A DNA stretch of 64,000 bases, taken from Scytonema millei VB511283 (lineage in GTDB: Bacteria; Cyanobacteriota; Cyanobacteriia; Cyanobacteriales; Chroococcidiopsidaceae). The DNA lies in the NCBI RefSeq assembly GCF_000817735.3, contig NZ_JTJC03000002.1, positions 124,001 to 188,000 of the forward strand, read 5' to 3'. The notes beneath the pieces are model-generated. The model worked only from the letters and a program-made list of their open reading frames with translations. It did not search any database and was not told the origin of the DNA. Below are positions 1 through 64,000 of this stretch, piece by piece. How positions within the stretch are numbered: the first letter of the stretch is position 1; every line of letters starts with the position of its first letter. The position numbers and the translations under genes were made by a program.

Positions 1-2
1 TT

Positions 3-383
3 GTCAGAGTCTTGGTTGTAGACGATCACGAACTTACTCGTCTCACTCTGAAGCTAGCGATCGCTCACCAGGAAAATTTAGAACTAGTAGGATTAGCCAG
101 TAACGGCAAAGAAGCTATAGAAATGACGCAGCGCTTTCATCCAGATGCGGTTGTGCTTGACTTGCAAATGCCAGTTATGGATGGTTGGAGTGCCGCTGCC
201 AAGATTAAAGATATGCAGCCAGAGACTCAAATTATTGCCTATTCTTCTGTAGAAGATCCAAAACTTCACGATCGTCAAGCAATTGCCTGCTTTGATGCAG
301 TTTGTAGGAAAGATATTGCCACTCCAGAATTGATGAATATTATTAAAGAATTAAAACAACAACAAGAAATAAATCGCTCGTAA
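3..383 (+). CDS. Response regulator receiver protein (5' end outside window)
   Basis: The reading frame is open from base 3, and the VLVVDDH strand reads from the window edge, so a few N-terminal codons are probably missing. It is a single CheY-like receiver domain: acidic pair DD at the start, phosphoacceptor Asp in VVLDLQMPVMDG, and a Lys in the CRKDI segment near the end. A short tail follows and no DNA-binding output domain is present. In the family such proteins relay phosphate in two-component signalling, either through protein contacts or as phosphate sinks. No kinase is adjacent, so its partner is unknown. Confidence 0.85.
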   Translation, partial: VRVLVVDDHELTRLTLKLAIAHQENLELVGLASNGKEAIEMTQRFHPDAVVLDLQMPVMDGWSAAAKIKDMQPETQIIAYSSVEDPKLHDRQAIACFDAVCRKDIATPELMNIIKELKQQQEINRS

Positions 384-497
384 ACAATGGTTTGAACAAG
401 ATGAGTTCGTAGTGGGCAATACGATTTGTTAGCACTGGAAAGCGATTCTAGAAATCGGCTTCCGGTGCTTTTCCTTTAGAGCGCAGGAAATAATAGA

Positions 498-680
498 TTA
501 GTTAGTCGCGTTGTCAGGAAAAGTGCGCTTAAATTCATCAAGTAAGTCGTCCATTTCTTCTAAAGCTTGATTGACATCTATTCTTAGCGTGCCTAAGTTA
601 GGTTGTTCTAACAAGCGCAACAATGATTCGCGTTTTTCTTCAAGTACGACAATTCTTGCTTTCAAAGTTTCAATATCCAT
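498..680 (-). CDS. Small coiled-coil hypothetical protein
   Basis: A 60-residue protein starting MDIETLKAR. It is rich in Leu, Glu and Arg with a heptad-like pattern (IVVLEEKRESLLRLLEQ), so it is probably mostly helical or coiled-coil. A longer reading from 725 exists, but the start at 680 gives the more protein-like sequence. I do not recognise a characterised family. It is probably a conserved small cyanobacterial protein. No function is assigned. Confidence 0.55.
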   Translation of the reverse strand: MDIETLKARIVVLEEKRESLLRLLEQPNLGTLRIDVNQALEEMDDLLDEFKRTFPDNATN

Positions 681-759
681 CGTTGAGTCCTTGTTTGATT
701 CTGCCCTTATTGTAGTAGAAATCAAAAGTTAAAAGTCAAAAGTTATAACAGATCGCTGT

Positions 760-1269
760 TCACTCCTCACTATTATTGGATTCACCAGATTCTAGTCGTT
801 TAGCAGTAAAGGCAATTTCTCTAGCTGTCTCACCTATGCTGAGTTTACCCGCAATCTTTTCTGGTTGAATCTGACTAGAAATCGCGATCGCATTTACAAC
901 TGCTGCTACAGGTCGGCGACAAATTGTCGCTAAAGGAACATTGCCAGTGAACTGCAAGGTGCGATCGCTTAGTTTTCCTGTGAGAGTCGGTCTTTTTTCT
1001 CCAACTCTAGCCTTGTGTGAGCTACTTTCTGCTAATAATAAAGACCCGTTTAAGTAAATACCAGATTGCTGTATGTCTAACACTAAGTTTGATAGCTCTA
1101 GACAATCAGGCAAATTTTGGTCGAGAGACAACAGATAACGTCCTTGAATTGATGGCTGTGCTTTCAGATTAGCCTCCCCGTAGGCAGAAACAACTTTAAA
1201 CAACAGTAAAACCGAACCAATTGCAATACCGTAAAAAGCTAAAGATTTGAGGTTGAAGTGATTTTTCAT
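760..1269 (-). CDS. Hypothetical exported or membrane-anchored protein
   Basis: 169 residues. The N terminus is a typical signal or anchor segment (positive MKNHFNLK, then a hydrophobic stretch to about residue 28). The rest is a soluble domain of about 140 residues with two Cys (in PDCLEL and ATICRR) that could form a disulfide in an oxidising compartment. The ILNGSL- and LTGKLS-like segments suggest beta strands. It follows the antiporter gene on the same strand, separated by a heptamer-repeat tract, so cotranscription is possible but not shown. Family not recognised. Confidence 0.6.
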   Translation of the reverse strand: MKNHFNLKSLAFYGIAIGSVLLLFKVVSAYGEANLKAQPSIQGRYLLSLDQNLPDCLELSNLVLDIQQSGIYLNGSLLLAESSSHKARVGEKRPTLTGKLSDRTLQFTGNVPLATICRRPVAAVVNAIAISSQIQPEKIAGKLSIGETAREIAFTAKRLESGESNNSEE

Positions 1270-1277
1270 GAACGATG

Positions 1278-1391
1278 GTAATTGTAATTGGTAATTGGAT
1301 TGTAATTAGTAATTGGGTGGTGCGTGGTGCGTGAATCGCCTCTGGCTCCTGTTCGCTGATAACTGATAACTGTTCACTGATAACTGATAAC
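1278..1391. repeat. Heptamer (STRR-type) repeat tract
   Basis: Short 7-bp units (variants of TAATTGG, GTGCGTG and AACTGAT) fill the gap. They also encode the last residues (ISYQ) of the antiporter on the minus strand. Confidence 0.7.
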
Positions 1392-3521
1392 ATCAAGGTG
1401 AGAACTGACTTGACTGTGGCGACGGGCAATTAGCAGGGAAGATTGACACTGGATGGCTAATTCATCTGTATATCTGCCAAGAGTTTGTCGTTCGATTCCC
1501 CAGGCGCGACTCATGCCAACTATGGTTAAATCGACATGGGCTGATGCTTCTACGACTGCTAAAATCGGTTCGGAAGTTTCTTTTGGTTGAATTATAGAAA
1601 TGCGATCGCGCATTTTCTGGGGCAGTTGTTGCATAACATTACGTAACTCGTAACTGAACTCGCTTGTTGCTGGTGTTGCTGGTGTTGCTTGCAGCACTGA
1701 CAAAGATGCCGTGTCGCAATTCGCTAGCAGGCGCAGAGCCATGACTAACGCTAGGTCATCGTGAATATTGCCAATATAAGGCACTAGCAGCGATTCTAAG
1801 TTTTGTTTGCCGCGATCGATGTATACTGCTACGTCTACTGGAGCAAGACTGAGAATTTGACCGACACGTCCACCTAAACGATTGTTACTAAAAGCCGGAC
1901 GATGCCAACCGACGACAATTAAACTAACGCTGTCAAGTTTGGCAATCTCGGTTGTAGCTCTAGCAACGTCGTTGCTGACGCGAACGATGGGATGAATTAG
2001 AGAACGAATTGACGGTGGTTCTAGAGTTTGGATCGATTCTTCTAGCTGTTGGTAGCGCTCTTGAATTAACCTGTCAGCGGCTTCTGGCGTACTTTGGAAG
2101 GCGTAGTCTTCTTCAATTTCGATCAAACTGAGCGGATGGACGATCGCAGCAGACGATTGCCCGCCAGCGATCGCTGCTGCTAATTGCAACAGTCCTTGTT
2201 GAGTACTGGGATTTGCTACTGGGACTAAAATTCTATACGCTGGAGTTACAGGCTCTATATCACCTGCTTGTTGTGGTTCTGGTTCTACCAAATCTAATTT
2301 AATCAGTCGTTTTGGATACGTCCATTCCAGCAATGGTGAGGTCATAAACGTTGTCACCAATGCCATAATCACCAACATGGTAAATAGTAAAGGCGAGATC
2401 ACGCCTAGACTCAAACCAATGTTAAGGACGATCAACTCTGTCAAGCCACGGGTATTCATCAACCAACCCAAGGCTGATGCTTCCCGCTTATCGATGCCAC
2501 TGACACGCGCCGCTACATAAGTACCGATGTACTTTCCCGCGATCGCCACTACTAGAACCAATAAACACAACAGCCATAATTCCGGGCGGTTGAGCAAACC
2601 AATTTGGGTTCTGATCCCGCTGTAGGCAAAAAAGACGGGGAGTAAAAAGATTAAAACGAAGTCTTCTGTCTTTTGGGCAATCTCCCGCACCAGATCGTGA
2701 TCTTTGGGCATGACTGCACCGACTAAGAACGCCCCAAAAATCAAGTGAATGCCAATGACTTCGGTAATTAAAGCAGAGATCACCACCCCCATGTAAATGC
2801 AAGCTAAGAGAAATTGCGTCAAACGTCCGGTACGATGAAACAGTTTGGCAATATACCGTAAACACCAGCGCCCTGCTGTCACCATCAAGCCTATGTAGAC
2901 GATCGCCGCGATAATTGTCGGAATAGCCTTGACAAAATCACCCTCTTTTGCGACTGCGATCGCCACTGCCAAAACGCACCAAGCCGTGACATCATCCACT
3001 GCCGCACACGTTAGCGCTAACGTACCCAAGCGCGATCGCTGCAAGTTATTCTCGGTAATAATCCGCGCTAAGACTGGAAATGCCGTAATTGACATTGCTG
3101 CGCCCAGAAACAGGGCAAAGGCAGTGAAGGAAACACTCCCATCAGATACTAAGGGATAAAGAATTATGGCTGAGAGCGTCCCCAAAGAAAAAGGCACTAA
3201 AATACTGACGTGAGAAGTAAGGATCGCTATATCTAACTGTCCGCTCAAGTATTTAGGATTTAGCTCTAAGCCAATTAAAAACATGAAAAAGATCAGTCCG
3301 ATCTGAGACAGCACGTTTAGGTAAGGAAGCGTTTCAGATGGAAACAATGCTGCGGCAAGATCTGGGGCAATTAAACCAAATAGCGAGGGACCAAGCATAA
3401 TTCCCGCAACGATTTCACCAATGACTAATGGTTGCTTGATCCAGCGACATCCCATTCCCACAATCCGCGAGAGTGCTATGACGATCAGCACTTCAATTAA
3501 AACGAGAATAACTGCGTGCAT
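1374..3521 (-). CDS. Cation:proton antiporter (CPA2/Kef type) with C-terminal universal-stress domains
   Basis: 715 residues from ATG at 3521, which is preceded by a strong GGAGGAAG ribosome site; an in-frame start 21 codons further upstream lacks one. The first 390 residues or so are a multi-span Na/H-exchanger domain with the ion-binding-type acidic pair in CAAVDDVTAW and a GEIVAGIMLGPSL segment near the N terminus. Two universal-stress-protein-like domains follow (ILVPVANPST and LLVPYIGNIHDD starts). Family role: monovalent cation/proton exchange at the plasma or thylakoid membrane, with the cytosolic domains probably regulatory. The last four residues (ISYQ) come from a heptamer repeat, so the C-terminus has been rewritten by repeat DNA. 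Confidence 0.9.
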   Translation of the reverse strand: MHAVILVLIEVLIVIALSRIVGMGCRWIKQPLVIGEIVAGIMLGPSLFGLIAPDLAAALFPSETLPYLNVLSQIGLIFFMFLIGLELNPKYLSGQLDIAILTSHVSILVPFSLGTLSAIILYPLVSDGSVSFTAFALFLGAAMSITAFPVLARIITENNLQRSRLGTLALTCAAVDDVTAWCVLAVAIAVAKEGDFVKAIPTIIAAIVYIGLMVTAGRWCLRYIAKLFHRTGRLTQFLLACIYMGVVISALITEVIGIHLIFGAFLVGAVMPKDHDLVREIAQKTEDFVLIFLLPVFFAYSGIRTQIGLLNRPELWLLCLLVLVVAIAGKYIGTYVAARVSGIDKREASALGWLMNTRGLTELIVLNIGLSLGVISPLLFTMLVIMALVTTFMTSPLLEWTYPKRLIKLDLVEPEPQQAGDIEPVTPAYRILVPVANPSTQQGLLQLAAAIAGGQSSAAIVHPLSLIEIEEDYAFQSTPEAADRLIQERYQQLEESIQTLEPPSIRSLIHPIVRVSNDVARATTEIAKLDSVSLIVVGWHRPAFSNNRLGGRVGQILSLAPVDVAVYIDRGKQNLESLLVPYIGNIHDDLALVMALRLLANCDTASLSVLQATPATPATSEFSYELRNVMQQLPQKMRDRISIIQPKETSEPILAVVEASAHVDLTIVGMSRAWGIERQTLGRYTDELAIQCQSSLLIARRHSQVSSHLDVISYQ

Positions 3522-3647
3522 AACTTCCTCCAGCAGCAGATGCCCATATGATGATCTTTTAATCATCTCTGTAGTGTCAACCAATTTTAGATTTTGAATT
3601 TTAGATTTTGGATTAACTTTGCGATCGCAACTCAGTAGAGGCGCGGT

Positions 3648-4316
3648 TTACTGCTTTGCCGAGGCTAATTTGTCGGCAATGCGGGTAGTTTCTGGCAGAC
3701 GATATTTTGGCGTACATTGCAAAACATAATCGATCGCAGTCATTAAGCTGACTCGATGCCCGCTAGAAATATATAGTGGTTTTGTCCCAGTTCTGGTTCT
3801 AAGCACTGCACCAATAGTTTCTCCTTTATCAGTTAATAGTTGCCAACTACCTCGTGCTGCTGGGACTTCTTGATGTTTGCCAATCAGTAAAGACTTGGCT
3901 ACGCCTATAGTTGGTATATCCACAATTAGCCCTAAATGACAAGCGATCCCGAATCGGCGTGGATGGGCAATTCCTTGACCGTCACACAAGATAATGTCTG
4001 GTGTAATGTTAATTTTTTCCAAGGCATCAAGAACGGCAGGAACTTCCCGAAATGATAAGAATCCTGGGATATAGGGAAAACTTGTCGGACGACGCGCGAT
4101 CGCTGTTTCTTGCAGTTGCAAACTCGGAAAGCTCAGCACGGCAACCGCAGCTCGACTTATCGTACCATTTGCCTCAAAACCCATATCTACGCCTGCAACA
4201 TACCGTACCGGGGTCTGAATGCGATCTGTAGTAATAATTTCACCTCGTAATTTTTCTTGAATTGCGATCGCTTCTGCTGTAGTTAAAGCCCAAGTATGGC
4301 GTTGGTTAATTTTCAT
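3648..4316 (-). CDS. nfi: Endonuclease V (deoxyinosine repair)
   Basis: 222 residues, the normal length. The catalytic set is visible: GVDMGF with Asp44, the wedge motif PYIPG at 81-85 followed by FLSFRE with Glu91, DGQG with Asp112, and GVAKS with Lys141. The family cleaves the second phosphodiester bond 3' of deoxyinosine and acts in repair of deaminated adenine. It stands alone between the antiporter and a repeat tract on the same strand. No unusual substitutions are seen. Confidence 0.95.
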   Translation of the reverse strand: MKINQRHTWALTTAEAIAIQEKLRGEIITTDRIQTPVRYVAGVDMGFEANGTISRAAVAVLSFPSLQLQETAIARRPTSFPYIPGFLSFREVPAVLDALEKINITPDIILCDGQGIAHPRRFGIACHLGLIVDIPTIGVAKSLLIGKHQEVPAARGSWQLLTDKGETIGAVLRTRTGTKPLYISSGHRVSLMTAIDYVLQCTPKYRLPETTRIADKLASAKQ

Positions 4317-4318
4317 GA

Positions 4319-4365
4319 ATCAGTTATCAGTTATCAGTTATCAGTTATCAGTTATCAGTTATCAG
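4319..4365. repeat. Heptamer repeat CAGTTAT, about six copies
   Basis: Perfect tandem 7-bp unit directly upstream of the endonuclease V start codon. It leaves almost no room for a conventional ribosome site. Confidence 0.9.
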
Positions 4366-4532
4366 CGAATCGCGATCCAGGGATAGGCTTATCTTAAGAT
4401 TTTTAGCAATTTTCCCCAGATTATATTATTTGAGTGCTTAATACAATTAAAGCTAAACAGTAGAAATTAGCAATGAATGATTGGTATTTAATAACTGAAT
4501 TAATAAGTAGACAGCAACTTGACTTTTTACCT

Positions 4533-4562
4533 AACCACTAGCCACTAGCCACTAGCCACTAA
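4533..4562. repeat. Heptamer repeat CCACTAG tract
   Basis: Four copies of a different 7-bp unit end only a few bases before the ATG of the SPFH-domain gene. Confidence 0.85.
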
Positions 4563-4566
4563 TTTT

Positions 4567-5385
4567 ATGAGAAACAGCGATTATCTTAAAACAAGTTTAC
4601 CTTTTGCTGGCGGGATCGTTCTATTGATCGTGGCATTTATCTTTCGCCCTTTTGCGATCGTTAATGCAGGAGAAAGAGGTGTAATGATGCAATTTGGCAA
4701 AGTTCAAGAGGGGATTTTAGATGAAGGATTGCACCTAATTATGCCTTTTGTCACCACAGTTAAAAATTTGAGCGTGCGGGTTCAGAAAAATAGTTTTAAT
4801 GCTGATGCTGCTTCTAAAGACTTGCAAAAAGTTACCACGGAATTAGCTGTTAACTGGCACATCGATCCCGCGCAAGTCAATAAAATTTTTCAACGAGTCG
4901 GAGATGAAGAACGAATCGTTGACGGTATCATCACCCCAGCCGTCTCTGAAGTTCTCAAAGCGGCAACTGCAAAAAAAACTGCGGAAGAAATTATTACCAA
5001 AAGAACAGAATTGAAGGCAGAAATTGACGAGGCTCTAAAATCTCGTTTAGGAGATTATGGAGTCATGGTAGACGACGTTTCTCTAGTGAATTTTTCCTTC
5101 TCGCCAGAGTTTAGTAAAGCTATTGAGTCAAAACAAATTGCCGAACAAGAAGCCAAGCAAGCCGATTTTGTTGCCTTAAAAGCGACAAAAGAAGCACAAG
5201 CAGAAGTTAACCGCGCTAAAGGACAAGCAGAAGCGCAAAGATTGCAGCGACTCACTTTGACTCCAGAAATATTGCAAAAACAAGCAATTGAAAAATGGGA
5301 TGGGCGTTTTCCTACAGTCATGAGCGGCAACAGTAGTCTACCTTTAATAAATATCAATCCTGCCGATCTAAATAATAAAAAATAA
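4567..5385 (+). CDS. Prohibitin-family (SPFH domain) membrane protein
   Basis: 272 residues. One N-terminal transmembrane helix (LPFAGGIVLLIVAFIF), then an SPFH domain opening with VNAGERGVMMQFGKV, and a long charged helical region (about 180-235, rich in Ala, Glu, Lys and Gln) typical of prohibitin coiled-coils. These proteins form large membrane-associated rings that chaperone membrane proteins or organise membrane domains. It is monocistronic, with heptamer repeats on both sides. Confidence 0.9.
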   Translation: MRNSDYLKTSLPFAGGIVLLIVAFIFRPFAIVNAGERGVMMQFGKVQEGILDEGLHLIMPFVTTVKNLSVRVQKNSFNADAASKDLQKVTTELAVNWHIDPAQVNKIFQRVGDEERIVDGIITPAVSEVLKAATAKKTAEEIITKRTELKAEIDEALKSRLGDYGVMVDDVSLVNFSFSPEFSKAIESKQIAEQEAKQADFVALKATKEAQAEVNRAKGQAEAQRLQRLTLTPEILQKQAIEKWDGRFPTVMSGNSSLPLININPADLNNKK

Positions 5386-5928
5386 TTACGAGCGATCGGT
5401 TGTTCAAGAGTGGCTGGTGGCTGGTGACTAGTGGTTGGAATATTTTCTAGCTACCAGCGTTGACTAGCCACCCTCTACTGATAACTGATAACTGTTACTT
5501 AAATGTTTCGCTTGCATTCATAATATCTCTTGTACTCTTAGTCTAAAATCTCTCAAGCGAGACACTTTTTATACAAATTTTTTTTGCTGAAGTGGCTGTA
5601 AGCTCTTACGCTAGTCATTTGTATTTAAAAATCACAGAAAAACATTTATACTTAACTTTCTTGTGTTCTACGTAAAATGAATGCCTATTCCTAAAGATAT
5701 AAGCCAGCTGGTATAGTGAGACACTTTTTATTTGTGCTAACTACCTTAATACTAGTTAGTGGATAGAACGTTCTATTTAATAGCACCAGTCTTGGTGGAA
5801 TGCATTAGTTACTGGGTGCGGGTGCTGACTGTTAAGCCCCGCTTGCCCATTTCACTTGACTGTGGTGCTTCAGAGTGAGTCCGTAAGTCCGTAAGATTGT
5901 CCAAATCAAATAGGAATAAGGCAAAACA
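5386..5928. other. Intergenic region, about 540 bp, no gene seen
   Basis: Heptamer repeats occupy roughly 5410-5490. The segment GAGACACTTTTTAT occurs twice (about 5560 and 5719), a short direct repeat that may be regulatory. The rest is AT-rich and has no credible coding frame. Confidence 0.5.
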
Positions 5929-6801
5929 ATGAAACCGCTGATTTCCCCAGAAGAACTTGCGACTTTAGTGCAGCAGGAGCCAATAGCGATCGTTGACACT
6001 CGCGCTTCAGAAGAGTACGCAATTGCCCATGTTCCTGGTGCAGTCAATATTCGCGAGATTTTTACTTATTTAGCTGCCTCTACACCCGAAGGATTGAATA
6101 GCCTGCACGCGGAATTTGCCAAACTTTTAGGCGCAGCTGGTATTTCAGGTAGAGAAAAGATTGTCATCTACGAAGAGGCAATGAATAAAGGCTTTGGACA
6201 ATCTTGTCGAGGATACTTTCTGCTGAAGTATTTTGGTTGTCAGCAAGTATCTGTATTGCATGGCGGTTATCAAGCTTGGTTAAAGATGGGGTTGCCGACA
6301 ACTGCTGAAGTTCCTACACCAGAACCAACAACGTTTGTGATGGACATCGATCCGGCAATTATGGTGACTACAGAACAGATGTTGCAATCTTTGGACGACC
6401 CAGCCATTATCAAGTTAGACGTGCGCGATCGTGATGAGTGGATGGGTGACAGTTCTTCTCCCTATGGTGTAGATTTCTGCCCCCGCAAAGGTAGGATTCC
6501 CGGTGCGGTTTGGATTGAGTGGTATGACTTCATGGTTCCCAACGCTGAAATTCCTACATTTCGTTCTAAAGAAGAAATTTTAGCGATGTGCGAGAAGGTG
6601 GGCATTACTCCAGAGTCAACGGTATATGTCTACTGTTTTAAAGGTTCTCGCGCCTCCAACACCTTAATTGCCCTTCAAGAAGCGGGAATTAAAAACGTGA
6701 GAAACTATTTTGCTTCTTGGAATGAATGGTCTCGCGATCCATCTTTGCCAATTGAGACAGGCAAACCAGTTATCAGTTATCAGTTAACAGTTAACAGTTA
6801 A
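5929..6801 (+). CDS. Sulfurtransferase with two rhodanese domains
   Basis: 290 residues, the size of thiosulfate or 3-mercaptopyruvate sulfurtransferases. The N-terminal rhodanese domain is non-catalytic. The second carries the active-site loop CFKGSR with Cys236 in VYVYCFKGSRASNT. Family reaction: transfer of sulfane sulfur to a thiophilic acceptor through a cysteine persulfide. AGGAATAAGG before the ATG is a plausible ribosome site. The last residues, ISYQLTVNS, are encoded by heptamer repeats, so the natural terminus probably lies near PIETGKP. Confidence 0.9.
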   Translation: MKPLISPEELATLVQQEPIAIVDTRASEEYAIAHVPGAVNIREIFTYLAASTPEGLNSLHAEFAKLLGAAGISGREKIVIYEEAMNKGFGQSCRGYFLLKYFGCQQVSVLHGGYQAWLKMGLPTTAEVPTPEPTTFVMDIDPAIMVTTEQMLQSLDDPAIIKLDVRDRDEWMGDSSSPYGVDFCPRKGRIPGAVWIEWYDFMVPNAEIPTFRSKEEILAMCEKVGITPESTVYVYCFKGSRASNTLIALQEAGIKNVRNYFASWNEWSRDPSLPIETGKPVISYQLTVNS

Positions 6802-6906
6802 TAGTTATTAGTGGCTAGTGACTGGTGACTGGTGACTAGAAAAGAGTTCAACCATTAGCTACTAACCACTAGCCACTAGCCACCAGCCACTCACCAATTA
6901 CCAATT
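6766..6906. repeat. Compound heptamer repeat tract
   Basis: Successive runs of CAGTTAT-, GTGACTG- and CCACTAG-like 7-bp units. The left end is translated as the tail of the sulfurtransferase. Confidence 0.8.
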
Positions 6907-6907
6907 A

Positions 6908-7495
6908 TTAATTATTAATTACCAATTGCCTTTGCAGTTGGTACATACGGTTGAATAATTGCCAGCAATACTGTTCTGATAAGCCGCAGGTCACTGCACC
7001 TCTGAGAACTACATCAAAATACCAGTCGTTCGGGGGCATTTCTGTTGTTAGTTTATTCACGACAACGTATGTCCTCACGCCTTTGTAGATACGTTCTCGG
7101 CTGTGGACGCTGATTCTTTCGTGACGATACCAATTTTCGGAGACTCCCTCACGGCGATCGAGGGCTTGGCTGAGGCGCTTTGGTAGCATGTACAATACCC
7201 CTTCTACACTGGCTGTTTCATCGGGGACGACATCCAATACACCAGAGTTTCGCAACGGAGAGTAAGAATAAAAGCCCAACCTGTAACCTTTGAGAGTCGC
7301 AGGACCGATCGCATATATGTGAGTTTTTTCACCGAGCGATCGCTTTAAATCTACCGGACACATACAAGAGCCGTAAGCAAAATAGTAAAACATCGGTTCG
7401 CGTTGATGTTGCTGACTCACATAAGCATTACCGATCGCGTTCTTACCGATAGTTTCATCAGTGCTTGCTACTTGCAACTGTCCTAGCCTGCTCAT
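6908..7495 (-). CDS. Gamma-glutamylcyclotransferase-like protein
   Basis: 195 residues from the ATG at 7495. The fold-defining N-terminal motif FAYGSCMCP lies about 38 residues in, so the true start may be the ATG at 7393 (MFYYFAYGS), which gives 161 residues, closer to the family. A LPKRLSQALDRREG segment supplies the expected Glu region. Family members cyclise gamma-glutamyl amines to 5-oxoproline; the substrate cannot be told from sequence alone. Neither start has a strong ribosome site. Confidence 0.8.
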   Translation of the reverse strand: MSRLGQLQVASTDETIGKNAIGNAYVSQQHQREPMFYYFAYGSCMCPVDLKRSLGEKTHIYAIGPATLKGYRLGFYSYSPLRNSGVLDVVPDETASVEGVLYMLPKRLSQALDRREGVSENWYRHERISVHSRERIYKGVRTYVVVNKLTTEMPPNDWYFDVVLRGAVTCGLSEQYCWQLFNRMYQLQRQLVINN

Positions 7496-7611
7496 AAGCT
7501 CATGATATTACTTGCTATTAGCATCATCTTATCAGACTCTCTGGCTTAAAGCAACGTATCTTGATAGTCTAACCGTAGATTAGTCATCAGTTGTCAGTTA
7601 TCAGTTATCGT

Positions 7612-7678
7612 AGGGGCGGGTTTAGCAAATAGATTGACAGTCAAAGCTATAAATTTTTGCTCAAAATCCGCCCGTACA
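7612..7678. repeat. Dispersed palindromic element (GGGGCGGG...CCCGCCC)
   Basis: Ends TAGGGGCGGGTTT and AATCCGCCCGTACA are inverted relative to each other around an AT-rich core, flanked by heptamers. A related element lies inside the first NRPS gene at 28061-28130. Confidence 0.7.
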
Positions 7679-7725
7679 AAAGTCAGTTATCAGTTAATTC
7701 TGACTTACGACTTACGACTTACGAC

Positions 7726-10700
7726 TTACATTGACAAACTCAACTGCGAGCCATTTTGCGTTTTGACAACTTCGATCCGGGCTTGGAAAGCTTCTTTGAA
7801 ATAGGGCATGTGCGTTACTGCGAGAATGCAGGAAAAGTCAGCCGCAATCGCGTTTACTGCGGCAATTAGGCGATCGCATCCTTCTTGGTCTTGCGTGCCA
7901 AAACCTTCATCGACGATCAACAATTGTAAAGATGCTCCTGCTCTTTGGGCTAACAATCTCGCTAGCGCTAGTCTAATGGCAAAGTTAATCCGAAATGCCT
8001 CGCCGCCAGAGTAAGTTTCGTAAGGTCTGGTTCCCCGTGCATCGGCAATTAAGATATCTAAGGTGTCGATCGTTTTGGCATTTTTTTTCGCCGCGCGTCC
8101 GCTACGTCCGGTTTTTTGAGTAATAAATTGGACGTGCAACTGGTTGGCAGACAGTCGCGCTAACAATTGATTGGTTTCGGCTTCGAGTTGAGGGAGTAGA
8201 TTTTCAATCATCAGCGCTTGAATGCCATTTTTGCCAAACGCCTGCCCTAATTCTTGATAAACTCGCTGTTGCCGACGAGCGACTTGGAGCTGTTGCTGCT
8301 GTTGTTCGTGTTGAGCCTGCATCGCAGCTAATTGTTGAGATTGCTGCTGCAAGCGTCCTAACTGGCTGAGGCGATCGTCGAGTTGGCGGCGACGAAACGC
8401 CAATTGCGATTCTAAAGTTTGACTTTCCGTTGTCGTGTTGGGAGACTGTTCTAGTTTTTGAATTACTTCTTCAATCTGAACGGCAATAACTTGGCGTTCG
8501 GCGGTTCTGGCTTGTACTGCTGCCGCTAAATCACGCGATCGCTGCTCTAGTTGAGGATATTGTTCTTGAGCCGAGAGCAGTTGTTGATAGCTCAATTGCC
8601 ATGCTTGGGCTTGTCGAATTGCCGTTCTGAGGGCGCTGTGTCGATCTGGATCGTAACCGATCCGATCAATCCGACTGGCGATCGCGGCGATTTGTTTGGC
8701 ACATTCAGACTCAACTTGGTATTGCTCAATTTGCTGAGACAGATCGTCAATTTGCGTTCTCATCTCCGGTTGTCGGGCGATAATTTGTGCCTGTCGCTTT
8801 TGAGCATCTTTAATTTGTGCTTGTCGCACTTCTGCCCATCGTAATTTATCAACTTCGCTCCGCGCTAAAGCATGGCTTTCTTCGCTGTAGTTGAGTTGTT
8901 GAAGTTGGGAATTGAGTTGATTTAATTCTGTTTGTAAATCGGCGGCGTAGTCTCCCTGAGCTAGCGATCGCTCTAGGTGTTGTTTTTCTGCTGCAATTTG
9001 TTCCAAGCGACTTTGCAACTCATCGCTAGCAGATAGTTGCGCGATCACCTGTCCCCGTTGCTCTCGTAAAGCATCGTATTGGGTAAGTTTCTGCGCGACT
9101 TCCCGATATCGTCGTCGCAGTTCTTGAATTTCAGTTTCCGTGACTACCAGCTGTTCTCGGACAACTATAAATTGTTCTTCAGTATCCCTTTTCTGTTCTT
9201 TAGTTTTGTCTACCACGCGATTCCAATGATGTTCGTCCAAAGGACGCTCGCACAAGGGACACACCGCATCCGGTACGGAGAGCATCTGAATTTTTTGCTC
9301 GACTTCTCCTAATTGCTTTTCAAATTCTCGTTGTTGCTCTTGCAGGCGTTCGAGAAAATGGCGGCGTTCCTGTCCTTTTTCCCGTACCCGTTCGATATAG
9401 ACTTTATCTTTCTCTAGCTGCTCGATTTGGACTGCTACTTCTGTCGCGGTTTGTTGTAACTGTGACTGAGTCGATTGCTGCTGGCTCAAGGTAATTTGTT
9501 GCGTTTCCAGTTCTTCTAGTTTCGCAGTTAACCGCGCTTGGACTTTATCAATTTGAGCTTGCAGGGTATTACGCCGCTGGATTAAAGGAGAGACTTGGAG
9601 TTGCAGCCGATCTAAATTTGCCAAGCGATCGCGGGCGGCGGCGAGTTGTAAGACTCCTGCTTCTACTTCCGCCGATTTGCTCAGAGCTTGTTGGGTTTCC
9701 TGTTCTTGCTGCTGTAAAATAACGAGTTGACCTTCAGCACGTTGTAATTGGCGCTGAAGTTCGTTAACTTGTTGTACGAGTTGCTGCTGTAATTGAGTCC
9801 GTTGTTGTTGGGCGTGGGTATATTCCTGAAATTTGGCGCTGAATTCTTCTTCCTGCCCCAAGAGATTTTGGTAATGTTGGTATCCGGCTTTAATTTCTGA
9901 CTCTCGATCTAAAATCTCTGCTACAGCTGCCAGTTGAGACTCGATCGCTAAATGCTCTTGTTGGAGGCGATCGCGATCTGCCGTTAAATTTTGAGATTGC
10001 TGTTTGAGGAAACTTAATTGTTGTTCCCAGTTTTGTTGTTGGCTGCGGATGACTTGTAAGCTTTTGAGTTGAATCTCGTCAAAAGCTTGTTCTTGCTGCA
10101 ACTGGTTGACTTGAGCTTCAATTTCTGCTAGCTGAGTGGCGATCGCTTCTTGCTGTTGTAATTGGGTGGCGATCGATTGCAAAGTCTGCTCTAGTTGATC
10201 GGCTTGAGCGCGAAAAGATTTCGACAGATCTTTTGCCCGTTCTTCTAGTTCGTCATAACGATGCAGTTTGAGTAACTCCGCCAAAATTTCTTTGCGCTCG
10301 TTTGGGCGCTTGAGCATGAATTCATCAGCTCGTCCCTGACGCAAGTAAGCTGAGTTAATAAATGTTTCGTAGTCCAGCTTAACGTGTTCTAAAATTAATG
10401 ACTGAGTGGCTCGGACTCCCTTTTCAGTCAGCGAGCGAAAACCTTGTGGCGTTTCAACTTGAAACTCTAGGGAACTGCTTTGTCCTCGGTAACGGGTACG
10501 AATCACGCGATATTTGTGGCGATCGCTGTAAAACAGAAAATCAACCCGTACTTCTTTTGCTCCAGAATGAATGATATCATCTTCGGCGACAGCACGACTC
10601 TGACCCCAAACCGCCCAGGTAATCGCTTCCAGTAGAGACGATTTACCCGCGCCATTCGAGCCACATATACAGGCAATATGTAGTCCGCTAAAATCAAGAG

Positions 10701-10752
10701 TCGTCTCGCGATAACTGAGGAAGTTTTTGAGTATAAGTTGGACTGGAATCAT
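7726..10752 (-). CDS. sbcC: Exonuclease subunit SbcC (Rad50-like ATPase)
   Basis: 1008 residues, the full family length. The N-terminal half ATPase has Walker A GSNGAGKSS at 31-39 and a Q-loop region AYLRQGRADEF. Two long Gln- and Glu-rich coiled-coil arms meet at a zinc hook CPLC near residue 501. The C-terminal half carries the signature YSGGEAFRINF near 910 and Walker B LLIVDEGFGTQD near 945. With SbcD, SbcC forms a nuclease that opens hairpins and processes double-strand breaks. No sbcD neighbour is present here. Monocistronic. Confidence 0.95.
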   Translation of the reverse strand: MIPVQLILKNFLSYRETTLDFSGLHIACICGSNGAGKSSLLEAITWAVWGQSRAVAEDDIIHSGAKEVRVDFLFYSDRHKYRVIRTRYRGQSSSLEFQVETPQGFRSLTEKGVRATQSLILEHVKLDYETFINSAYLRQGRADEFMLKRPNERKEILAELLKLHRYDELEERAKDLSKSFRAQADQLEQTLQSIATQLQQQEAIATQLAEIEAQVNQLQQEQAFDEIQLKSLQVIRSQQQNWEQQLSFLKQQSQNLTADRDRLQQEHLAIESQLAAVAEILDRESEIKAGYQHYQNLLGQEEEFSAKFQEYTHAQQQRTQLQQQLVQQVNELQRQLQRAEGQLVILQQQEQETQQALSKSAEVEAGVLQLAAARDRLANLDRLQLQVSPLIQRRNTLQAQIDKVQARLTAKLEELETQQITLSQQQSTQSQLQQTATEVAVQIEQLEKDKVYIERVREKGQERRHFLERLQEQQREFEKQLGEVEQKIQMLSVPDAVCPLCERPLDEHHWNRVVDKTKEQKRDTEEQFIVVREQLVVTETEIQELRRRYREVAQKLTQYDALREQRGQVIAQLSASDELQSRLEQIAAEKQHLERSLAQGDYAADLQTELNQLNSQLQQLNYSEESHALARSEVDKLRWAEVRQAQIKDAQKRQAQIIARQPEMRTQIDDLSQQIEQYQVESECAKQIAAIASRIDRIGYDPDRHSALRTAIRQAQAWQLSYQQLLSAQEQYPQLEQRSRDLAAAVQARTAERQVIAVQIEEVIQKLEQSPNTTTESQTLESQLAFRRRQLDDRLSQLGRLQQQSQQLAAMQAQHEQQQQQLQVARRQQRVYQELGQAFGKNGIQALMIENLLPQLEAETNQLLARLSANQLHVQFITQKTGRSGRAAKKNAKTIDTLDILIADARGTRPYETYSGGEAFRINFAIRLALARLLAQRAGASLQLLIVDEGFGTQDQEGCDRLIAAVNAIAADFSCILAVTHMPYFKEAFQARIEVVKTQNGSQLSLSM

Positions 10753-11165
10753 TTAGGCTACTGCACCACACCCTCGATCTAGAAATAACAGTACAGATGC
10801 ACTGTCACCTAGTTTATTGTAGTAAAAATTAGTCATTAGTAAGTCGTAAGTCGTAAGTCGTAAGTCGGAAATAACTGACAACTGATAACTGGTCACTGCT
10901 GGTTATTAGTTATCGGTTATGACACCAACCTACGTCTTATGTTGTAGTAAAAGCAAATACCTCATAGTTCATGACGATTAGAGAGATGCACAACTTGTTT
11001 TTACTTTACCTAAGTCAAGCACGCTAACAGATCGCGGATAATAAACGAAAAAAGCAGTCAGAAGTCACAAGTCAAAAGTCAAAAGTTAAAATTTGAGACC
11101 GATCGCTTGCCACGAAAGACAAATGACAAATGACCGATGACCGATGACAAAGGAGGACTAAACCA
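10753..11165. other. Intergenic region with heptamer repeats
   Basis: About 410 bp between divergently read genes. GTAAGTC heptamers run at 10839-10868, with AAAAGTC- and GACCGAT-type units at about 11050-11150. Promoters for sbcC and the DJ-1 gene must lie here, but I see no convincing -35/-10 pair. Confidence 0.6.
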
Positions 11166-11804
11166 ATGACGGCGAAAAAAATTTTGATGCTGGTTGGTGA
11201 CTATGTAGAAGATTATGAAGTCATGGTTCCATTCCAGGCGCTACAGATGGTAGGGCATACAGTTCATGCTGTTTGTCCTGATAAAAAAGTTGGGGAAAAG
11301 GTACGCACGGCGATCCACGATTTTGAAGGCGACCAAACTTACAGCGAGAAGCCGGGACATAACTTTGCCTTAAATGCCTCCTTCGACGAGGTTAAAGCCG
11401 AAAACTACGACGCTTTAGTTATACCAGGTGGAAGAGCGCCAGAATATATCCGCCTCAATCAAAAAGTTTTGGATATCACACGCCACTTTGCCCAAACCAA
11501 CAAACCAATTGCGGCAATTTGTCACGGCTTACAAGTCTTAGCAGCCGCCGATGTTTTACAAGGTAAGAGTTGCACTGCATACCCAGCCTGTGGACCCGAT
11601 GTAATGAAGACTGGTGGTTTATACGTTCACATACCTCCAGATGAGGCAATGGTGGATGGAAATCTAGTTACAGCACCCGCATGGCTCGCTCATCCTAACT
11701 GGTTAGCAGAATTTCTCAAGTTGTTGGGAACCAAAATCGAGCATTTATCAGGGAGCAGGGAGCAGGGAACAGGGAGCAGGGAGCAGTTATCGAGTAAAAG
11801 TTAG
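11166..11804 (+). CDS. DJ-1/PfpI family protein (type 1 glutamine-amidotransferase fold)
   Basis: 212 residues, preceded by an excellent AAGGAGG site. The nucleophile elbow AAICHG carries Cys119-His120, and an acidic residue lies in GDYVEDYEV. Family members are deglycase/glyoxalase III-like enzymes or peptidases of stress defence; the exact activity is not predictable. The final 20 or so residues (after LGTKIEHL) are [12 protein letters not shown]-type repeats encoded by GAGCAGG heptamers, an added tail absent from normal relatives of about 190 residues. Confidence 0.9.
11749..11790. repeat. Heptamer repeat GAGCAGG, translated
   Basis: 7-bp units read in frame at the 3' end of the DJ-1/PfpI gene. 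Three units make 21 bp, giving a seven-residue period. Confidence 0.85.
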
Positions 11805-11937
11805 TAGGTAAAAGTTGGGGATTCTAACTCTCACTAACAAAGTTAAAGAATGATTCTTAGTTCGTGGGAAGTGTCGATCGCGATTCTTGAATAGCAAAAA
11901 TTGAGCAGTAACAGCGTTATTTATAGCCTCACAATGG

Positions 11938-11988
11938 AAAAAGCTCCTGGGAGTCTTGCCGTGTTTCGACCCCAAGAGCTTTTTCTTT
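11938..11988 (+). terminator. Rho-independent terminator
   Basis: A 14-bp inverted repeat (AAAAAGCTCCTGGG against CCCAAGAGCTTTTT, one mismatch) with a 19-nt loop and a T-rich end, about 135 bp past the DJ-1 stop. The A/T flanks would allow it to work in both directions. Confidence 0.7.
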
Positions 11989-12068
11989 AATACCACTCCT
12001 CACACACAACTTTAGTTTAGGCTACTCCTCTAGGGGAAAACAGTAGCGAGTGACACTTTGCAAATTGG

Positions 12069-12205
12069 TTATCAGTTATCAGTTATCAGCGATCGGTTAA
12101 CCGTCAACCGTCTTCACGTAGCTTGCTTCCCCGAAGGGGTAGTGTAGCGCAGTGTTTACCGTCAACCGTCAACCGTCAACCAATGACCAATGACCAATGA
12201 CCATT
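12069..12205. repeat. Heptamer tracts around a palindromic CCCCTTCGGGG-type element
   Basis: CAGTTAT, ACCGTCA and CCAATGA heptamers flank a hairpin-forming element at 12117-12150 (GCTTGCTTCCCCGAAGGGG followed by TAGTGTAGCG), a common dispersed cyanobacterial palindrome type. The 440-bp gap 11805-12244 otherwise holds only the terminator. Confidence 0.75.
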
Positions 12206-12244
12206 TTTACAGTACCCTAGAGCAGCACCATACAACAGCTTGAC

Positions 12245-13186
12245 ATGAGTGCTAATGCAATTCGGACTACTCAACTGTGTCGAAGTTTTGGTAGTGTCAC
12301 GGCTTTGGACAACTTATCGCTGGAAGTCCCTCAAGGAATTGTGTTTGGCTTTTTGGGGGCGAATGGTTCTGGTAAAACTACGACAATTAGGCTTCTACTA
12401 GGAATTTTAGAGCCAACGGCTGGTCAAGCTGAAGTGCTGGGTTTTGATTGCCGTACCCATTCCCATGCTATTCGCCAGCGCACGGGTGCTTTGTTGGAAC
12501 ACCCAGGACTTTACGAACGACTCAGTGCAGAAGATAACTTAGAATTTTATGCCCGAGCTTGGCGCATTCCTACAGCCAAAAGGCGATCGCGGATTCAAGA
12601 ATTACTTTCACACATGGGTTTGTGGCAGCGCCGCCATCAAAGAGTAGGAGAATGGAGTCGGGGCATGAAACAAAAACTCGCGATCGCTAGGGCGATGTTA
12701 CATTCTCCCCCGTTAATCTTTCTCGACGAACCCACCATCGGACTCGATCCCGTCGCTGCTGCTGCTTTGCGCGACAACATTCAGGAAATGGTAGCGCGAG
12801 AAGGAGTGACAGTATTCTTAACGACTCATAACTTGGCAGAAGCCGAAAAATTGTGTCAGCAAGTCGGCGTGATTCGTCAAGGTAAACTTTTAGCAGTGGG
12901 ACATCCCGATGAATTGCGATCGCAAGCTGGCAATCCCAAACTAGAAATTATCGGACGTGGATTTACAGCAAATGCGATCGATTGGTTAGAGTCTCAACCG
13001 CTCATTGCTGAGATTGACATTTCTAAAATTAACAATGAGAGCGATCGCTTAACTATTTCCCTACATCAATTCATCAGTGCTGCTCCCATCGTCAAAATGT
13101 TAGTCCAAGCTGGAGTAGAAGTAGAAGAAGTCCGCAAACTCAGCCCTACGCTGGAAGAGGTTTTCTTAAGCTTGATGGAACAGTAG
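12245..13186 (+). CDS. ABC transporter ATP-binding protein
   Basis: 313 residues: a full nucleotide-binding domain plus a C-terminal extension of about 90 residues, as in multidrug or antibiotic-resistance type exporters (BcrA/DrrA group). Walker A GANGSGKTTT, Q-loop GALLEHPGLY, signature WSRGMKQKLAIARA (a variant of LSGGQ usual in this group), Walker B LIFLDEPTIGLD, H-loop THNLAEA. No permease gene is adjacent in the window, so the partner is encoded elsewhere. Confidence 0.92.
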   Translation: MSANAIRTTQLCRSFGSVTALDNLSLEVPQGIVFGFLGANGSGKTTTIRLLLGILEPTAGQAEVLGFDCRTHSHAIRQRTGALLEHPGLYERLSAEDNLEFYARAWRIPTAKRRSRIQELLSHMGLWQRRHQRVGEWSRGMKQKLAIARAMLHSPPLIFLDEPTIGLDPVAAAALRDNIQEMVAREGVTVFLTTHNLAEAEKLCQQVGVIRQGKLLAVGHPDELRSQAGNPKLEIIGRGFTANAIDWLESQPLIAEIDISKINNESDRLTISLHQFISAAPIVKMLVQAGVEVEEVRKLSPTLEEVFLSLMEQ

Positions 13187-13375
13187 AGGAGCGAGGAGTG
13201 AGGCGCGAGGAGTGAGGGGAAGAAGAGAGCTGAGGGAGCTGAGGAGGCTGAGGGAGCTGAGGGAGAGTCGCGGAGAAAGAAATTTAAAATCTCCTACACC
13301 CCACACCCCACACCCTACACCCGATTTACCACTAGCCACCAGCCACTAGCCACTGGTTCCACTAACCACTCCCTA
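13187..13375. repeat. Heptamer repeat tract between convergent genes
   Basis: GAGGAGT/GAGGCGA, GAGGGAGCT, CACACCC and CCACTAG units fill the whole gap between the ABC ATPase and lysS. Confidence 0.8.
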
Positions 13376-14878
13376 TTCACTCGCTTCTGGTTTGAGCAAA
13401 GGAAAGGCGATCGCATCCCGAATACTGGCACAATCAGTTAAGAGCATCACCAGGCGATCGATCCCGATGCCGACACCGCCCGTAGGTGGCAAGCCATACT
13501 CTAAAGCTGTGAGAAAGTCTTCGTCTACTCCGTGAGCTTCTAAATCTCCGGCTGCTTTACGGGCTGCTTGAGCTTCTAATCGCTGTCTTTGATCGATCGG
13601 ATCGCTCAACTCAGAAAATCCGTTGGCGGTTTCGCGCCCAGCGACAAATAATTCAAATCGCTCTACTAAACCAGGTTTCGAGCGGTGAGGCTTGGAAAGC
13701 GGCGAAATTTCCACTGGATAATCAATAACATATGTAGGTTGAATCAGTGTTGCTTCACAAGTTTGTTCAAACGTCTCATTCAAGAGTTTGCCAATCGAAG
13801 CACATTCCTCAACCGCTTGAATTCCTGCTTGTTTCGCCGCCGCCTTTGCTTCGTCTAAACTTGAGAAAGCGTTGAAGTCTAACCCTGTTTTCTCCTGTAC
13901 GAGAGCGTGCATCGTAACCCTGCGCCACGGGGGTGTGAGATCGATCGCCTCACCTTGATAAGTAATTTGCAGCGTGCCTAAGACTTCCTGCGTCACGGTA
14001 GTAATGATATTTTCTACCAATTGCATAACGTCGTGATAATCGGCGTAGGCTTGGTAAATTTCAATCGAAGTAAATTCTGGGTTGTGGCGGGTAGAAACGC
14101 CCTCGTTACGAAAAATTCGCCCCAATTCAAAGACTTTCTCAAATCCACCCACAACCAACCGCTTGAGATGAAGCTCTGTGGCAATCCGCAGATACAAATC
14201 TATCTCTAGGGTGTTGTGATGCGTGATGAAGGGACGAGCATCAGCCCCGCCTGCTTCTGCTTGTAGTACAGGAGTTTCAATTTCAATAAAACCCTGCTGC
14301 TCCAAAAAGCGGCGAATGCCTGCCGTAATTTGAGCGCGACGGCGAAAAGTTTGTCGGACTTCTGGATTGACGATTAAATCTACGTAGCGCTGACGATAGC
14401 GCTTAGCTACATCAGTCAAGCCATGCCACTTATCAGGTAAGGGAAGTAAAGATTTGGTAAGAATAGCGTATTGGTTAACAAAAACCGATAATTCGCCCTT
14501 TTCCGTGCGTTTGATCGTCCCTTTTGCGCCCAAGATGTCCCCTGCGTCTGTCAGTTGCTTCAGATGGTTGAAGGCATCTGAATCGATTTCTGCCATCGCA
14601 GTATCGATTCTTTTTTTATCTAGATATAACTGGATCGTGCCAGTCTCATCTTGCAAGCCGAAGAAAGCCAGTTTGCCAAAAACGCGGCGCGCGATGATTC
14701 TCCCTGCGATCGCTACTTCTATTTCTACCTCTTCCCCACTGGGTAAGTCGGCATACTTTTCTTGTAATTGAGCTGCATGGTGGGTAGATTCCCAACGATA
14801 AGCATAGGGGTTTAAACCCAACTGCCGCAACTGCTCGACTTTCTCTAACCGCGTGGCACGGATATCTTCTTCTGCCAT
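13373..14878 (-). CDS. lysS: Lysyl-tRNA synthetase, class II
   Basis: 501 residues. An N-terminal OB-fold anticodon-binding domain (about 50-155) precedes the class II catalytic core, with motif 2 in [18 protein letters not shown] and motif 3 in [14 protein letters not shown]. It charges tRNA-Lys with lysine in the cytosol. AGGAAAG lies upstream of the ATG. No anomalies seen. Confidence 0.97.
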
Positions 14879-14950
14879 GACTACTTTCCTAAAGGGAACG
14901 CACTGATAAAGGGACGCAATCTTTGATTATAAAGAATTTGTCCTTGGTAG

Positions 14951-15040
14951 TTGGTAGTTGACGGTTGACGGTTGACGGTTGACGGTTGACGGTTGACGCT
15001 CCTCTGCTCTCTTCTTCCCCTCACTCCTCACTCCTCACCC
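14951..15040. repeat. Heptamer repeats (GGTTGAC, then CTCACTC units)
   Basis: Six or so GGTTGAC units followed by CTCACTC-type units between lysS and the M48 protease gene. The repeat runs up to, and slightly into, the 3' end of the protease gene. Confidence 0.85.
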
Positions 15041-16002
15041 CTCTTCTTGATTCGATCGATCTCGCGTTGTAGTTCTTCAATTTGACGGCGTAAATCCTCT
15101 GTTGCGGCAGATGGGGATGATTCGGGTTGTACGTTAACTGCGTTTTGGGCAGGCGATCGCGAATAATTTCCTTGGCGAATTTGACCATATTCAGCAGAAT
15201 TTGCCCATTGTTGCAGATAAGTTATCCGTTCTACCGCAAACGGGTGCGTCAGAAACAAATTTTGGGGAAAGTTATTGTAAAGCAAAAATTTATAAACTTG
15301 GTTCAAGCTATCTTGGTCGAGTTCTTGAAATCTTTCTGCTTGTCGGATAAACTCGTCTAAGCTGCATTCGTGACCGTACTGAATGCTACCTCCAGCTAGC
15401 TTCATCATCGTTTGCATGACTGGTTTAAGATCGTCCATCACCATCAAGGCTGCTCGATCGGCTGATAACTCGGCTTTCCGCTTCCATTCGTAGAAGGCAA
15501 ATACCAATCCACTACTGACTAAATTTCCCAACCCTAGAGTTCTAGCTCCAATATAGTTAGCCGTGGAAATCACCCAAGTTGCCATTTGGATCAAAATTGT
15601 ATGACCGCATTTGAGGTGACCTAATTCGTGTGCTATCACTGTGCGAATTTCTGTAGGAGTCAACAGATCCAACAGTCCAGTGTTGAGAACGATATTAGGC
15701 TCCTCCTGACCGAGAGCATAGGCATTGACGACGGGAGTTTGAGACACGAACAAAATAGGTTCTGGAGAAATATCCAAATCGCGAACGCATTCGCGAAAAA
15801 TTTGGTAGAGGCTAGAATACTGGCGCGCTCCCACTTGAATGCTGTTGCCCATGTGATAGACCATTTGGGGGCGTTCGTAGAAAAATTTGATGAATTGTGT
15901 CGCTACCAAATCAAAACCTGGTAAACTCCGTAAGGCTTGTTCCGCTTGACGATCGAGCGGATGGCGAAAAGTTTCGCAAGAAATGTCTGGATAAGTTGGC
16001 AT
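15028..16002 (-). CDS. M48-family zinc metallopeptidase
   Basis: 324 residues with the zinc motif HELGH (His125, Glu126, His129) in VIAHELGHLKCGH and a downstream Glu in ELSADRAAL as third ligand. Hydrophobic stretches (WVISTANYIGARTL, LVSSGLVFAFYEW) suggest membrane association as in HtpX/Ste24 relatives. The C-terminal 30 residues (LRRQIEELQREIDRI) form a short coiled-coil that may mediate oligomerisation. The family role is membrane-protein quality control; the substrate is unknown. Confidence 0.9.
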   Translation of the reverse strand: MPTYPDISCETFRHPLDRQAEQALRSLPGFDLVATQFIKFFYERPQMVYHMGNSIQVGARQYSSLYQIFRECVRDLDISPEPILFVSQTPVVNAYALGQEEPNIVLNTGLLDLLTPTEIRTVIAHELGHLKCGHTILIQMATWVISTANYIGARTLGLGNLVSSGLVFAFYEWKRKAELSADRAALMVMDDLKPVMQTMMKLAGGSIQYGHECSLDEFIRQAERFQELDQDSLNQVYKFLLYNNFPQNLFLTHPFAVERITYLQQWANSAEYGQIRQGNYSRSPAQNAVNVQPESSPSAATEDLRRQIEELQREIDRIKKRGEE

Positions 16003-16212
16003 AGTAAGAAGTCAAAAGTTAAAAGTCAAAAGTCAAAACTGAGGAGTCAGGAGTCGAGGAAGAAAGCAGAGGAAGCTCCAGGTGCAGAGGGGCAGAGGGG
16101 CTTCAGGTGCAGAGGAGAAATATTACTACTCGCACCACTCACTACACTCCACACTTCCCACACTTCCCACACCACGCACCACTCACTCCTCACTCCTCGC
16201 TCCTCAAAAGTT
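16003..16212. repeat. Compound heptamer and near-heptamer repeat tract
   Basis: AAAAGTC, GGGCAGA and CACTTCC/CACTCCT units. The following 130 bp to the helicase start show no further feature. Confidence 0.75.
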
Positions 16213-16344
16213 AGTAAAATATAAAGACTCTGAGGGTTAAACCTCCAAGCCAGTCGTTGGAGAACAGACAACAAGTAGCTAACAAATACATAATAGGACT
16301 GGAATCGGGATGATAACTTCGCGCTAGGTAGAGAATAGAAGTCA

Positions 16345-17922
16345 GTGATTGAAGTAGAAGTACATTATTCCCTGCATAACTTCCTGCGATCGCAGGCAGA
16401 AGCTGCATGGTCGCATCATTTGACGATGGCGCGACTCGTAGCTAGAGCTTTGCGGCTCGGACGTAGTGCTTTGATTCAGGTGGGTGCTGGTTGCGGCTAT
16501 CAGGGACGTTATCGCCTGAGCTATCTAGCGCCAGCTCTACTTTGGCAATCTCCGGCGGTGATAGTAGCAACAGAGGAAGTGCAACAGCGTCTCTTGCGAG
16601 TAGAAATTCCGCCTCTACAGCAATGGCTGCAAACGAATAAAAGTATTATCGTCGGCGATCGCTGGATTCATCCCGATTTTCAAGGTATTTTACTCATTAC
16701 CCCTGCGGCTTGGCTGCAAGCTCAATGGGCGGGAACGGGCGATTTTCCCCCCAACATTCCGACACTAATTGATGGAGTGGACGATCTAGAAGACTGGGCG
16801 CGATCGCAACTAACTGTTAGCATTCATCCTGGTAACTGGGACGAATTGATGCTAGCTTATCCCGATCGGGCAGAAGTCATTCGGGAGGCGCGAGTCCAAC
16901 TGACAAAAGCCGTTTTCCAACACCCAGCTAACCCCTACGAGAGCTATCTCATCTCCCCAGGGGAGCAAGAGATTTTGACGGAGCTATTTACTAGACTAGG
17001 AGACCAGGGAGCAGGGAGCAGGGAGCAGAGGGAGCAGAGGAGCAGGGGAGCAGAGGGAGCAACTACCAATTATCAATTACCTAAAAACTGGTATTTATTC
17101 CAACAGCGATCGCAAACACCAGACTGCTTGTTGTGGATGAGTCTAAACCGCTCTCAAGGCTTATTTTCACTCTACTGCGCTCCCGCAGAGGTGGCTTCGG
17201 CTCTTGCACCAATTTGGACTCGACAGCCTGTAGTCTTCATGGGTAGTGCCTTAGATCGAGAAACAGAGGCTACGACTTATCGCAAGCGCTTGGGTTTACC
17301 AGAAGAACTTACTTGTTTGAAATTTGCTGGCGATCGCCACAACGAATCAATTCAACTCTACACGCCAGAACGTTTTCCTTTACCCAATACCCCCCAATAT
17401 CAACCCGCTTTGATGCGAGAAATTTATGCTTCGATTGGTGTGACAGTATCGCCAGGATTAACGATGATTTTAGTTGGCGATTTGCCTTTAAAACAGCAAA
17501 TCGGGGCGCAATTAGCCGCAGAGTTTGGTTCGCGGGTACAGGTAGAAAAAACGAGTTTGGATGAGAATAGCATTCTCGTCAGCGGTTGGGATTTTTGGCA
17601 GCAGCATCAAGGTATCTTGCCAGTACCGCAACTCACAATTATTACAACATTACCCATACCATCTCTAGAGCATCCAATTGTGGCGGGTCGAGTCGAATAC
17701 TATAAGCGATCGCGTCAAGACTGGTTTGCTCTTTATCTATTACCTGCGGCTTTAAATCAATTACAACGAGCGATCGCGCCTATGCGCGATCGTCAAGGAG
17801 TCGTAGCTTTACTAGATAGTCGCGTATTACACCGCAGTTACGGACAGCAGGTACTTGCAGCTCTCAGCCCTTCGGCTAGATGTAATTATTTAGATGCTAG
17901 TTTGTTTGCGAAAGAGGAGTGA
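16345..17922 (+). CDS. DinG/XPD-like helicase relative, probably ATPase-degenerate
   Basis: 525 residues from a GTG start. The N-terminal third resembles a superfamily 2 DinG-type motor, but the Walker A position reads QVGAGCGYQGRYRLSY without GKT, and the Walker B site reads TLIDGVDDLEDW instead of DEAH. A C-terminal helicase-like domain includes TYRKRLGLP and VVALLDSRVLHRSYGQQVL. I place it in a cyanobacterial helicase-like family from recall of similar proteins; catalytic activity is doubtful. Residues about 223-245 (GAGSREQREQRSRGAEG) are a heptamer-repeat insertion between natural segments FTRLGDQ and NWYLFQQR. Confidence 0.7.
   Translation: MIEVEVHYSLHNFLRSQAEAAWSHHLTMARLVARALRLGRSALIQVGAGCGYQGRYRLSYLAPALLWQSPAVIVATEEVQQRLLRVEIPPLQQWLQTNKSIIVGDRWIHPDFQGILLITPAAWLQAQWAGTGDFPPNIPTLIDGVDDLEDWARSQLTVSIHPGNWDELMLAYPDRAEVIREARVQLTKAVFQHPANPYESYLISPGEQEILTELFTRLGDQGAGSREQREQRSRGAEGATTNYQLPKNWYLFQQRSQTPDCLLWMSLNRSQGLFSLYCAPAEVASALAPIWTRQPVVFMGSALDRETEATTYRKRLGLPEELTCLKFAGDRHNESIQLYTPERFPLPNTPQYQPALMREIYASIGVTVSPGLTMILVGDLPLKQQIGAQLAAEFGSRVQVEKTSLDENSILVSGWDFWQQHQGILPVPQLTIITTLPIPSLEHPIVAGRVEYYKRSRQDWFALYLLPAALNQLQRAIAPMRDRQGVVALLDSRVLHRSYGQQVLAALSPSARCNYLDASLFAKEE
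17012..17063. repeat. Heptamer repeat GAGCAGG/AGCAGAGG inserted in a gene
   Basis: In-frame repeat DNA inside the helicase-like gene, followed by the ACCAATTATCAATTA-type unit also found between genes. Confidence 0.85.
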
Positions 17923-18110
17923 GGAGCGAGGAGCGAGGAGTGAGGGAAAGAGAGTGGTGCGGGGTGTGGGAAGTGTGGGAAGTGTGGGAGGACACAAGGG
18001 AGAATTTTTGAGAGCGCTCTCCCTTGTCTTCCTACTCCCTGCTCTCTTGTCTTCCTTGTCCTCCCCCTCACTCCTCGCTCCTCACTCCTAACCCCTCTTT
18101 CTACGGTATG
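17916..18110. repeat. Heptamer repeat tract
   Basis: GAGGAGC, GTGGGAAGT and CTCACTC units between the helicase-like gene and the DUF2839 gene. Confidence 0.8.
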
Positions 18111-18152
18111 ATTCAGAAATAAGGGGTTTATAGCTTTGGATGGAAGTGGATT

Positions 18153-18368
18153 ATGGGAGAAGCAAAGCGTCGTAAAGCTGCCTTGGGAGATAAGTATGGT
18201 CAAGAAGCACAAATCTTTCCCTGGCTTCCCGTGAGTAAGAGTCAAGCACAGAAACTTACGCAGTGGAGTACTCGCATTAGTTGGATTGGTATTGGACTAT
18301 TAGTTGCTTCCTGGGTCACAATTCGATTTATTGGACCCGCCTTTGGTTGGTGGCAAACTGTTGATTAG
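18153..18368 (+). CDS. DUF2839-type small membrane protein
   Basis: 71 residues. It opens MGEAKRRKAALGDKYG, the hallmark of this cyanobacterial family, and has a single hydrophobic helix (SWIGIGLLVASWVTIRFIG) near the C terminus. Function unknown; the basic N terminus probably faces the cytosol. Confidence 0.85.
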   Translation: MGEAKRRKAALGDKYGQEAQIFPWLPVSKSQAQKLTQWSTRISWIGIGLLVASWVTIRFIGPAFGWWQTVD

Positions 18369-18804
18369 GATACAAATAGTAACTCACTCCTGAGACCGAG
18401 GAGTGAAACAACTGAATTCAGAGATATTAAGAGGACAGCTAGAGTATTCAGCTAGATCGAGCTAAATACTTAAGTTGTCCTTATAGTTTTCATAATTTAT
18501 TCCTTTACGATTGAGAGCGAAGTCTTGCCTAGTTTCTAACATCTATTGCGTCTATTTTTCAGAAGTTGCAGGCATAAATCTTTAGATAATTCAATCTGGA
18601 ATTTTTCTAAAACAGATTGTTTCAATACTGTAGGAGCGGCGCTTTTACTGTAACCTGTTCGGTACGTCTAGGAGGCAGATGAATTCGATCGCAAAGAAAT
18701 GTTACAATTTCTCATCGCGATCGCCAAAATGCAGCGAAAATCTAAAGAAATTCTAAAGAAAACGAAAAAGGTTTACAATTAGATGTGGTGTTTGGAGGAA
18801 AAAA
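18369..18804. other. Intergenic region with a large imperfect inverted repeat
   Basis: About 435 bp without a gene. At 18432-18482 AGGACA...GTATTCAGCT pairs with AGCTAAATAC...TGTCCT around a 6-base loop; the end is only weakly T-rich, so it is either a terminator for the DUF2839 gene or a processing hairpin. The rest is AT-rich leader DNA of the next gene. Confidence 0.5.
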
Positions 18805-19149
18805 GTGTTTCTGAGATTGGCAGAGCAACACCGACAATACGTCCAAGATCTGGTAATGAACCTCCAAGCCTTGGCGATTGTACTAGAGCGGCGGGGATAT
18901 CCTGCCTCTTGTTATACTTGCGGCGGACAAATGAGCAGTGCCTCATTTATGGTCAGTTTGGCAGATAATCATCTGATTCGGTTTTTGGTGTCCGATTACG
19001 GTATTACCTGGACTGAAATGAGAGACGATCGCGAACTCATGAAGTTGGAAGGTGCAGAGGCAATTAGTCAGTTACAAGAACTGGCTAATTTAGTCAAAAA
19101 CTCTATCTCACCCAGTGAGTCGCCTAAGTTGATAACAAAGCGAGCGTAA
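18805..19149 (+). CDS. Conserved cyanobacterial protein, DUF1815-like
   Basis: 114 residues from a GTG start preceded by TGGAGGAA at ideal spacing. The sequence has a helical N terminus (LAEQHRQYVQDLVMNLQ) and a CYTCGG pair of cysteines that could bind metal or form a disulfide. I recall this as the DUF1815 family found only in cyanobacteria; that assignment is from memory. Function unknown. Confidence 0.75.
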   Translation: MFLRLAEQHRQYVQDLVMNLQALAIVLERRGYPASCYTCGGQMSSASFMVSLADNHLIRFLVSDYGITWTEMRDDRELMKLEGAEAISQLQELANLVKNSISPSESPKLITKRA

Positions 19150-19249
19150 GGAATTCGGAATTCGGAATTCTGAATTAACTAGTCAGAGATCGTAGTGGGA
19201 ATTAGCTAACGGTTGAGGGTTGCCAGTTATTAATTATTGATTGTGAGTT

Positions 19250-19306
19250 GACAGCGTTTAATAACTGATAACTGATAACTGACAACTGACAACTGATAAC
19301 TATTAA
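19250..19306. repeat. Heptamer repeat AACTGAT/AACTGAC
   Basis: Tandem 7-bp units ending a few bases before the ATG of the MBL-fold gene. Confidence 0.8.
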
Positions 19307-19308
19307 GT

Positions 19309-20085
19309 ATGAAACTGACTAGAATCGATTTAAATAGCTGGTTATTAGAAATTGCTGGGCTGAGAGTGCTGATCGATCCGTGGCTGGTCGATCCGTTAGT
19401 TTTTTATGGGCAACCTTGGCTATTTTCCGCTTCTCATCTCCAGCCACTTGTTTACACGCCAGCTACATTACCAAAAATAGATTTAATTTTAATTTCTCAA
19501 GGTTTGGACGATCATTGTCACAAGCCCACGTTAGAAAAATTAGATCGTCAAATTCCGGTGGTAGCTTCGCCTACAGCAGCAAAAATCGTCAAGAGCTTGG
19601 GTTATACTGCCGTTTGTTCTCTTACACCGGGACAAACTGAGATTCTTGGTGCTTTAAATATCACCGCCGTTACAGGCGCGCCAGTTCAAGGTCAAGTAGA
19701 AAATGGCTATTTTCTCAAAGACGTGGAGAGTGGGGAGACAGTTTACTATGAGCCTCACTGGTTCCAGTCCGAGAAAGTTACAGCTCAATTTCAAGGTACG
19801 GTAGATGTAGCGATCGCCCCAATTATCGGACAGGTATTTCCACTGCTGGGACAGGTGATTATGGGATCGACAGAGGCAATGCATTTGATTCAAACTTTGC
19901 ATCCCCGCGTTTTCGTTCCTACATCTTTAGGCGAGATCGAAGCTCGGGGAATTTTGCCGATGTTAATTCGATCGATTGGTAGTGTAGAAGAATTTAGCGA
20001 TCGCTTAGCAGCTTCTGGCTTGAAAACTCAATTACTTCTACCTGCTGCTGGGGAAACTTTGGCGATCGAACCAATTAAATTGTAG
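19309..20085 (+). CDS. MBL-fold (UlaG-like) metallo-hydrolase
   Basis: 258 residues in the compact metallo-beta-lactamase fold: early strand with Asp in VLIDPWLVDPL, the metal loop SQGLDDHCHKPTL (a DDHxH variant of HxHxDH), then YEPHW and a terminal FVPTSLGEIEARG. The usual first His of the HxHxDH loop is replaced by the Gln-Gly pair, so metal binding may be altered. Substrate unknown. Confidence 0.8.
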   Translation: MKLTRIDLNSWLLEIAGLRVLIDPWLVDPLVFYGQPWLFSASHLQPLVYTPATLPKIDLILISQGLDDHCHKPTLEKLDRQIPVVASPTAAKIVKSLGYTAVCSLTPGQTEILGALNITAVTGAPVQGQVENGYFLKDVESGETVYYEPHWFQSEKVTAQFQGTVDVAIAPIIGQVFPLLGQVIMGSTEAMHLIQTLHPRVFVPTSLGEIEARGILPMLIRSIGSVEEFSDRLAASGLKTQLLLPAAGETLAIEPIKL

Positions 20086-20115
20086 ATGTAGTTTCCTGAA
20101 ACGCTACGCCGATAA

Positions 20116-20135
20116 GGGCGCACAGTTGTGCGCCC
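20116..20135. repeat. GC-rich perfect palindrome between convergent genes
   Basis: Arms GGGCGCAC and GTGCGCCC with a 4-base loop. The same element recurs inside two NRPS genes (32174-32203, 36775-36803). Confidence 0.75.
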
Positions 20136-20184
20136 CTACCAAGAAGAATATATTCGATCCATAGAAAAGCAATCGCGATTTCCA

Positions 20185-21450
20185 TCAACGTGAAGGTCGC
20201 CGCCGTTGCAAAAACTCGGGAATATCCAAGCCAGGTTTTTCTTTGTTGTCATTAGCTGATGGGGTTGACGGCGCTGGTGCTGTTGGGGATTTTTTAGCAA
20301 TTGGTATACCTGGAGTCGGGGTAGTTGGTTGAGCATCAGCCTGATTGAACCCGGTAGCAATGACAGTGATTTTCATTTCTCCTTGTAGTTTGTCATCAAT
20401 CACTGCACCAAAAATGATGTTGGCATTGGGATCGACAACTTCATAAATCGTATCTGCTGCCATATTCACCTCATGCAACGTCATATCGCTCCCACCAGTA
20501 ATATTGATGACGACTCCTTTTGCTCCTTCAATTGACGACTCCAGTAAAGGAGAAGAAATAGCTGCGTTTGCTGCTTCTTTAGCACGGGTTTTACCAGAGC
20601 CGGTGCCGATCCCCATTAGTGCCGATCCTGCATCTGCCATGACTGCTTTCACGTCGGCAAAATCTACATTCACTAACCCAGGGATCGTGATAATATCGGA
20701 GATTCCTTGTACCCCTTGACGTAGAACTTCATCAGCAGTCAGAAACGCATCTCGCAACGCGGTCTGCTCGGAGATCACCGATAGCAGTTTATCGTTGGGG
20801 ATCAAAATCATCGTATCAACTCGGTCTTTCAGTGCGTCTATCCCTTGGTGGGCTTGGTTAGCACGGCGACGACCTTCAAAACCAAAAGGACGGGTGACAA
20901 CGCCTACAGTTAAAATACCCTTTTCCTTGGCGATTTCCGCCACAGTTGGTGCCGCACCTGTACCAGTACCGCCTCCCATCCCAGCAGTGATAAATACTAG
21001 GTCTGCTTCTCCTATAGCGTTAGCAATTTCATCTCGCGACTCCTCTGCCGCTTTCTCTCCCATTGCTGGATTGCCACCTGCTCCTAGTCCTCGCGTCAGC
21101 TTTTGTCCGATCTGTAGCTTTCTAGGTGCGGCGCTATGGGTCAGCGCCTGGGCATCAGTATTAATTGACCAAAACTCTACACCAGTCACCCCACTCTCAA
21201 TCATGCGATTGACAGCATTGCCACCACCGCCACCGACACCGATAACTTTGATATTCGCTACCCGACTCGGAAGAATATTGCTATCGCTCAAGTTGTCCTC
21301 CCCAGTAGCAACTTCCCTGATGTAGTTTTGTCCGAGATGCAGCCCTGTACTGTTGAAGTCCCCAGTCGAATTCATGCCTGATGGAAAACTCGACCGCCCT
21401 GGAGATTGGGAGGCTTTAAGGGTAACGTCTATTTTACTGTTAAGTGTCAT
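20185..21450 (-). CDS. ftsZ: Cell division protein FtsZ
   Basis: 421 residues. The tubulin signature [10 protein letters not shown] is at 159-168, preceded by [14 protein letters not shown] cyanobacterial N-terminal extension of about 65 residues precedes the GTPase domain, and the C-terminal tail is a proline/threonine-rich linker ending with the partner-binding peptide [10 protein letters not shown]. FtsZ polymerises at midcell and recruits the divisome. Confidence 0.98.
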
Positions 21451-22001
21451 TGGAATCTAGGTGTATACGAACAACTTTTTTTAAGCGTGACGATTTGGAT
21501 AAGAGTTTACTATAGGTTCGTTTTCCTATGGCTTATCCTCAGCAATTTCAGTTAAGGCATCGATGCTAACCTAACTTTGGCAGCGAACGGGCGAGCCTAC
21601 TGCTGTTTTAAAGAGATTAGATAATTGGATGCACTATAGTTAACTTGAAATTGTTCTGTATAAACTGCTCGATGTGATACAAAGCAATTGCGACTGCTGA
21701 TTTCTCGCTGCAAAGTTGTTTTAACTGAGGCTGCGGCAATTGTTGGCATCTTTAAAGCTGTCTCCTTTGTCTAGAACAAATGGTAAATAACACCGTATAT
21801 TTTTACGCGATCGGGCAATAAACCGAATGCAATGCTTGTATTTCTTAATTTTTTAACAAAATCGAAGTTTTTTTCGGAGATTTTGCTGATATCAGCGAAT
21901 TTTTCCTTACCTTTTTGCCAAAAAATCCAGCTATTCCACCGCGATCGCGGTGGAATGACTGAACTCTAGCCAGTAAAATCAATCTTTTTCATACTTGCCC
22001 C
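21451..22001. other. ftsZ upstream region with a 24-bp perfect palindrome
   Basis: About 550 bp, AT-rich. A perfect 24-bp palindrome (21933-21956; ATTCCACC, HIP1 octamer GCGATCGC, GGTGGAAT) lies near the 3' end of the upstream gene. Either an operator or a terminator-like hairpin is possible. No gene seen. Confidence 0.5.
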
Positions 22002-22145
22002 CTATCTGATCGATACATTTTGTGACAGCGAACGAATAAACTCGCGAATGACATCAGTTTTGGTTCTTTGGTGCTTTTTGCAGTATTGCTCCAATATAGA
22101 CATCTCTGTGGTGGGAATTCTAATACTTAAGTGATTTTCTGACAT
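22002..22145 (-). CDS. Small ribbon-helix-helix-type DNA-binding protein
   Basis: 47 residues from the ATG at 22145; a longer reading from 22223 is possible. SENHLSIRIPTTEMSILEQY followed by KTDVIREFIRSL matches the strand-helix-helix pattern of CopG/Arc repressors, as in antitoxins or small regulators. No toxin gene is adjacent. It lies between ftsQ and ftsZ on the same strand, so it may be cotranscribed with them. Confidence 0.6.
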   Translation of the reverse strand: MSENHLSIRIPTTEMSILEQYCKKHQRTKTDVIREFIRSLSQNVSIR

Positions 22146-22368
22146 AGGTGCTGCAACTTGCGCTACTCCGCAAGCAAGGTAATGCCTGCACCCATCTATA
22201 TTCAAGCGTGATTCTACTGACAAGTTGCACTCAGCTTATTGATGATTCCAATTTACCTCAGTAGAATTACAGAGGATGTCTAAATATATTTAAGTTGTTT
22301 ATACATATTTCATACATGTTTAAAAAACTTCTAATATATAGCATCAAATCATCTCATAAAAGTGGGAA

Positions 22369-23229
22369 TTACTGTGGATTACTTTTGATTATTTTTGGAT
22401 TTGTCGGTACGCTCTGGACTGAGCTTTCCTCAGGCTCTTTTTGATACATTTGTACTAAAGGAGCGGCAGGATTTTTCAAGTCTATATAGGCAATTTGGCG
22501 AGAATTAATTTGAGTTGAAATCGGACTCATTTGAGCCAAAACATGAAGTTGTTTGGTTAATCGTTCGCTATAAGGACCGAGGTGGACGGTTCCTATTTCA
22601 GTTTTGAGAACGAGATTGCGTGGATCTTGACAATCAATTTCCAAAACTTCAATCCCGCTTTGACCGATTTTTTGATAAAGGGAACTCCAGTAGGGGCGAT
22701 AAGTTTCTGGCGAACCCAAAACTTTTAACTGAGGCTTGAGACGCTGCCGGACTTGGGCAGGGTAAGATTCAAATGGAATCCACGCACCCTGCGAGTCGAG
22801 AAAGCCAACAGATGCTTTGGAGTCGGGAGTAGAACTATTGGGAATCAAACGGGCGATCGCTACAGCTACGGGCGTGCGTTCTTGCACTTGGACGATTAAA
22901 CTAGGAGGAAAGAGTCGGCGAGCCACCTTAGCATCGGCAATCGGAGGGTAGGACTCTAAAGTTTGAGCGATCGCCATTGGCGAAATTTGCAGCAGCGATT
23001 GAGGATATGCTAGGGCTAGGCGCGAAACAATAACTGGCTTAGACAACAAACTGTTACCTTCAATCGCCACTTGCCGATTGTCGCGTAACACCCAATTAGG
23101 TCGTGTCATTGCCCAAACTGTAATAGCCAAAAGCCCTGATAGAGATAGTGTCTGCCAAATAGCCTTTAGTACCTGCCCAAAATCGCGATCTCGTCTCATT
23201 TCGCTCTCCCCGTCAACTCGCGCTGACAT
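22369..23229 (-). CDS. ftsQ: Cell division protein FtsQ/DivIB
   Basis: 286 residues: short cytosolic N terminus, one membrane helix (LSLSGLLAITVWAMT), then a POTRA domain (NRQVAIEGNSLLSKPVI) and the FtsQ beta domain (GIEVLEIDCQDPRNLVL). FtsQ links the cytosolic ring to septal peptidoglycan synthesis. It lies upstream of ftsZ on the same strand, the usual cyanobacterial arrangement. Confidence 0.92.
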   Translation of the reverse strand: MSARVDGESEMRRDRDFGQVLKAIWQTLSLSGLLAITVWAMTRPNWVLRDNRQVAIEGNSLLSKPVIVSRLALAYPQSLLQISPMAIAQTLESYPPIADAKVARRLFPPSLIVQVQERTPVAVAIARLIPNSSTPDSKASVGFLDSQGAWIPFESYPAQVRQRLKPQLKVLGSPETYRPYWSSLYQKIGQSGIEVLEIDCQDPRNLVLKTEIGTVHLGPYSERLTKQLHVLAQMSPISTQINSRQIAYIDLKNPAAPLVQMYQKEPEESSVQSVPTNPKIIKSNPQ

Positions 23230-23239
23230 ATTAGCGCAA

Positions 23240-23325
23240 GTTAGTGAGTAGTGAGTAGTGGCTAGTGGCTAGCATCTGAGTTCTTCATCTAGTCACCAGT
23301 CACCAGCCACTAATCACCGATCGCT
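23240..23325. repeat. Heptamer repeats (GTGAGTA, GTGGCTA, CACCAGT)
   Basis: 7-bp units between divergent ftsQ and aroC. Confidence 0.75.
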
Positions 23326-23403
23326 GATAAGTGAAAAAAATCTCCTACATCTAAAGCTTCAGAATGTGATACAAAAATCAACAGTTCCTCACAACACAGC
23401 ATC

Positions 23404-24495
23404 ATGGGCAATACCTTCGGACATTTATTTCGGGTGACGACTTTTGGCGAATCGCACGGTGGCGGTGTGGGAGTCGTCATTGATGGATGTCCGCCACGCT
23501 TGGAGATTTCCGTGGAGGAAATTCAGTGGGAACTCGATCGCAGGCGACCAGGGCAAAGTAAAATTACCACACCCCGTAAAGAGGCTGATAGCTGCGAAAT
23601 TTTGTCGGGGATATTTGAGGGAAAAACACTAGGGACCCCAATCTCGATTTTGGTGCGCAACAAAGATACCCGTCCCCAAGATTATGACGAGATGCAACAA
23701 AAGTATCGCCCTTCCCATGCCGATGCTACTTATGATGCTAAATACGGGATTCGTAACTGGCAAGGCGGGGGACGTTCTTCAGCTAGAGAGACAATTGGCA
23801 GAGTTGCAGCAGGGGCGATCGCTAAAAAAATCTTACATCAAGTTGCTGGGGTAGAAGTTGTTGCTTATGTTAAGCGCATCAAAGATTTAGAAGGCGTTAT
23901 CGATCCCAGCAGCGTAACTCTAGAACAGGTAGAAAGTAACATTGTCCGCTGTCCCGATCCCGAATGTGCCGATCGCATGATTGAATCGATCGAGCAGATT
24001 GGCAGACAAGGCGATTCTGTTGGTGGTGTTGTCGAGTGCGTGGCGCGAAACGTACCGAAAGGTTTGGGTTCCCCAGTATTTGACAAACTAGAAGCAGATT
24101 TAGCTAAAGCTGTCATGTCTTTACCCGCTACCAAAGGCTTTGAAATTGGCTCTGGGTTTGCAGGAACTCTGATGACAGGTAGCGAACACAACGACGAATA
24201 CTATACAGATGAAAATGGAGAAATTCGCACTGTTACCAACCGTTCTGGTGGGGTACAAGGAGGAATTTCTAACGGCGAGAATATTATTTTACGAATTGCT
24301 TTTAAACCAACAGCGACAATTCGCAAAGAACAAAAGACAGTCACAAATGCTGGGGAAGAGACACTATTAGCAGCCAAAGGTAGACACGATCCCTGCGTGT
24401 TGCCCAGAGCTGTACCGATGGTAGAGGCAATGGTAGCTTTGGTACTATGCGATCACTTACTGCGACATCAAGGTCAATGTAGCGTATTAAGTTAA
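23404..24495 (+). CDS. aroC: Chorismate synthase
   Basis: 363 residues with all three family signatures: [16 protein letters not shown] near the N terminus, the [20 protein letters not shown] region, and the RHDPC segment near the C terminus. It converts 5-enolpyruvylshikimate 3-phosphate to chorismate using reduced FMN, the last shikimate-pathway step. No anomalies seen. Confidence 0.97.
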
Positions 24496-24565
24496 CAAAA
24501 GTCAAAGGTCAAAAGTCAAAAGTCAAAATCAACCACTCACAAATGACCAATGACCAATGACCAAC
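24493..24565. repeat. Heptamer repeats (AAAAGTC, CCAATGA)
   Basis: Tandem 7-bp units between convergent aroC and the VKOR-like gene. Confidence 0.8.
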
Positions 24566-25098
24566 TACCGCGTATTACTTGCCTTTACATCCTCGCGACG
24601 ACCGAGTAGAGTTCGAGTTGCAGCCATAACTTCTGGTGCGGCAAGTATTATCGATACCAGCGAACAAAATGTTGCCACCTGGCAATATTCGCACAATGCT
24701 TTGTTCTCGCTCCATTCTTCCCGCGCTAGTTCGAGCGAAAGGACTCCATCGAATAAGAGTTTAACACCCATTGCGATCGGTAGTAGAGGATTGCGTCTGG
24801 CGCGGTCTATACCCCCAGCAGAAGCTATCCAGGCTGTGAGGGCGTAATTAAGTGTCATCAGGGGTCCATCGGGCGAATTGAAGCGACTGTAGGCATAATT
24901 AGAAGCATCTACGCGGTCTGCATCAAAAAGCTGTTGTCCTGGAGGATCGGGTAGGTGGCTGACGATTCCAGTTTGGTAGAGTGTAACGAGTTGTCCCATT
25001 GCACCACCCAGCGTAGATAAACCAATAATCCAGCGCCGACGAGTCATATCGGGGCTTTGTCCTTGACGCAGTTCTTGACTTAGTTGTTGTGGTTCCAT
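24565..25098 (-). CDS. Vitamin K epoxide reductase-like membrane protein
   Basis: 177 residues from the ATG at 25098, which has GAGGA about 8 nt upstream; an earlier in-frame start at 25164 is possible. Four or so hydrophobic segments and a C-terminal pair of cysteines in CEYCQVATF, like the CxxC of VKOR-type thiol oxidoreductases. No DsbA-like partner is nearby. Family assignment is from overall resemblance and is moderate; a quinone-linked disulfide role is inference. Confidence 0.6.
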   Translation of the reverse strand: MEPQQLSQELRQGQSPDMTRRRWIIGLSTLGGAMGQLVTLYQTGIVSHLPDPPGQQLFDADRVDASNYAYSRFNSPDGPLMTLNYALTAWIASAGGIDRARRNPLLPIAMGVKLLFDGVLSLELAREEWSENKALCEYCQVATFCSLVSIILAAPEVMAATRTLLGRREDVKASNTR

Positions 25099-25169
25099 AC
25101 GGACGCAATCCTCAGCAAATAAATTGCTTCCCATTCTCAGCAAGCAACTTGGTGCGTACCACATACCAT

Positions 25170-25325
25170 AGAGGTAGTTATCATCAGATATTCTGGGAAC
25201 AAACGACAGAATCTAAGTATGGTCATGCCACCCATGCTGTGTCCCAGCAAAATCGCCCGTTTGTCTCCCGCTAGAGATAAAACTGCTTCTAAGTCACGCG
25301 CATATTTGAAGAAGCTTAGCAATAT
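25170..25325 (-). pseudogene. Alpha/beta-hydrolase fragment
   Basis: A frame reading FFKYARDLEAVLSLAG then AILLGHSMGGMTILRFC matches the nucleophile-elbow region of alpha/beta hydrolases, but nothing resembling the rest of the enzyme is present on either side. It is a relic of about 50 codons upstream of the VKOR-like gene. Confidence 0.7.
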
Positions 25326-25470
25326 TAGATTTGAGCGCGTATTTTTGCAGTCATGGTAGCTTTTGTTCAAGAAGCTGCATGAAATAGCTCTATCTCTATC
25401 TCAGTGCAGATAAATTGTATACTCCATCTTTGTTAGATAGAGTCAGCCGATCGCGCAGGCAGATTCGTCA

Positions 25471-28400
25471 ATGACTTCAATAGGATCGCTCGATAACATT
25501 TCTGAGGAAGTCTTTGTTTTTCCGGCATCGTTTGCACAACAACGGCTTTGGTTTCTCGATCGCCTATTTCCTGCTACTTCGTTTTATAATGTGCCGACGA
25601 CGGTTCGTCTATCGGGCGTGCTTGATTTAAAAGCGTTAGAAGAAAGCTTTAATGAAATTGTCCGCCGTCACGAAATATTGCGTACCAACTTCGGAGTGCA
25701 AGAGGGGCAACCCGTACAACTAATTACGCCCCATTCAAAGGTATTCCTGAAGATATCCGATTTACAGCAGTTGCCGGCAAGCGAACGGGAAGCAGCAGCG
25801 CAACAGGCGATCGCGCGGGAGATCCAGCAGCCTTTTAACCTGGATCGGGGTTCTCTGCTGCGAGTAATGCTGCTACAACTAGACGAGTCAGAGTATGTTT
25901 TGGTCATCAATCTGCACCACATCGTTTTTGATGAGTGGTCGATCGCGATCCTAATTCGAGAACTAGAATTGCTCTACTCTGCTTTTAGTAGGGGTAAACC
26001 TTCCCCTTTGCCCGAACTGTCAATTCAATATGCTGACTTTGCCCACTGGCAACGACAATGGTTGCAAGGGGAAGTGCTAGAATCGCAACTATCTTACTGG
26101 CGATCGCAGTTGCAGAATTTATCCGTTCTAGAGGTCGAGAGCAATCGTTGCCGTCCAAAAGAACGAGGCGATCGGGGAGCAATTGAGTTAATAGAGTTAC
26201 CACAAGACTTATCTCAAGCACTTTTGGCACTGAGTCATCAAGAAGGCGTAACGCTGTTCATGACATTACTAGCAGCGTTCCAAGTATTGTTATATCGCTA
26301 TACAGGGCAGACCGATATAGCTGTAGGATCGCCAATCGCCAATCGCAATCGGCGGGAATTGGAGGATTTAATCGGCTTTTTTGCTAATAGTTTAGTTCTA
26401 CGCACCGATCTATCAGGTAATCCCAGCTTTCGCGAGTTGCTGGCGAGAGTGCGACAGGTGACGGTAGAAGCCTACGCTCATCAAGATTTACCCTTTGAGA
26501 AGTTAGTAGAAGAGTTGCATCCAGAACGTCAAGGAAGCCGCAACCCATTGTTTCAAGTGGTATTTGCGCTGCAAAACGCACCTATAGAACAGCTAACGCT
26601 ACCTAAACTCTCGCTCTCTTCCTTCAAAGTGGAAACAACAACCGCTCGGTTCGATCTAGAGTTTTATCTATGGGAGTGCGCCGAAAACTTTAGGAGTTTG
26701 TGGGGTGACGGGTGGCAGCAGTCGGAGGGATTGCGTGGTGTTTTAGTTTACAACACCGAGCTGTTTGAGCCAAGTGCGATCGCGCGGATGCTCACTCATT
26801 TCCAAACGTTATTAACCGGAGTCGTTACCGATCCCGACACAAATTTAGCAGATCTACCGATTTTGAGCGCCGCAGAGCAGCATCAATTAGTAGAGTGGAA
26901 TCAAACTGGACGTAGTTATCCAGAGCGCTGCATTCACCAATTGTTTGAACTTCAGGTAAAACAAAGTCCAAATGCGATTGCAGTTAGCTTTGGAGAGCGG
27001 CAATATACTTATCATGAGTTGAATAGTGGTAGCAACCAACTAGCGCATTATTTGCGAAAACTAGGTGTAGGTTGCGAAACTCTGGTAGGTATCTGCATGG
27101 AACCTTCTCCAATGGCGATCGCTTCTTTACTAGGTATCCTCAAAGCCGGAGCAGCTTACGTTCCTCTAGATCCTACCTATCCCCCCGATCGCTTGCAGTT
27201 CATGGTGGAGGATGCTCAAGTATCTGTGCTGGTGACGCAACAAGCATTAGCCCCCCTTTTTAAGCTCAGTTGGGGAGATCGGAATTTAAAGATTGTTTGT
27301 TTGGAAAAGGATTGGGAAGCGATCGCACTTGAAAGCGAGCAGAACCCAAGCGATCGAACAACCGTAGATAACCTTGCCTACGTAATTTATACTTCTGGCT
27401 CCACGGGAACCCCAAAGGGCGTAGCAGTATCCCATCGAGCCGTAAATAGATTAGTATGCAACACCAACTACATCACCTTAGAACCTGGGGATAAAGTCGC
27501 TCAATGTGCCAATCTGTCATTTGATGCAGCAACCTTTGAGATTTGGGGCGCACTGCTAAATGGAGCGCAATTAGTGGGGTGCGATCGCGAAGTCATGCTT
27601 TCTCCCCAAAAGTTTGCCCAAGAGATTCGACAACAGGAAATTAGCATCCTATTTTTGACAACTGCCTTATTCAATCACATGGCGCGGGAAGTACCTGACT
27701 GTTTTCGTTTGCTGCGCTACTTGCTATTTGGGGGTGAAGCAGTTGATGTCAGGTGGGTCAAAGCAGTCAAGCAGCACGGCGCACCCGCACATTTGCTGCA
27801 CGTATATGGACCGACTGAAAACACTACATTTACTTCCTGGTATGAAGTGCAAGACGTACCAGAAGCAGCAACATCAATTCCGATTGGTCGTCCTGTTGCT
27901 AACACTCAAATTTACCTACTAGATGCCCACCTAAAACCCGTACCTATTGGCGTTACAGGAGAAATTTACATTGGTGGCGATGGATTAGCAAAAGAATATT
28001 TGAATCGTCCTCAGTTGACGGATGAACGGTTTGTCTGTAAGAGTCGGGAGTCGGGAGTCGTAGGGGCGGTTTTTTTTGAAGATCCCTGTGAAAATCAAAG
28101 ATTTCTGCAATTAAACCCGCCCGTACAGGAGTCGGGGAACAGAGCAGAGGAGCAGAGGAGCAGAGGAGCAGGGGAGAGTAATAACCAACCACCAACTACC
28201 AACTACCAACTACCAATTACCAATCGCCTCTACAAAACCGGAGATCTCGCCCGCTATCTTCCTGATGGCAATCTCGAATTTGTTGGTCGTACTGACGCGC
28301 AAATTAAGTTGCGAGGTTTTCGGATTGAGTTGGGCGAGATTGAAACAGTCTTGAAGCAGTATCCAAGTGTAGAAGAAACTGTTGTTGTGGTGCGGGAGGA

Positions 28401-29016
28401 TGGGAGTAGCGATCGCCGTTTGGTTGCTTACATCGTTCTCAACACGAAGAGATCCCCCCAACCCCCCTTAAAAAGGGGGGCTAGCGAATTTTCTCCTTCG
28501 CAAGGCGGACTAGGGGGGATCGGGGCAAATGAATTCCCTCCTTCTCAAAGGGGACTAGGGGGGATCGGCGATCTGCGAAGCTTCCTCAAAACAAAACTGC
28601 CAAATTACATGATGCCTTCCGCTTTTGTAGTCTTGAAGGCTTTGCCTCTAACACCTAACGGCAAAGTAGATCGGCAGGCACTTCCCTCACCCGATTTTAC
28701 TTCTGTCGATCTACCAACTCTTGCACCGCGAACGTCGGTTGAAGCTCAGTTAGCGCAGCTTTGGGCGGAAACGTTGGGGCGACAAGTAGGTATAAGCGAC
28801 GATTTTTTTGAGTTGGGCGGACATTCGCTCTTAGCTACACAATTAGTTTCGAGAATACGCGATCGCCTTGGGGTAGAAGTGCCACTGGGAGTTCTATTTG
28901 AAACACCAACGATTGTAGCGATCGCGCAATATATTGATACGATCCGTGGCGCAGATCGGTTACAAACGTCTGAGGCTGAGACATCCGCTCAAAATCGCGA
29001 GGAGGTGGAATTTTGA
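25471..29016 (+). CDS. Non-ribosomal peptide synthetase, module 1 (C-A-PCP)
   Basis: 1181 residues. The condensation domain (about 15-450) has HHIVFDE at 149-155, ending in Glu where DG is usual. The adenylation domain has core YTSGSTGTPKG from residue 640, and aligning it by eye to GrsA gives pocket code DAFFLGVTFK, suggesting a branched aliphatic residue such as Ile or Val. The carrier protein has Ser1119 in LGGHSLLATQL. A leading C domain with no upstream module suggests an acyl starter (inference). Three repeat-derived regions interrupt the A domain: a decayed copy near 27249-27284, 28038-28227 and 28450-28567. It is translationally coupled to the next gene through TTGA. Confidence 0.95.
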   Translation: MTSIGSLDNISEEVFVFPASFAQQRLWFLDRLFPATSFYNVPTTVRLSGVLDLKALEESFNEIVRRHEILRTNFGVQEGQPVQLITPHSKVFLKISDLQQLPASEREAAAQQAIAREIQQPFNLDRGSLLRVMLLQLDESEYVLVINLHHIVFDEWSIAILIRELELLYSAFSRGKPSPLPELSIQYADFAHWQRQWLQGEVLESQLSYWRSQLQNLSVLEVESNRCRPKERGDRGAIELIELPQDLSQALLALSHQEGVTLFMTLLAAFQVLLYRYTGQTDIAVGSPIANRNRRELEDLIGFFANSLVLRTDLSGNPSFRELLARVRQVTVEAYAHQDLPFEKLVEELHPERQGSRNPLFQVVFALQNAPIEQLTLPKLSLSSFKVETTTARFDLEFYLWECAENFRSLWGDGWQQSEGLRGVLVYNTELFEPSAIARMLTHFQTLLTGVVTDPDTNLADLPILSAAEQHQLVEWNQTGRSYPERCIHQLFELQVKQSPNAIAVSFGERQYTYHELNSGSNQLAHYLRKLGVGCETLVGICMEPSPMAIASLLGILKAGAAYVPLDPTYPPDRLQFMVEDAQVSVLVTQQALAPLFKLSWGDRNLKIVCLEKDWEAIALESEQNPSDRTTVDNLAYVIYTSGSTGTPKGVAVSHRAVNRLVCNTNYITLEPGDKVAQCANLSFDAATFEIWGALLNGAQLVGCDREVMLSPQKFAQEIRQQEISILFLTTALFNHMAREVPDCFRLLRYLLFGGEAVDVRWVKAVKQHGAPAHLLHVYGPTENTTFTSWYEVQDVPEAATSIPIGRPVANTQIYLLDAHLKPVPIGVTGEIYIGGDGLAKEYLNRPQLTDERFVCKSRESGVVGAVFFEDPCENQRFLQLNPPVQESGNRAEEQRSRGAGESNNQPPTTNYQLPITNRLYKTGDLARYLPDGNLEFVGRTDAQIKLRGFRIELGEIETVLKQYPSVEETVVVVREDGSSDRRLVAYIVLNTKRSPQPPLKRGASEFSPSQGGLGGIGANEFPPSQRGLGGIGDLRSFLKTKLPNYMMPSAFVVLKALPLTPNGKVDRQALPSPDFTSVDLPTLAPRTSVEAQLAQLWAETLGRQVGISDDFFELGGHSLLATQLVSRIRDRLGVEVPLGVLFETPTIVAIAQYIDTIRGADRLQTSEAETSAQNREEVEF
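27249..27284. repeat. Decayed copy of the G-run palindromic element in NRPS 1
   Basis: TTAGCCCCCCTTTTTAAGC followed by TTGGGGAGATCGG matches the intact element at the same A-domain position in modules 2 and 3, with several substitutions. Confidence 0.7.
28038..28227. repeat. Repeat insertion in NRPS 1 between DERFVC and LYKTGDL
   Basis: About 63 extra codons made of GAGTCGG heptamers, a palindromic GGGGCGG/CCCGCCC element (28061-28130), AGCAGAGG units and CAACTAC heptamers, all open in frame. Confidence 0.85.
28450..28567. repeat. G-run palindromic element cluster in NRPS 1, reverse orientation
   Basis: GATCCCCCCAACCCCCCTT then two degenerate GGACTAGGGGGGATCGG copies. Translated as SPQPPLKRGA and QGGLGGIGA, between A8 and A10 of the adenylation domain. 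Confidence 0.85.
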
Positions 29017-32000
29017 CAAGTATTGAGTTCTTAGCCTACCTCCGCTCTTTAGATATTCAGCTTTTCGTTGAGGGAGAAAGCTTGCGCTGTAACGCTCCTG
29101 AAGGGGTATTATCCCCCCAGTTACGTGCAAAAATTGTCGATCGCAAATCTGAGCTGATCGCCTTGCTGCACCAAGCAAATGCTCAAATCGATCGCTCTCC
29201 CCAGTTGGTAAGAATATCGCGCGATTGCTCTCTACCTCTGTCATTCGCTCAGCAGCGATTGTGGTTTTTGGATCGCTTAGTACCTAACAACCCTTTTTAC
29301 AACATACCTTTTTCAGTTCGGCTGCAAGGGAAACTTGACTATGTGGCTTTAAAACAGGCTTTTGGGGCGATCGTCGATCGTCACGAAGCCTTGCGTACCA
29401 ACTTCGTCAAGCTGGACGGGCAACCCGTTCAGATCGTTGCTGAAAAAGTCAATTTATCTCTGCCTGTTGTGGATTTGCGGCATTTACCCCCAAACGAACG
29501 ACAACTCACAGCCCAGCAAATCGCTACAGAAGAAGCCCAACAGCCATTTAACCTAGCGACCGATCTGCTACTGCGAGTGAAATTGTTGCAGTTAGATGCA
29601 GCTGAATACGTCCTGTTGCTGAATCTACACCACATTGTTGCCGATGGTTGGTCGCTGGGGGTACTGGTGCGAGAACTGGGATTACTCTACACTGCTAAGA
29701 GTGAAAGCAAACCTTACCCATTACCAGAATTGCCGATCCAGTATGCCGATTTTGCCTATTGGCAACGGCAATGGCTGCAAGGGCAAGTATTGGAGTCTCA
29801 ACTGTCCTACTGGCGATCGCATCTGGCAGATCTACCGATTCTGAATCTTCCCACCGATAGAACTCGCCCTGCCGTACAAACCTATCACGGTGCAACACAA
29901 AGCCTAAAGTTACCAAAAACTCTCACCCAGTCCCTAGAAGCCCTAAGTCAGCAAGCAAGCGTAACTCTGTTTATGACCTTGCTAGCAGCATTTCAAACGT
30001 TGCTACATCGCTATACCGGACAAGAAGATATTGCCGTTGGATCGCCCATAGCTAACCGCAAGCATAGCCAAATAGAGCCATTAATTGGCTTTTTTGTCAA
30101 TAGCCTAGTGCTGCGCGTCGATCTCTCCAACAATCCCACTTTTCGAGAGCTACTGGAACGAGTGCGACAAGTGACATTAGGAGCCTATGCCCATCAAGAC
30201 TTACCTTTTGAGAAGTTAGTAGAAGAGTTGCACCCAGAGCGAGACTTGAGCCGCAACCCTTTGTTTCAAGTCGTCTTTGCGCTTCAGAATGCCCCGATGC
30301 AACCCTTAGAGTTACCTGGGTTAACGTTGAACCCATTGAAGTTTGACGTGACTACCACGCGATTCGATCTAGAGTTGCATTTGTGGGAGTGCGATCGCGG
30401 GTTGAATAGTTTGTGGGAAGGATCGGTAGATGGACTGAGCGGTTTCGTAGCATACAACACCGATCTATTTGATGCATCCACGATCGCTCGAATGCTAGCT
30501 CACTTCCAAATCTTGTTAGAAGGCATAGTTACCAATCCCGATACACGCATTGCCAACTTACCCCTATTGAGCGCAGCAGAATACCATCAATTGTTGGTGG
30601 AATGGAATCAAACTAGCTGCGATTATCCAGAACGGTGCATTCATCAGTTATTTCAGGCACAAGCAGCGCAATCGCCCGATGCTGTTGCTGTTGTTTTTGC
30701 CGACGAGCAACTAACTTACCAGCAATTGGATCGACGTGCCAATCAATTAGCGCACTATTTACAACAATTAGGCGTGACTTCTGAATCCCTAGTAGGAATT
30801 TGTAGCGATCGCTCCCTAGAAATGGTAGTAGGTATACTGGGCATTTGGAAAGCAGGCGGAGCTTATATTCCCCTCGATCCAAATTATCCCAGCGATCGCC
30901 TAAAGTTCATGCTTGACGATACTCAAGTGGCGATCGTGCTAACCCAGAGTTCTTTAGCCCCCCTTTTGAAGGGGGGTTGGGGGGATCGGACTGAGCCTGG
31001 AAACGAAGAACCAGAATTAGCCCCCCTTTTGAAGGGGGGTTGGGGGGATCGTCTAATCTGCCTAGATACTGACTGGGAAACCATCGCCACCCACAGCGAT
31101 GAAACACCCAACATCAGCGTAACAACAAATAACCTAGCTTACGTCATCTACACCTCTGGCTCGACCGGAAAACCGAAAGGAGTTTTAGTAGAGCATCGAG
31201 GACTATGTAACGTCGTCCAAGCTCAAATTCAAATATTCAAACTACAACCAAAAAATCGGATTCTACAATTTAGCTCCCTCAGTTTTGATGCGTCTGTCTT
31301 TGAAATGTTACTAGCGTTTGGAGTTGGCGCTAGCCTTTACATCCCTCCTAAAACAGCCCATTTACCAGGAGCCGAACTAATTCAATTCTTACAAGACAAG
31401 GCGATCGATACTACTATTCTCCCCCCTGCGGTTCTAGCAGTTTTACCAGCAGCAGAACTGCCCACTCTTCAAACAGTAATTTCTGGCGGTGAAGCTGTTA
31501 AACGCGAAATTGTGCAGCAATGGGCTGTAGGTCGTCGCTTTTTTAACGCCTATGGACCAACAGAAGCAACAATCTGGGCGACAGTTGCTCAGTTAGGTGC
31601 TACTGATAATAATGACAACAAGCCATCCATTGGTCGTCCCATTTCTAACACCCAAATCTATCTTTTAGACTCTCACCTCCAGCCCGTACCAATTGGAGTC
31701 GTTGGCGAATTGTACATTAGCGGTGATGGGTTAGCACGGGGCTATTTAAATCGTCCCCAGTTGACGGATGAACGGTTTGTCTGTTTAGGGAGCAGGGAGG
31801 ACAATTCAATTCACAATTCACAATTGATAATTCACAATTACCAACAACCAACTCCCAACTCCCGACTCCCGACTCCCGACTCCCGTTTATATAAAACCGG
31901 AGATCTCGCCCGCTATCTTCCCGATGGCAATCTTGAATTTGTCGATCGCATTGATAATCAGGTAAAAATTCGGGGATTTCGGATTGAATTAGGCGAAATA

Positions 32001-34130
32001 GAAACACTACTGCTGCAACACCCAACAGTCCGAGAGGCTGTGGCGATCGCCCATGAGAATGCTACAGATAAGCGTATAGTCGCCTACATCGTACCGCAAG
32101 ACAGAGATTCCCATAGATTCACTACTAGCGATCGCCAAAATTTTTCTTCCCCGACTCCCGACTCTCTTGTACGGGCGCACAGCCGTGCGCCCCTACCGAT
32201 TCCCCCTCTAGAACAGCAGTTGCAGCACGAGCAAGTTAAGCAATGGCAAAATCTTTACGACCAGACTTATCATCAGCCTGCGACAAACAGCGATGCTACT
32301 TTCAACATCGTAGGCTGGAATAGTAGCTATACGAATCGACCCATTCCAAAAAAGCAAATGCAACAATGGGTGAGCGATCGCACTCAGCAGATTTTGAGTT
32401 TGCAGCCTCAGCGGGTATTAGAAATTGGTTGCGGTACGGGTTTATTGCTGTTTCAAATTGCGCCACACTGTACTGGGTATTGGGGAACTGATTTCTCATC
32501 TGCATCCATTGAATACATCGAGCAACAGTTGGCAACTCAACCATTGCCTCAAGTAAAGTTACTTCAGAGGATGGCGACTGACTTTGAAGGTCTAGAGGCA
32601 AATAGCTTTGATGCAGTGATTCTCAATTCGGTCGTGCAGTACTTTCCTAGCGTAGATTATCTCCTGCAAGTGCTGGAACAAGCAATTCACACTGTTGCCC
32701 CTGGTGGCTTTGTCTTTATTGGCGATGTACGAAGTCTCCCCTTGTTGTCAGCTTTTCATGCTGCGGTTCAATTGGAGCGGGCAGATAATACCGTAAGTCG
32801 AGAGCATCTGCAACAGCAGGTACAGACGGCGATATTTCAGGAGACGGAACTGGCGATCGATCCTGCTTTCTTTCACGCTTTGAAACAGCATTTGGAACGG
32901 ATCGGTCACATCCAAATTCAGCTCACACGCGGTCGATATTGTAATGAATTAACTCAGTTTCGCTACAACGTAATTTTACATATTGAATCAAATTGCTCCT
33001 CTTCTCATGGGCAGTTAGAAGGATCTCATTGTCCCCCTTTTCAAGGGGGGTTGGGGGGATCTTCATGCCCACCTTTCCAAGGGGGGTTGGGGGGATCTCA
33101 TTGCCCTCCCCAAGAAGAGTTAGCAAGATCTTTATGCCCCCCTTTCCAAGGGGGGTTGGGGGGATCTTCATGCCCGCCTTCCCAAGAAGGGTTAGGGAGA
33201 TCGTCCCAACTGAATTGGACTCAAGACAATTTAAACCTTGCCCAGGTGCGCGAGCATTTAGTTAAAACTCAGCCAGCAGTACTCAAGATTACAGGAATTC
33301 CAAATGCCCGTGTCGTAGGAGCAGTCAAAACGGCTCAATGGCTAGAAGAAGCAACGCAAGCACCCAAAACCGCAGGCAAAATGCGCGAAGCATTAGAACA
33401 AGTAGCATCATCGGGTATTGAACCGGAAGATTGGTGGGATTTAGCGGCAGAACTGTCTTACACTGTTGACGTGAGTTGGTCAAATGCAGATAGTACGGGA
33501 TGTTATGATGCTATCTTCCAGCATCAATCCGCCACAAAAAATAGTGCGTTATTGCCTTTTCAACAGCAGGTGAATCCAACTCGTCCTTGGAAAACTTACG
33601 CTAACGATCCTTTACAGACACAGTTTGCTCGTCACCTGATTTCCCAACTGCGAAGTGACTTAGAGCAAAACTTACCCCAGTACATGATACCTTCTGCCTT
33701 TGTAGTATTAGAAGCACTACCCCTGACACCGAATGGCAAAGTCAACCGTCGCGCCCTTCCTGCACCAGAGTTGATAAAACAATGGGGGGCTGACGATACA
33801 CCGCGATCGCCCATCGAGCAGAAACTTGCGAATATTTGGGCTGAACTGCTAGGACTCAAGCTTGTAGGACTGCATGACAACTTCTTCCAGTTAGGGGGGC
33901 ATTCGCTGCTAGCAACTCAACTAACTTCCCGTATCCGCGATGTATTCGGTGTAGAGTTACCTTTACGCAGCGTGTTTGAGTCACCCCAAGTCGCCCAACT
34001 TGCCAAAGCGATCGCCCATTTACAGAGCAACCAGCCGCAACAAACGCCCCAGATTGTTCCTCTTTCTCGCGACGCTCATCGTCGCCTGCGATCGTCCCTC
34101 AACCGCGATAAAGAGGAAGGCGATCGTTGA
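29013..34130 (+). CDS. Non-ribosomal peptide synthetase, module 2 (docking-C-A-MT-PCP)
   Basis: 1705 residues from TTG overlapping the previous stop; AGGAGGTG precedes it. Residues 1-55 (EFLAYLRSLDIQLFVEGESL) form a TubC-type N-terminal docking domain. The C domain has HHIVADG at 206. The adenylation domain (YTSGSTGKPKG near 713) gives by-eye pocket code DAFIIGAIWK: hydrophobic, not matched to a known residue. A methyltransferase is inserted before A10 (SAM motif VLEIGCGTG at 1135), the classic N-methylation arrangement. Carrier Ser1631 is in LGGHSLLATQL. Repeat insertions are at 30954-31050, 31785-31886, about 32174-32203 and 33020-33203. Confidence 0.95.
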   Translation: MTSIEFLAYLRSLDIQLFVEGESLRCNAPEGVLSPQLRAKIVDRKSELIALLHQANAQIDRSPQLVRISRDCSLPLSFAQQRLWFLDRLVPNNPFYNIPFSVRLQGKLDYVALKQAFGAIVDRHEALRTNFVKLDGQPVQIVAEKVNLSLPVVDLRHLPPNERQLTAQQIATEEAQQPFNLATDLLLRVKLLQLDAAEYVLLLNLHHIVADGWSLGVLVRELGLLYTAKSESKPYPLPELPIQYADFAYWQRQWLQGQVLESQLSYWRSHLADLPILNLPTDRTRPAVQTYHGATQSLKLPKTLTQSLEALSQQASVTLFMTLLAAFQTLLHRYTGQEDIAVGSPIANRKHSQIEPLIGFFVNSLVLRVDLSNNPTFRELLERVRQVTLGAYAHQDLPFEKLVEELHPERDLSRNPLFQVVFALQNAPMQPLELPGLTLNPLKFDVTTTRFDLELHLWECDRGLNSLWEGSVDGLSGFVAYNTDLFDASTIARMLAHFQILLEGIVTNPDTRIANLPLLSAAEYHQLLVEWNQTSCDYPERCIHQLFQAQAAQSPDAVAVVFADEQLTYQQLDRRANQLAHYLQQLGVTSESLVGICSDRSLEMVVGILGIWKAGGAYIPLDPNYPSDRLKFMLDDTQVAIVLTQSSLAPLLKGGWGDRTEPGNEEPELAPLLKGGWGDRLICLDTDWETIATHSDETPNISVTTNNLAYVIYTSGSTGKPKGVLVEHRGLCNVVQAQIQIFKLQPKNRILQFSSLSFDASVFEMLLAFGVGASLYIPPKTAHLPGAELIQFLQDKAIDTTILPPAVLAVLPAAELPTLQTVISGGEAVKREIVQQWAVGRRFFNAYGPTEATIWATVAQLGATDNNDNKPSIGRPISNTQIYLLDSHLQPVPIGVVGELYISGDGLARGYLNRPQLTDERFVCLGSREDNSIHNSQLIIHNYQQPTPNSRLPTPDSRLYKTGDLARYLPDGNLEFVDRIDNQVKIRGFRIELGEIETLLLQHPTVREAVAIAHENATDKRIVAYIVPQDRDSHRFTTSDRQNFSSPTPDSLVRAHSRAPLPIPPLEQQLQHEQVKQWQNLYDQTYHQPATNSDATFNIVGWNSSYTNRPIPKKQMQQWVSDRTQQILSLQPQRVLEIGCGTGLLLFQIAPHCTGYWGTDFSSASIEYIEQQLATQPLPQVKLLQRMATDFEGLEANSFDAVILNSVVQYFPSVDYLLQVLEQAIHTVAPGGFVFIGDVRSLPLLSAFHAAVQLERADNTVSREHLQQQVQTAIFQETELAIDPAFFHALKQHLERIGHIQIQLTRGRYCNELTQFRYNVILHIESNCSSSHGQLEGSHCPPFQGGLGGSSCPPFQGGLGGSHCPPQEELARSLCPPFQGGLGGSSCPPSQEGLGRSSQLNWTQDNLNLAQVREHLVKTQPAVLKITGIPNARVVGAVKTAQWLEEATQAPKTAGKMREALEQVASSGIEPEDWWDLAAELSYTVDVSWSNADSTGCYDAIFQHQSATKNSALLPFQQQVNPTRPWKTYANDPLQTQFARHLISQLRSDLEQNLPQYMIPSAFVVLEALPLTPNGKVNRRALPAPELIKQWGADDTPRSPIEQKLANIWAELLGLKLVGLHDNFFQLGGHSLLATQLTSRIRDVFGVELPLRSVFESPQVAQLAKAIAHLQSNQPQQTPQIVPLSRDAHRRLRSSLNRDKEEGDR
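30954..31050. repeat. Two G-run palindromic elements in NRPS 2
   Basis: Two near-identical copies of TTAGCCCCCCTTTTGAAGG plus GGGGTTGGGGGGATC, 63 bp apart, translated as LAPLLKGGWGDR. Confidence 0.9.
31785..31886. repeat. Heptamer insertion in NRPS 2 between DERFVC and LYKTGDL
   Basis: GAGCAGG, CACAATT and CCCGACT units open in frame, at the same A-domain point as the insertion in module 1. Confidence 0.85.
32174..32203. repeat. Palindromic GGGCGCAC element in NRPS 2
   Basis: ACGGGCGCACAGCCGTGCGC then CCCTAC, translated as RAHSRAPLP, just before the methyltransferase domain. An intergenic copy lies at 20116. Confidence 0.8.
33020..33203. repeat. Array of five G-run palindromic elements in NRPS 2
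   Basis: Five intact or degenerate copies read in another frame as PPFQGGLGGS repeats, within the C-terminal part of the methyltransferase domain. Confidence 0.9.
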
Positions 34131-37100
34131 ATACCAATCCTGTCTCGCACGCTGAATTTGTCTTTCCGGCATCGTTCGCCCAGCAGCGATTGTGGTTTCT
34201 TCACGCCTTAGCGCCTGGAAATCCCTTCTACAACATCTCGGCTGCGATTCGCTTGCACGGACACCTCAACATTACTGCCTTAGAGCAAACATTTAACGAA
34301 ATCGTGCGCCGTCACGAAGCTTTACGAACAAGATTTGAAATGTCAGATGGACAACTGCATCAAGTTGTGGTAGACAGTGTGAGTGTACCTCTCGCTATTG
34401 TAGACTTACGTACTTTACCTGCAAGCGATCGCGAAGCAGCCGCAAGACAACAGGCGATCGCGCAATCTCAGCGCCCCTTCAACCTGAGCGCAGATTTGCT
34501 GTTACGGTTGACAATCTTTCAATTAGATGCATCTGAATACATCCTACTATTGAATCTGCACCACATTATTGCCGATGGTTGGTCGATCGGCGTGCTGGTG
34601 CAAGAACTCGGCACGCTCTACACTGCCTTTAGTAGTAATAAATCTTCTCCTCTAGCAGATTTGCCCATTCAATATGCTGACTTTGCCCACTGGCAGCAGG
34701 AGTGGTTGCAAGGGGAAGTGTTGGAGTCGCAACTGTCCTACTGGCGATCGCAGTTAACCGATCTTTCGGTTTTAAATCTTCCCACTGACAGAGCGCGCTC
34801 AGCAATTCAAAACTACCGAGGTGCGACACAAAATTTTCAGCTATCAAAAAATCTCACTCAGTCCCTAGAAGCTTTCAGTCAGCAATCAGGTGTTACCCTG
34901 TTCATGACTTTGTTGGCAGCATTTCAAACATTGTTATATCGTTATACGGGACAAGAAGATATTGCCGTTGGATCGCCCATAGCTAACCGTAACCGCCCCG
35001 AAATAGAGCCATTAATTGGCTTTTTTGTCAATAGTCTAGTGCTGCGAACACATTTATCAGGCAACCCTACTTTTCAAGAATTACTGGGACGAGTGCGGGA
35101 AGTGACGCTAGGAGCCTATGCACATCAAGATTTACCCTTCGAGAAGTTAGTGGAGGAGTTGCACCCAGAACGCGACTTGAGCCGCCATCCTCTATTTTCT
35201 GTGGCGATCGCACTGCAAAATACGCCGATTACAGCTTTAGAATTACCTGGACTCGCTTTAAGTCAGTTTGAGTTTGACAACGGTACGAGCAGATTAGATT
35301 TAGAATTTCATTTATGGCAAACTCCAGCAGGATTGCAAGGGCAGATAATTTACAGTACCGATCTATTCGATCGCAGTACGATCGTCCGAATGCTAGGACA
35401 TTTTCAAACCTTACTCGAAGGAATTGTTGCCAATCCAAATCAACGACTGGTAGACTTACCAATTTTGACAGCAGCAGAACGGCAGCAGCTATTAGTGGAA
35501 TGGAATCTTACTCAGCAAGATTACCCGTCGCAGTGCATTCATCAATTATTTGAAGCTCAGGCAGATAAAACGCCAAACGCGATCGCTGTTGTCTATAAAG
35601 ACGAGCAATTAACTTACCAAGAATTGAACTACCGTAGCAACCAACTTGCAAGCTATTTGCAAAAACTTGGAGTTGCGCCAGAAGTCAAAGTTGGTATTTG
35701 CGTAGAGCGATCGCTGTTAATGATGGTGGGCATTTTAGGCATTCTGAAAGCTGAAGGAGCCTATGTCCCTTTAGATCCTACCTACCCCTCAGAACGTCTC
35801 AAGTTCATGTTAGAGGATGCCCAAATAACTATCCTACTAACACAACAATCCTTAGCCCCCCTTTTGAAGGGGGGTTGGGGGGATCTTCAATCCTTAGCCC
35901 CCTCTTCGGAGGATTGGGGGGATCTTCAATCCTTAGCCCCCTCTTCGGGGGGTTGGGGGGATCTTCAATCCTTAGCCCCCTCTTCGGAGGATTGGGGGGA
36001 TCTTCAATCCTTAGCCCCCCTTTTGAAGGGGGGTTGGGGGGATCTTCAACCACTCTACCTCGATCGCGATTGGGAAATCGTTGCTCAACAGAGCGGGGAA
36101 AACATAAACAGTGGTGTAACTGTTGCCAATCTTGCCTATATAATTTACACTTCAGGCTCGACCGGACAACCCAAAGGAGTTTTAGTCGAACATCGCGGAC
36201 TGTGCAATCTAGCTCAAGCTCAAATCCAAACCTTCGACCTAAAATCAGAGCATCGAATTCTCCAATTTGCCTCCCTGAGCTTTGATGCTTCTGTCTTCGA
36301 GATTGTCATGGCATGGGCAGTAGGAGCAACCCTATATCTAGTGCCAGAAGCAGCACGTCTAGGATCGGAGTTGATTTCGTATCTCAAAGATCGTGCCATC
36401 ACTCATGCTACCCTTCCGCCTGCCGTACTGAAGACTTTATCACCCACTCAATTGCCAGCCCTGCAAACTCTGATTTCTGCTGGAGAAACTTGTTCGCCGG
36501 AAATTGCAGCCCGTTGGGCAAGCGATCGCCATTTCTTCAATGCATACGGGCTGACGGAAACAACTGTTTGGTCTACGATTGCCCAAGTCAGCGATCGTAA
36601 AGGTACAACTATCGGTCGGGCGATCGCCAACACTCAAATCTACATCCTCGATGCCCATCTCCAACCCCAACCCATCGGTATTCCAGGTGAAATATACATT
36701 GGCGGAGTCGGTTTAGCAAGAGGCTATTTGAATCGTCCTGATTTGACTGCTGAACGGTTTATCTATGGAAATCATAGGGGCGCACAGCTGTGCGTCCCTA
36801 CTCCTGACCATCGGCTGTACAAAACCGGAGATCTTGCCCGTTACCTAAGCGATGGTAATCTTGAATACCTTGGACGCATCGATCGCCAAGTGAAAATTCG
36901 CGGCTACCGCATTGAATTGGGAGAAATTGAAAGCCTGCTATTACAACACTCAGCAGTAGAAGAAGCTGTAGTTTTGGCACAGGAAGATCGGTCGAGCAAC
37001 TATCGTTTAGTTGCTTATATTGTTCCTAATATAGAGACTAATTTATCAAATTCAAAATCCAAGTTGCGCTGGAAGCGCACCAAAGGTGCGACCCAAAATC

Positions 37101-38398
37101 CAAAATCGGACGAGTTGCGCTGCTTTCTCAAGCAAAAATTACCAGACTACTCGATCCCTTCAGCTTTTGTAGTGCTGCCATCCCTACCACTAACTCCTAA
37201 TGGTAAAGTGGATCGAAATGCCTTAATGAAGTCTAATATCAGTAGTCCAGAGCGTCTTTTTGTTACTCCTAAAACTGCTACTGAAGCAACCTTAACAACA
37301 CTTTGGGCAAATATCCTGAAGCTTGAGCAAGTGGGTATTGAGGACAACTTTTTTGAATTAGGTGGAAATTCCCTGCTGGCAGTCCAGTTATTGGAGCAGG
37401 TAGAGCGGCAATTCGAGCAAAAACTACCATTGTCCGATCTCTTTGGTGCGCCAACTGTTGAGCAATTCGCGCCGCTGATTCAGAAATGGGAAAAGCCTAA
37501 ACGTAATTCTAAGCGATCGCTCCTTGTGCCACTCCAGCCTCTAGGTTTTAAACCGCCATTCTTCTGTATTCACCCAATTTTCGGTGTTGTTCTGCCATAC
37601 CACGAGTTGGCGCATCATTTAGGAACCGAACAGCCATTCTACGGACTGCAACCTTTTGGGATGGACGGTTTACACCCACCATTAACCAGCATTGAGGAGA
37701 TGGCAACTGGCTACATCGAGGCAGTGCGTCAAGTTCAACCGCATGGTCCTTATCAGCTAGGTGGTTGGTCTTTTGGCGGCTTAGTTGCCTATGAGATGGC
37801 GCAACAGTTACACCAAGCAGGAGAGCAAGTGAGTCTTTTGGCAATATTAGATACGATCGCTCCTATTTCTAGCAATCGAGTTTCCTGGGGCGATGGTTTG
37901 AAATTTCTCCTGACAACCGTACCTGCTTCTATTTATCCTTTTGTTTTAGAATACTGGTCGCTGCTTCGCGATCGCCTGGCGCATTCTAGAAACGATAATA
38001 GCGATCGCCTACGCACTTCAAATCCAATTTCTACAATGAAAAAAATTCTGACTCCGCACGCATGGCTATCTTCCCTAGAACGAACAACTATTAGCCATCT
38101 CCTTCCACGATCGGCTGTTTTACGAATGCTGGACGAGTTAACCATTCATCGACTGATGAAGATTTTTTCTGCCAATAGCCGAGCTACCTTGAAGTATACA
38201 CCTCGACCTTACCCTCAAGCGATCGCCCTATTTAGAACTACCGAATTGCAAAAAAAATCTCACGACCCAACTTTAGGTTGGAGTCAATTGGTAAGATCGG
38301 GCGTGCAAGTTCACCACATTTCTGGTAACCACTTGACTATGCTGCAAAAGCCTCACGTCCGAGTGCTTGCCGAACACTTACGCAGATATCTGGCATAA
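34127..38398 (+). CDS. Non-ribosomal peptide synthetase, module 3 (C-A-PCP-TE)
   Basis: 1423 residues from TTG overlapping the previous stop by 4 bp, with GAGGAAGG upstream. The C domain has HHIIADG at 145. The adenylation domain (TSGSTGQPKG near 674) gives by-eye code DAFTIAAVWK, close to Phe-type codes, so aromatic or large hydrophobic is a guess; its A5 reads NAYGLTE instead of NAYGPTE. Carrier Ser1082 is in LGGNSLLAVQL. The terminal thioesterase has nucleophile Ser1215 in GGWSFGG and His1402 in SGNHLTML, releasing the product by hydrolysis or cyclisation. Repeats are inserted at 35852-36044, 36767-36814 and near 37060-37100. Confidence 0.95.
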   Translation: MNTNPVSHAEFVFPASFAQQRLWFLHALAPGNPFYNISAAIRLHGHLNITALEQTFNEIVRRHEALRTRFEMSDGQLHQVVVDSVSVPLAIVDLRTLPASDREAAARQQAIAQSQRPFNLSADLLLRLTIFQLDASEYILLLNLHHIIADGWSIGVLVQELGTLYTAFSSNKSSPLADLPIQYADFAHWQQEWLQGEVLESQLSYWRSQLTDLSVLNLPTDRARSAIQNYRGATQNFQLSKNLTQSLEAFSQQSGVTLFMTLLAAFQTLLYRYTGQEDIAVGSPIANRNRPEIEPLIGFFVNSLVLRTHLSGNPTFQELLGRVREVTLGAYAHQDLPFEKLVEELHPERDLSRHPLFSVAIALQNTPITALELPGLALSQFEFDNGTSRLDLEFHLWQTPAGLQGQIIYSTDLFDRSTIVRMLGHFQTLLEGIVANPNQRLVDLPILTAAERQQLLVEWNLTQQDYPSQCIHQLFEAQADKTPNAIAVVYKDEQLTYQELNYRSNQLASYLQKLGVAPEVKVGICVERSLLMMVGILGILKAEGAYVPLDPTYPSERLKFMLEDAQITILLTQQSLAPLLKGGWGDLQSLAPSSEDWGDLQSLAPSSGGWGDLQSLAPSSEDWGDLQSLAPLLKGGWGDLQPLYLDRDWEIVAQQSGENINSGVTVANLAYIIYTSGSTGQPKGVLVEHRGLCNLAQAQIQTFDLKSEHRILQFASLSFDASVFEIVMAWAVGATLYLVPEAARLGSELISYLKDRAITHATLPPAVLKTLSPTQLPALQTLISAGETCSPEIAARWASDRHFFNAYGLTETTVWSTIAQVSDRKGTTIGRAIANTQIYILDAHLQPQPIGIPGEIYIGGVGLARGYLNRPDLTAERFIYGNHRGAQLCVPTPDHRLYKTGDLARYLSDGNLEYLGRIDRQVKIRGYRIELGEIESLLLQHSAVEEAVVLAQEDRSSNYRLVAYIVPNIETNLSNSKSKLRWKRTKGATQNPKSDELRCFLKQKLPDYSIPSAFVVLPSLPLTPNGKVDRNALMKSNISSPERLFVTPKTATEATLTTLWANILKLEQVGIEDNFFELGGNSLLAVQLLEQVERQFEQKLPLSDLFGAPTVEQFAPLIQKWEKPKRNSKRSLLVPLQPLGFKPPFFCIHPIFGVVLPYHELAHHLGTEQPFYGLQPFGMDGLHPPLTSIEEMATGYIEAVRQVQPHGPYQLGGWSFGGLVAYEMAQQLHQAGEQVSLLAILDTIAPISSNRVSWGDGLKFLLTTVPASIYPFVLEYWSLLRDRLAHSRNDNSDRLRTSNPISTMKKILTPHAWLSSLERTTISHLLPRSAVLRMLDELTIHRLMKIFSANSRATLKYTPRPYPQAIALFRTTELQKKSHDPTLGWSQLVRSGVQVHHISGNHLTMLQKPHVRVLAEHLRRYLA
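35852..36044. repeat. Five tandem G-run palindromic elements in NRPS 3
   Basis: Copies begin at 35852, 35894, 35933, 35972 and 36011 (42- and 39-bp periods, all multiples of three), giving a 13-residue repeat LAPSSEDWGDLQS. The outer copies are full length; the inner ones carry a 3-bp deletion. Confidence 0.95.
36767..36814. repeat. Palindromic GGGCGCAC element in NRPS 3
   Basis: TAGGGGCGCACAGCTGTGCG then TCCCTAC sits between ERFIY and LYKTGDL, the third module to carry repeat DNA at this exact loop. Confidence 0.9.
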
Positions 38399-38521
38399 CG
38401 CCAAACGAGATAAACGAGTAGCTCTGTCTATGCTGCTGAGTGATGTTGACTTTCCCCAGTCTATATCGATCGTCACGGTTGGGAGAAGCGATCGCGCAAG
38501 AGATTAAGTCAAACGATCTCG

Positions 38522-39517
38522 CTAGAATCGCCCGTGTCCGATGTCCTTGAGCGCCGCCAGAGCAGCCCGATCCTTATCCATTTCCCAATCTCCATGAATA
38601 CTAAACATGCTGAAGAACAGAACGTTGTGGAGTTTCTTTCGCCGAGCGTAGGCAGCCATGTCCCGCAGCCACAACGCTCGCGCCTCTCGCCCGTGCTTCC
38701 CTTTCCACTCTCCGTCTGAGCCGCCTGGGTTGAACCAGTTCGGGTCCGACCCACACTCGCTAATCGCCACCGGCTTGTTGACACCGAACTCCGCCATCCA
38801 TTTGCGCAGTGTCGCGATCGCATCTTCCCTGAGCTGACCCCCGTACATGTGAGTGCCGATGAGATCGGCATATTTCCCAATACCTGCCTTGAGGAGAGCG
38901 CGGTTGTATTGGGTGTTCGGTCTGGTCGCGGGTGCAGACTCGACGAGTATTCCTGGGTCTACCCGCTTGATTGCCTCGTAACAGGCTTTCTGCATACGGA
39001 CGACGGTTTCGGGTGTCTCGGGACCTCGCTTGGCATCTCGACCGCGAATATCTGGTTCGTTATCCACTATGTAGTAGCGCACCGTATCTTTCCAATGGTG
39101 AGCCACTTGACCGCATTTCCAGGCATAGTTCTTCGTCCACTGGACGGGATCGTATCCGGCGACATCGAGTTCCCACCTGAAAGCGATGACCATGTGAAGG
39201 GCTAACCCTTTAGCCAAGTGTTCTTGAATCACTACGTCACGCCGAGAGAAATCGCACGGCTCACCCTCCCGCTCGCACTTCATCTTATCTGCTCCGGTGC
39301 GGACGGCGGTGAGACCAAGGGCAGAGATCCGCTTTGACACCATTTGGCTGAACTCCTGAGAGTCATCGTACCCAGTGCCGTCGTTCACGCCGAAGATGAC
39401 GTTCCTGTCTCCTCGCTGCGGCACGTCGGTCTTCAAGTCGGCGCAGGCGAAAGAAACTGGCAGAATCGCACTCAGGATGAACGCACAGCAGAGGAATAAG
39501 AGCTTCGGATGTTTCAT
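38522..39517 (-). CDS. Secreted glycoside-hydrolase-like (clan A TIM-barrel) protein
   Basis: 331 residues with a cleavable signal peptide (LLFLCCAFILSAILPVSFACA). The barrel carries YIVDNEPDI, where Glu would be the acid/base, and PVAISECGS, where Glu would be the nucleophile, the spacing expected of clan GH-A. Related families (GH5, GH39, GH42) cut beta-linked glycans; I cannot name the substrate. It is richer in G and C and poorer in HIP1 sites than its neighbours, consistent with transfer. Convergent with the NRPS operon. Confidence 0.7.
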   Translation of the reverse strand: MKHPKLLFLCCAFILSAILPVSFACADLKTDVPQRGDRNVIFGVNDGTGYDDSQEFSQMVSKRISALGLTAVRTGADKMKCEREGEPCDFSRRDVVIQEHLAKGLALHMVIAFRWELDVAGYDPVQWTKNYAWKCGQVAHHWKDTVRYYIVDNEPDIRGRDAKRGPETPETVVRMQKACYEAIKRVDPGILVESAPATRPNTQYNRALLKAGIGKYADLIGTHMYGGQLREDAIATLRKWMAEFGVNKPVAISECGSDPNWFNPGGSDGEWKGKHGREARALWLRDMAAYARRKKLHNVLFFSMFSIHGDWEMDKDRAALAALKDIGHGRF

Positions 39518-40054
39518 TGGATAAATATATGACTTCTACCTACTGACGATTTTCTGCTTGACTTTTGAAGCAACTACATTAGATAGTCTCGAATTTTCGC
39601 AAACAAGTTAGAGCTATTTTTTCGATTTTGCAAGCGAAACTTTTTCTGAAAAAGAACTACCGATTGAGCGCAACGGATGAGATAGCAATTCCAAAAATTT
39701 GAGAGCCTTACCCTAGAGAAGCCCATATGATTTGTCAATCTAGTCAAGTCGAGAATAAAATTTTGTGAAGTAGGAACGTGCAATTCAATACTAAACGTTT
39801 TTTTAAACCTCTATCTAAAGAAAGAAATTTTGATTCGGTATCTGAAGTAGCTTGCGTGACTTGAGCGAATATAACTATTCTTTGGATGAATTTCATAGCT
39901 ACGCTCTCGGTTAGTTCGTTGATACTTTGCCGATGTGAAGTGACGAGTTCCGCTCGGTCTGTTTGTCGCATCTGAGGCGGTGTACCAACAAGTCTAGCTG
40001 TAGCGGCTGCTAGTCGCGAATGAGTTGACCAAAAAGCTCAATTGATGGAGTTTT
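39518..40054. other. Intergenic region, about 540 bp, no gene seen
   Basis: AT-rich DNA between divergent genes. Open frames here lack ribosome sites and protein-like composition. Presumably it holds promoters for the hydrolase and the Crp-type regulator. Confidence 0.4.
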
Positions 40055-40711
40055 ATGCAACAGTCAAATCCGCTCGTTGGCTTAGTCACTCCACCGCTCC
40101 AACAGCAATGGAAGCGTCGCGCGCAGCTCCCAGAACACCGCGAAGTTTTATGGCGGATTGAATCAGGTGTCGTCTGTAGTATGACTTGGACTGCTGAAGG
40201 CGAGCTAGTTTGCTTGGGCTATTGGGGCGTGGGAGATGTTGTGGGACATCGATTGTCACGAGTGCGACCTTACGAAATCCACTGCCTCACAGATGTCGTC
40301 ATCAGTTGCTGTCCCTACACTCAGCGAGCGCATTTCACCGATGCCATCATTCACCAGCAGCAGCAAACCGAAGAACTCCTGAGCATCGTTCATCTCAATC
40401 CCCTGTCTCAGAAGTTGTGGCAGCTACTACTGTGGTTGAGTCAGAAATTCGGTTGCGACGTGGAAAACGGTCGCTTGCTCGATCTGCCGCTGACCCATCA
40501 GCAGTTGGCTCAGACGCTGGGGACGAATCGGGTCACGGTGACCACAATCCTCCAGCGGTTAGAAGCAGAGGGAAAAATACATCGGCAGCAACGGCGGCTC
40601 GTTGTCGCATGGCAGGAAAACCTCGCTCGTCAGTCAAAAGACGTGCAATCTAGAGAGCGAGCAAACAGGGTACGCCATCGGGCTAACATCATCACGAGCG
40701 ATCGCTCCTGA
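40055..40711 (+). CDS. Crp/Fnr-family transcriptional regulator
   Basis: 218 residues. The N-terminal cyclic-nucleotide-binding-like beta roll (VLWRIESGVVCSMTW) is short and degenerate, and the C-terminal winged helix (LPLTHQQLAQTLGTNRVTVT, then LQRLEAEGKI) is canonical. No cysteine cluster for FeS binding stands out, so the effector is unknown. It sits between two exported glycoside hydrolases and may control them (inference). Confidence 0.85.
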   Translation: MQQSNPLVGLVTPPLQQQWKRRAQLPEHREVLWRIESGVVCSMTWTAEGELVCLGYWGVGDVVGHRLSRVRPYEIHCLTDVVISCCPYTQRAHFTDAIIHQQQQTEELLSIVHLNPLSQKLWQLLLWLSQKFGCDVENGRLLDLPLTHQQLAQTLGTNRVTVTTILQRLEAEGKIHRQQRRLVVAWQENLARQSKDVQSRERANRVRHRANIITSDRS

Positions 40712-40872
40712 ACTTTCCCGTACCTGCGTGCAATTGACAAGCTTTTAGTATGAGTAGAGAATAAGCCAAAAGCAAAGATGCCGGAAGTTCAGATTCAGAG
40801 CGCTTGTAACATTTGCTAAGAGCGCTCGACGTGCGAGAGCGATCGTTGCGGTCGAGAATCTCTCAAGCTAGT

Positions 40873-42357
40873 CAATACTTCTCGGTTAAGGACAAAACTG
40901 GTAAATTACAGGATGTAATAACCTTTTCATTCCCTGCCCGATGCAACTACGAGAATTCACCCTGATTAGTCCCACGATTGGAGCAGGACAAGTGTTCAAA
41001 GCGATTGAAACTGTCATTCCTATCGAGTTAATTCATCAGACAATCGCTAAGAGTCATTGCCAAAGTCAACGACAACGGAAACTGCCTGCTCACTTGGTCG
41101 TGTGCTTAGTCATCGCCTTCAGCTTTTGGTCGAAAGCAGCGATGCGAGAGGTGCTCAAGAACTTGGTGGATGGGCTCAGTGTGCAATGGACACGCTTAGC
41201 GCAGTATTGGAAAGTGCCCAACAGTGCCTCAATCAGTGAGGCACGAGCCAAGTTGGGATGCCAGGTGATGCGGCAGTTATTTGAGCAAGTGGTGCGACCG
41301 TTAGCCACAGCAGAAACACCTGGGGCATTTCTAGGCGGGTTGCGATTGATGGCAGTGGATGGCACATTGCTGGATATCCCAGACAGCAAAGCCAATGCAC
41401 GGGTGTTTGGCTATCCCGGAACTCGCTTTGGTCATCAGGCGGCATTTCCCAAAGTGCGACTGGTACTGTTAATTGAAGCAGGAACGCATTTGATTACTGA
41501 TGCGCTTATCTGCCCGTATCGCATGGGGGAACGACGACGGGCACTGCGACTGCTGCGAGCGATTGGCACAGGAATGCTGCTGATGTGGGACCGAGGACTG
41601 CATTCGTTTGCAATGGTGCAAGCAACCGTGGCACGGGGAGGACATTACTTGGGACGAGTGCCTGCCAATGTCAAGTTTGAAGTCGAGCAAGTGCTCTCGG
41701 ATGGCTCCTATCTCAGTTGGATTTATCCAGACCGGAAATCAAAGAAAAAAGGAGCAACCCGAATGCAAGTGCGGGTGATTGAGTACACCATTGACAATGC
41801 CCAACAACCTGAACAGCAACAAAGTTACCGACTGATTACCAGCTTGCTCGACCGGCAACAGTTTCCTGCCCTGTTGTTAGCCGAGCAATATCATCAACGG
41901 TGGCAAGTGGAAACGACGATAGATGAAGTCAAAACGCATTTACTTGGACGCAAGGTGCCGATTCGTTCGCTCAAGCCCCGTGAGGTGGTGCAGGAGGTTT
42001 ACGGGTTATTGCTCGGGCATTGGGCAGTGCGTTCGTTAATGGTGCAAGCGGCACAACTAGAAGGTATCTCACCGTTGTGCTTGAGCTTTACTGGCACGTT
42101 GCACGTTTTGCGTCGAGCCGTAGCTAAATTTCAAGTGGTCTCCCCTGATGAACTTCCCCTTTTTGGAGTTGGTTGATGCGCGAGATTCTCGATGCTCAAA
42201 TTCCACCCCCTCAAGGCAGAGTCAATCCGAGAGTGGTCAAAAAGCCCAGGTCAAAGTTTCCTGCCAAGAAGCGACATCATCTCGAGCGGGAAACCCAACG
42301 ACCGCAACTTATTTTTGCGATTCCCAACTCTGCTTAAGGCTTAACCGAGAAGTATTG
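40873..42357 (+). mobile_element. IS4-type insertion sequence, complete ends
   Basis: 1485 bp. Terminal inverted repeats of 18 bp match perfectly (CAATACTTCTCGGTTAAG at 40873-40890 and its complement at 42340-42357). A perfect 10-bp target duplication TCAAGCTAGT flanks it (40863-40872 and 42358-42367), indicating recent insertion. It landed between the Crp-type regulator and the sigma factor gene, about 105 bp upstream of the latter. Confidence 0.95.
40941..42176 (+). CDS. IS4-family transposase, C-terminus in the -1 frame
   Basis: 411 residues. DDE residues are visible: Asp in LMAVDGTLLD, Asp in LLMWDRGLHS, and Glu in the YHQRWQVETTIDEVK signature (Y-2-R-3-E-6-K). The frame stops at TGA 42174, but an open -1 frame continues from TGGAGTTGG through MREILDAQIPPPQGRVN to TAA at 42335-42337, the usual basic C-terminus of such transposases. 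The shift point is CCCCTTTTTGG, so this is either slippage or an inactivating indel. Confidence 0.93.
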   Translation: MQLREFTLISPTIGAGQVFKAIETVIPIELIHQTIAKSHCQSQRQRKLPAHLVVCLVIAFSFWSKAAMREVLKNLVDGLSVQWTRLAQYWKVPNSASISEARAKLGCQVMRQLFEQVVRPLATAETPGAFLGGLRLMAVDGTLLDIPDSKANARVFGYPGTRFGHQAAFPKVRLVLLIEAGTHLITDALICPYRMGERRRALRLLRAIGTGMLLMWDRGLHSFAMVQATVARGGHYLGRVPANVKFEVEQVLSDGSYLSWIYPDRKSKKKGATRMQVRVIEYTIDNAQQPEQQQSYRLITSLLDRQQFPALLLAEQYHQRWQVETTIDEVKTHLLGRKVPIRSLKPREVVQEVYGLLLGHWAVRSLMVQAAQLEGISPLCLSFTGTLHVLRRAVAKFQVVSPDELPLFGVG

Positions 42358-42462
42358 TCAAGCTAGTTGCTGCAAAAGATGGAGCGCATGACCGAGAACT
42401 TTCCCGGCTCGACTCAAATTTCTGCGGTGGTCGCTCGATAACGTTCGCGGTTGAGGTGTTTT

Positions 42463-43224
42463 ATGGTGGTGACTCGGACTAACGTCTACTCTGATGAGAT
42501 CGAGCTGTTGATTTCTTACTATCAAAAGCCTTCGCTCTGGTTACGCAATCGACTGGTGAGAAGGCACGCTGGTTTAGTACGCCAGATGGCGCGTCAACTG
42601 TACCGTCGCTCTCCCGAGCCGTATGAAGATTTAGAGCAGATTGGATACTTCGGTTTGATTCGCGCGATCGAGCGCTTTAATCCCGATCGAAGATATGCTT
42701 TTAGTTCTTTTGCAATTCCTTATATTCGCGGTGAAATTTTGCATTTTATCCGCGATCGCGCCGGAGTGGTGAAAATCCCCCGGCGCTGGCAAGAGCTTCA
42801 CGCTCGCGGGCAAAAAGTCCGCCAACAATTAGCTTCTTCTCTCGGTCGTCTTCCGACGGATTTAGAGATTGCCCGCTCGCTGCGCGTCTCGCTGTCAGAA
42901 TGGAGAGAAAGCCAATTAGCCATCCAAAATTGCCGTGTCTTCAGTTTAGATAGTACGTTGGTTCGAGAGTCAGATGGTCAGCTTCAACTAGCCGATACCA
43001 TAGCAGAGCGACGTTCTTGCACTTTACAACCAGAAGAAGAGCGACACCAATTGCGATTCGCTATGAACCAATTGGAAGAAAATACTCGCAAGGCAGTTGA
43101 ATTAGTCTTCCTCCAGGAATTTTCTCGCAAAAAAGCAGCTCAATTCCTTGGTGTGAGTCCGATGACTGTCACTAGATATCTGCAAAAAGGCAAACAACAG
43201 TTGTTTGAGCTGTTACAACCCTAG
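42463..43224 (+). CDS. RNA polymerase sigma factor, group 3 (SigF/SigB type)
   Basis: 253 residues from the ATG at 42463 (TTGAGGTG upstream). Region 2 includes PEPYEDLEQIGYFGLIRAIE and FSSFAIPYIRGEILHFIRDR; region 4 ends with FSRKKAAQFLGVSPMTVTRY. Group 3 sigma factors direct stress or motility regulons. The IS element directly upstream may have cut or replaced its promoter. A GH140-like hydrolase gene follows 37 bp later on the same strand, suggesting an operon. Confidence 0.92.
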   Translation: MVVTRTNVYSDEIELLISYYQKPSLWLRNRLVRRHAGLVRQMARQLYRRSPEPYEDLEQIGYFGLIRAIERFNPDRRYAFSSFAIPYIRGEILHFIRDRAGVVKIPRRWQELHARGQKVRQQLASSLGRLPTDLEIARSLRVSLSEWRESQLAIQNCRVFSLDSTLVRESDGQLQLADTIAERRSCTLQPEEERHQLRFAMNQLEENTRKAVELVFLQEFSRKKAAQFLGVSPMTVTRYLQKGKQQLFELLQP

Positions 43225-43261
43225 AATTTTTCCCTCGACCAAAATCAGGGGCTAGAAAACT

Positions 43262-44719
43262 ATGAGACGTTTTTTGCTTTGGATGTTACCTCTGGCTGTC
43301 TGTTTCCTCTTACCGAGTTGCAATACTGTCATGGCAGGAGCGCGAACGAGTAAATTGAGTCAACTGCGTGTCAGTCACAACGGTCGATTTTTGGTGAAAG
43401 AGGATGGTTCGCCTTTCTTTTGGCTGGGCGATACGTCGTGGGCAATTCTTCAGAAGGCAACGCGCGAGGACGCGCCAAATCAACCTTCCGTGTTACGCTA
43501 TCTCGAAGATCGTGCCGCCAAGAGATTCAACGTGATTCAGTGTCGTTTGGTTAGGAACGCCGAGAGTACAAATGCTTACGGTCAGGCGGCGTTTATCCAA
43601 GGCAACTTTGCTCGACCTCAGATTGCTAACGGTGCTAACAACGATTATTGGGACATGGCTGACTGGTTCGTCTCTCAGGCTGAAGCGCACGGACTCTATC
43701 TGGCTCTGCTGCCGATTTGGGCTAACAACGTGCCGAATCACGACCCAATAGTTCAGAACCCTGTGATTGCTTATCGCTACGGACATTTCCTTGGCAACCG
43801 TTGGCGGCATAAATCGCACTTGATTTGGGTGATGGGCGGAGATCCAGTCCGCGAGCGGGACGTTGACAATCCAGAACGGCTGAGAATGACCCGCGCCATA
43901 GCCGAGGGAATTGCGGATGGCGCGAACGGTGACACGCGATTTGACGGGCAAGCCGACTACAGCACGACATTGATGACTTACCACCCTCGCGGTGGCGGTC
44001 GCTCGTCTTCGCGTCATCTGCACCAGGAAAAGTGGCTCGACTTTAACATGATTCAAACCACAACTTCTTTCGAGTTTCGTAACTACAAAACGATCGCCGT
44101 GGACTATGCAAAAGAACCGCCGAAGCCAACGCTGGATGCCGAAGTTGCATACGAAAATTCACTTTCTCTGAGCAGGAATGCGCCACCGGACAAGCGAATC
44201 CAGCCTTGGCACGTTCGCAAAGCCGCATATTGGGCTGTATTTGCGGGTGGTTTCGGTCATACTTACGGTCATCGCAGCTTTATTGGTTGGGTTCGCGAAG
44301 GCGAACAGCTGGGGAGAGGTGCGGACATCCCGTGGTTCAAATCTCTCGACGCGCCAGGTGCGGCTCAAATGACGTATCTACGCAATCTGATGGAGTCGCA
44401 ACCGTTTTTGACGCGGGTTCCGGCGCAAGAATTGATTGCTGACGGGCAAGCCGAGCAACCCAACCATATTCAGGCGACGCGGAATGCTGATGGCAGCTAT
44501 GTCATGCTCTATTTGCCAACTGGCAATGCTGTCACAATACAAATGGAGCAAATCTCGGGCAAGCAGGTGAAAGCACGCTGGTTCAACCCACGTCAAGGGA
44601 CTTGGCAGGCGATCGGCGAATTCGCTGCGGCTGGCACGAAACGCTTTATTCCGCCATCCCACGGTCGCGATCGCGACTGGATACTGGTACTAGAGCGCAA
44701 TGGCACTAAGATCAGATGA
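43262..44719 (+). CDS. DUF4038/GH140-like glycoside hydrolase lipoprotein
   Basis: 485 residues. The signal sequence ends in a lipobox-like LLPSC, so export with lipid anchoring is likely. The DUF4038 TIM-barrel begins at VSHNGRFLVKEDGSPFFWLG, followed by DTSWAILQKATREDA, and a C-terminal beta domain (YVMLYLPTGNAVTI to WILVLE) resembles the putative collagen-binding domain that accompanies DUF4038. Relatives include apiosidases acting on pectic side chains; the substrate here is unknown. Confidence 0.85.
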   Translation: MRRFLLWMLPLAVCFLLPSCNTVMAGARTSKLSQLRVSHNGRFLVKEDGSPFFWLGDTSWAILQKATREDAPNQPSVLRYLEDRAAKRFNVIQCRLVRNAESTNAYGQAAFIQGNFARPQIANGANNDYWDMADWFVSQAEAHGLYLALLPIWANNVPNHDPIVQNPVIAYRYGHFLGNRWRHKSHLIWVMGGDPVRERDVDNPERLRMTRAIAEGIADGANGDTRFDGQADYSTTLMTYHPRGGGRSSSRHLHQEKWLDFNMIQTTTSFEFRNYKTIAVDYAKEPPKPTLDAEVAYENSLSLSRNAPPDKRIQPWHVRKAAYWAVFAGGFGHTYGHRSFIGWVREGEQLGRGADIPWFKSLDAPGAAQMTYLRNLMESQPFLTRVPAQELIADGQAEQPNHIQATRNADGSYVMLYLPTGNAVTIQMEQISGKQVKARWFNPRQGTWQAIGEFAAAGTKRFIPPSHGRDRDWILVLERNGTKIR

Positions 44720-44917
44720 AAAGCTTACTGCCTAAGTGTTGCTGACTTTTGTATCTTTACGTGGTAGGTGGATGAGTTAAGGAAACAGCAGACAGTTAGA
44801 TGCTAATTACGGGTGCGATAGTAACGCAGAAGTGAGCCAGAATTTTGTTTGAGGTAGAACAAGCTTCTAAGTTCGTGAAACACTGATTGACGAAACTTAA
44901 TCGTCTGTATCATAACT
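44720..44917. other. Intergenic, no gene seen
   Basis: About 200 bp with no obvious terminator. It ends at a pseudogene remnant. Confidence 0.4.
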
Positions 44918-45028
44918 TTAGTAAAAGGATACAGTACCCCATTGGCGATCGCTCAAATATGAACCCCAGCGCCGCCAGTACGCTTGACGAGTACGGTTTT
45001 CTGCCAATCTTTTTTCTTCTGCGGTCAT
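44918..45028 (-). pseudogene. N-terminal remnant of an MGH1-like glucosidase
   Basis: ATG at 45028 opens [20 protein letters not shown], which I recognise as the start of the large MGH1-type glucosidases of cyanobacteria, continuing to RQWGTV. There the similarity ends and a stop follows within three codons. The remainder of the gene is gone. Confidence 0.65.
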
Positions 45029-45271
45029 GATTTTTACTCCATGAACTCGATTAAAAATAAGGCAAAATTCAAAGGGAGCAGGGAGCAGGGACGAGTAGGG
45101 AGTAGGGAACCTCTGCTTGAAAGTATAGGATTGAGACAAGGACTGCTGCATGTCTCGTTGCGAGCAATCAAGGGCATAATTATTTGTTATAAGGTGTGCT
45201 TGTTTCCCCCAACATAACAATTTTTTTGTAGGTCGCTGCTCCCTACTCCCTACTCCCTATATTTAGTCAAA
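45029..45271. other. Intergenic with heptamer repeats
   Basis: GAGCAGG and CCCTACT units around 45076-45110 and 45238-45258; otherwise AT-rich. Confidence 0.5.
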
Positions 45272-45673
45272 TCAATTATTCCTAACTGCTCCATCAGGCA
45301 TGACTGTATTATCAAATTCTGCTTGTTGGAAATTTGCTCTGCTAATATTAGCTTTGGTGAGATTTGCTCCTTCTAAATCTGCTCTCTGAAGGCTGGCTTG
45401 TTGTAAATTTGCCGATTGTAAATTTGCCTTTTCTAAATCGGCACGAATCAGATTAGCACCTTGAAGATTTGCGCCTTGTAAGTTAGCTTCATCTAAATCG
45501 GCTCCCTGTAAATTGACTCCACTTAGGTTGTATCCAGAACATTGTTTAGTTTGTAGTAATCGTTTAATTTCTGGAGATTGCGCTTGACTTTTGACTTGAG
45601 CGATCGCTGGTGATATTTTACCAATAGTAAAACCAGCAGCCAACATCAAAACAATTGGTGTTACAGATCGCAA
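45272..45673 (-). CDS. Exported pentapeptide-repeat protein with suspect 5' end
   Basis: 133 residues from a TTG start. A signal peptide (VLMLAAGFTIGKISPAIAQ) leads to about 14 pentapeptide repeats of the A(N/D)Lxx type (GANLQGANLIRADLEKANLQ), forming a right-handed beta helix in the periplasm. Upstream in the same frame is ATG AAA AAG TCA ATA, then TAA, then ATA CAA AAT TTG. This looks like the original start (45703) broken by a nonsense codon, with TTG or a later ATG as fallback. Confidence 0.75.
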   Translation of the reverse strand: MRSVTPIVLMLAAGFTIGKISPAIAQVKSQAQSPEIKRLLQTKQCSGYNLSGVNLQGADLDEANLQGANLQGANLIRADLEKANLQSANLQQASLQRADLEGANLTKANISRANFQQAEFDNTVMPDGAVRNN

Positions 45674-45754
45674 ATTTTGTATTTATATTGACTTTTTCAT
45701 GACAAATATTCAGCTTTTGACCTTTGACTTTTGACTTTTGACATTACTAACGCT

Positions 45755-46411
45755 CTAGATATTAAAGTTGGGGGGTAAGATAACGCGATCGACAATGTGA
45801 ACTACGCCATTGCTAGCGGGAATATCTGCCTGCGTCACGGTGGCATCATTCACTCTCACTCGATTGGCGGTTTGCTCAACCTGAACGTTGACATTCGCAC
45901 CTTCTACTGTTTTCACGTCTCCCGATTGCAGTTGGTCAGCACTCACTTGACCAGGAACGACATGGTAAAAAAGAATCTGAGCCAATTGTTGGCGATTTTC
46001 TGGTTGTAGCAGGCGTTGCCGAGTTTCTGCGGGAAGGGCATTGAAAGCATCATCCGAGGGTGCGAACACCGTATATGGACCCTGAAGTTCTAAAACTTCA
46101 TTAGCATCTGTTTCATCAATGACAGAGGCAAGGGTTTTCAGCGAAGGATTCGCTTGTACTACATCAACCACATGGTTATCAGCTGCCTCTGCTTGCCCAG
46201 CAGAAGGGGTTGTAGTTCCTGGCGTAGCTGGTGTTGGTTCGGCTGGGGATGTTGTAGCACCTGGAGATGGCTCAGTCGCGGTCGGAGCAGTACCAGGAGG
46301 TGTCTGTGCTGTCTGTTGAGGTTCGCAAGCAGCGATGACGGGCAGAATCATTAGACCTGCTGCAAGTCCAGCTAATTTTTTGATGGGATTAGTTTGATTT
46401 TGAACGTTCAT
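45755..46411 (-). CDS. Fasciclin-domain lipoprotein
   Basis: 218 residues. Lipoprotein signal with lipobox VIAAC near residue 29, then a Pro/Thr/Ser/Ala linker of about 45 residues, then one fasciclin (FAS1) domain with its H1 box TVFAPSDDAFNALP and C-terminal NGVVHIVDRVILP. FAS1 domains mediate adhesion or cell-surface interactions. It is followed on the same strand by the pentapeptide gene. Confidence 0.92.
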   Translation of the reverse strand: MNVQNQTNPIKKLAGLAAGLMILPVIAACEPQQTAQTPPGTAPTATEPSPGATTSPAEPTPATPGTTTPSAGQAEAADNHVVDVVQANPSLKTLASVIDETDANEVLELQGPYTVFAPSDDAFNALPAETRQRLLQPENRQQLAQILFYHVVPGQVSADQLQSGDVKTVEGANVNVQVEQTANRVRVNDATVTQADIPASNGVVHIVDRVILPPNFNI

Positions 46412-46470
46412 TTGTTATTCTCCGTTGCGTGAATTAATTGTCATTTGTCGTTGGTTGTACCTGCACCACT

Positions 46471-47097
46471 TTAAGAGCGCGAGTTTTCTGAAACTTTCTC
46501 TGGTACAGTCCACAAGTAGATCGTGCTGCCATTTATCTGTTCGACTCTTTCGGGCTTCCAGTCACCCATGTCATAGTTGTGAGAAACAATACGAGTACCT
46601 GGTTTGAGTTCTTGCAACAGCTTCGGTCGCAGCTTGAGATTAATCCTCGGTAGCAGGTAAAGGGTAACTACCGTAGCACTGCTCAAATCTGTCTGAAACA
46701 AATCTTGTTGGCGAAACTCTACCAAGTCTGTCACTCCAGCTTCTTTTGCGTTAGTATTTGCTTCTTGAATCCGCCTGGGATTAATGTCTATACCCACACC
46801 CCGCGCACCATACTTTCGTGCGGCTGTAATAACTAGCCTTCCATCGCCACTACCAAGGTCGTAAACAACATCGTGGCGATTGACTTTAGCAATTTCTAGC
46901 ATTCGCTCTACAACAGGCTGAGGTGTCGGGACGTAAGGGACATCCAGTTGTCGTTGCAGAACTCGAATGCCTGGATTGGACTTAGACTCGGTTTGGGGTT
47001 CCGTACCAAACCGACGCTGCTGGCTGCATCCGACAAATACTAAGCTACTAATACTGACACCAATGGCGAGTAGCCGTAGTATCTGTCGTTGCTGCAT
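46471..47097 (-). CDS. SAM-dependent methyltransferase with lipoprotein-type signal
   Basis: 208 residues from the ATG at 47097, preceded by GGAGGAAAA. A signal with lipobox SLVFVGC suggests membrane anchoring, which is odd for an enzyme that needs cytosolic SAM. The Rossmann fold includes VVYDLGSGDGRLVITAA (SAM loop) and the acidic GIDINPRR. It is followed by the fasciclin gene on the same strand. Substrate unknown. Confidence 0.8.
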   Translation of the reverse strand: MQQRQILRLLAIGVSISSLVFVGCSQQRRFGTEPQTESKSNPGIRVLQRQLDVPYVPTPQPVVERMLEIAKVNRHDVVYDLGSGDGRLVITAARKYGARGVGIDINPRRIQEANTNAKEAGVTDLVEFRQQDLFQTDLSSATVVTLYLLPRINLKLRPKLLQELKPGTRIVSHNYDMGDWKPERVEQINGSTIYLWTVPEKVSENSRS

Positions 47098-47125
47098 ACG
47101 ATAATTTTCCTCCAAGCGCGATCGA

Positions 47126-47335
47126 TTAACTACAACAGGATAAATTTACAATTTTGCTGGGGGTGCGGGAGAAGCAACGCGATCGCGTCTTGCCCGACCA
47201 AGCGAGCTTAGTACGTTGTCGCAAATCGCCGATTCTAGTTGTACTCTGCGCTTGGGCAAAGCTAGGGAAAATAGGAATAGCGATCGCGCCCAAAATGTCT
47301 ATTAAGGCTAAACTGAAGAATGCTCCTTGCTTCAT
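47126..47335 (-). CDS. Possible small exported protein or decayed gene
   Basis: 69 residues. A clear signal peptide (ALIDILGAIAIPIFPSFAQAQ) is followed by only about 40 residues, rich in Arg, Ser and Cys and lacking obvious fold. Either a small secreted protein or the truncated start of a lost gene. A copy of the shared upstream box lies at 47379-47396. Confidence 0.4.
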   Translation of the reverse strand: MKQGAFFSLALIDILGAIAIPIFPSFAQAQSTTRIGDLRQRTKLAWSGKTRSRCFSRTPSKIVNLSCCS

Positions 47336-47378
47336 AGCTGTTCGCTTCTAATATCCTGCTTCTAGCTTTAAGAACAAA

Positions 47379-47396
47379 AATGATGCAAATATGACA
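47379..47396 (+). promoter_or_regulatory. Shared regulatory box, divergent copy
   Basis: AAATGATGCAAATATGACAG in context, a variant of TGATGAGAAAATGACA with the same flanking ACAAAA. It sits upstream of the leftward small exported gene and methyltransferase. Confidence 0.5.
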
Positions 47397-47410
47397 GCAG
47401 TAGATAGTTG

Positions 47411-48172
47411 TTACAGTCCTTCAAAGTTATAACCAACACCGATACTCAGTCCCACACTAGTACTGTCAAAGAAGCCGACATTCACACCAGCATTTGCTGT
47501 GAGTCGATCGCCGATAGGTACGTCAGCACCAGCAGTTACCATTGGTCCTACATCGCTGTTGTCTCCTGTGGCGATCGCTAAACCTCCTCCTACGTAAGGT
47601 GCAAAACTAGAGATTGCTTCTGTCGCTGCTCCTGTAGGTTGCACGGTAAAGTCATAAGTAATTGGAATCAGAAAGGTAGTATCGTCCCCAAATACGACAG
47701 CAGGACGGGCAGAGACAGCTTCCGTGAATCCGATTTTACTGATAACTGTGAAGTTCCCGATACCCAAAGCCGTGTCGCCACCGCCCAGACCGATGTTACC
47801 GCCAACTCCCACATAGCTGGAACCACCACGAGTAGCTCTACCTGGTTCAATTGCACCTGGAGTGGGTTGAGTTGGTGTAGTCTGAGTTGGTGTAGTTGCA
47901 GGTGGTTCTGTAGTTGGGGTAGTCGGTTGAGTGCTGGGATATGTCGGCTCAGTAGTAGGAGTTGTGGGTTGAGTCGTAGGATAAGTAGGGTCAACTTGAG
48001 CTACTACAGAATTTGCAGGTTCATTTCTCAGTGCAGCCGCTGAAGTTGAAACTTTCGTGTCTTCTGCGTTGTTACTAAGGGTCTGAGCTTGAGCTGACAG
48101 TTCGCCTGCCAATACAGCTACGGTGGCGATCGCGATGATAGTAGAAATCTGCTTAATAGGTTTGGTGTTCAC
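47411..48172 (-). CDS. Outer-membrane beta-barrel (OmpA-like) protein
   Basis: 253 residues: signal peptide (VLAGELSAQAQ), a Pro/Thr-rich linker with TTPTTEP-type repeats (about 60-105), and a glycine-rich C-terminal barrel (YVGVGGNIGLGGGDTALGIG to LSIGVGYNFEGL) with alternating beta strands. It likely forms a small outer-membrane barrel with a stalk crossing the periplasm or S-layer. A shared regulatory box lies upstream at 48282-48300. Confidence 0.8.
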   Translation of the reverse strand: MNTKPIKQISTIIAIATVAVLAGELSAQAQTLSNNAEDTKVSTSAAALRNEPANSVVAQVDPTYPTTQPTTPTTEPTYPSTQPTTPTTEPPATTPTQTTPTQPTPGAIEPGRATRGGSSYVGVGGNIGLGGGDTALGIGNFTVISKIGFTEAVSARPAVVFGDDTTFLIPITYDFTVQPTGAATEAISSFAPYVGGGLAIATGDNSDVGPMVTAGADVPIGDRLTANAGVNVGFFDSTSVGLSIGVGYNFEGL

Positions 48173-48689
48173 GAGCGTTCCCTCAAATGTTTCTAGAAGT
48201 AGCTAACAGTGCCATTAACTATGGCAACTGGTTGGAAAATTCCCTGACTTTTTGTTTAGCTATCTTTAGCATCACGAACAAAAATGATGAGAAAATGACA
48301 ACAAAAGATAAATATTTCAGTTTTAAGAATATTTGATGAGCTATGAAATGAGGAGTGTGAAGCGCTAATCTTATTTTTAAGTTTTGACTTGTCTTTGCCA
48401 GAAAAAATCTCTAACACCAGATATATGTCTTTAGAGACGCGAGGATAATTTGTGTTTACTTCTCGCTCAGATTCGACCACAGTAACATCCAAGCTCGATT
48501 CTTTATCAGCAGAATTAAACTTGTAGCAATTCTGTCTACTTGAAACACCTGTGGTTCCTCTACGAGCTAACAATTCAACCAAAATTACCCCGACGGTGTT
48601 GCATACTGGGCGCACGCTGAGTTTCGTATTCGGCGCAATTCTCGCTCCCCTGTTGGGCTTGTACGAGCGAGACTACGATCGTTAGGTAT
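48173..48689. other. Intergenic region containing a shared regulatory box
   Basis: About 515 bp between the barrel gene and rppB. One long open frame on the minus strand lacks a ribosome site and protein-like composition. The notable feature is the box at 48282-48300. Confidence 0.5.
48282..48300 (+). promoter_or_regulatory. Shared regulatory box
   Basis: AATGATGAGAAAATGACA, identical in its 16-bp core to the copies at 55131, 55941 and 57762. About 110 bp upstream of the barrel gene's start. Confidence 0.65.
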
Positions 48690-49982
48690 CTAAGCTAGTG
48701 GTAGTTGAATTTGAAAAGTAGAACCCTGCTCGTAAACACTTTTCACGTTAATTTCACCGCCGTGAGCGCGAACGATCTGAGAGGCGATCGCTAGCCCCAA
48801 TCCAAAACCGCCAGTTTTACGCGATCGCTTCAGATCGACGCGATAAAAGCGATCGAAAATATGAGGTAAATCCGATTGGGGAATGCCAATGCCGCTATCC
48901 TCAACTTGAATTACAGCTTGATGAAAACGAGTAAACAGTCGTAACTGCACGCTCCCGCCAGCTGGCGTGTACTTAAAAGCGTTACTCAACAAATTCACGA
49001 CGGCTTGTTGTAGTAATTCCGGCTCTACTTTCGCTTTGACTGTATGTTGAGGTAATTGAGTGTCAAAATTCACATCTTGGTTTGCGATCTCACAAGTGTA
49101 GTTATTTGCTAATTCTTTTAGCCAGCTTGTCAAATCAACCTCTACTAAAGACTGAGGCGTTAATTGCCCTTCATGCCTTGCGAGAAATAACAACTGAGAG
49201 ATCAAAGCCTCCATCGACTTCGCCACTTTGACAATCTTCTCAAATCGTAGCCGCTGTTGAGATGGATCGCTCGATTTGGAAATCACTCCAACCTGAGCAT
49301 TGCTCATCACCGCTGCTAGTGGCGCACGTAATTCGTGGGAAGCGTCAGACGTAAAGCGTTGGAGTTGGTCGTAGCTGTCTCGAATCGGTTGCATTGCTAA
49401 CCCTGCCAACAGCCAACCAGCTAAGCCGACAATTCCTATAGTCGCTGGTAATATCAGCAATAAAACTAATCTTAATTGGGCTAGCTCCTGTTGTGTAGGT
49501 GCGAGTGGAATGGCAACTTGTAGATAACCAATTAACAACTCGCTTTGGTAAACAGGCAAAGTCACCTGGCGCAGCCAGACAGAAGTAGGTGCTGTCTGGG
49601 TGTCCTTGCTCACAGTTTCTAGTGTAGAAAATCCAGGCGATACAGTTAGCTCAGATGGGGGTGTCGTACCGAAAAACTGTACGAGTTGCCTTTGAGAGTT
49701 GTACCACCGCGCGTAGACAACATCCGTCCCAATCGGTGGGGTGTTAGTTCCTACCAGCGGTACATTTTCTAAATTTACTTGCTTTGTCAGTCGGTTATAC
49801 TCAGCGTTCACCGCCATGACGCTAGTTTTTTTGTAAAGTAGGCGATCGAGATCCTCCAACTCATCTAAAATCGTCAGGTAGTAAATCACCCCTGCAAACA
49901 CGACTAAAATACCACCCATCGTCACGGTAAACCACAGAGCAATATTGGTACGACTGCGATTAAACCTGCGGTTAAACATCAA
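48690..49982 (-). CDS. rppB: Sensor histidine kinase RppB
   Basis: 430 residues: a membrane helix ([20 protein letters not shown]), a periplasmic sensor of about 130 residues, a second helix near 190-210, then HisKA with [13 protein letters not shown] and HATPase_c with N-box [10 protein letters not shown] and G boxes DSGIGIP and GGFGLGLAI. In Synechocystis RppB/NrsS pairs with RppA and responds to redox or nickel. The gene begins 59 bp after rppA ends; heptamer repeats fill the gap. Confidence 0.88.
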
Positions 49983-49983
49983 G

Positions 49984-50068
49984 AGTGGTGAGTGGTGCGT
50001 GGTGCGTGGGAAGTGGGGAGTCGGGAGTGGGAAATTTTGACTTACGACTTACGACTTACGACTTGCTC
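49984..50068. repeat. Heptamer repeats (GTGGTGC, CTTACGA) between rppA and rppB
   Basis: GTGCGTG and CTTACGA 7-bp units. The latter encode the last residues of RppA. Confidence 0.75.
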
Positions 50069-50740
50069 AATGGTAGGTTTAAAGCGATAACCCATACCAT
50101 ATATGGTTTCAATCCAGTCGGCGGCACTGACTAATTGCAGGCGTTGGCGCAGCCGTCGTATCAGTGCAGTCACGGCATTGCTTTCAGGTTCCGAACCCCA
50201 TTCCCACAATGCTTGTTCGATTTGGTCGCGACTGAGGACGTGGTTAGGATGACGCAGAAAATACTCTAGTAAATGAAATTCCCTTGGAGCCAATTCTATC
50301 GCGATTCCATCTCGTTCCAAAACTAGGGTGTCAAGATGAAGTTGTAAATCTGCCAGTCGCAAAATGTCTCCCTGCCACATGGGCGATCGCCTCCCCAATG
50401 CTCGCACTCGTGCCAAAAGTTCTAAAATATCTATCGGTTTAACCAGATAATCGTCCGCCCCTGCATCTAAGCCCGTAATTTTATCTGGAGTCGTGTCTTT
50501 AGCTGTTAACATCAGTACGGGGGAGGTTTTGCCCATTTGCCGATACTGACGACATAGCGATACCCCACTGACTTCTGGCAGCATCCAGTCTAAAATTAGT
50601 AAATCATAATCTTTTTGAGACAGCAGCCATTGCGCCATTGCCCCATCATCAACGCCATCGACAATGTGTCCGGCTTCAGTCAGGGCAGTTTGCAGTGGTT
50701 CTAACTGTTCGCTGTCGTCTTCCACCAATAAAATTCTCAT
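50042..50740 (-). CDS. rppA: Response regulator RppA (OmpR family)
   Basis: 232 residues. Receiver with phosphoacceptor Asp51 ([10 protein letters not shown]) and Lys in DDYLVKP, then a winged-helix OmpR domain ending [13 protein letters not shown]. It would bind direct-repeat operators. It sits in the middle of the 47-58 kb group of promoters carrying a common box, and a degenerate copy lies upstream at 50853-50871, so it is a candidate regulator of that set (inference). The last residues QVVSRKS come from a heptamer. Confidence 0.9.
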
Positions 50741-50852
50741 AATCCCAGCCTGCGATCGCGTGTTCTGGAGTTAACTATTTTCTGATTATCTTTAAACTAG
50801 GAAATATCAACCGATCGGCATATCCCCCACCAGTCAGATTCTCAAGTGTATC

Positions 50853-50871
50853 TATTGAGCAAATGTCAAAT
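50853..50871 (+). promoter_or_regulatory. Degenerate shared regulatory box upstream of rppA
   Basis: TATTGAGCAAATGTCAAAT keeps 13 of 19 positions of the box; about 113 bp from the rppA start and 94 bp before the divergent gene. Possible autoregulation site. Confidence 0.35.
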
Positions 50872-50964
50872 AAGAAGTCGGAAGTCAGAAGTATTTCACT
50901 AACTACTGGCAAATGACCAATGACAGCTATAACGAAAGATCTAATAGACCATTAAGGATTACAT

Positions 50965-51564
50965 ATGTTCCATTGGCTGCTGAAATTTCCTGCTTTACCG
51001 CTGAAATATTTGCTACCTTTACCACTACTCTTAATTGCTTTTGGACTTTTTGGCGAGCAACTCACAAATCGAGTTTTAAGTCTTTCCTTCGTAGGACTAG
51101 ATAAGCTACAAGCTGAAAATCCCCATCTCCAAGTACAGCTACCAGTTAAAGCAACAGTGGTTACAGCTGAAATTGAGAGAGAATTAGATTTCACCGAAGT
51201 TGAGATTGAAACTACCAAATCGCCAGTGAAAAAACTGAGATTTGAGTTTCCGAATGTAGATGCGATCGCTTTACAAACTATACTTGCTCGTGAATTAAAT
51301 CTCTCTTCTAGAGCAAAAAAGTTACAATCTGGTACGCAAATTCAGGGACAGTTTAAATTCAACATTCAAGGGGTTTTAGCCCAGATCGACAAACGACAGG
51401 GGATGACTAAGGTGGAAATCGTCACGATTGATTCTGCCATGAAAAATTTAGAATTGGAGTTTCCGGTTACAGATATCGAGCGGTTAAAAGATACTATTGC
51501 TGAGGAATTAGGGCTATCTCGTCAAGAAATTATAATGTTAGTCAGCTATCGAGTCATTAACTAG
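50965..51564 (+). CDS. Hypothetical membrane-anchored protein (DUF2993-like)
   Basis: 199 residues. An N-terminal helix (LLPLPLLLIAFGLFGEQL) anchors a beta-rich domain (VTAEIERELDFTEVEIETT, then VDAIALQTILARELNLS) resembling lipid-binding-type DUF2993 proteins, here without a convincing full match. Divergent from rppA. Function unknown. Confidence 0.6.
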   Translation: MFHWLLKFPALPLKYLLPLPLLLIAFGLFGEQLTNRVLSLSFVGLDKLQAENPHLQVQLPVKATVVTAEIERELDFTEVEIETTKSPVKKLRFEFPNVDAIALQTILARELNLSSRAKKLQSGTQIQGQFKFNIQGVLAQIDKRQGMTKVEIVTIDSAMKNLELEFPVTDIERLKDTIAEELGLSRQEIIMLVSYRVIN

Positions 51565-51867
51565 TGGAGTTCCAGATAGTTTCCAGTTTCAGGATGAGAT
51601 TTTATGTCCTTAATTGGATTGTATAACTGAGTAAGGCTGGGAATAGTTTTTAGGTAAAAATCTCGCTAAGGTATCTAACTTAAATCGAAGCATACCAAGA
51701 TTAAATTTATTAAGCCAATAATAGCTAGCAATTTTTCTAGCTAGTGAAAGCGACGACTAGAGCGATTTTTGGATGTAAATTTTGCAGTCATAATAATTGC
51801 AGCAAATTTTTTAAGACTCCCATGAGGAGAGACTTGAGATCGCAGCTCGTACTTGCGCCTTTCTATT
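51565..51867. other. Intergenic, about 300 bp, no gene seen
   Basis: AT-rich. A short AGCTAG/CTAGCT hairpin near 51724-51744 lacks a T tail. Confidence 0.4.
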
Positions 51868-52023
51868 TCAGCTATTGGCAATCCAAGTTTCTACATTTTT
51901 ATTTTCAGAATTACTCCCTTGTTCTGAGCTAGGACGATATTGCAACCAGGCAAATAAAGCTGCACTAGCAACTAGTATCAAGGCAATTCCAGTCACTAGC
52001 TGAAGCATGATGCTGTAACGCAT
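51868..52023 (-). CDS. Small single-helix membrane protein (51 aa)
   Basis: ATG at 52023 reads MRYSIMLQLVTGIALILVAS followed by AALFAWLQYRPSSEQGS and ends in TGA. One membrane helix, then a charged hydrophilic tail. A second ATG at 52008 is possible. No family recognised; call rests on the clean helix-plus-tail composition. Confidence 0.4.
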   Translation of the reverse strand: MRYSIMLQLVTGIALILVASAALFAWLQYRPSSEQGSNSENKNVETWIANS

Positions 52024-52104
52024 AAGACAATAAGAAATGGAGAAGAGGAATGAACTTAGGGCAAACTAAAATTTTCTTTGTTATAAAGCCAAGGGTCAGA
52101 TTTA

Positions 52105-52539
52105 TTAAAACTGCTCGGCTTGCCTTTTTAAAGCAATATTCATGGCTTCAAAGCCGTACCGCGTGTTTCGATCGAGTTGGCGCGCTAATAAAGGAGTGAG
52201 TAATCCCTGGAAAACTTCTCTTTGAATAAAGTGGGTACGATTGCCTCCTACGGGATCGATAGTAAAAATATGTTCGCCATCAAACAAACCTGGGATGAAC
52301 AAATGTCCTAGCCAGCGTAACTCGCGATTCGGTTCTGCTTTAAGAATCTTTGGTCTAAAAGTTAACTGTGTTGACCCAGGAGGCTGAATAACGACTTCCA
52401 ACTGTTCTCCTTCTACGGCTTTTCCACTAATTCGATGGATAAAAGGATTCCATTGAGAAAAATGGGTAAAATCAGTGAGAATTTTCCAAGTTTTTTCAGC
52501 AGATGCTTGAATTTCGATGTCAGTGTAAATCTCTTTCAT
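52105..52539 (-). CDS. SRPBCC-family (START-like) protein
   Basis: 144 residues from the ATG at 52539, or 149 from 52554. It opens KEIYTDIEIQASAEKTWKIL and contains FSQWNPFIHRISG, the pattern of polyketide cyclase/START-like ligand-binding proteins, ending with a long helix (ARQLDRNTRYGFEAMNIALK). Such proteins bind hydrophobic ligands in a helix-grip fold. It lies directly downstream of the ferric-reductase-like gene on the same strand. Confidence 0.85.
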   Translation of the reverse strand: MKEIYTDIEIQASAEKTWKILTDFTHFSQWNPFIHRISGKAVEGEQLEVVIQPPGSTQLTFRPKILKAEPNRELRWLGHLFIPGLFDGEHIFTIDPVGGNRTHFIQREVFQGLLTPLLARQLDRNTRYGFEAMNIALKRQAEQF

Positions 52540-52566
52540 GCTGCCAAACACCATTTATTTGAGGTA

Positions 52567-53913
52567 TTAAACGAGATTGTAATGTTCCATATGAACGTGG
52601 GTTACGGGTACATCCAAATCGTGTAATGCTTACTCGACTCGATCCATCATTTTTGGTGCAGCGCAAATAAAATAATTGCGCGTAGCTGGACGCTTGGGAA
52701 TGTAGCGACTGAGTAGTTCTTTGTCCACATATCCTGATTCTCCCGACCAATTATCCGGCGGTTCTCTCAAAACGTGAATAACTGTTAGATCTAATCTGTT
52801 TTTAAGTGCGTTGATTTCTTCGCGATAGGTAATATCCTCCCATGTCTTGCTGGAATAGATTAAAGTCATTGGTCGTTCGTCATCGCGATCGGCGAGAGTC
52901 AGGAGTATGCTGTAAATTGGTGTGATGCCAATTCCACCAGCAATGAAGACAAATCCTGCTGTATTTTCGTAGCGATCGCTCGTAAACACGCCATAGGGAC
53001 CATCGAGAAAGGCTTTCGTGCCAGGTTTCACGTCCTTAATTGTTTTGGTAAAATCTCCTAATGCCTTAATCCCAAACTCAATGCGATCGGGCGTTTCTGC
53101 ACTCGAAGCAAACGAGAATGGGTGTTCCCGCATCCGAAACGGCGAAATTTCCAAAGCGATCCAGGCAAATTGACCTGGCTGAAAACGCAATCCTTCATGT
53201 CCTCTCGGACGCAGTACCAAATTCCAAACATCACCCCGTTGGGGAACGACTGTTTCCACCAAATAAGGTTTTTTCTGCATGAAGTAAGGTTTGACTAGAC
53301 GGACGTAAACCAACAGCCACAACGCAAAAACTGCAATCCCACTCCAGAGAACTCCTTTCCAGAACAAGCTTAGGTAGTAGCTAACACCTAAAGCGTGTGC
53401 CAAACCAAAACCAATGGCAAGAACTGCCATGATGCTGTGAAGAATGCGCCAATTTTCGTATTGGATGTTTAACTGCTTGCGCCAAATTGAAGTTACGACC
53501 AGTATTATCAGTGCCAGCGTCCCGAGAACAGCAAACCTAGCTCGCCAAGGTGCTTGGAAAAAACTCAACAGTTGCAGCGTCTCGTCGGTTCTAATCACCA
53601 GAAGAATTAACGGATGCAGAATAATAAAGACGAATGCAGCTAAAGAGATATAGCGGTGGAACTGGAGGATCAGATCGATCCCGTAAGAAGCTTCGATCTG
53701 ATTGATGCGGGCAGTTAAGGCGAACTGAAGCGCCATCATTGCCAAACCCAGAAAGCCGAGGGCAACGGAAAACTCCGTCCAAAAACTGCGAGCGTCGTTG
53801 GGTGTGGGAGGATATAACAGCAGGATCAGTAGGGGTAAAACGGTGAGCAATAGATACAGCCCGATCCAAGATGCCCCGATCGCTACAGGATTTCTCATCA
53901 ATAAGCTTCGCAT
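52567..53913 (-). CDS. Ferric-reductase-like flavocytochrome, interrupted by a TAA near the C-terminus
   Basis: The uninterrupted part is 427 residues (52630-53913). An N-terminal six-helix ferric reductase-like transmembrane domain has haem-ligand-type His in LILQFHRYISL and RILHSIMAV; then an FAD domain with MREHPFSFAS and an NAD domain with FIAGGIGITP. It would carry electrons from NAD(P)H across the membrane. The frame ends at TAA (52630-52632) after MMDRVE, but the family's conserved tail ALHDLDVPVTHVHMEHYNLV continues in the same frame to TAA at 52567, so the stop is premature by 21 codons. Confidence 0.85.
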
Positions 53914-53926
53914 AAGGATTTAACTT

Positions 53927-54178
53927 CTAATTTTGCTGTTGAGATGAAGCTTGCAATCTACGGTTGATTTCTTCCCAGTTCACCACATTCCACCAGTTAT
54001 TTAAATTCTTGTCTAGGTGAAGCGACAGGACGAGATTGCCCAGTAGTGGCGATGTTTGTGAAATAGTTTGTGAAGTGCTTTGAGATGTATTTGCGATCGG
54101 AGGATTATTTGGTTGTGCGTGCAGTAATGGTTGACCAATAGCTAGCACGATTGTCAGTAAAAATCCAGCAAAAAACAA
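53927..54178 (-). CDS. Small exported protein preceding the ferric-reductase-like gene
   Basis: 83 residues from TTG at 54178. Hydrophobic signal (LFFAGFLLTIVLAIGQPLLHA) and a Ser/Thr/Gln-rich tail ending WNVVNWEEINRRLQASSQQ. The frame is open further upstream (KAYENSLATQSKQ) with no ATG, GTG or other TTG start, so the true start is uncertain. It ends 13 bp before the ferric-reductase-like gene, an operon-like spacing. Unknown function. Confidence 0.5.
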   Translation of the reverse strand: MFFAGFLLTIVLAIGQPLLHAQPNNPPIANTSQSTSQTISQTSPLLGNLVLSLHLDKNLNNWWNVVNWEEINRRLQASSQQQN

Positions 54179-54290
54179 TTGTTTACTTTGAGTCGCGAGC
54201 GAATTCTCATAAGCCTTGTTTAAAAATCTAGTAATCTTTATTTTGTAAAAACTTCAGTTTTATCAATTTTGAATTCTCTGTTATCTTGCT

Positions 54291-54644
54291 CTAAATAATT
54301 GGTGGTACGATTGCCATGAGGATAGAGTTAATAACTGCTAGAGCCAGCGAACCCATTGTAGAACTCCAAAAGCCATAACGTAGGCGAAAACCTGGCACTA
54401 TAGCCGCAGCTAATCCAAAAATAATGGAATTTAAAACAAACAAAAATAACCCTAATGTAATCAGAATAAATGGTAAGGCAAGAATAGTTAGCACGGGTAG
54501 TAAAATAGCATTCAAAATGCCAAAAACAGCGGCAGCTATTGCTGCTTTGCCAAGGCTATCAATCTCAATTCCCAAAAAAGGTAATCGAGCGATAATTAAA
54601 AAACTAATAGTCGTAACTAACCAACTGAGAATGAGGCTTGTCAT
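54291..54644 (-). CDS. Phage-holin-family (four-helix) membrane protein
   Basis: 117 residues from ATG at 54644 with CGGGAG upstream. Four hydrophobic helices and the motif AAAVFGILNAILLPVLTILALP identify the holin superfamily IV/DUF360-type membrane proteins, which are widespread chromosomal genes and not phage-derived by default. Function unknown. Confidence 0.85.
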   Translation of the reverse strand: MTSLILSWLVTTISFLIIARLPFLGIEIDSLGKAAIAAAVFGILNAILLPVLTILALPFILITLGLFLFVLNSIIFGLAAAIVPGFRLRYGFWSSTMGSLALAVINSILMAIVPPII

Positions 54645-54650
54645 AAGCAA

Positions 54651-55367
54651 TACTCCCGATCTTTCTTATATGCTTTTTAAATCAAAGAGTGGTAGATAAA
54701 TAGCAATCTGAGTTCATGATTCAATTTTTAATTACTAAATATTTAGCACTCACATACTAAATGCAAATCATTGTTTGCCCGCACTCTGGTAAGAAATCAA
54801 CTACAGCTAATACATAGATATAGCGATTCTATTTGAGTCATGAACCGATCGTTGTGGTGGTTGACTGTTAACAGTTGACAGTTAACCGTTAACCGTTAAC
54901 CGTCAACCGTCAACAAGCAATATCCCAGATTCACAAATCATTTAGGCTCGCTATATTTGGTCAGTTTAGAGTTGAGGCTGTTAAAAAAATGACGAGCGGC
55001 TAATTATTAATTGAATAATTGGTAATTTTCAATTATTTACAACCGCCGTCATACAACTAAGTGCAAATTACCGCCAGCCACTTAATTACAGCGTTAAAAC
55101 TGTAACAGCTACTCTTAGTGTGTAGCTAAATTGTGATGAGAAAATGACAAAAAAAAGGCGATCGGGAAACGATGGATAGAAGCGAGATGATTCAAAATCA
55201 ATCAAGGAGACAATTCTATCTTTGGGATGAAAGTTTTGCTAATGTTGCAAATATTTGTTAGATTGGATTTAGCTAGATTGCCAGCCCTAACTATTTTTAA
55301 GAACGAATTGCAGAGCCGAGTCGCTAATGAATGCGATTCGCAGCAACCGGAAGCTGGGTAAAGATTT
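54651..55367. other. Long intergenic region with heptamer repeats and regulatory boxes
   Basis: About 715 bp. Heptamers of the AACCGTT/AACAGTT/AACCGTC kind run at 54856-54914. Copies of the ACTAAATGCAAAT box lie at 54754-54770 and 55054-55069, and the TGATGAGAAAATGACA box at 55131-55149. No gene seen. Confidence 0.6.
55054..55149 (+). promoter_or_regulatory. Paired regulatory boxes upstream of four-Cys protein 1
   Basis: Box 1 CAACTAAGTGCAAATT (55054-55069) is followed 61 bp later by box 2 TTGTGATGAGAAAATGACA (55131-55149), the same pair and spacing found at 55865/55941 and, less strictly, 57689/57762. Confidence 0.6.
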
Positions 55368-55751
55368 ATGTATTCAGAAGATGTATTTAAATATCAAAAA
55401 TTAGCAATAGCAGAAACTCACTTCACATCGATAGTTATTAGTGAAGTAGATTCGGAGCGAGTCAAAACTGAAAAAGTTGAGAACAAACCTATAGTTGCTA
55501 ATCTCTCTTTAGGTATTGTACTTTTGAGTTGCATTATCTGCTTTATCATGCTGTCTAAGTCATGGGCGGCTACACAGGAAGATCTAGAAGATATTATCGA
55601 GAGTTCTAGTTTTTCTCAGTCCCCTTGTAGGAAGTGTCGATTCTTCTCCAATAATCCTTTTTTAAAATGTACAGTACACCCAACCATTGTGCTAACCAAA
55701 GAAGCTAACAACTGCACTGATTACAATTCACACAGCCGATTTCAGAAGTGA
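55368..55751 (+). CDS. Four-cysteine membrane protein 1
   Basis: 127 residues. A middle hydrophobic helix (LSLGIVLLSCIICFIMLSKS) and a C-terminal module PCRKCRFFSNNPFLKCTVHP followed by LTKEANNCTDY (C-x2-C-x10-C-x13-C), a likely metal or FeS site. A paralogue starts at 58006 past the radical SAM gene, with the same layout and box pair upstream. No characterised family recognised; possible roles (redox partner or substrate of the radical SAM enzyme) are inference. Confidence 0.75.
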   Translation: MYSEDVFKYQKLAIAETHFTSIVISEVDSERVKTEKVENKPIVANLSLGIVLLSCIICFIMLSKSWAATQEDLEDIIESSSFSQSPCRKCRFFSNNPFLKCTVHPTIVLTKEANNCTDYNSHSRFQK

Positions 55752-55864
55752 AAATCTGTAATTTTTTAGTTGCTTAAAATTTGACTAAATTTTGAAATGA
55801 TTGTTGAATCTAGAGGAAATAGTTGATGGGTAGCTTTCAATTAAAAATTACCCATCACTACAAA

Positions 55865-55959
55865 CAACTAAGTGCAATTTGTTGCTAGCTAGCTTGGTTG
55901 CAGTACTGTCACTGCAACTAATTACTAGTATGAAAGCAAAATGTGATGAGAAAATGACA
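55865..55959 (+). promoter_or_regulatory. Paired regulatory boxes upstream of the radical SAM gene
   Basis: Box 1 CAACTAAGTGCAATTT (55865-55880) and box 2 ATGTGATGAGAAAATGACA (55941-55959) with the same spacing as upstream of four-Cys protein 1. Confidence 0.6.
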
Positions 55960-56141
55960 AATGACTAATTAAGCCGTAAGCAAAAAGTTATCAACTACCG
56001 ATTCCTTGCAAATGACTAATGACAACCTTGCTGGAAAAGCTAACGCTAGAAAAATAAGTGAATGAGAGATAACTTGCTCGGCTAAAGCAAGTAGGCGCTA
56101 CACTCTCTACTGTGGGATATATTTATTAGCTTGAAAACCAA

Positions 56142-56160
56142 TTGTGACTGAAAAATGACA
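56142..56160 (+). promoter_or_regulatory. Second, degenerate box 2 before the radical SAM gene
   Basis: TTGTGACTGAAAAATGACA with a weak box 1-like GCTAAAGCAAG about 50 bp upstream; nearest to the start codon. Confidence 0.45.
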
Positions 56161-56414
56161 AACAGTTAGTAGGCAGTAATAGATAATATGTAGTTAGCAA
56201 TTTTCAAGAGTTGTTTTATCGCTTTTATCGGATGCGATCGCGCTATGAATTACGTACTACCTATGTCAAATAGCTAGGAGATTGCGAAATAGAGAATTTG
56301 AGTCAACAGTTCAGCTGATTTCACTACCGAACTAGGAGATTTACAGTGATTTGGGACAAAACCGATCGCTCGACACCAGACAAGCAAAGCAGTCGAGACA
56401 AAGGAGAAGAATTG

Positions 56415-57551
56415 ATGTCAGAACTCTTACCCGTCAAGACAACAGATAGACCTTTTACTCTGATTGCAGAGTTAACCTATCGCTGTCCCCTGAGTTGTCC
56501 CTACTGCTCCAATCCACTCAACTATAATGACTCGTCTTATCGCCGGGAACTTGCTACTGAGGATTGGGTGCGAACGATCCAACAAGCACGAAGTTTAGGC
56601 GTGTGGCAATTGGGTTTTTCTGGCGGCGAGCCGTTAGTGCGGCAAGATTTAGAAGTCTTAGTTAAAGCAGCCGCGCAAGTTGAGCTGTATACGACTTTGG
56701 TTACTGCTGGTACGTTATTCACATCCAAGCGAGCTAGCCAGCTTTGTCGTGCTGGACTCAACCACGTCCAAATTAGCATTCAAGATAGTCGCGCTACTGA
56801 ATCTGACTATATTGCTGGTACTCGTTGTTTCGAGCAAAAACTGGATGCAGCCAGAGTCGTCAAGGATTTAGGTTTACCGTTGACGCTGAATTTCGTTCTG
56901 CATCGGCAAAACATCGATCGCTTGGAGGAGATGTTGGAGTTGTGTCAGAGATTACAAGCAGATCGGGTAGAACTGGCACATACTCAATACTACGGCTGGG
57001 CTTTGCAGAATCGTGCTGCTTTACTACCAACGCCTGGGCAATTAGAACGAGCTGTGCAGATTGTCGCAGCTGCCAAACAGCGCCGCATCTGCCCAATGGG
57101 GATTTTGCACGTCATTCCAGATTATTACGAAGATTATCCCAAACCCTGCATGGGTGGTTGGGGTCGTCGTGCCTTGGTTATTGCTCCAAATGGGGATGCA
57201 ATGCCTTGTCAAGCTGCCAGTTCCATCCCTGGTATGGAGTTTGCTAACGTCCGCGATCGCGATTTAGATTGGATTTGGTTTGAATCGTCGGCTTTCAATC
57301 GCTTTCGGGGTACGGATTGGATGAGCGAACCGTGTCGTAGTTGCGATCGCGCTCAAATTGACTTTGGTGGTTGCCGCTGCCAAGCATTTCTTTTCACAAA
57401 CAACGCTGCGGCAACCGATCCAGTCTGCCAGCTGTCACCCCATCATGACTTGGTAGTGACAGCCAGAGAAGAGGCATTAGAACAATCTCTGCCTTTGGTG
57501 GTACATCGCTCGTCGGTGACAGGAGCTACTTTTACTAAAAACATTGAGTAG
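56415..57551 (+). CDS. pqqE: PqqE-like radical SAM/SPASM enzyme
   Basis: 378 residues from the ATG at 56415 (AAAGGAG, 8 nt); a GTG at 56346 would add 23. Radical SAM cluster ligands CPLSCPYC (C-x3-C-x2-C), then LGFSGGEPLVRQDL, and a full C-terminal SPASM-type set of cysteines (KPCMGGWG, MPCQAA, EPCRSC, GGCRCQAF, DPVCQLSPHH), as in PqqE. PqqE joins Glu and Tyr of the PqqA peptide. No pqqA, B, C or D gene is in the window, so the enzyme may modify another peptide. The neighbours are two paralogous four-Cys proteins with the same upstream boxes. Confidence 0.85.
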   Translation: MSELLPVKTTDRPFTLIAELTYRCPLSCPYCSNPLNYNDSSYRRELATEDWVRTIQQARSLGVWQLGFSGGEPLVRQDLEVLVKAAAQVELYTTLVTAGTLFTSKRASQLCRAGLNHVQISIQDSRATESDYIAGTRCFEQKLDAARVVKDLGLPLTLNFVLHRQNIDRLEEMLELCQRLQADRVELAHTQYYGWALQNRAALLPTPGQLERAVQIVAAAKQRRICPMGILHVIPDYYEDYPKPCMGGWGRRALVIAPNGDAMPCQAASSIPGMEFANVRDRDLDWIWFESSAFNRFRGTDWMSEPCRSCDRAQIDFGGCRCQAFLFTNNAAATDPVCQLSPHHDLVVTAREEALEQSLPLVVHRSSVTGATFTKNIE

Positions 57552-58026
57552 GCAGCTATACGTACTATTATTTCGATAACTAGGGTGGAAATTGCAGCTT
57601 TGCTAAAACTGTTGATTTTCCCACTAACAGGTAAGCTGTAATTAAATTTTGATAAGTTGATTTTACTGATTTTATTACTAATTATCACACTAAATTAAAT
57701 GCAAATTGTCATTAAGTAATATTTAATCAAAAACCCGATCGAACATCAGCCTACAACTAAAATGCGATGAGAAAATGACACAAAAATAGTATTTTTAAAC
57801 TAATTTTATTGACTCTTGGATTTTTTCTAATTTATATCTTCTGGTAGAGCGGAGCGTTTGACAAACAAAACTAATAGTAGAGATATGACTTTCTATCTGG
57901 CGTCAGATCTACAGGTGTATTAGCTTTCTAGGCGAGCGAGCTTGAGTTACTCTACGCCGACTTTTATCGAATAGAAAAATTTGCTCGAAGGAATCTCACA
58001 GTCACTTGAGTGCTGGAGGAAAATTT
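57552..58026. other. Intergenic region upstream of four-Cys protein 2
   Basis: AT-rich, about 450 bp. Box 1-like CACTAAATTAAATGCAAATT (57689-57707) and box 2 at 57762-57780; nothing coding. Confidence 0.5.
57762..57780 (+). promoter_or_regulatory. Shared regulatory box upstream of four-Cys protein 2
   Basis: ATGCGATGAGAAAATGACA, same core as the copies at 48282, 55131 and 55941. Confidence 0.6.
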
Positions 58027-58389
58027 ATGTCTTCAGATGCTTTTTTGAAAAATTTGTTGTCTCAGAAAAATAACACGAAACAAATTATTGTTAGCGAGGC
58101 AAAACACAATAATATCAAAACAGATAACGTTGCAATTAATCATCCTTCCGAAGTGTCGTTAGCAATTGTTTTCTTTAGCGGTTTAGTTTGTTTTTTGATG
58201 TATTCAAAAAGGTGGAGAACTACTAGAGAAAATGTAGAAGACTTATCAGAAATTACTTCTTCTCACATACCCTGTAAAAGATGTCGCTTTTTTTCTAACA
58301 ATCCTTATCTGAAGTGTGCCGTACAGCCAATCATAACGATGACCAAAGAAGCGATTGACTGTGCGGAGTTTAGACCTAAGATTACATAA
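58006..58389 (+). CDS. Four-cysteine membrane protein 2
   Basis: 127 residues from TTG at 58006, or 120 from ATG at 58027 (GGAGGAAA lies upstream of the ATG, so that start is preferred). One helix (VSLAIVFFSGLVCFLMYSK) and the C-terminal module PCKRCRFFSNNPYLKCAVQP then MTKEAIDCAEF, matching protein 1 at nearly every Cys-module position. Followed 47 bp later by the ExoD gene. Confidence 0.78.
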   Translation: MSAGGKFMSSDAFLKNLLSQKNNTKQIIVSEAKHNNIKTDNVAINHPSEVSLAIVFFSGLVCFLMYSKRWRTTRENVEDLSEITSSHIPCKRCRFFSNNPYLKCAVQPIITMTKEAIDCAEFRPKIT

Positions 58390-58436
58390 TTTGTTGGAAT
58401 CAAATCTTTTTGTTCGCTCGACCTAAACTTTAGCTT

Positions 58437-59060
58437 ATGGCTCGTCTTTCTACGGAATTGCATCATTTCTTTTTAGCAGCAGAACGTCCACCCCAAGTTA
58501 CATTGGCAGAGCTGCTGCTAATCGCGGGGGAAAGAACTTTTGGTTTTTTGTTCGTTTTGCTCTCCCTACCTTCAGCTTTGCCAGTTCCTGCACCTGGCTA
58601 CTCGATTCCCTTTGGTTTACTAATCTTCCTGTTGGCTATTCAATTGGCAATCGGAGCTAAGCGTCCTTGGCTACCACAGAGGTTAGTTCATCGTCCGATT
58701 TCGTTAGAGAAAGTTCGAGCTATTCTAGATCGAGGTCTTTCTTGGTTAAGGCGGATTGAAACAGTGTCCCGTCCTCGTCTGACCTATGTTTGTACTAGTT
58801 CTCTAGGAAGAATTGTCATTGGCAGCGCGATCGCTTTAATGGCTATCTCAATGATGATTCCAATTCCTGGAACAAACACCTTACCTGCCATCGGCATTTT
58901 TGTTACTGGTTTTGGTTTACTTGATGATGATGGCGCTATTAGTCTAGGTGGTTTAGTGCTTTGCTTAGTGGCAGCTATTCTCACTACGTCGATTTTAATT
59001 TCCCTATATATAGGTGGCTACAATTTGCTCGAATGGCTCAAAGCTTGGTTTAGCACTTAG
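58437..59060 (+). CDS. ExoD-family membrane protein
   Basis: 207 residues with a conserved N-terminal TLAELLLIAGERTFGFLFVL, a LPVPAPGYSIPFGLLIF loop, and repeated hydrophobic helices with PIPGTNTLPAIGIF. The exopolysaccharide-synthesis ExoD family was described from rhizobia; its biochemical role is unclear. It lies close behind four-Cys protein 2 and may be cotranscribed. Confidence 0.88.
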   Translation: MARLSTELHHFFLAAERPPQVTLAELLLIAGERTFGFLFVLLSLPSALPVPAPGYSIPFGLLIFLLAIQLAIGAKRPWLPQRLVHRPISLEKVRAILDRGLSWLRRIETVSRPRLTYVCTSSLGRIVIGSAIALMAISMMIPIPGTNTLPAIGIFVTGFGLLDDDGAISLGGLVLCLVAAILTTSILISLYIGGYNLLEWLKAWFST

Positions 59061-59425
59061 TCAGCATTAAATTTATCTGCACTGGCGAATTTGTGGACTC
59101 CTGTTGAAAAAAGACGATCGCTATTTGCGATAGAAGCAGGATCGAGAAACTTTTCTACTAACTGATAATTCTGCCCCAGATCGAATTTTCTGAAACCATC
59201 CCAGTTTGAGCGGAAAATTGCGAATTTATTTAAGGAGTTCGCGCTGTATAATAACTTGGCGTTGCTGATGTTAATCGAATCCAAGAGCGTCCATCAATAT
59301 AGATGCCTTAGTAACTTAAAAGCGAGTGTCATCAGAAAAAATGCCAATATGTCCCTCAGGATGAATTTGTCCCGATAGGTCAGTCACCATAAAGGTACTA
59401 CCATGATTGATAGTTAAAATTGGTT
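59060..59425 (-). pseudogene. Remnant of a glycogen-debranching-type gene (GDE_N_bis)
   Basis: Read leftward, NHGSTFMVTDLSGQIHPEG and IGIFSDDTRF (ending in a stop at 59316), then in another frame IYIDGRSWIRLTSATPSYYT, then INSQFSAQTGM, are consecutive pieces of the N-terminal domain of amylo-alpha-1,6-glucosidase-like proteins. Two frameshifts and several stops; the catalytic part is gone. Confidence 0.65.
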
Positions 59426-59445
59426 ATCCAACACTGATTCGCATA

Positions 59446-59707
59446 ATTTGTATTATCTGTAGAGGCGATCGCTTGCCGATCTTATGACTGGAATACCGAT
59501 CGGTGGGCAAAAGGTGGTTACTGCTACTTTGCACCAGGACAACTAGATCGCTTCAACCCTCATCTCACATTACCAGGTGGTCGAGTTTTCTTTGCCGGAG
59601 AACATACAGCCCCCGTCGAGTATCGCGGTTATATGGAAGGCGCTGTTCGCAGTGGAATTCGGGCGGCACAGCAAATCCTTAACATAGGAGCTAGGAGTGA
59701 GGAGTGA
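59446..59707 (+). pseudogene. C-terminal remnant of a flavin amine oxidase
   Basis: The frame reads YDWNTDRWAKGGYCYFAPGQ and GGRVFFAGEHTAPVEYRGYM, then EGAVRSGIRAAQQIL, the FAD-binding C-terminal segment of monoamine oxidase-like enzymes. It is open upstream only to TAA near 59440; the rest of the gene is missing. Its end runs into a heptamer repeat. Confidence 0.75.
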
Positions 59708-59717
59708 GGAAAGATGG

Positions 59718-59878
59718 ACAGAATCTCTCTCTTCCTTGCTGAACGGATTAATGTCCTCCTCAGATAAACCCTTTGGTAGTTTAATCTTCATTAAAGCAAA
59801 AGGATTCGTTTCGATTGCGCCTTCTTCCATTGCCCAGTTACAGCAAGCTTTAATTTGGGTAAGGCAACGCTTTGCTGC
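59718..59878 (-). pseudogene. Tyrosine integrase fragment
   Basis: Read leftward, AAKRCLTQIKACCNWAMEEG then AIETNPFALMKIKLPKGLSE and INPFSKEERD match the core-binding/catalytic junction of cyanobacterial site-specific integrases. A stop precedes it and the catalytic half is missing. Confidence 0.7.
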
Positions 59879-60202
59879 TTACACCATTTTTACACCAGTT
59901 TTTTACCCAAGGATACCCAAAAAGTACCGACAGTAGTACATAACTACTAAAAACTAGCAACTATAGTAAAGGCTGAAATCCTTTCAGATTGTTGAACTGC
60001 TTGTTGTTGTTAAATGCCAGGAACCAGAATTGAACTGGTGACACGAGGATTTTCAGTCCGATGGGGAATAAGCTATAAGCATTGTATATCAAGGCTCTTA
60101 CAGGTTCTTATTTAAAGCTTGCCTAAATTTTGACCTAAAATTGCAGCTCAATCTAGTAGCAAACTTCATAGAAAATGAGATTCATTACAAGATATCTAAG
60201 AG
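59879..60202. other. Intergenic region around the tRNA fragment
   Basis: About 320 bp between the integrase remnant and the toxin gene. The only recognisable feature is the tRNA-Phe 3' fragment. Confidence 0.5.
60015..60059 (-). repeat. 3' fragment of tRNA-Phe (GAA), probable attachment-site remnant
   Basis: On the minus strand GGACTGAAAATCCTCGTGTC followed by the T arm ACCAGTTCAATTCTGGT and TCCTGGCA is the last 45 nt of tRNA-Phe with anticodon GAA. The 5' half is absent: the bases before GGA do not complete the anticodon stem. An integrase remnant lies next to it, so this is a likely att copy. Confidence 0.75.
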
Positions 60203-60586
60203 CTAACTGTCTAAGATATCTCTAATAACATTCTTCAGATCTTGGTCGGCGGGACGTTTTGCAAATTGCTCATGACTGTAAATCCATACAAGTTTGATAA
60301 TGTATGTAGTTGTATTGACTAAATACATTAACCTAATTTGCCCAGACGCACCTTTGGAAACCTTGAATTCTAGCTTGTGAAATGTCCATTCTTCAGGTAA
60401 ATGAATTTTTCCAGGCAGAGGTTCATTACGAGAATTTGTTGGATACTGATCTTCAATTAAATCTTCCAAGATTTTATCAACACACTCAACAAAACCATTA
60501 GTAGTTTTATGAGCCTTTGCGAGTTTTTTGAAGGAACGATTAAAATTTTCAGAGTCTTCAATCGAGAAGGGAGTTGAGCCAGCCAC
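60203..60586 (-). CDS. RelE/HigB-like toxin
   Basis: 127 residues with the compact beta-rich toxin pattern (RSFKKLAKAHKTTNGFVECV, FHKLEFKVSKGASGQIRLMY, LVWIYSHEQFAKRP). Such toxins cut mRNA or act on translation. It overlaps the 3' end of the Panacea-type gene by 29 bp, a translationally coupled toxin-antitoxin arrangement with the antitoxin first. Confidence 0.7.
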   Translation of the reverse strand: MAGSTPFSIEDSENFNRSFKKLAKAHKTTNGFVECVDKILEDLIEDQYPTNSRNEPLPGKIHLPEEWTFHKLEFKVSKGASGQIRLMYLVNTTTYIIKLVWIYSHEQFAKRPADQDLKNVIRDILDS

Positions 60587-61145
60587 GTACTTCTCCTTTG
60601 CGAATGCGAGTTGAGGATTCCGAAGTCAAAGCATCCTCCAAAACTTTTGACATCACTGGCTCATATGCAGGATTGTCACGCTCTATCGCATCTAACTTCT
60701 GCTGCCCTAATGCTTTCATATCCTCAATAAGAATTGGCTCAGTTGACCTTGCGTCAGATGGTAACCCTTTACGAGCTTTCTTCCAAGGAAACTCCACATG
60801 AGTCATATCACTAAGTCGATAAGCATGGTAACCACCGAAATTTTCCCAAACTTCTTCTAAAAGCTTCTTCGTTCCCTCAGAAATCTGTAACAGGGAATCT
60901 ATGCTTGGAATAGGTAATTGATTAGCTTCAAACTCACTGTAGAACCTGTAAGCAGGAGGACATACAGGACCATATCTCCATGCTTGCATTTCGTCACCAA
61001 ACAGTGGCTCGTCGTATAACGCTAAATGCAGGCTTTGTGTGTAATACAGAAGCTTTTGAACCTTCATATTGGTCATTTCAGCTTCTATACCATCCTCGTA
61101 AGCTCTCACAATGAAGTAGCGAGCCACATTGAAACAATCAATCAT
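60558..61145 (-). CDS. Panacea (DUF4065/SocA-like) domain antitoxin
   Basis: 195 residues starting IDCFNVARYFIVRAYEDG and containing MKVQKLLYYTQSLHLALYDE with the AWRYGPVCPPAYRFYSEFEA block, the signature of Panacea-domain antitoxins (PanA), which neutralise diverse toxins. Its C-terminal part (about 140-195) would bind the cognate toxin. Directly followed by the RelE-like gene. Confidence 0.85.
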   Translation of the reverse strand: MIDCFNVARYFIVRAYEDGIEAEMTNMKVQKLLYYTQSLHLALYDEPLFGDEMQAWRYGPVCPPAYRFYSEFEANQLPIPSIDSLLQISEGTKKLLEEVWENFGGYHAYRLSDMTHVEFPWKKARKGLPSDARSTEPILIEDMKALGQQKLDAIERDNPAYEPVMSKVLEDALTSESSTRIRKGEVRGWLNSLLD

Positions 61146-61601
61146 AGCTCAGACCCACAAACCAAAATAGACTGTATATCGTAGCAGATTTTAAGGCAAG
61201 CGTACACATACTATTGTAGTCCAACTTGTAAATATAGTACAAAATTACTGTATTTATTGCAACACCAGCACAACTTAGCTTCTTATAATTCCTGTTTTTC
61301 TCAGTAGATTTAGATATTACATCAAATCAAAACATCTAAGATAACGCTCAGATATTTCTACAATTTAAAAAAAATTTTGGCGGGTAATTAAGTCGTCGGG
61401 GTCGTCAGAATCTATCCAAAGTCATATCTAGACTAAGTTACAGGTCGTCAGAAGGGTCGTCAGAAGGGTCGTCAGAAGGGTCGTCAGAAGGGTCGTCAGA
61501 AGGGTCGTCAGAGATTTATTTTCCAGCACGGGTTGAGGAGCCGTGGGAATGAGCGCGTATATGCTTGACTTAGCAACTATGCAAAAAAGCTATAACTCGC
61601 T
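61146..61601. other. Intergenic region with iteron-like repeats
   Basis: About 455 bp, AT-rich left half. The right part carries six 12-bp direct repeats (61443-61514). A possible origin or control region. Confidence 0.5.
61443..61514. repeat. Six tandem 12-bp repeats GGTCGTCAGAAG
   Basis: Starts at 61443, 61455, 61467, 61479, 61491 and 61503; the last has a terminal GA in place of AG. Two looser copies precede it (61392 and 61400). The unit is not a multiple of 7, unlike the chromosomal heptamers, and resembles plasmid iterons. Confidence 0.85.
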
Positions 61602-62306
61602 ATGTCTAAAAAAATCATCCTTAAGGGAACCACCGAGCAGCTCAAGCCAGTAATCACGCAGATTCTAGCCATACACCAGATGCTAGAAGGTTTGGATCTT
61701 GGGGCTGGCAGCGACCGCGACAGCGAAGCCTACCCAGAGCGGCGATACCGACCCCAAATTAGGCTGCATTTCCTGCAAGACACGGATTTTGACAAGAGAT
61801 CTAACGCTCCAGGCTATCATGGCGAGCGTAGAGTACCAGGGCGGCTTACCTGGCGCTTGATGAACGAAACCAGCGAGACAATTACTCTGGGCGAGCTAAC
61901 TCGCATAGGGCAGCAAATCAAGCAAATTTTCGGCGCTAACAGCGGCTATGTCTGGCAAAAGGGCAAGGAAATATACACTTACGCCGATTGGGACAAGGGT
62001 TATCAGATGCAAATCCTCGCCCGAAGTGCCAGCCAAGCTCAGGATTTAGTGAGCAAAATATTGAGCTTGCAGGGGCATACCCCAACGTGGAAGTACATGA
62101 CAAAGGGTGAAAATCTTGACCAGCCATCGCGCTATCCTGAAACACCTGTAACCAAACTAATTCTGGGCAAAAGCGTAACTATGCCTAAAACTCGTCCTAA
62201 TGTCGAAGTACGCTTTGCTTATGCTGATGCAAGGATACATAAGCTTCTGGAGCCAGTTGTCATTTACGATCGGACGAACAAGAAAGTCGGCGCGTTGGTA
62301 CGGTGA
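61602..62306 (+). CDS. Hypothetical protein of accessory (plasmid-like) region
   Basis: 234 residues, basic, starting MSKKIILKGTTEQLKPVITQ. Contains RPQIRLHFLQDTDFDKRSN and GELTRIGQQIKQIFGANSGY, then VEVRFAYADARIHKLLEPVV. No family recognised. Good TTG- and GTG-free start at ATG 61602. Nucleic-acid association is possible from its charge but not shown. Confidence 0.6.
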   Translation: MSKKIILKGTTEQLKPVITQILAIHQMLEGLDLGAGSDRDSEAYPERRYRPQIRLHFLQDTDFDKRSNAPGYHGERRVPGRLTWRLMNETSETITLGELTRIGQQIKQIFGANSGYVWQKGKEIYTYADWDKGYQMQILARSASQAQDLVSKILSLQGHTPTWKYMTKGENLDQPSRYPETPVTKLILGKSVTMPKTRPNVEVRFAYADARIHKLLEPVVIYDRTNKKVGALVR

Positions 62307-62311
62307 GAAGG

Positions 62312-62354
62312 AAAAAGTATTACAAAAAGGTTTAAGCGTTTTGTAATATTTTTT
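62312..62354 (+). terminator. Probable rho-independent terminator
   Basis: Stem ATTACAAAA/TTTTGTAAT around a 12-base loop, followed by ATTTTTT, immediately downstream of the 61602 gene. Confidence 0.7.
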
Positions 62355-62488
62355 CGCTAGATTCCTACTCCAAACTACGCTTCATTCCTGAGTACGCTAA
62401 GAAACACTTAAGGCAGTCACTAAGACAGCCCAAATGCCTTCTAGAGCTAGTTAAGGCATAGAAACATCAATTTTCGCTATCAATACAA

Positions 62489-62526
62489 AAAAAAGCCCAT
62501 CTTGCAAGAAGATGGGACAAAATCTT
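62489..62526 (-). terminator. Hairpin reading leftward as a terminator
   Basis: CCCATCTT and AAGATGGG enclose GCAAG, with eight T on the leftward side. It overlaps the possible ATG at 62512 of the next gene, which argues for a later start there. Confidence 0.6.
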
Positions 62527-62574
62527 GTTGGGCTGTCTCCGCTCAACAAAATAACTACAAACTCACCCTATCCT

Positions 62575-63309
62575 ATGAGCAAAGATTCTGTGATAACTAC
62601 TCTCATTTATCTGATAGCAGAATTGCCACCTCAACCCCCTGTTAAGCTAAATGATGATGAACGAACACTTTTTCTAATTCACCAATTTCGCTGTAAAGCT
62701 TTGTCTCTATTTTTGCGGTGGATTCGGTTAGGGGAGCCACAATCTGAATTACTCTTGCTTCCAGAGATGCACGCTTATGAGCCATTTGCCAGATTTGTAG
62801 ACTCTCTTTTGACGCTGGCAATACAAGTGCATCCTAGATCGGATGATGGCTTAATCCGTTCTTTTGGTTCACCAGTATTATTATGGTATGCCTGTATTAG
62901 TCTCCTCATCCGAGACAGCTTTGTGCAAGCCTTAACGGGCTATCCACAATTCAGGTTTAAGAAAGAAGCAATTAAAAATGCTCGGAATGGCTTAAAGGCT
63001 CTTTACGAGCTAGAGCTTTTTCGTAAACTGGAGCCTTCCAAGCGAAGAACAACACCTACATTATCTGGTGATGTAGCAAAACACCCTGGTGGCGAATTGA
63101 CTTCGTGGTTACTTCTGCAAGCGGGTAAAATTGCTGCTACCGACACTGATTTTCAAAAACGCTATTACTACCCCTGCTTGCGAGCGTTTAAAAAAATTAT
63201 AAGCACAGCAAATGAAAGCGGAAATTTTCAGATGAATTGGATTGACTCAGATCGTCAGCTTGCTTCGACAAAGCAATCCAAAAAGCGAAAGCTGCCTGTA
63301 AAAGATTGA
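62575..63309 (+). CDS. Hypothetical protein of accessory region
   Basis: 244 residues from the ATG at 62575; a 265-residue reading from the hairpin ATG at 62512 is less likely. Helix-rich, with FLIHQFRCKALSLFLRWIRL near the N terminus and a basic tail (KQSKKRKLPVKD). No family recognised. Low similarity to anything I know, typical of plasmid or conjugative-element genes. Confidence 0.5.
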   Translation: MSKDSVITTLIYLIAELPPQPPVKLNDDERTLFLIHQFRCKALSLFLRWIRLGEPQSELLLLPEMHAYEPFARFVDSLLTLAIQVHPRSDDGLIRSFGSPVLLWYACISLLIRDSFVQALTGYPQFRFKKEAIKNARNGLKALYELELFRKLEPSKRRTTPTLSGDVAKHPGGELTSWLLLQAGKIAATDTDFQKRYYYPCLRAFKKIISTANESGNFQMNWIDSDRQLASTKQSKKRKLPVKD

Positions 63310-63600
63310 GTATTTATAATTCTCAATTATGAAGAATTGGGAATTATGCCGCCGAATTCGCACAGGAGCCTTTCTTGATCTACTCTAAAAACAGCCCTAA
63401 AGGGCAACAAAGCAACCAAAAAAAAATGCCTGGAGTTCTTATCAGGTGGTTGCCTCGCGCTTAACCGGATACCCCTATCCGGAAGCTATCAACAAACCCC
63501 ATCAAAGCCTAACCCAGGACAACAAAACAACTTACTGTTAGGCTAGCAGGATTTGAGGCGATCGCGATCGGGATATTCAGGCGGAAAGGAGAAACCGCCA
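63310..63600. other. Intergenic, about 290 bp, no gene seen
   Basis: Contains an AGCCCTAAAGGGC-type short palindrome (about 63393) and two CCGGATA copies; no coding signal until the SD at 63588. Confidence 0.4.
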
Positions 63601-63777
63601 ATGAAACAGTTTAGACTTCCCTGTCTCACTTCCATAATTGAGACGCTGGAATACTTCCAAAATTTTGAGTCAAAAGTGAAGGCAACTGCAATTGCTCTTT
63701 ACGCGGCAGAGTTAGATATTAACAAGCTACACTTCTACGCAATCGCACACTACGCTGGCTTGCTAGGAGGTGTGTAA
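63601..63777 (+). CDS. Small hypothetical protein upstream of the replication-type gene
   Basis: 58 residues from ATG at 63601, preceded by AAAGGAG about 9 nt upstream; a longer reading from 63553 lacks a ribosome site. Rich in hydrophobic residues (AIALYAAELDINKLHFYAIA). It overlaps the next ATG by one base (TAATG), so the two genes are translationally coupled. Confidence 0.5.
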   Translation: MKQFRLPCLTSIIETLEYFQNFESKVKATAIALYAAELDINKLHFYAIAHYAGLLGGV

Positions 63778-64000
63778 TGATAGCAGCCCTACAACAAGCT
63801 ACTCAAAACACTCTCTATGCACGGCATCACCAAGAATGTCTAAAAAAACGTGGCTTGAGCCTTGAGTGGGTTTTGGTCAATTGTCATTCAGTTACGGCTC
63901 ACGAGGCATCGCAGCAGTTAGGCTATACGGCTCAATCAAACGGCATTTGGTTGAAAGGCTGCAATTATCAAGGTCAATACAAGCCTGATAAACCTTGGAA
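63777..64000 (+). CDS. Possible DUF3854/CyRepA-type plasmid replication protein (5' part only)
   Basis: Starts ATG at 63777 overlapping the previous stop by one base and continues to the window edge: IAALQQATQNTLYARHHQEC and LSLEWVLVNCHSVTAHEASQ, then GIWLKGCNYQGQYKPDKPW. The HHQE start and the following W-rich glycine segment recall the N-terminal part of the large cyanobacterial plasmid replication proteins; this is a resemblance recalled from memory, not tested. Supports the plasmid-like nature of this end. Confidence 0.4.
   Translation, partial: MIAALQQATQNTLYARHHQECLKKRGLSLEWVLVNCHSVTAHEASQQLGYTAQSNGIWLKGCNYQGQYKPDKPW

Follow-up and report, generated by a model that had tools for sequence, protein, structure and literature searches.

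Heptamer-type repeat tracts in a helicase-like gene and other protein genes of Scytonema millei VB511283 and its relatives

Described repeat systems and the composite tract

Cyanobacterial genomes carry heptanucleotide repeats known as short tandemly repeated repetitive (STRR) sequences, and the palindromic elements of Rickettsia form one element family of defined length. In the papers on cyanobacterial heptamer repeats that we used for comparison (PMC4692102, PMC4679880), 68% of the GGGGA(C/T)T repeats of Anabaena are given as intergenic (PMC4692102), and thus intragenic heptamers are already on record. Work on Rickettsia describes dispersed palindromic elements that lie in frame in many unrelated protein genes without abolishing their function (PMC6649704). 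Among the publications listed in our literature search, as judged from the listings, we found no description of in-frame heptamer inserts in Chroococcidiopsis, nor of site-conserved inserts with turnover of their content.

We analysed a 64,000-nt stretch (hereafter, the window) of contig NZ_JTJC03000002.1 from the 5.97-Mb cyanobacterial genome of Scytonema millei VB511283, in which a repeat insert interrupts a conserved gene. The features are as follows.

16345..17922, + strand: host gene (ORF with a PF13307 match) of a 525-residue DinG/YoaA-like protein with degenerate helicase motifs
17003..17081, + strand: composite repeat insert, residues 220-246, delimited by GAGCA unit steps, dispersed matches and the loop alignment
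17009..17061, + strand: G-rich GAGCAGG/GAGCAGAG part of the insert, from TRF and unit steps
17060..17081, + strand: CAACTACCAATTATCAATTACC tail of the insert, from unit steps and lying within the dispersed matches to query positions 43-122

Seven GAGCA starts (17009, 17016, 17023, 17032, 17040, 17048 and 17057) follow one another at steps of 7, 7, 9, 8, 8 and 9 nt and are succeeded by a CAAYTA (CAAYTAY) tail with steps of 7 and 7 nt; the arrays called by TRF, which overlap one another, fall within 17005-17061. Many of the dispersed copies extend over query positions 43-122, corresponding to window 17002-17081, the tail included. With at most one mismatch, GAGCAGGGAGCAG has 10 matches in the whole window, three of them in the tract, as against a chance expectation of 0.11 per window, and the 14-mer GAGCAGGGAGCAGG has 337 copies in the genome while its reversed control has none; these two contrasts exclude a chance origin of the tract. 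The initial annotation had placed a heptamer tract at 17012-17063 inside a helicase-like gene. The tract is indeed present within the ORF 16345-17922, but its units are irregular and it reaches to about 17081, since the CAAYTA tail belongs to it. The about 23 residues that the tract was said to add hold for this extended feature only, whose loop of 31 residues is 22 longer than the shortest orthologous loops (9 residues) and whose composite amounts to about 26; the 52 nt between 17012 and 17063 encode only about 17. The proposed 7-residue period of the protein is absent beyond the first units because the GAGCA steps are irregular.

The tract resembles STRR and other cyanobacterial heptamer repeats in part in its heptamer-type units, of which only some are spaced at 7 nt (7, 7, 9, 8, 8, 9 and 7, 7), and STRR sequences also in having hundreds of dispersed copies that lie mostly outside genes (in 400 kb of this genome, 173 of 198 tracts are not intragenic) and are patchy among relatives. 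It differs from STRR sequences in that the composite tracts occupy, in frame, the loops of conserved proteins, the sites being common to the genus and their content turning over. The closest analogue would be the palindromic elements of Rickettsia, without the palindrome. They too are in-frame repeats in unrelated protein genes, so that the effect is alike (PMC6649704, PMC2635572), whereas the structure is not: this tract, the one that was folded, shows no palindrome, stem-loop or other RNA structure (fold z +0.91, with 158 of 200 shuffles folding at least as well), and instead of one defined length the inserts span 33-207 nt with different units, their content being replaced at fixed sites. 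Contingency loci, the phase-variable simple sequence repeats, likewise have intragenic tandem units with a length that 3 does not divide, but here the frame is kept between species, the units are degenerate and the tract lies mid-gene.

The host protein and its variable loop

The label "helicase-like" is correct, as residues 430-509 of the host protein match PF13307 (Helicase_C_2) with an E-value of 1.4e-6 and 28.9 bits against a cut-off of 25.3. DinG and YoaA are XPD-type helicases with four iron-sulphur cysteines, and the host shares with them this C-terminal helicase domain and a weak match of its family profile to the DinG structure 6fwr (E 0.004; 0.11 for the best single stretch). It stays far below the equivalog cut-offs of both families, scoring 95.5 vs 680 bits with the YoaA model and 39.6-49 vs 598-789 bits with the DinG models. 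The host family further differs from these helicases at the catalytic motifs, which we read by eye: none of 27 aligned sequences has GK[ST] at Walker A, and DEAH and motif VI are also degenerate. Activity as a helicase is doubtful. The search detected relatives in 58 of 60 genomes, its own included, and this family, conserved in cyanobacteria yet with no helicase motifs recognisable by eye, may be a pseudo-helicase that serves a different role. Two heptamer-rich inverted arms (17910-17946 and 18065-18101; 37 nt, 92% complementary, 118 nt apart), of which the first starts at the gene's stop codon, could form a large hairpin.

The loop that holds the insert is hypervariable, ranging from 9 to 52 residues across 30 aligned orthologues, its own included, and in all 30, sampled as one genome per species, the reading frame is open through the loop without a stop. 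The nearest congener (G001; 97% identity) has related units in a loop that is 24 nt longer and in frame, Chroococcidiopsis thermalis PCC 7203 (G002; 94% identity) has different units in a 52-residue loop, also in frame, and G006, from another genus of the same family, has yet another G-rich repeat; in many further orthologues the loop is short or non-repeat. The tolerance to length changes claimed for this site is thus borne out, and no identical insert conserved in distant orthologues was found among those aligned. In the structure prediction of the host, which can be read for local context only (mean pLDDT 52.1, pTM 0.42, 4-row alignment), pLDDT falls below 50 at residues 221-228 and 235-242, between helices at 205-219 and 247-256; a short helix is drawn at 226-230 in this low-confidence model.

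Similar tracts, reading frame and content at other loci

Similar tracts fill many other protein loops. A search of the genus with the tract recovered the composite within long ORFs of unrelated proteins, and 9 of 28 loci passed a stricter coding test. A survey of 400 kb plus the window gave 232 period-7 repeat clusters, 22 of which, in 15 ORFs, have coding signal on both sides. The survey was conservative, as it missed the window's own tract because of a right-flank score of 0.06; its count includes window 26328, where a conserved NRPS motif is the probable cause. With another threshold (tracts of at least 21 nt), 25 of 198, 22 of 173 and 20 of 175 tracts were intragenic in three 400-kb stretches, therefore most tracts lie outside genes. 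Pfam names nine of the hosts: NAD synthase, FGGY kinase, LdpA, NurA, CobN, gyrase/topoisomerase IV subunit A, PdxA, CbiQ and an FAD-oxidoreductase, the last by a match below the cut-off. CarB-, NifJ- and NRPS-like hosts, recognised by eye only, also carry tracts, and two of these lie in the window.

28041..28224, + strand: in-frame heptamer tracts and another dispersed repeat, before LYKTGDLARYLPDGN, in the ORF 25441-29013 (NRPS-like by eye)
31807..31885, + strand: in-frame heptamer tract, before LYKTGDLARYLPDGN, at the equivalent position in the NRPS-like ORF that follows

A dispersed repeat reading ESGVVGA.FF.(D/E)P....LQLNPPVQE occurs in frame both in CobN (G000, the genome analysed here, C1:330258-330391) and in the NRPS-like ORF (window 28041-28184). 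Tandem repeats of another unit type, 36 and 39 bp long, are found at window 33021-33202 and 35846-36049, within the long ORFs 29013-34130 and 34127-38398.

The inserts add 20-70 residues to conserved enzymes, and those of PdxA and NadE appear as gaps against solved structures. Their peptides have a hydrophilic G/S/R/E/Q/N/P composition that recurs across many host proteins. Of the 41 composites (G-rich part plus tail) in the three 400-kb stretches, 22 lie within genes in sense orientation and none is antisense; sense orientation in 22 of 22 is as expected, because the reverse strand of the tract has stops in all three frames. Tails alone are less strict, with 17 sense, 9 antisense and 65 non-genic. 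A strict stop-codon filter, which we considered, is a weak explanation: 69% of all heptamers contain no stop when repeated, and only 13 of the 25 intragenic tracts of the S. millei genome are open in all three sense frames.

We compared 13 sites of this genome with their orthologous intervals in three other genomes, and recovered 33 of 39 site-by-genome cells (11 in G001, 10 in PCC 7203 and 12 in G006). All 33 intervals are multiples of 3, the GyrA-like site being among those not recovered; among inserts of G001 and PCC 7203 that were not chosen as open, a set overlapping with the 33, this holds for 21 of 22. A three-way comparison over 400 kb counted length changes of 21 nt or more: in coding sequence 22 of 27, 23 of 24 and 17 of 23 are divisible by 3, against 59 of 140, 64 of 171 and 52 of 148 in noncoding sequence. 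Tract-linked changes of at least 9 nt keep the frame in 15 of 18, 17 of 18 and 11 of 13 coding cases in the three genome pairs, against 37 of 103, 49 of 120 and 38 of 113 noncoding ones; pooled over pairs that are not independent, 43 of 49 coding changes keep the frame vs 124 of 336 noncoding ones (Fisher p 1e-11).

Among the six exceptions in coding sequence, four are offset inside the insert itself: three adjoin another change by which the frame is regained (102842 with 102812, 242530 with 242491, and 330258 with 330424), and one lies in the FAD-protein insert, which in both genomes has a total length divisible by 3. The other two are one GyrA/ParC-like gene of G001 (C1 ~332860-332920, locus L162), which is out of frame at its heptamer tract and in frame in S. 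millei and PCC 7203; the G001 tract has quite different units, and the two gene halves are in different frames. Coding differences of 1-2 nt number 8 and 10 in the two pairs that include G001 vs 3 in the remaining pair, therefore this break may be an assembly error; it may also be a real frameshift. Four coding events of 763-1466 nt have no ORF in the partner genome, and three of these are not multiples of 3; all four look like other inserted DNA.

The flanks of the sites are about 87-100% identical at the protein level within the genus while the content between them turns over, with insert lengths of 33-207 nt and differing units at orthologous sites. Ten of the 33 inserts share no irregular exact string of at least 12 nt with the orthologous insert, and 18 of the 33 have their longest irregular match not in the orthologous site but in an unrelated locus of the same 400 kb. 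Thirteen of these 18 best matches are 19-31 nt long and five are 13-15 nt; since random 80-nt pieces share a median of 13 nt and a maximum of 60 nt with sequence elsewhere, the 13-15-nt matches weigh little and single matches prove little. The 18-mer GGGACGAGCTGGGAGCAG is present in a congener's copy of the tract and absent from the window's, and has 22 (G001), 25 (PCC 7203) and 8 (S. millei) dispersed copies. At two loci of G001 (L116 and L119) the palindromic repeat TAGGGGCGCACAGCNGTGCGCCCCTAC stands in frame where the congeners hold heptamers. Within the genus, we saw no newly inserted copy at an otherwise empty site.

Tract sites are common to the genus and mostly also to G006. Three genomes from other families, for which 31 of 39 cells were recovered, mostly have shorter loops without period 7 at these sites, with 2 residues at the first NadE site in all three; some loops are as long as those of S. 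millei but unrelated and likewise without period 7 (EcfT, 44 and 47 residues; CobN, 41). The GAGCAGG-type 14-mer is patchily distributed over 47 of 195 genomes of the order, with 113-337 copies in Chroococcidiopsis, none in eight other family members, one in G006, where the reversed control has nine, and 467-656 in four sampled genomes of a distant genus. In that genus, none of the 30 best matches lies in a coding ORF, in an inexact comparison as the matches mostly lack the tail; therefore abundance alone does not lead to such inserts.

Explanations of the inserts and their origin

The frame is rarely lost even as the repeat sequence changes fast between species, therefore the tract looks like tolerated filler rather than an on/off switch. 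We consider it quite likely from these comparisons that it is a translated, dispensable loop sequence derived from a dispersed repeat pool, with its frame held by selection. It would be a copy, or a mosaic of copies, from the pool of heptamer-type repeats, filling a flexible loop of a conserved protein and predicted to be translated within its host, where the peptide would act as a disordered linker with little function. Versions that are out of frame or bear stops would be removed by selection. New content would arise by repeat-mediated exchange with, or insertion from, other loci, together with some local slippage.

The initial annotation had proposed a potentially phase-variable site, at which slippage of a unit that is not a multiple of 3 would switch the gene on and off. 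The unit lengths of 7-9 nt, the difference in tract length between congeners and the out-of-frame GyrA-like gene of G001 are in line with this proposal, but it is very unlikely and not supported by the sequences compared. All 30 aligned orthologues have an open frame, the 24-nt difference from the nearest congener does not correspond to complete heptamers, and PCC 7203 has different repeats in the same frame; the units are degenerate rather than near-perfect, and the tract is mid-gene. Between species, where we looked for frameshifted variants, the pooled bias towards frame-keeping changes in coding tracts also speaks against a switch, and the sole tract site out of frame as a whole, the GyrA-like one, belongs to the assembly with the excess of 1-2-nt differences. 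An intragenic repeat with a unit that is not a multiple of 3 is, taken alone, no evidence of phase variation. If the inserts were instead excised from the transcript or the protein, or skipped by the ribosome (mini-intron, intein or hop), the interruption of conserved enzymes by 20-70 residues would find an explanation, but neither a length in multiples of 3 nor the lack of stops would be required, yet all recovered intervals are multiples of 3; with no RNA structure at the tract (z +0.91) and no intein domains in a Pfam scan of the nine host proteins, such a process is extremely improbable.

Selection for the peptides themselves, for example as hydrophilic tails useful under desiccation, would agree with the recurring hydrophilic composition and with the sharing of sites across the genus and mostly with G006; however, neither sequence nor length is conserved at orthologous sites, and the loops in the three genomes from other families are mostly shorter and free of repeats, so that we hold functional linkers to be highly improbable. 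Slippage in place, by which every loop would have grown its own repeat without copying between loci, fits the runs of identical units within inserts and some length changes of 21 nt. It does not fit the recurrence of the same unit families and irregular strings at unrelated loci, the unrelated content at the same site in congeners, or the two G001 loops with a palindromic dispersed repeat in place of heptamers, and we judge slippage alone unlikely to be the whole explanation. The data on insert content favour exchange with the dispersed pool over slippage in place. Under a more speculative extension of the filler reading, which we regard as possible but rather doubtful, the Chroococcidiopsis loops would be standing landing sites, with repeat cassettes exchanged among unrelated genes through conversion or templated end joining, possibly while breaks caused by drying are being repaired, so that loops are rewritten repeatedly and selection keeps the in-frame versions.

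The individual tract is minor; the interesting part is the combination of sites kept genus-wide, changing content and a kept frame. Repetitive DNA would thereby contribute to how many conserved proteins evolve in a free-living bacterium, in species close enough for kept sites and exchanged contents to be seen. The inserts would also provide a natural map showing which enzyme loops can take up tens of foreign residues, and a test bed for repeat movement in a desiccation-tolerant organism. Elsewhere in the window, a perfect 12-bp tandem repeat of GGTCGTCAGAAG with 5.8 copies lies at 61443-61512, outside the listed ORFs of at least 80 aa and upstream of the ORF 61602-62306.
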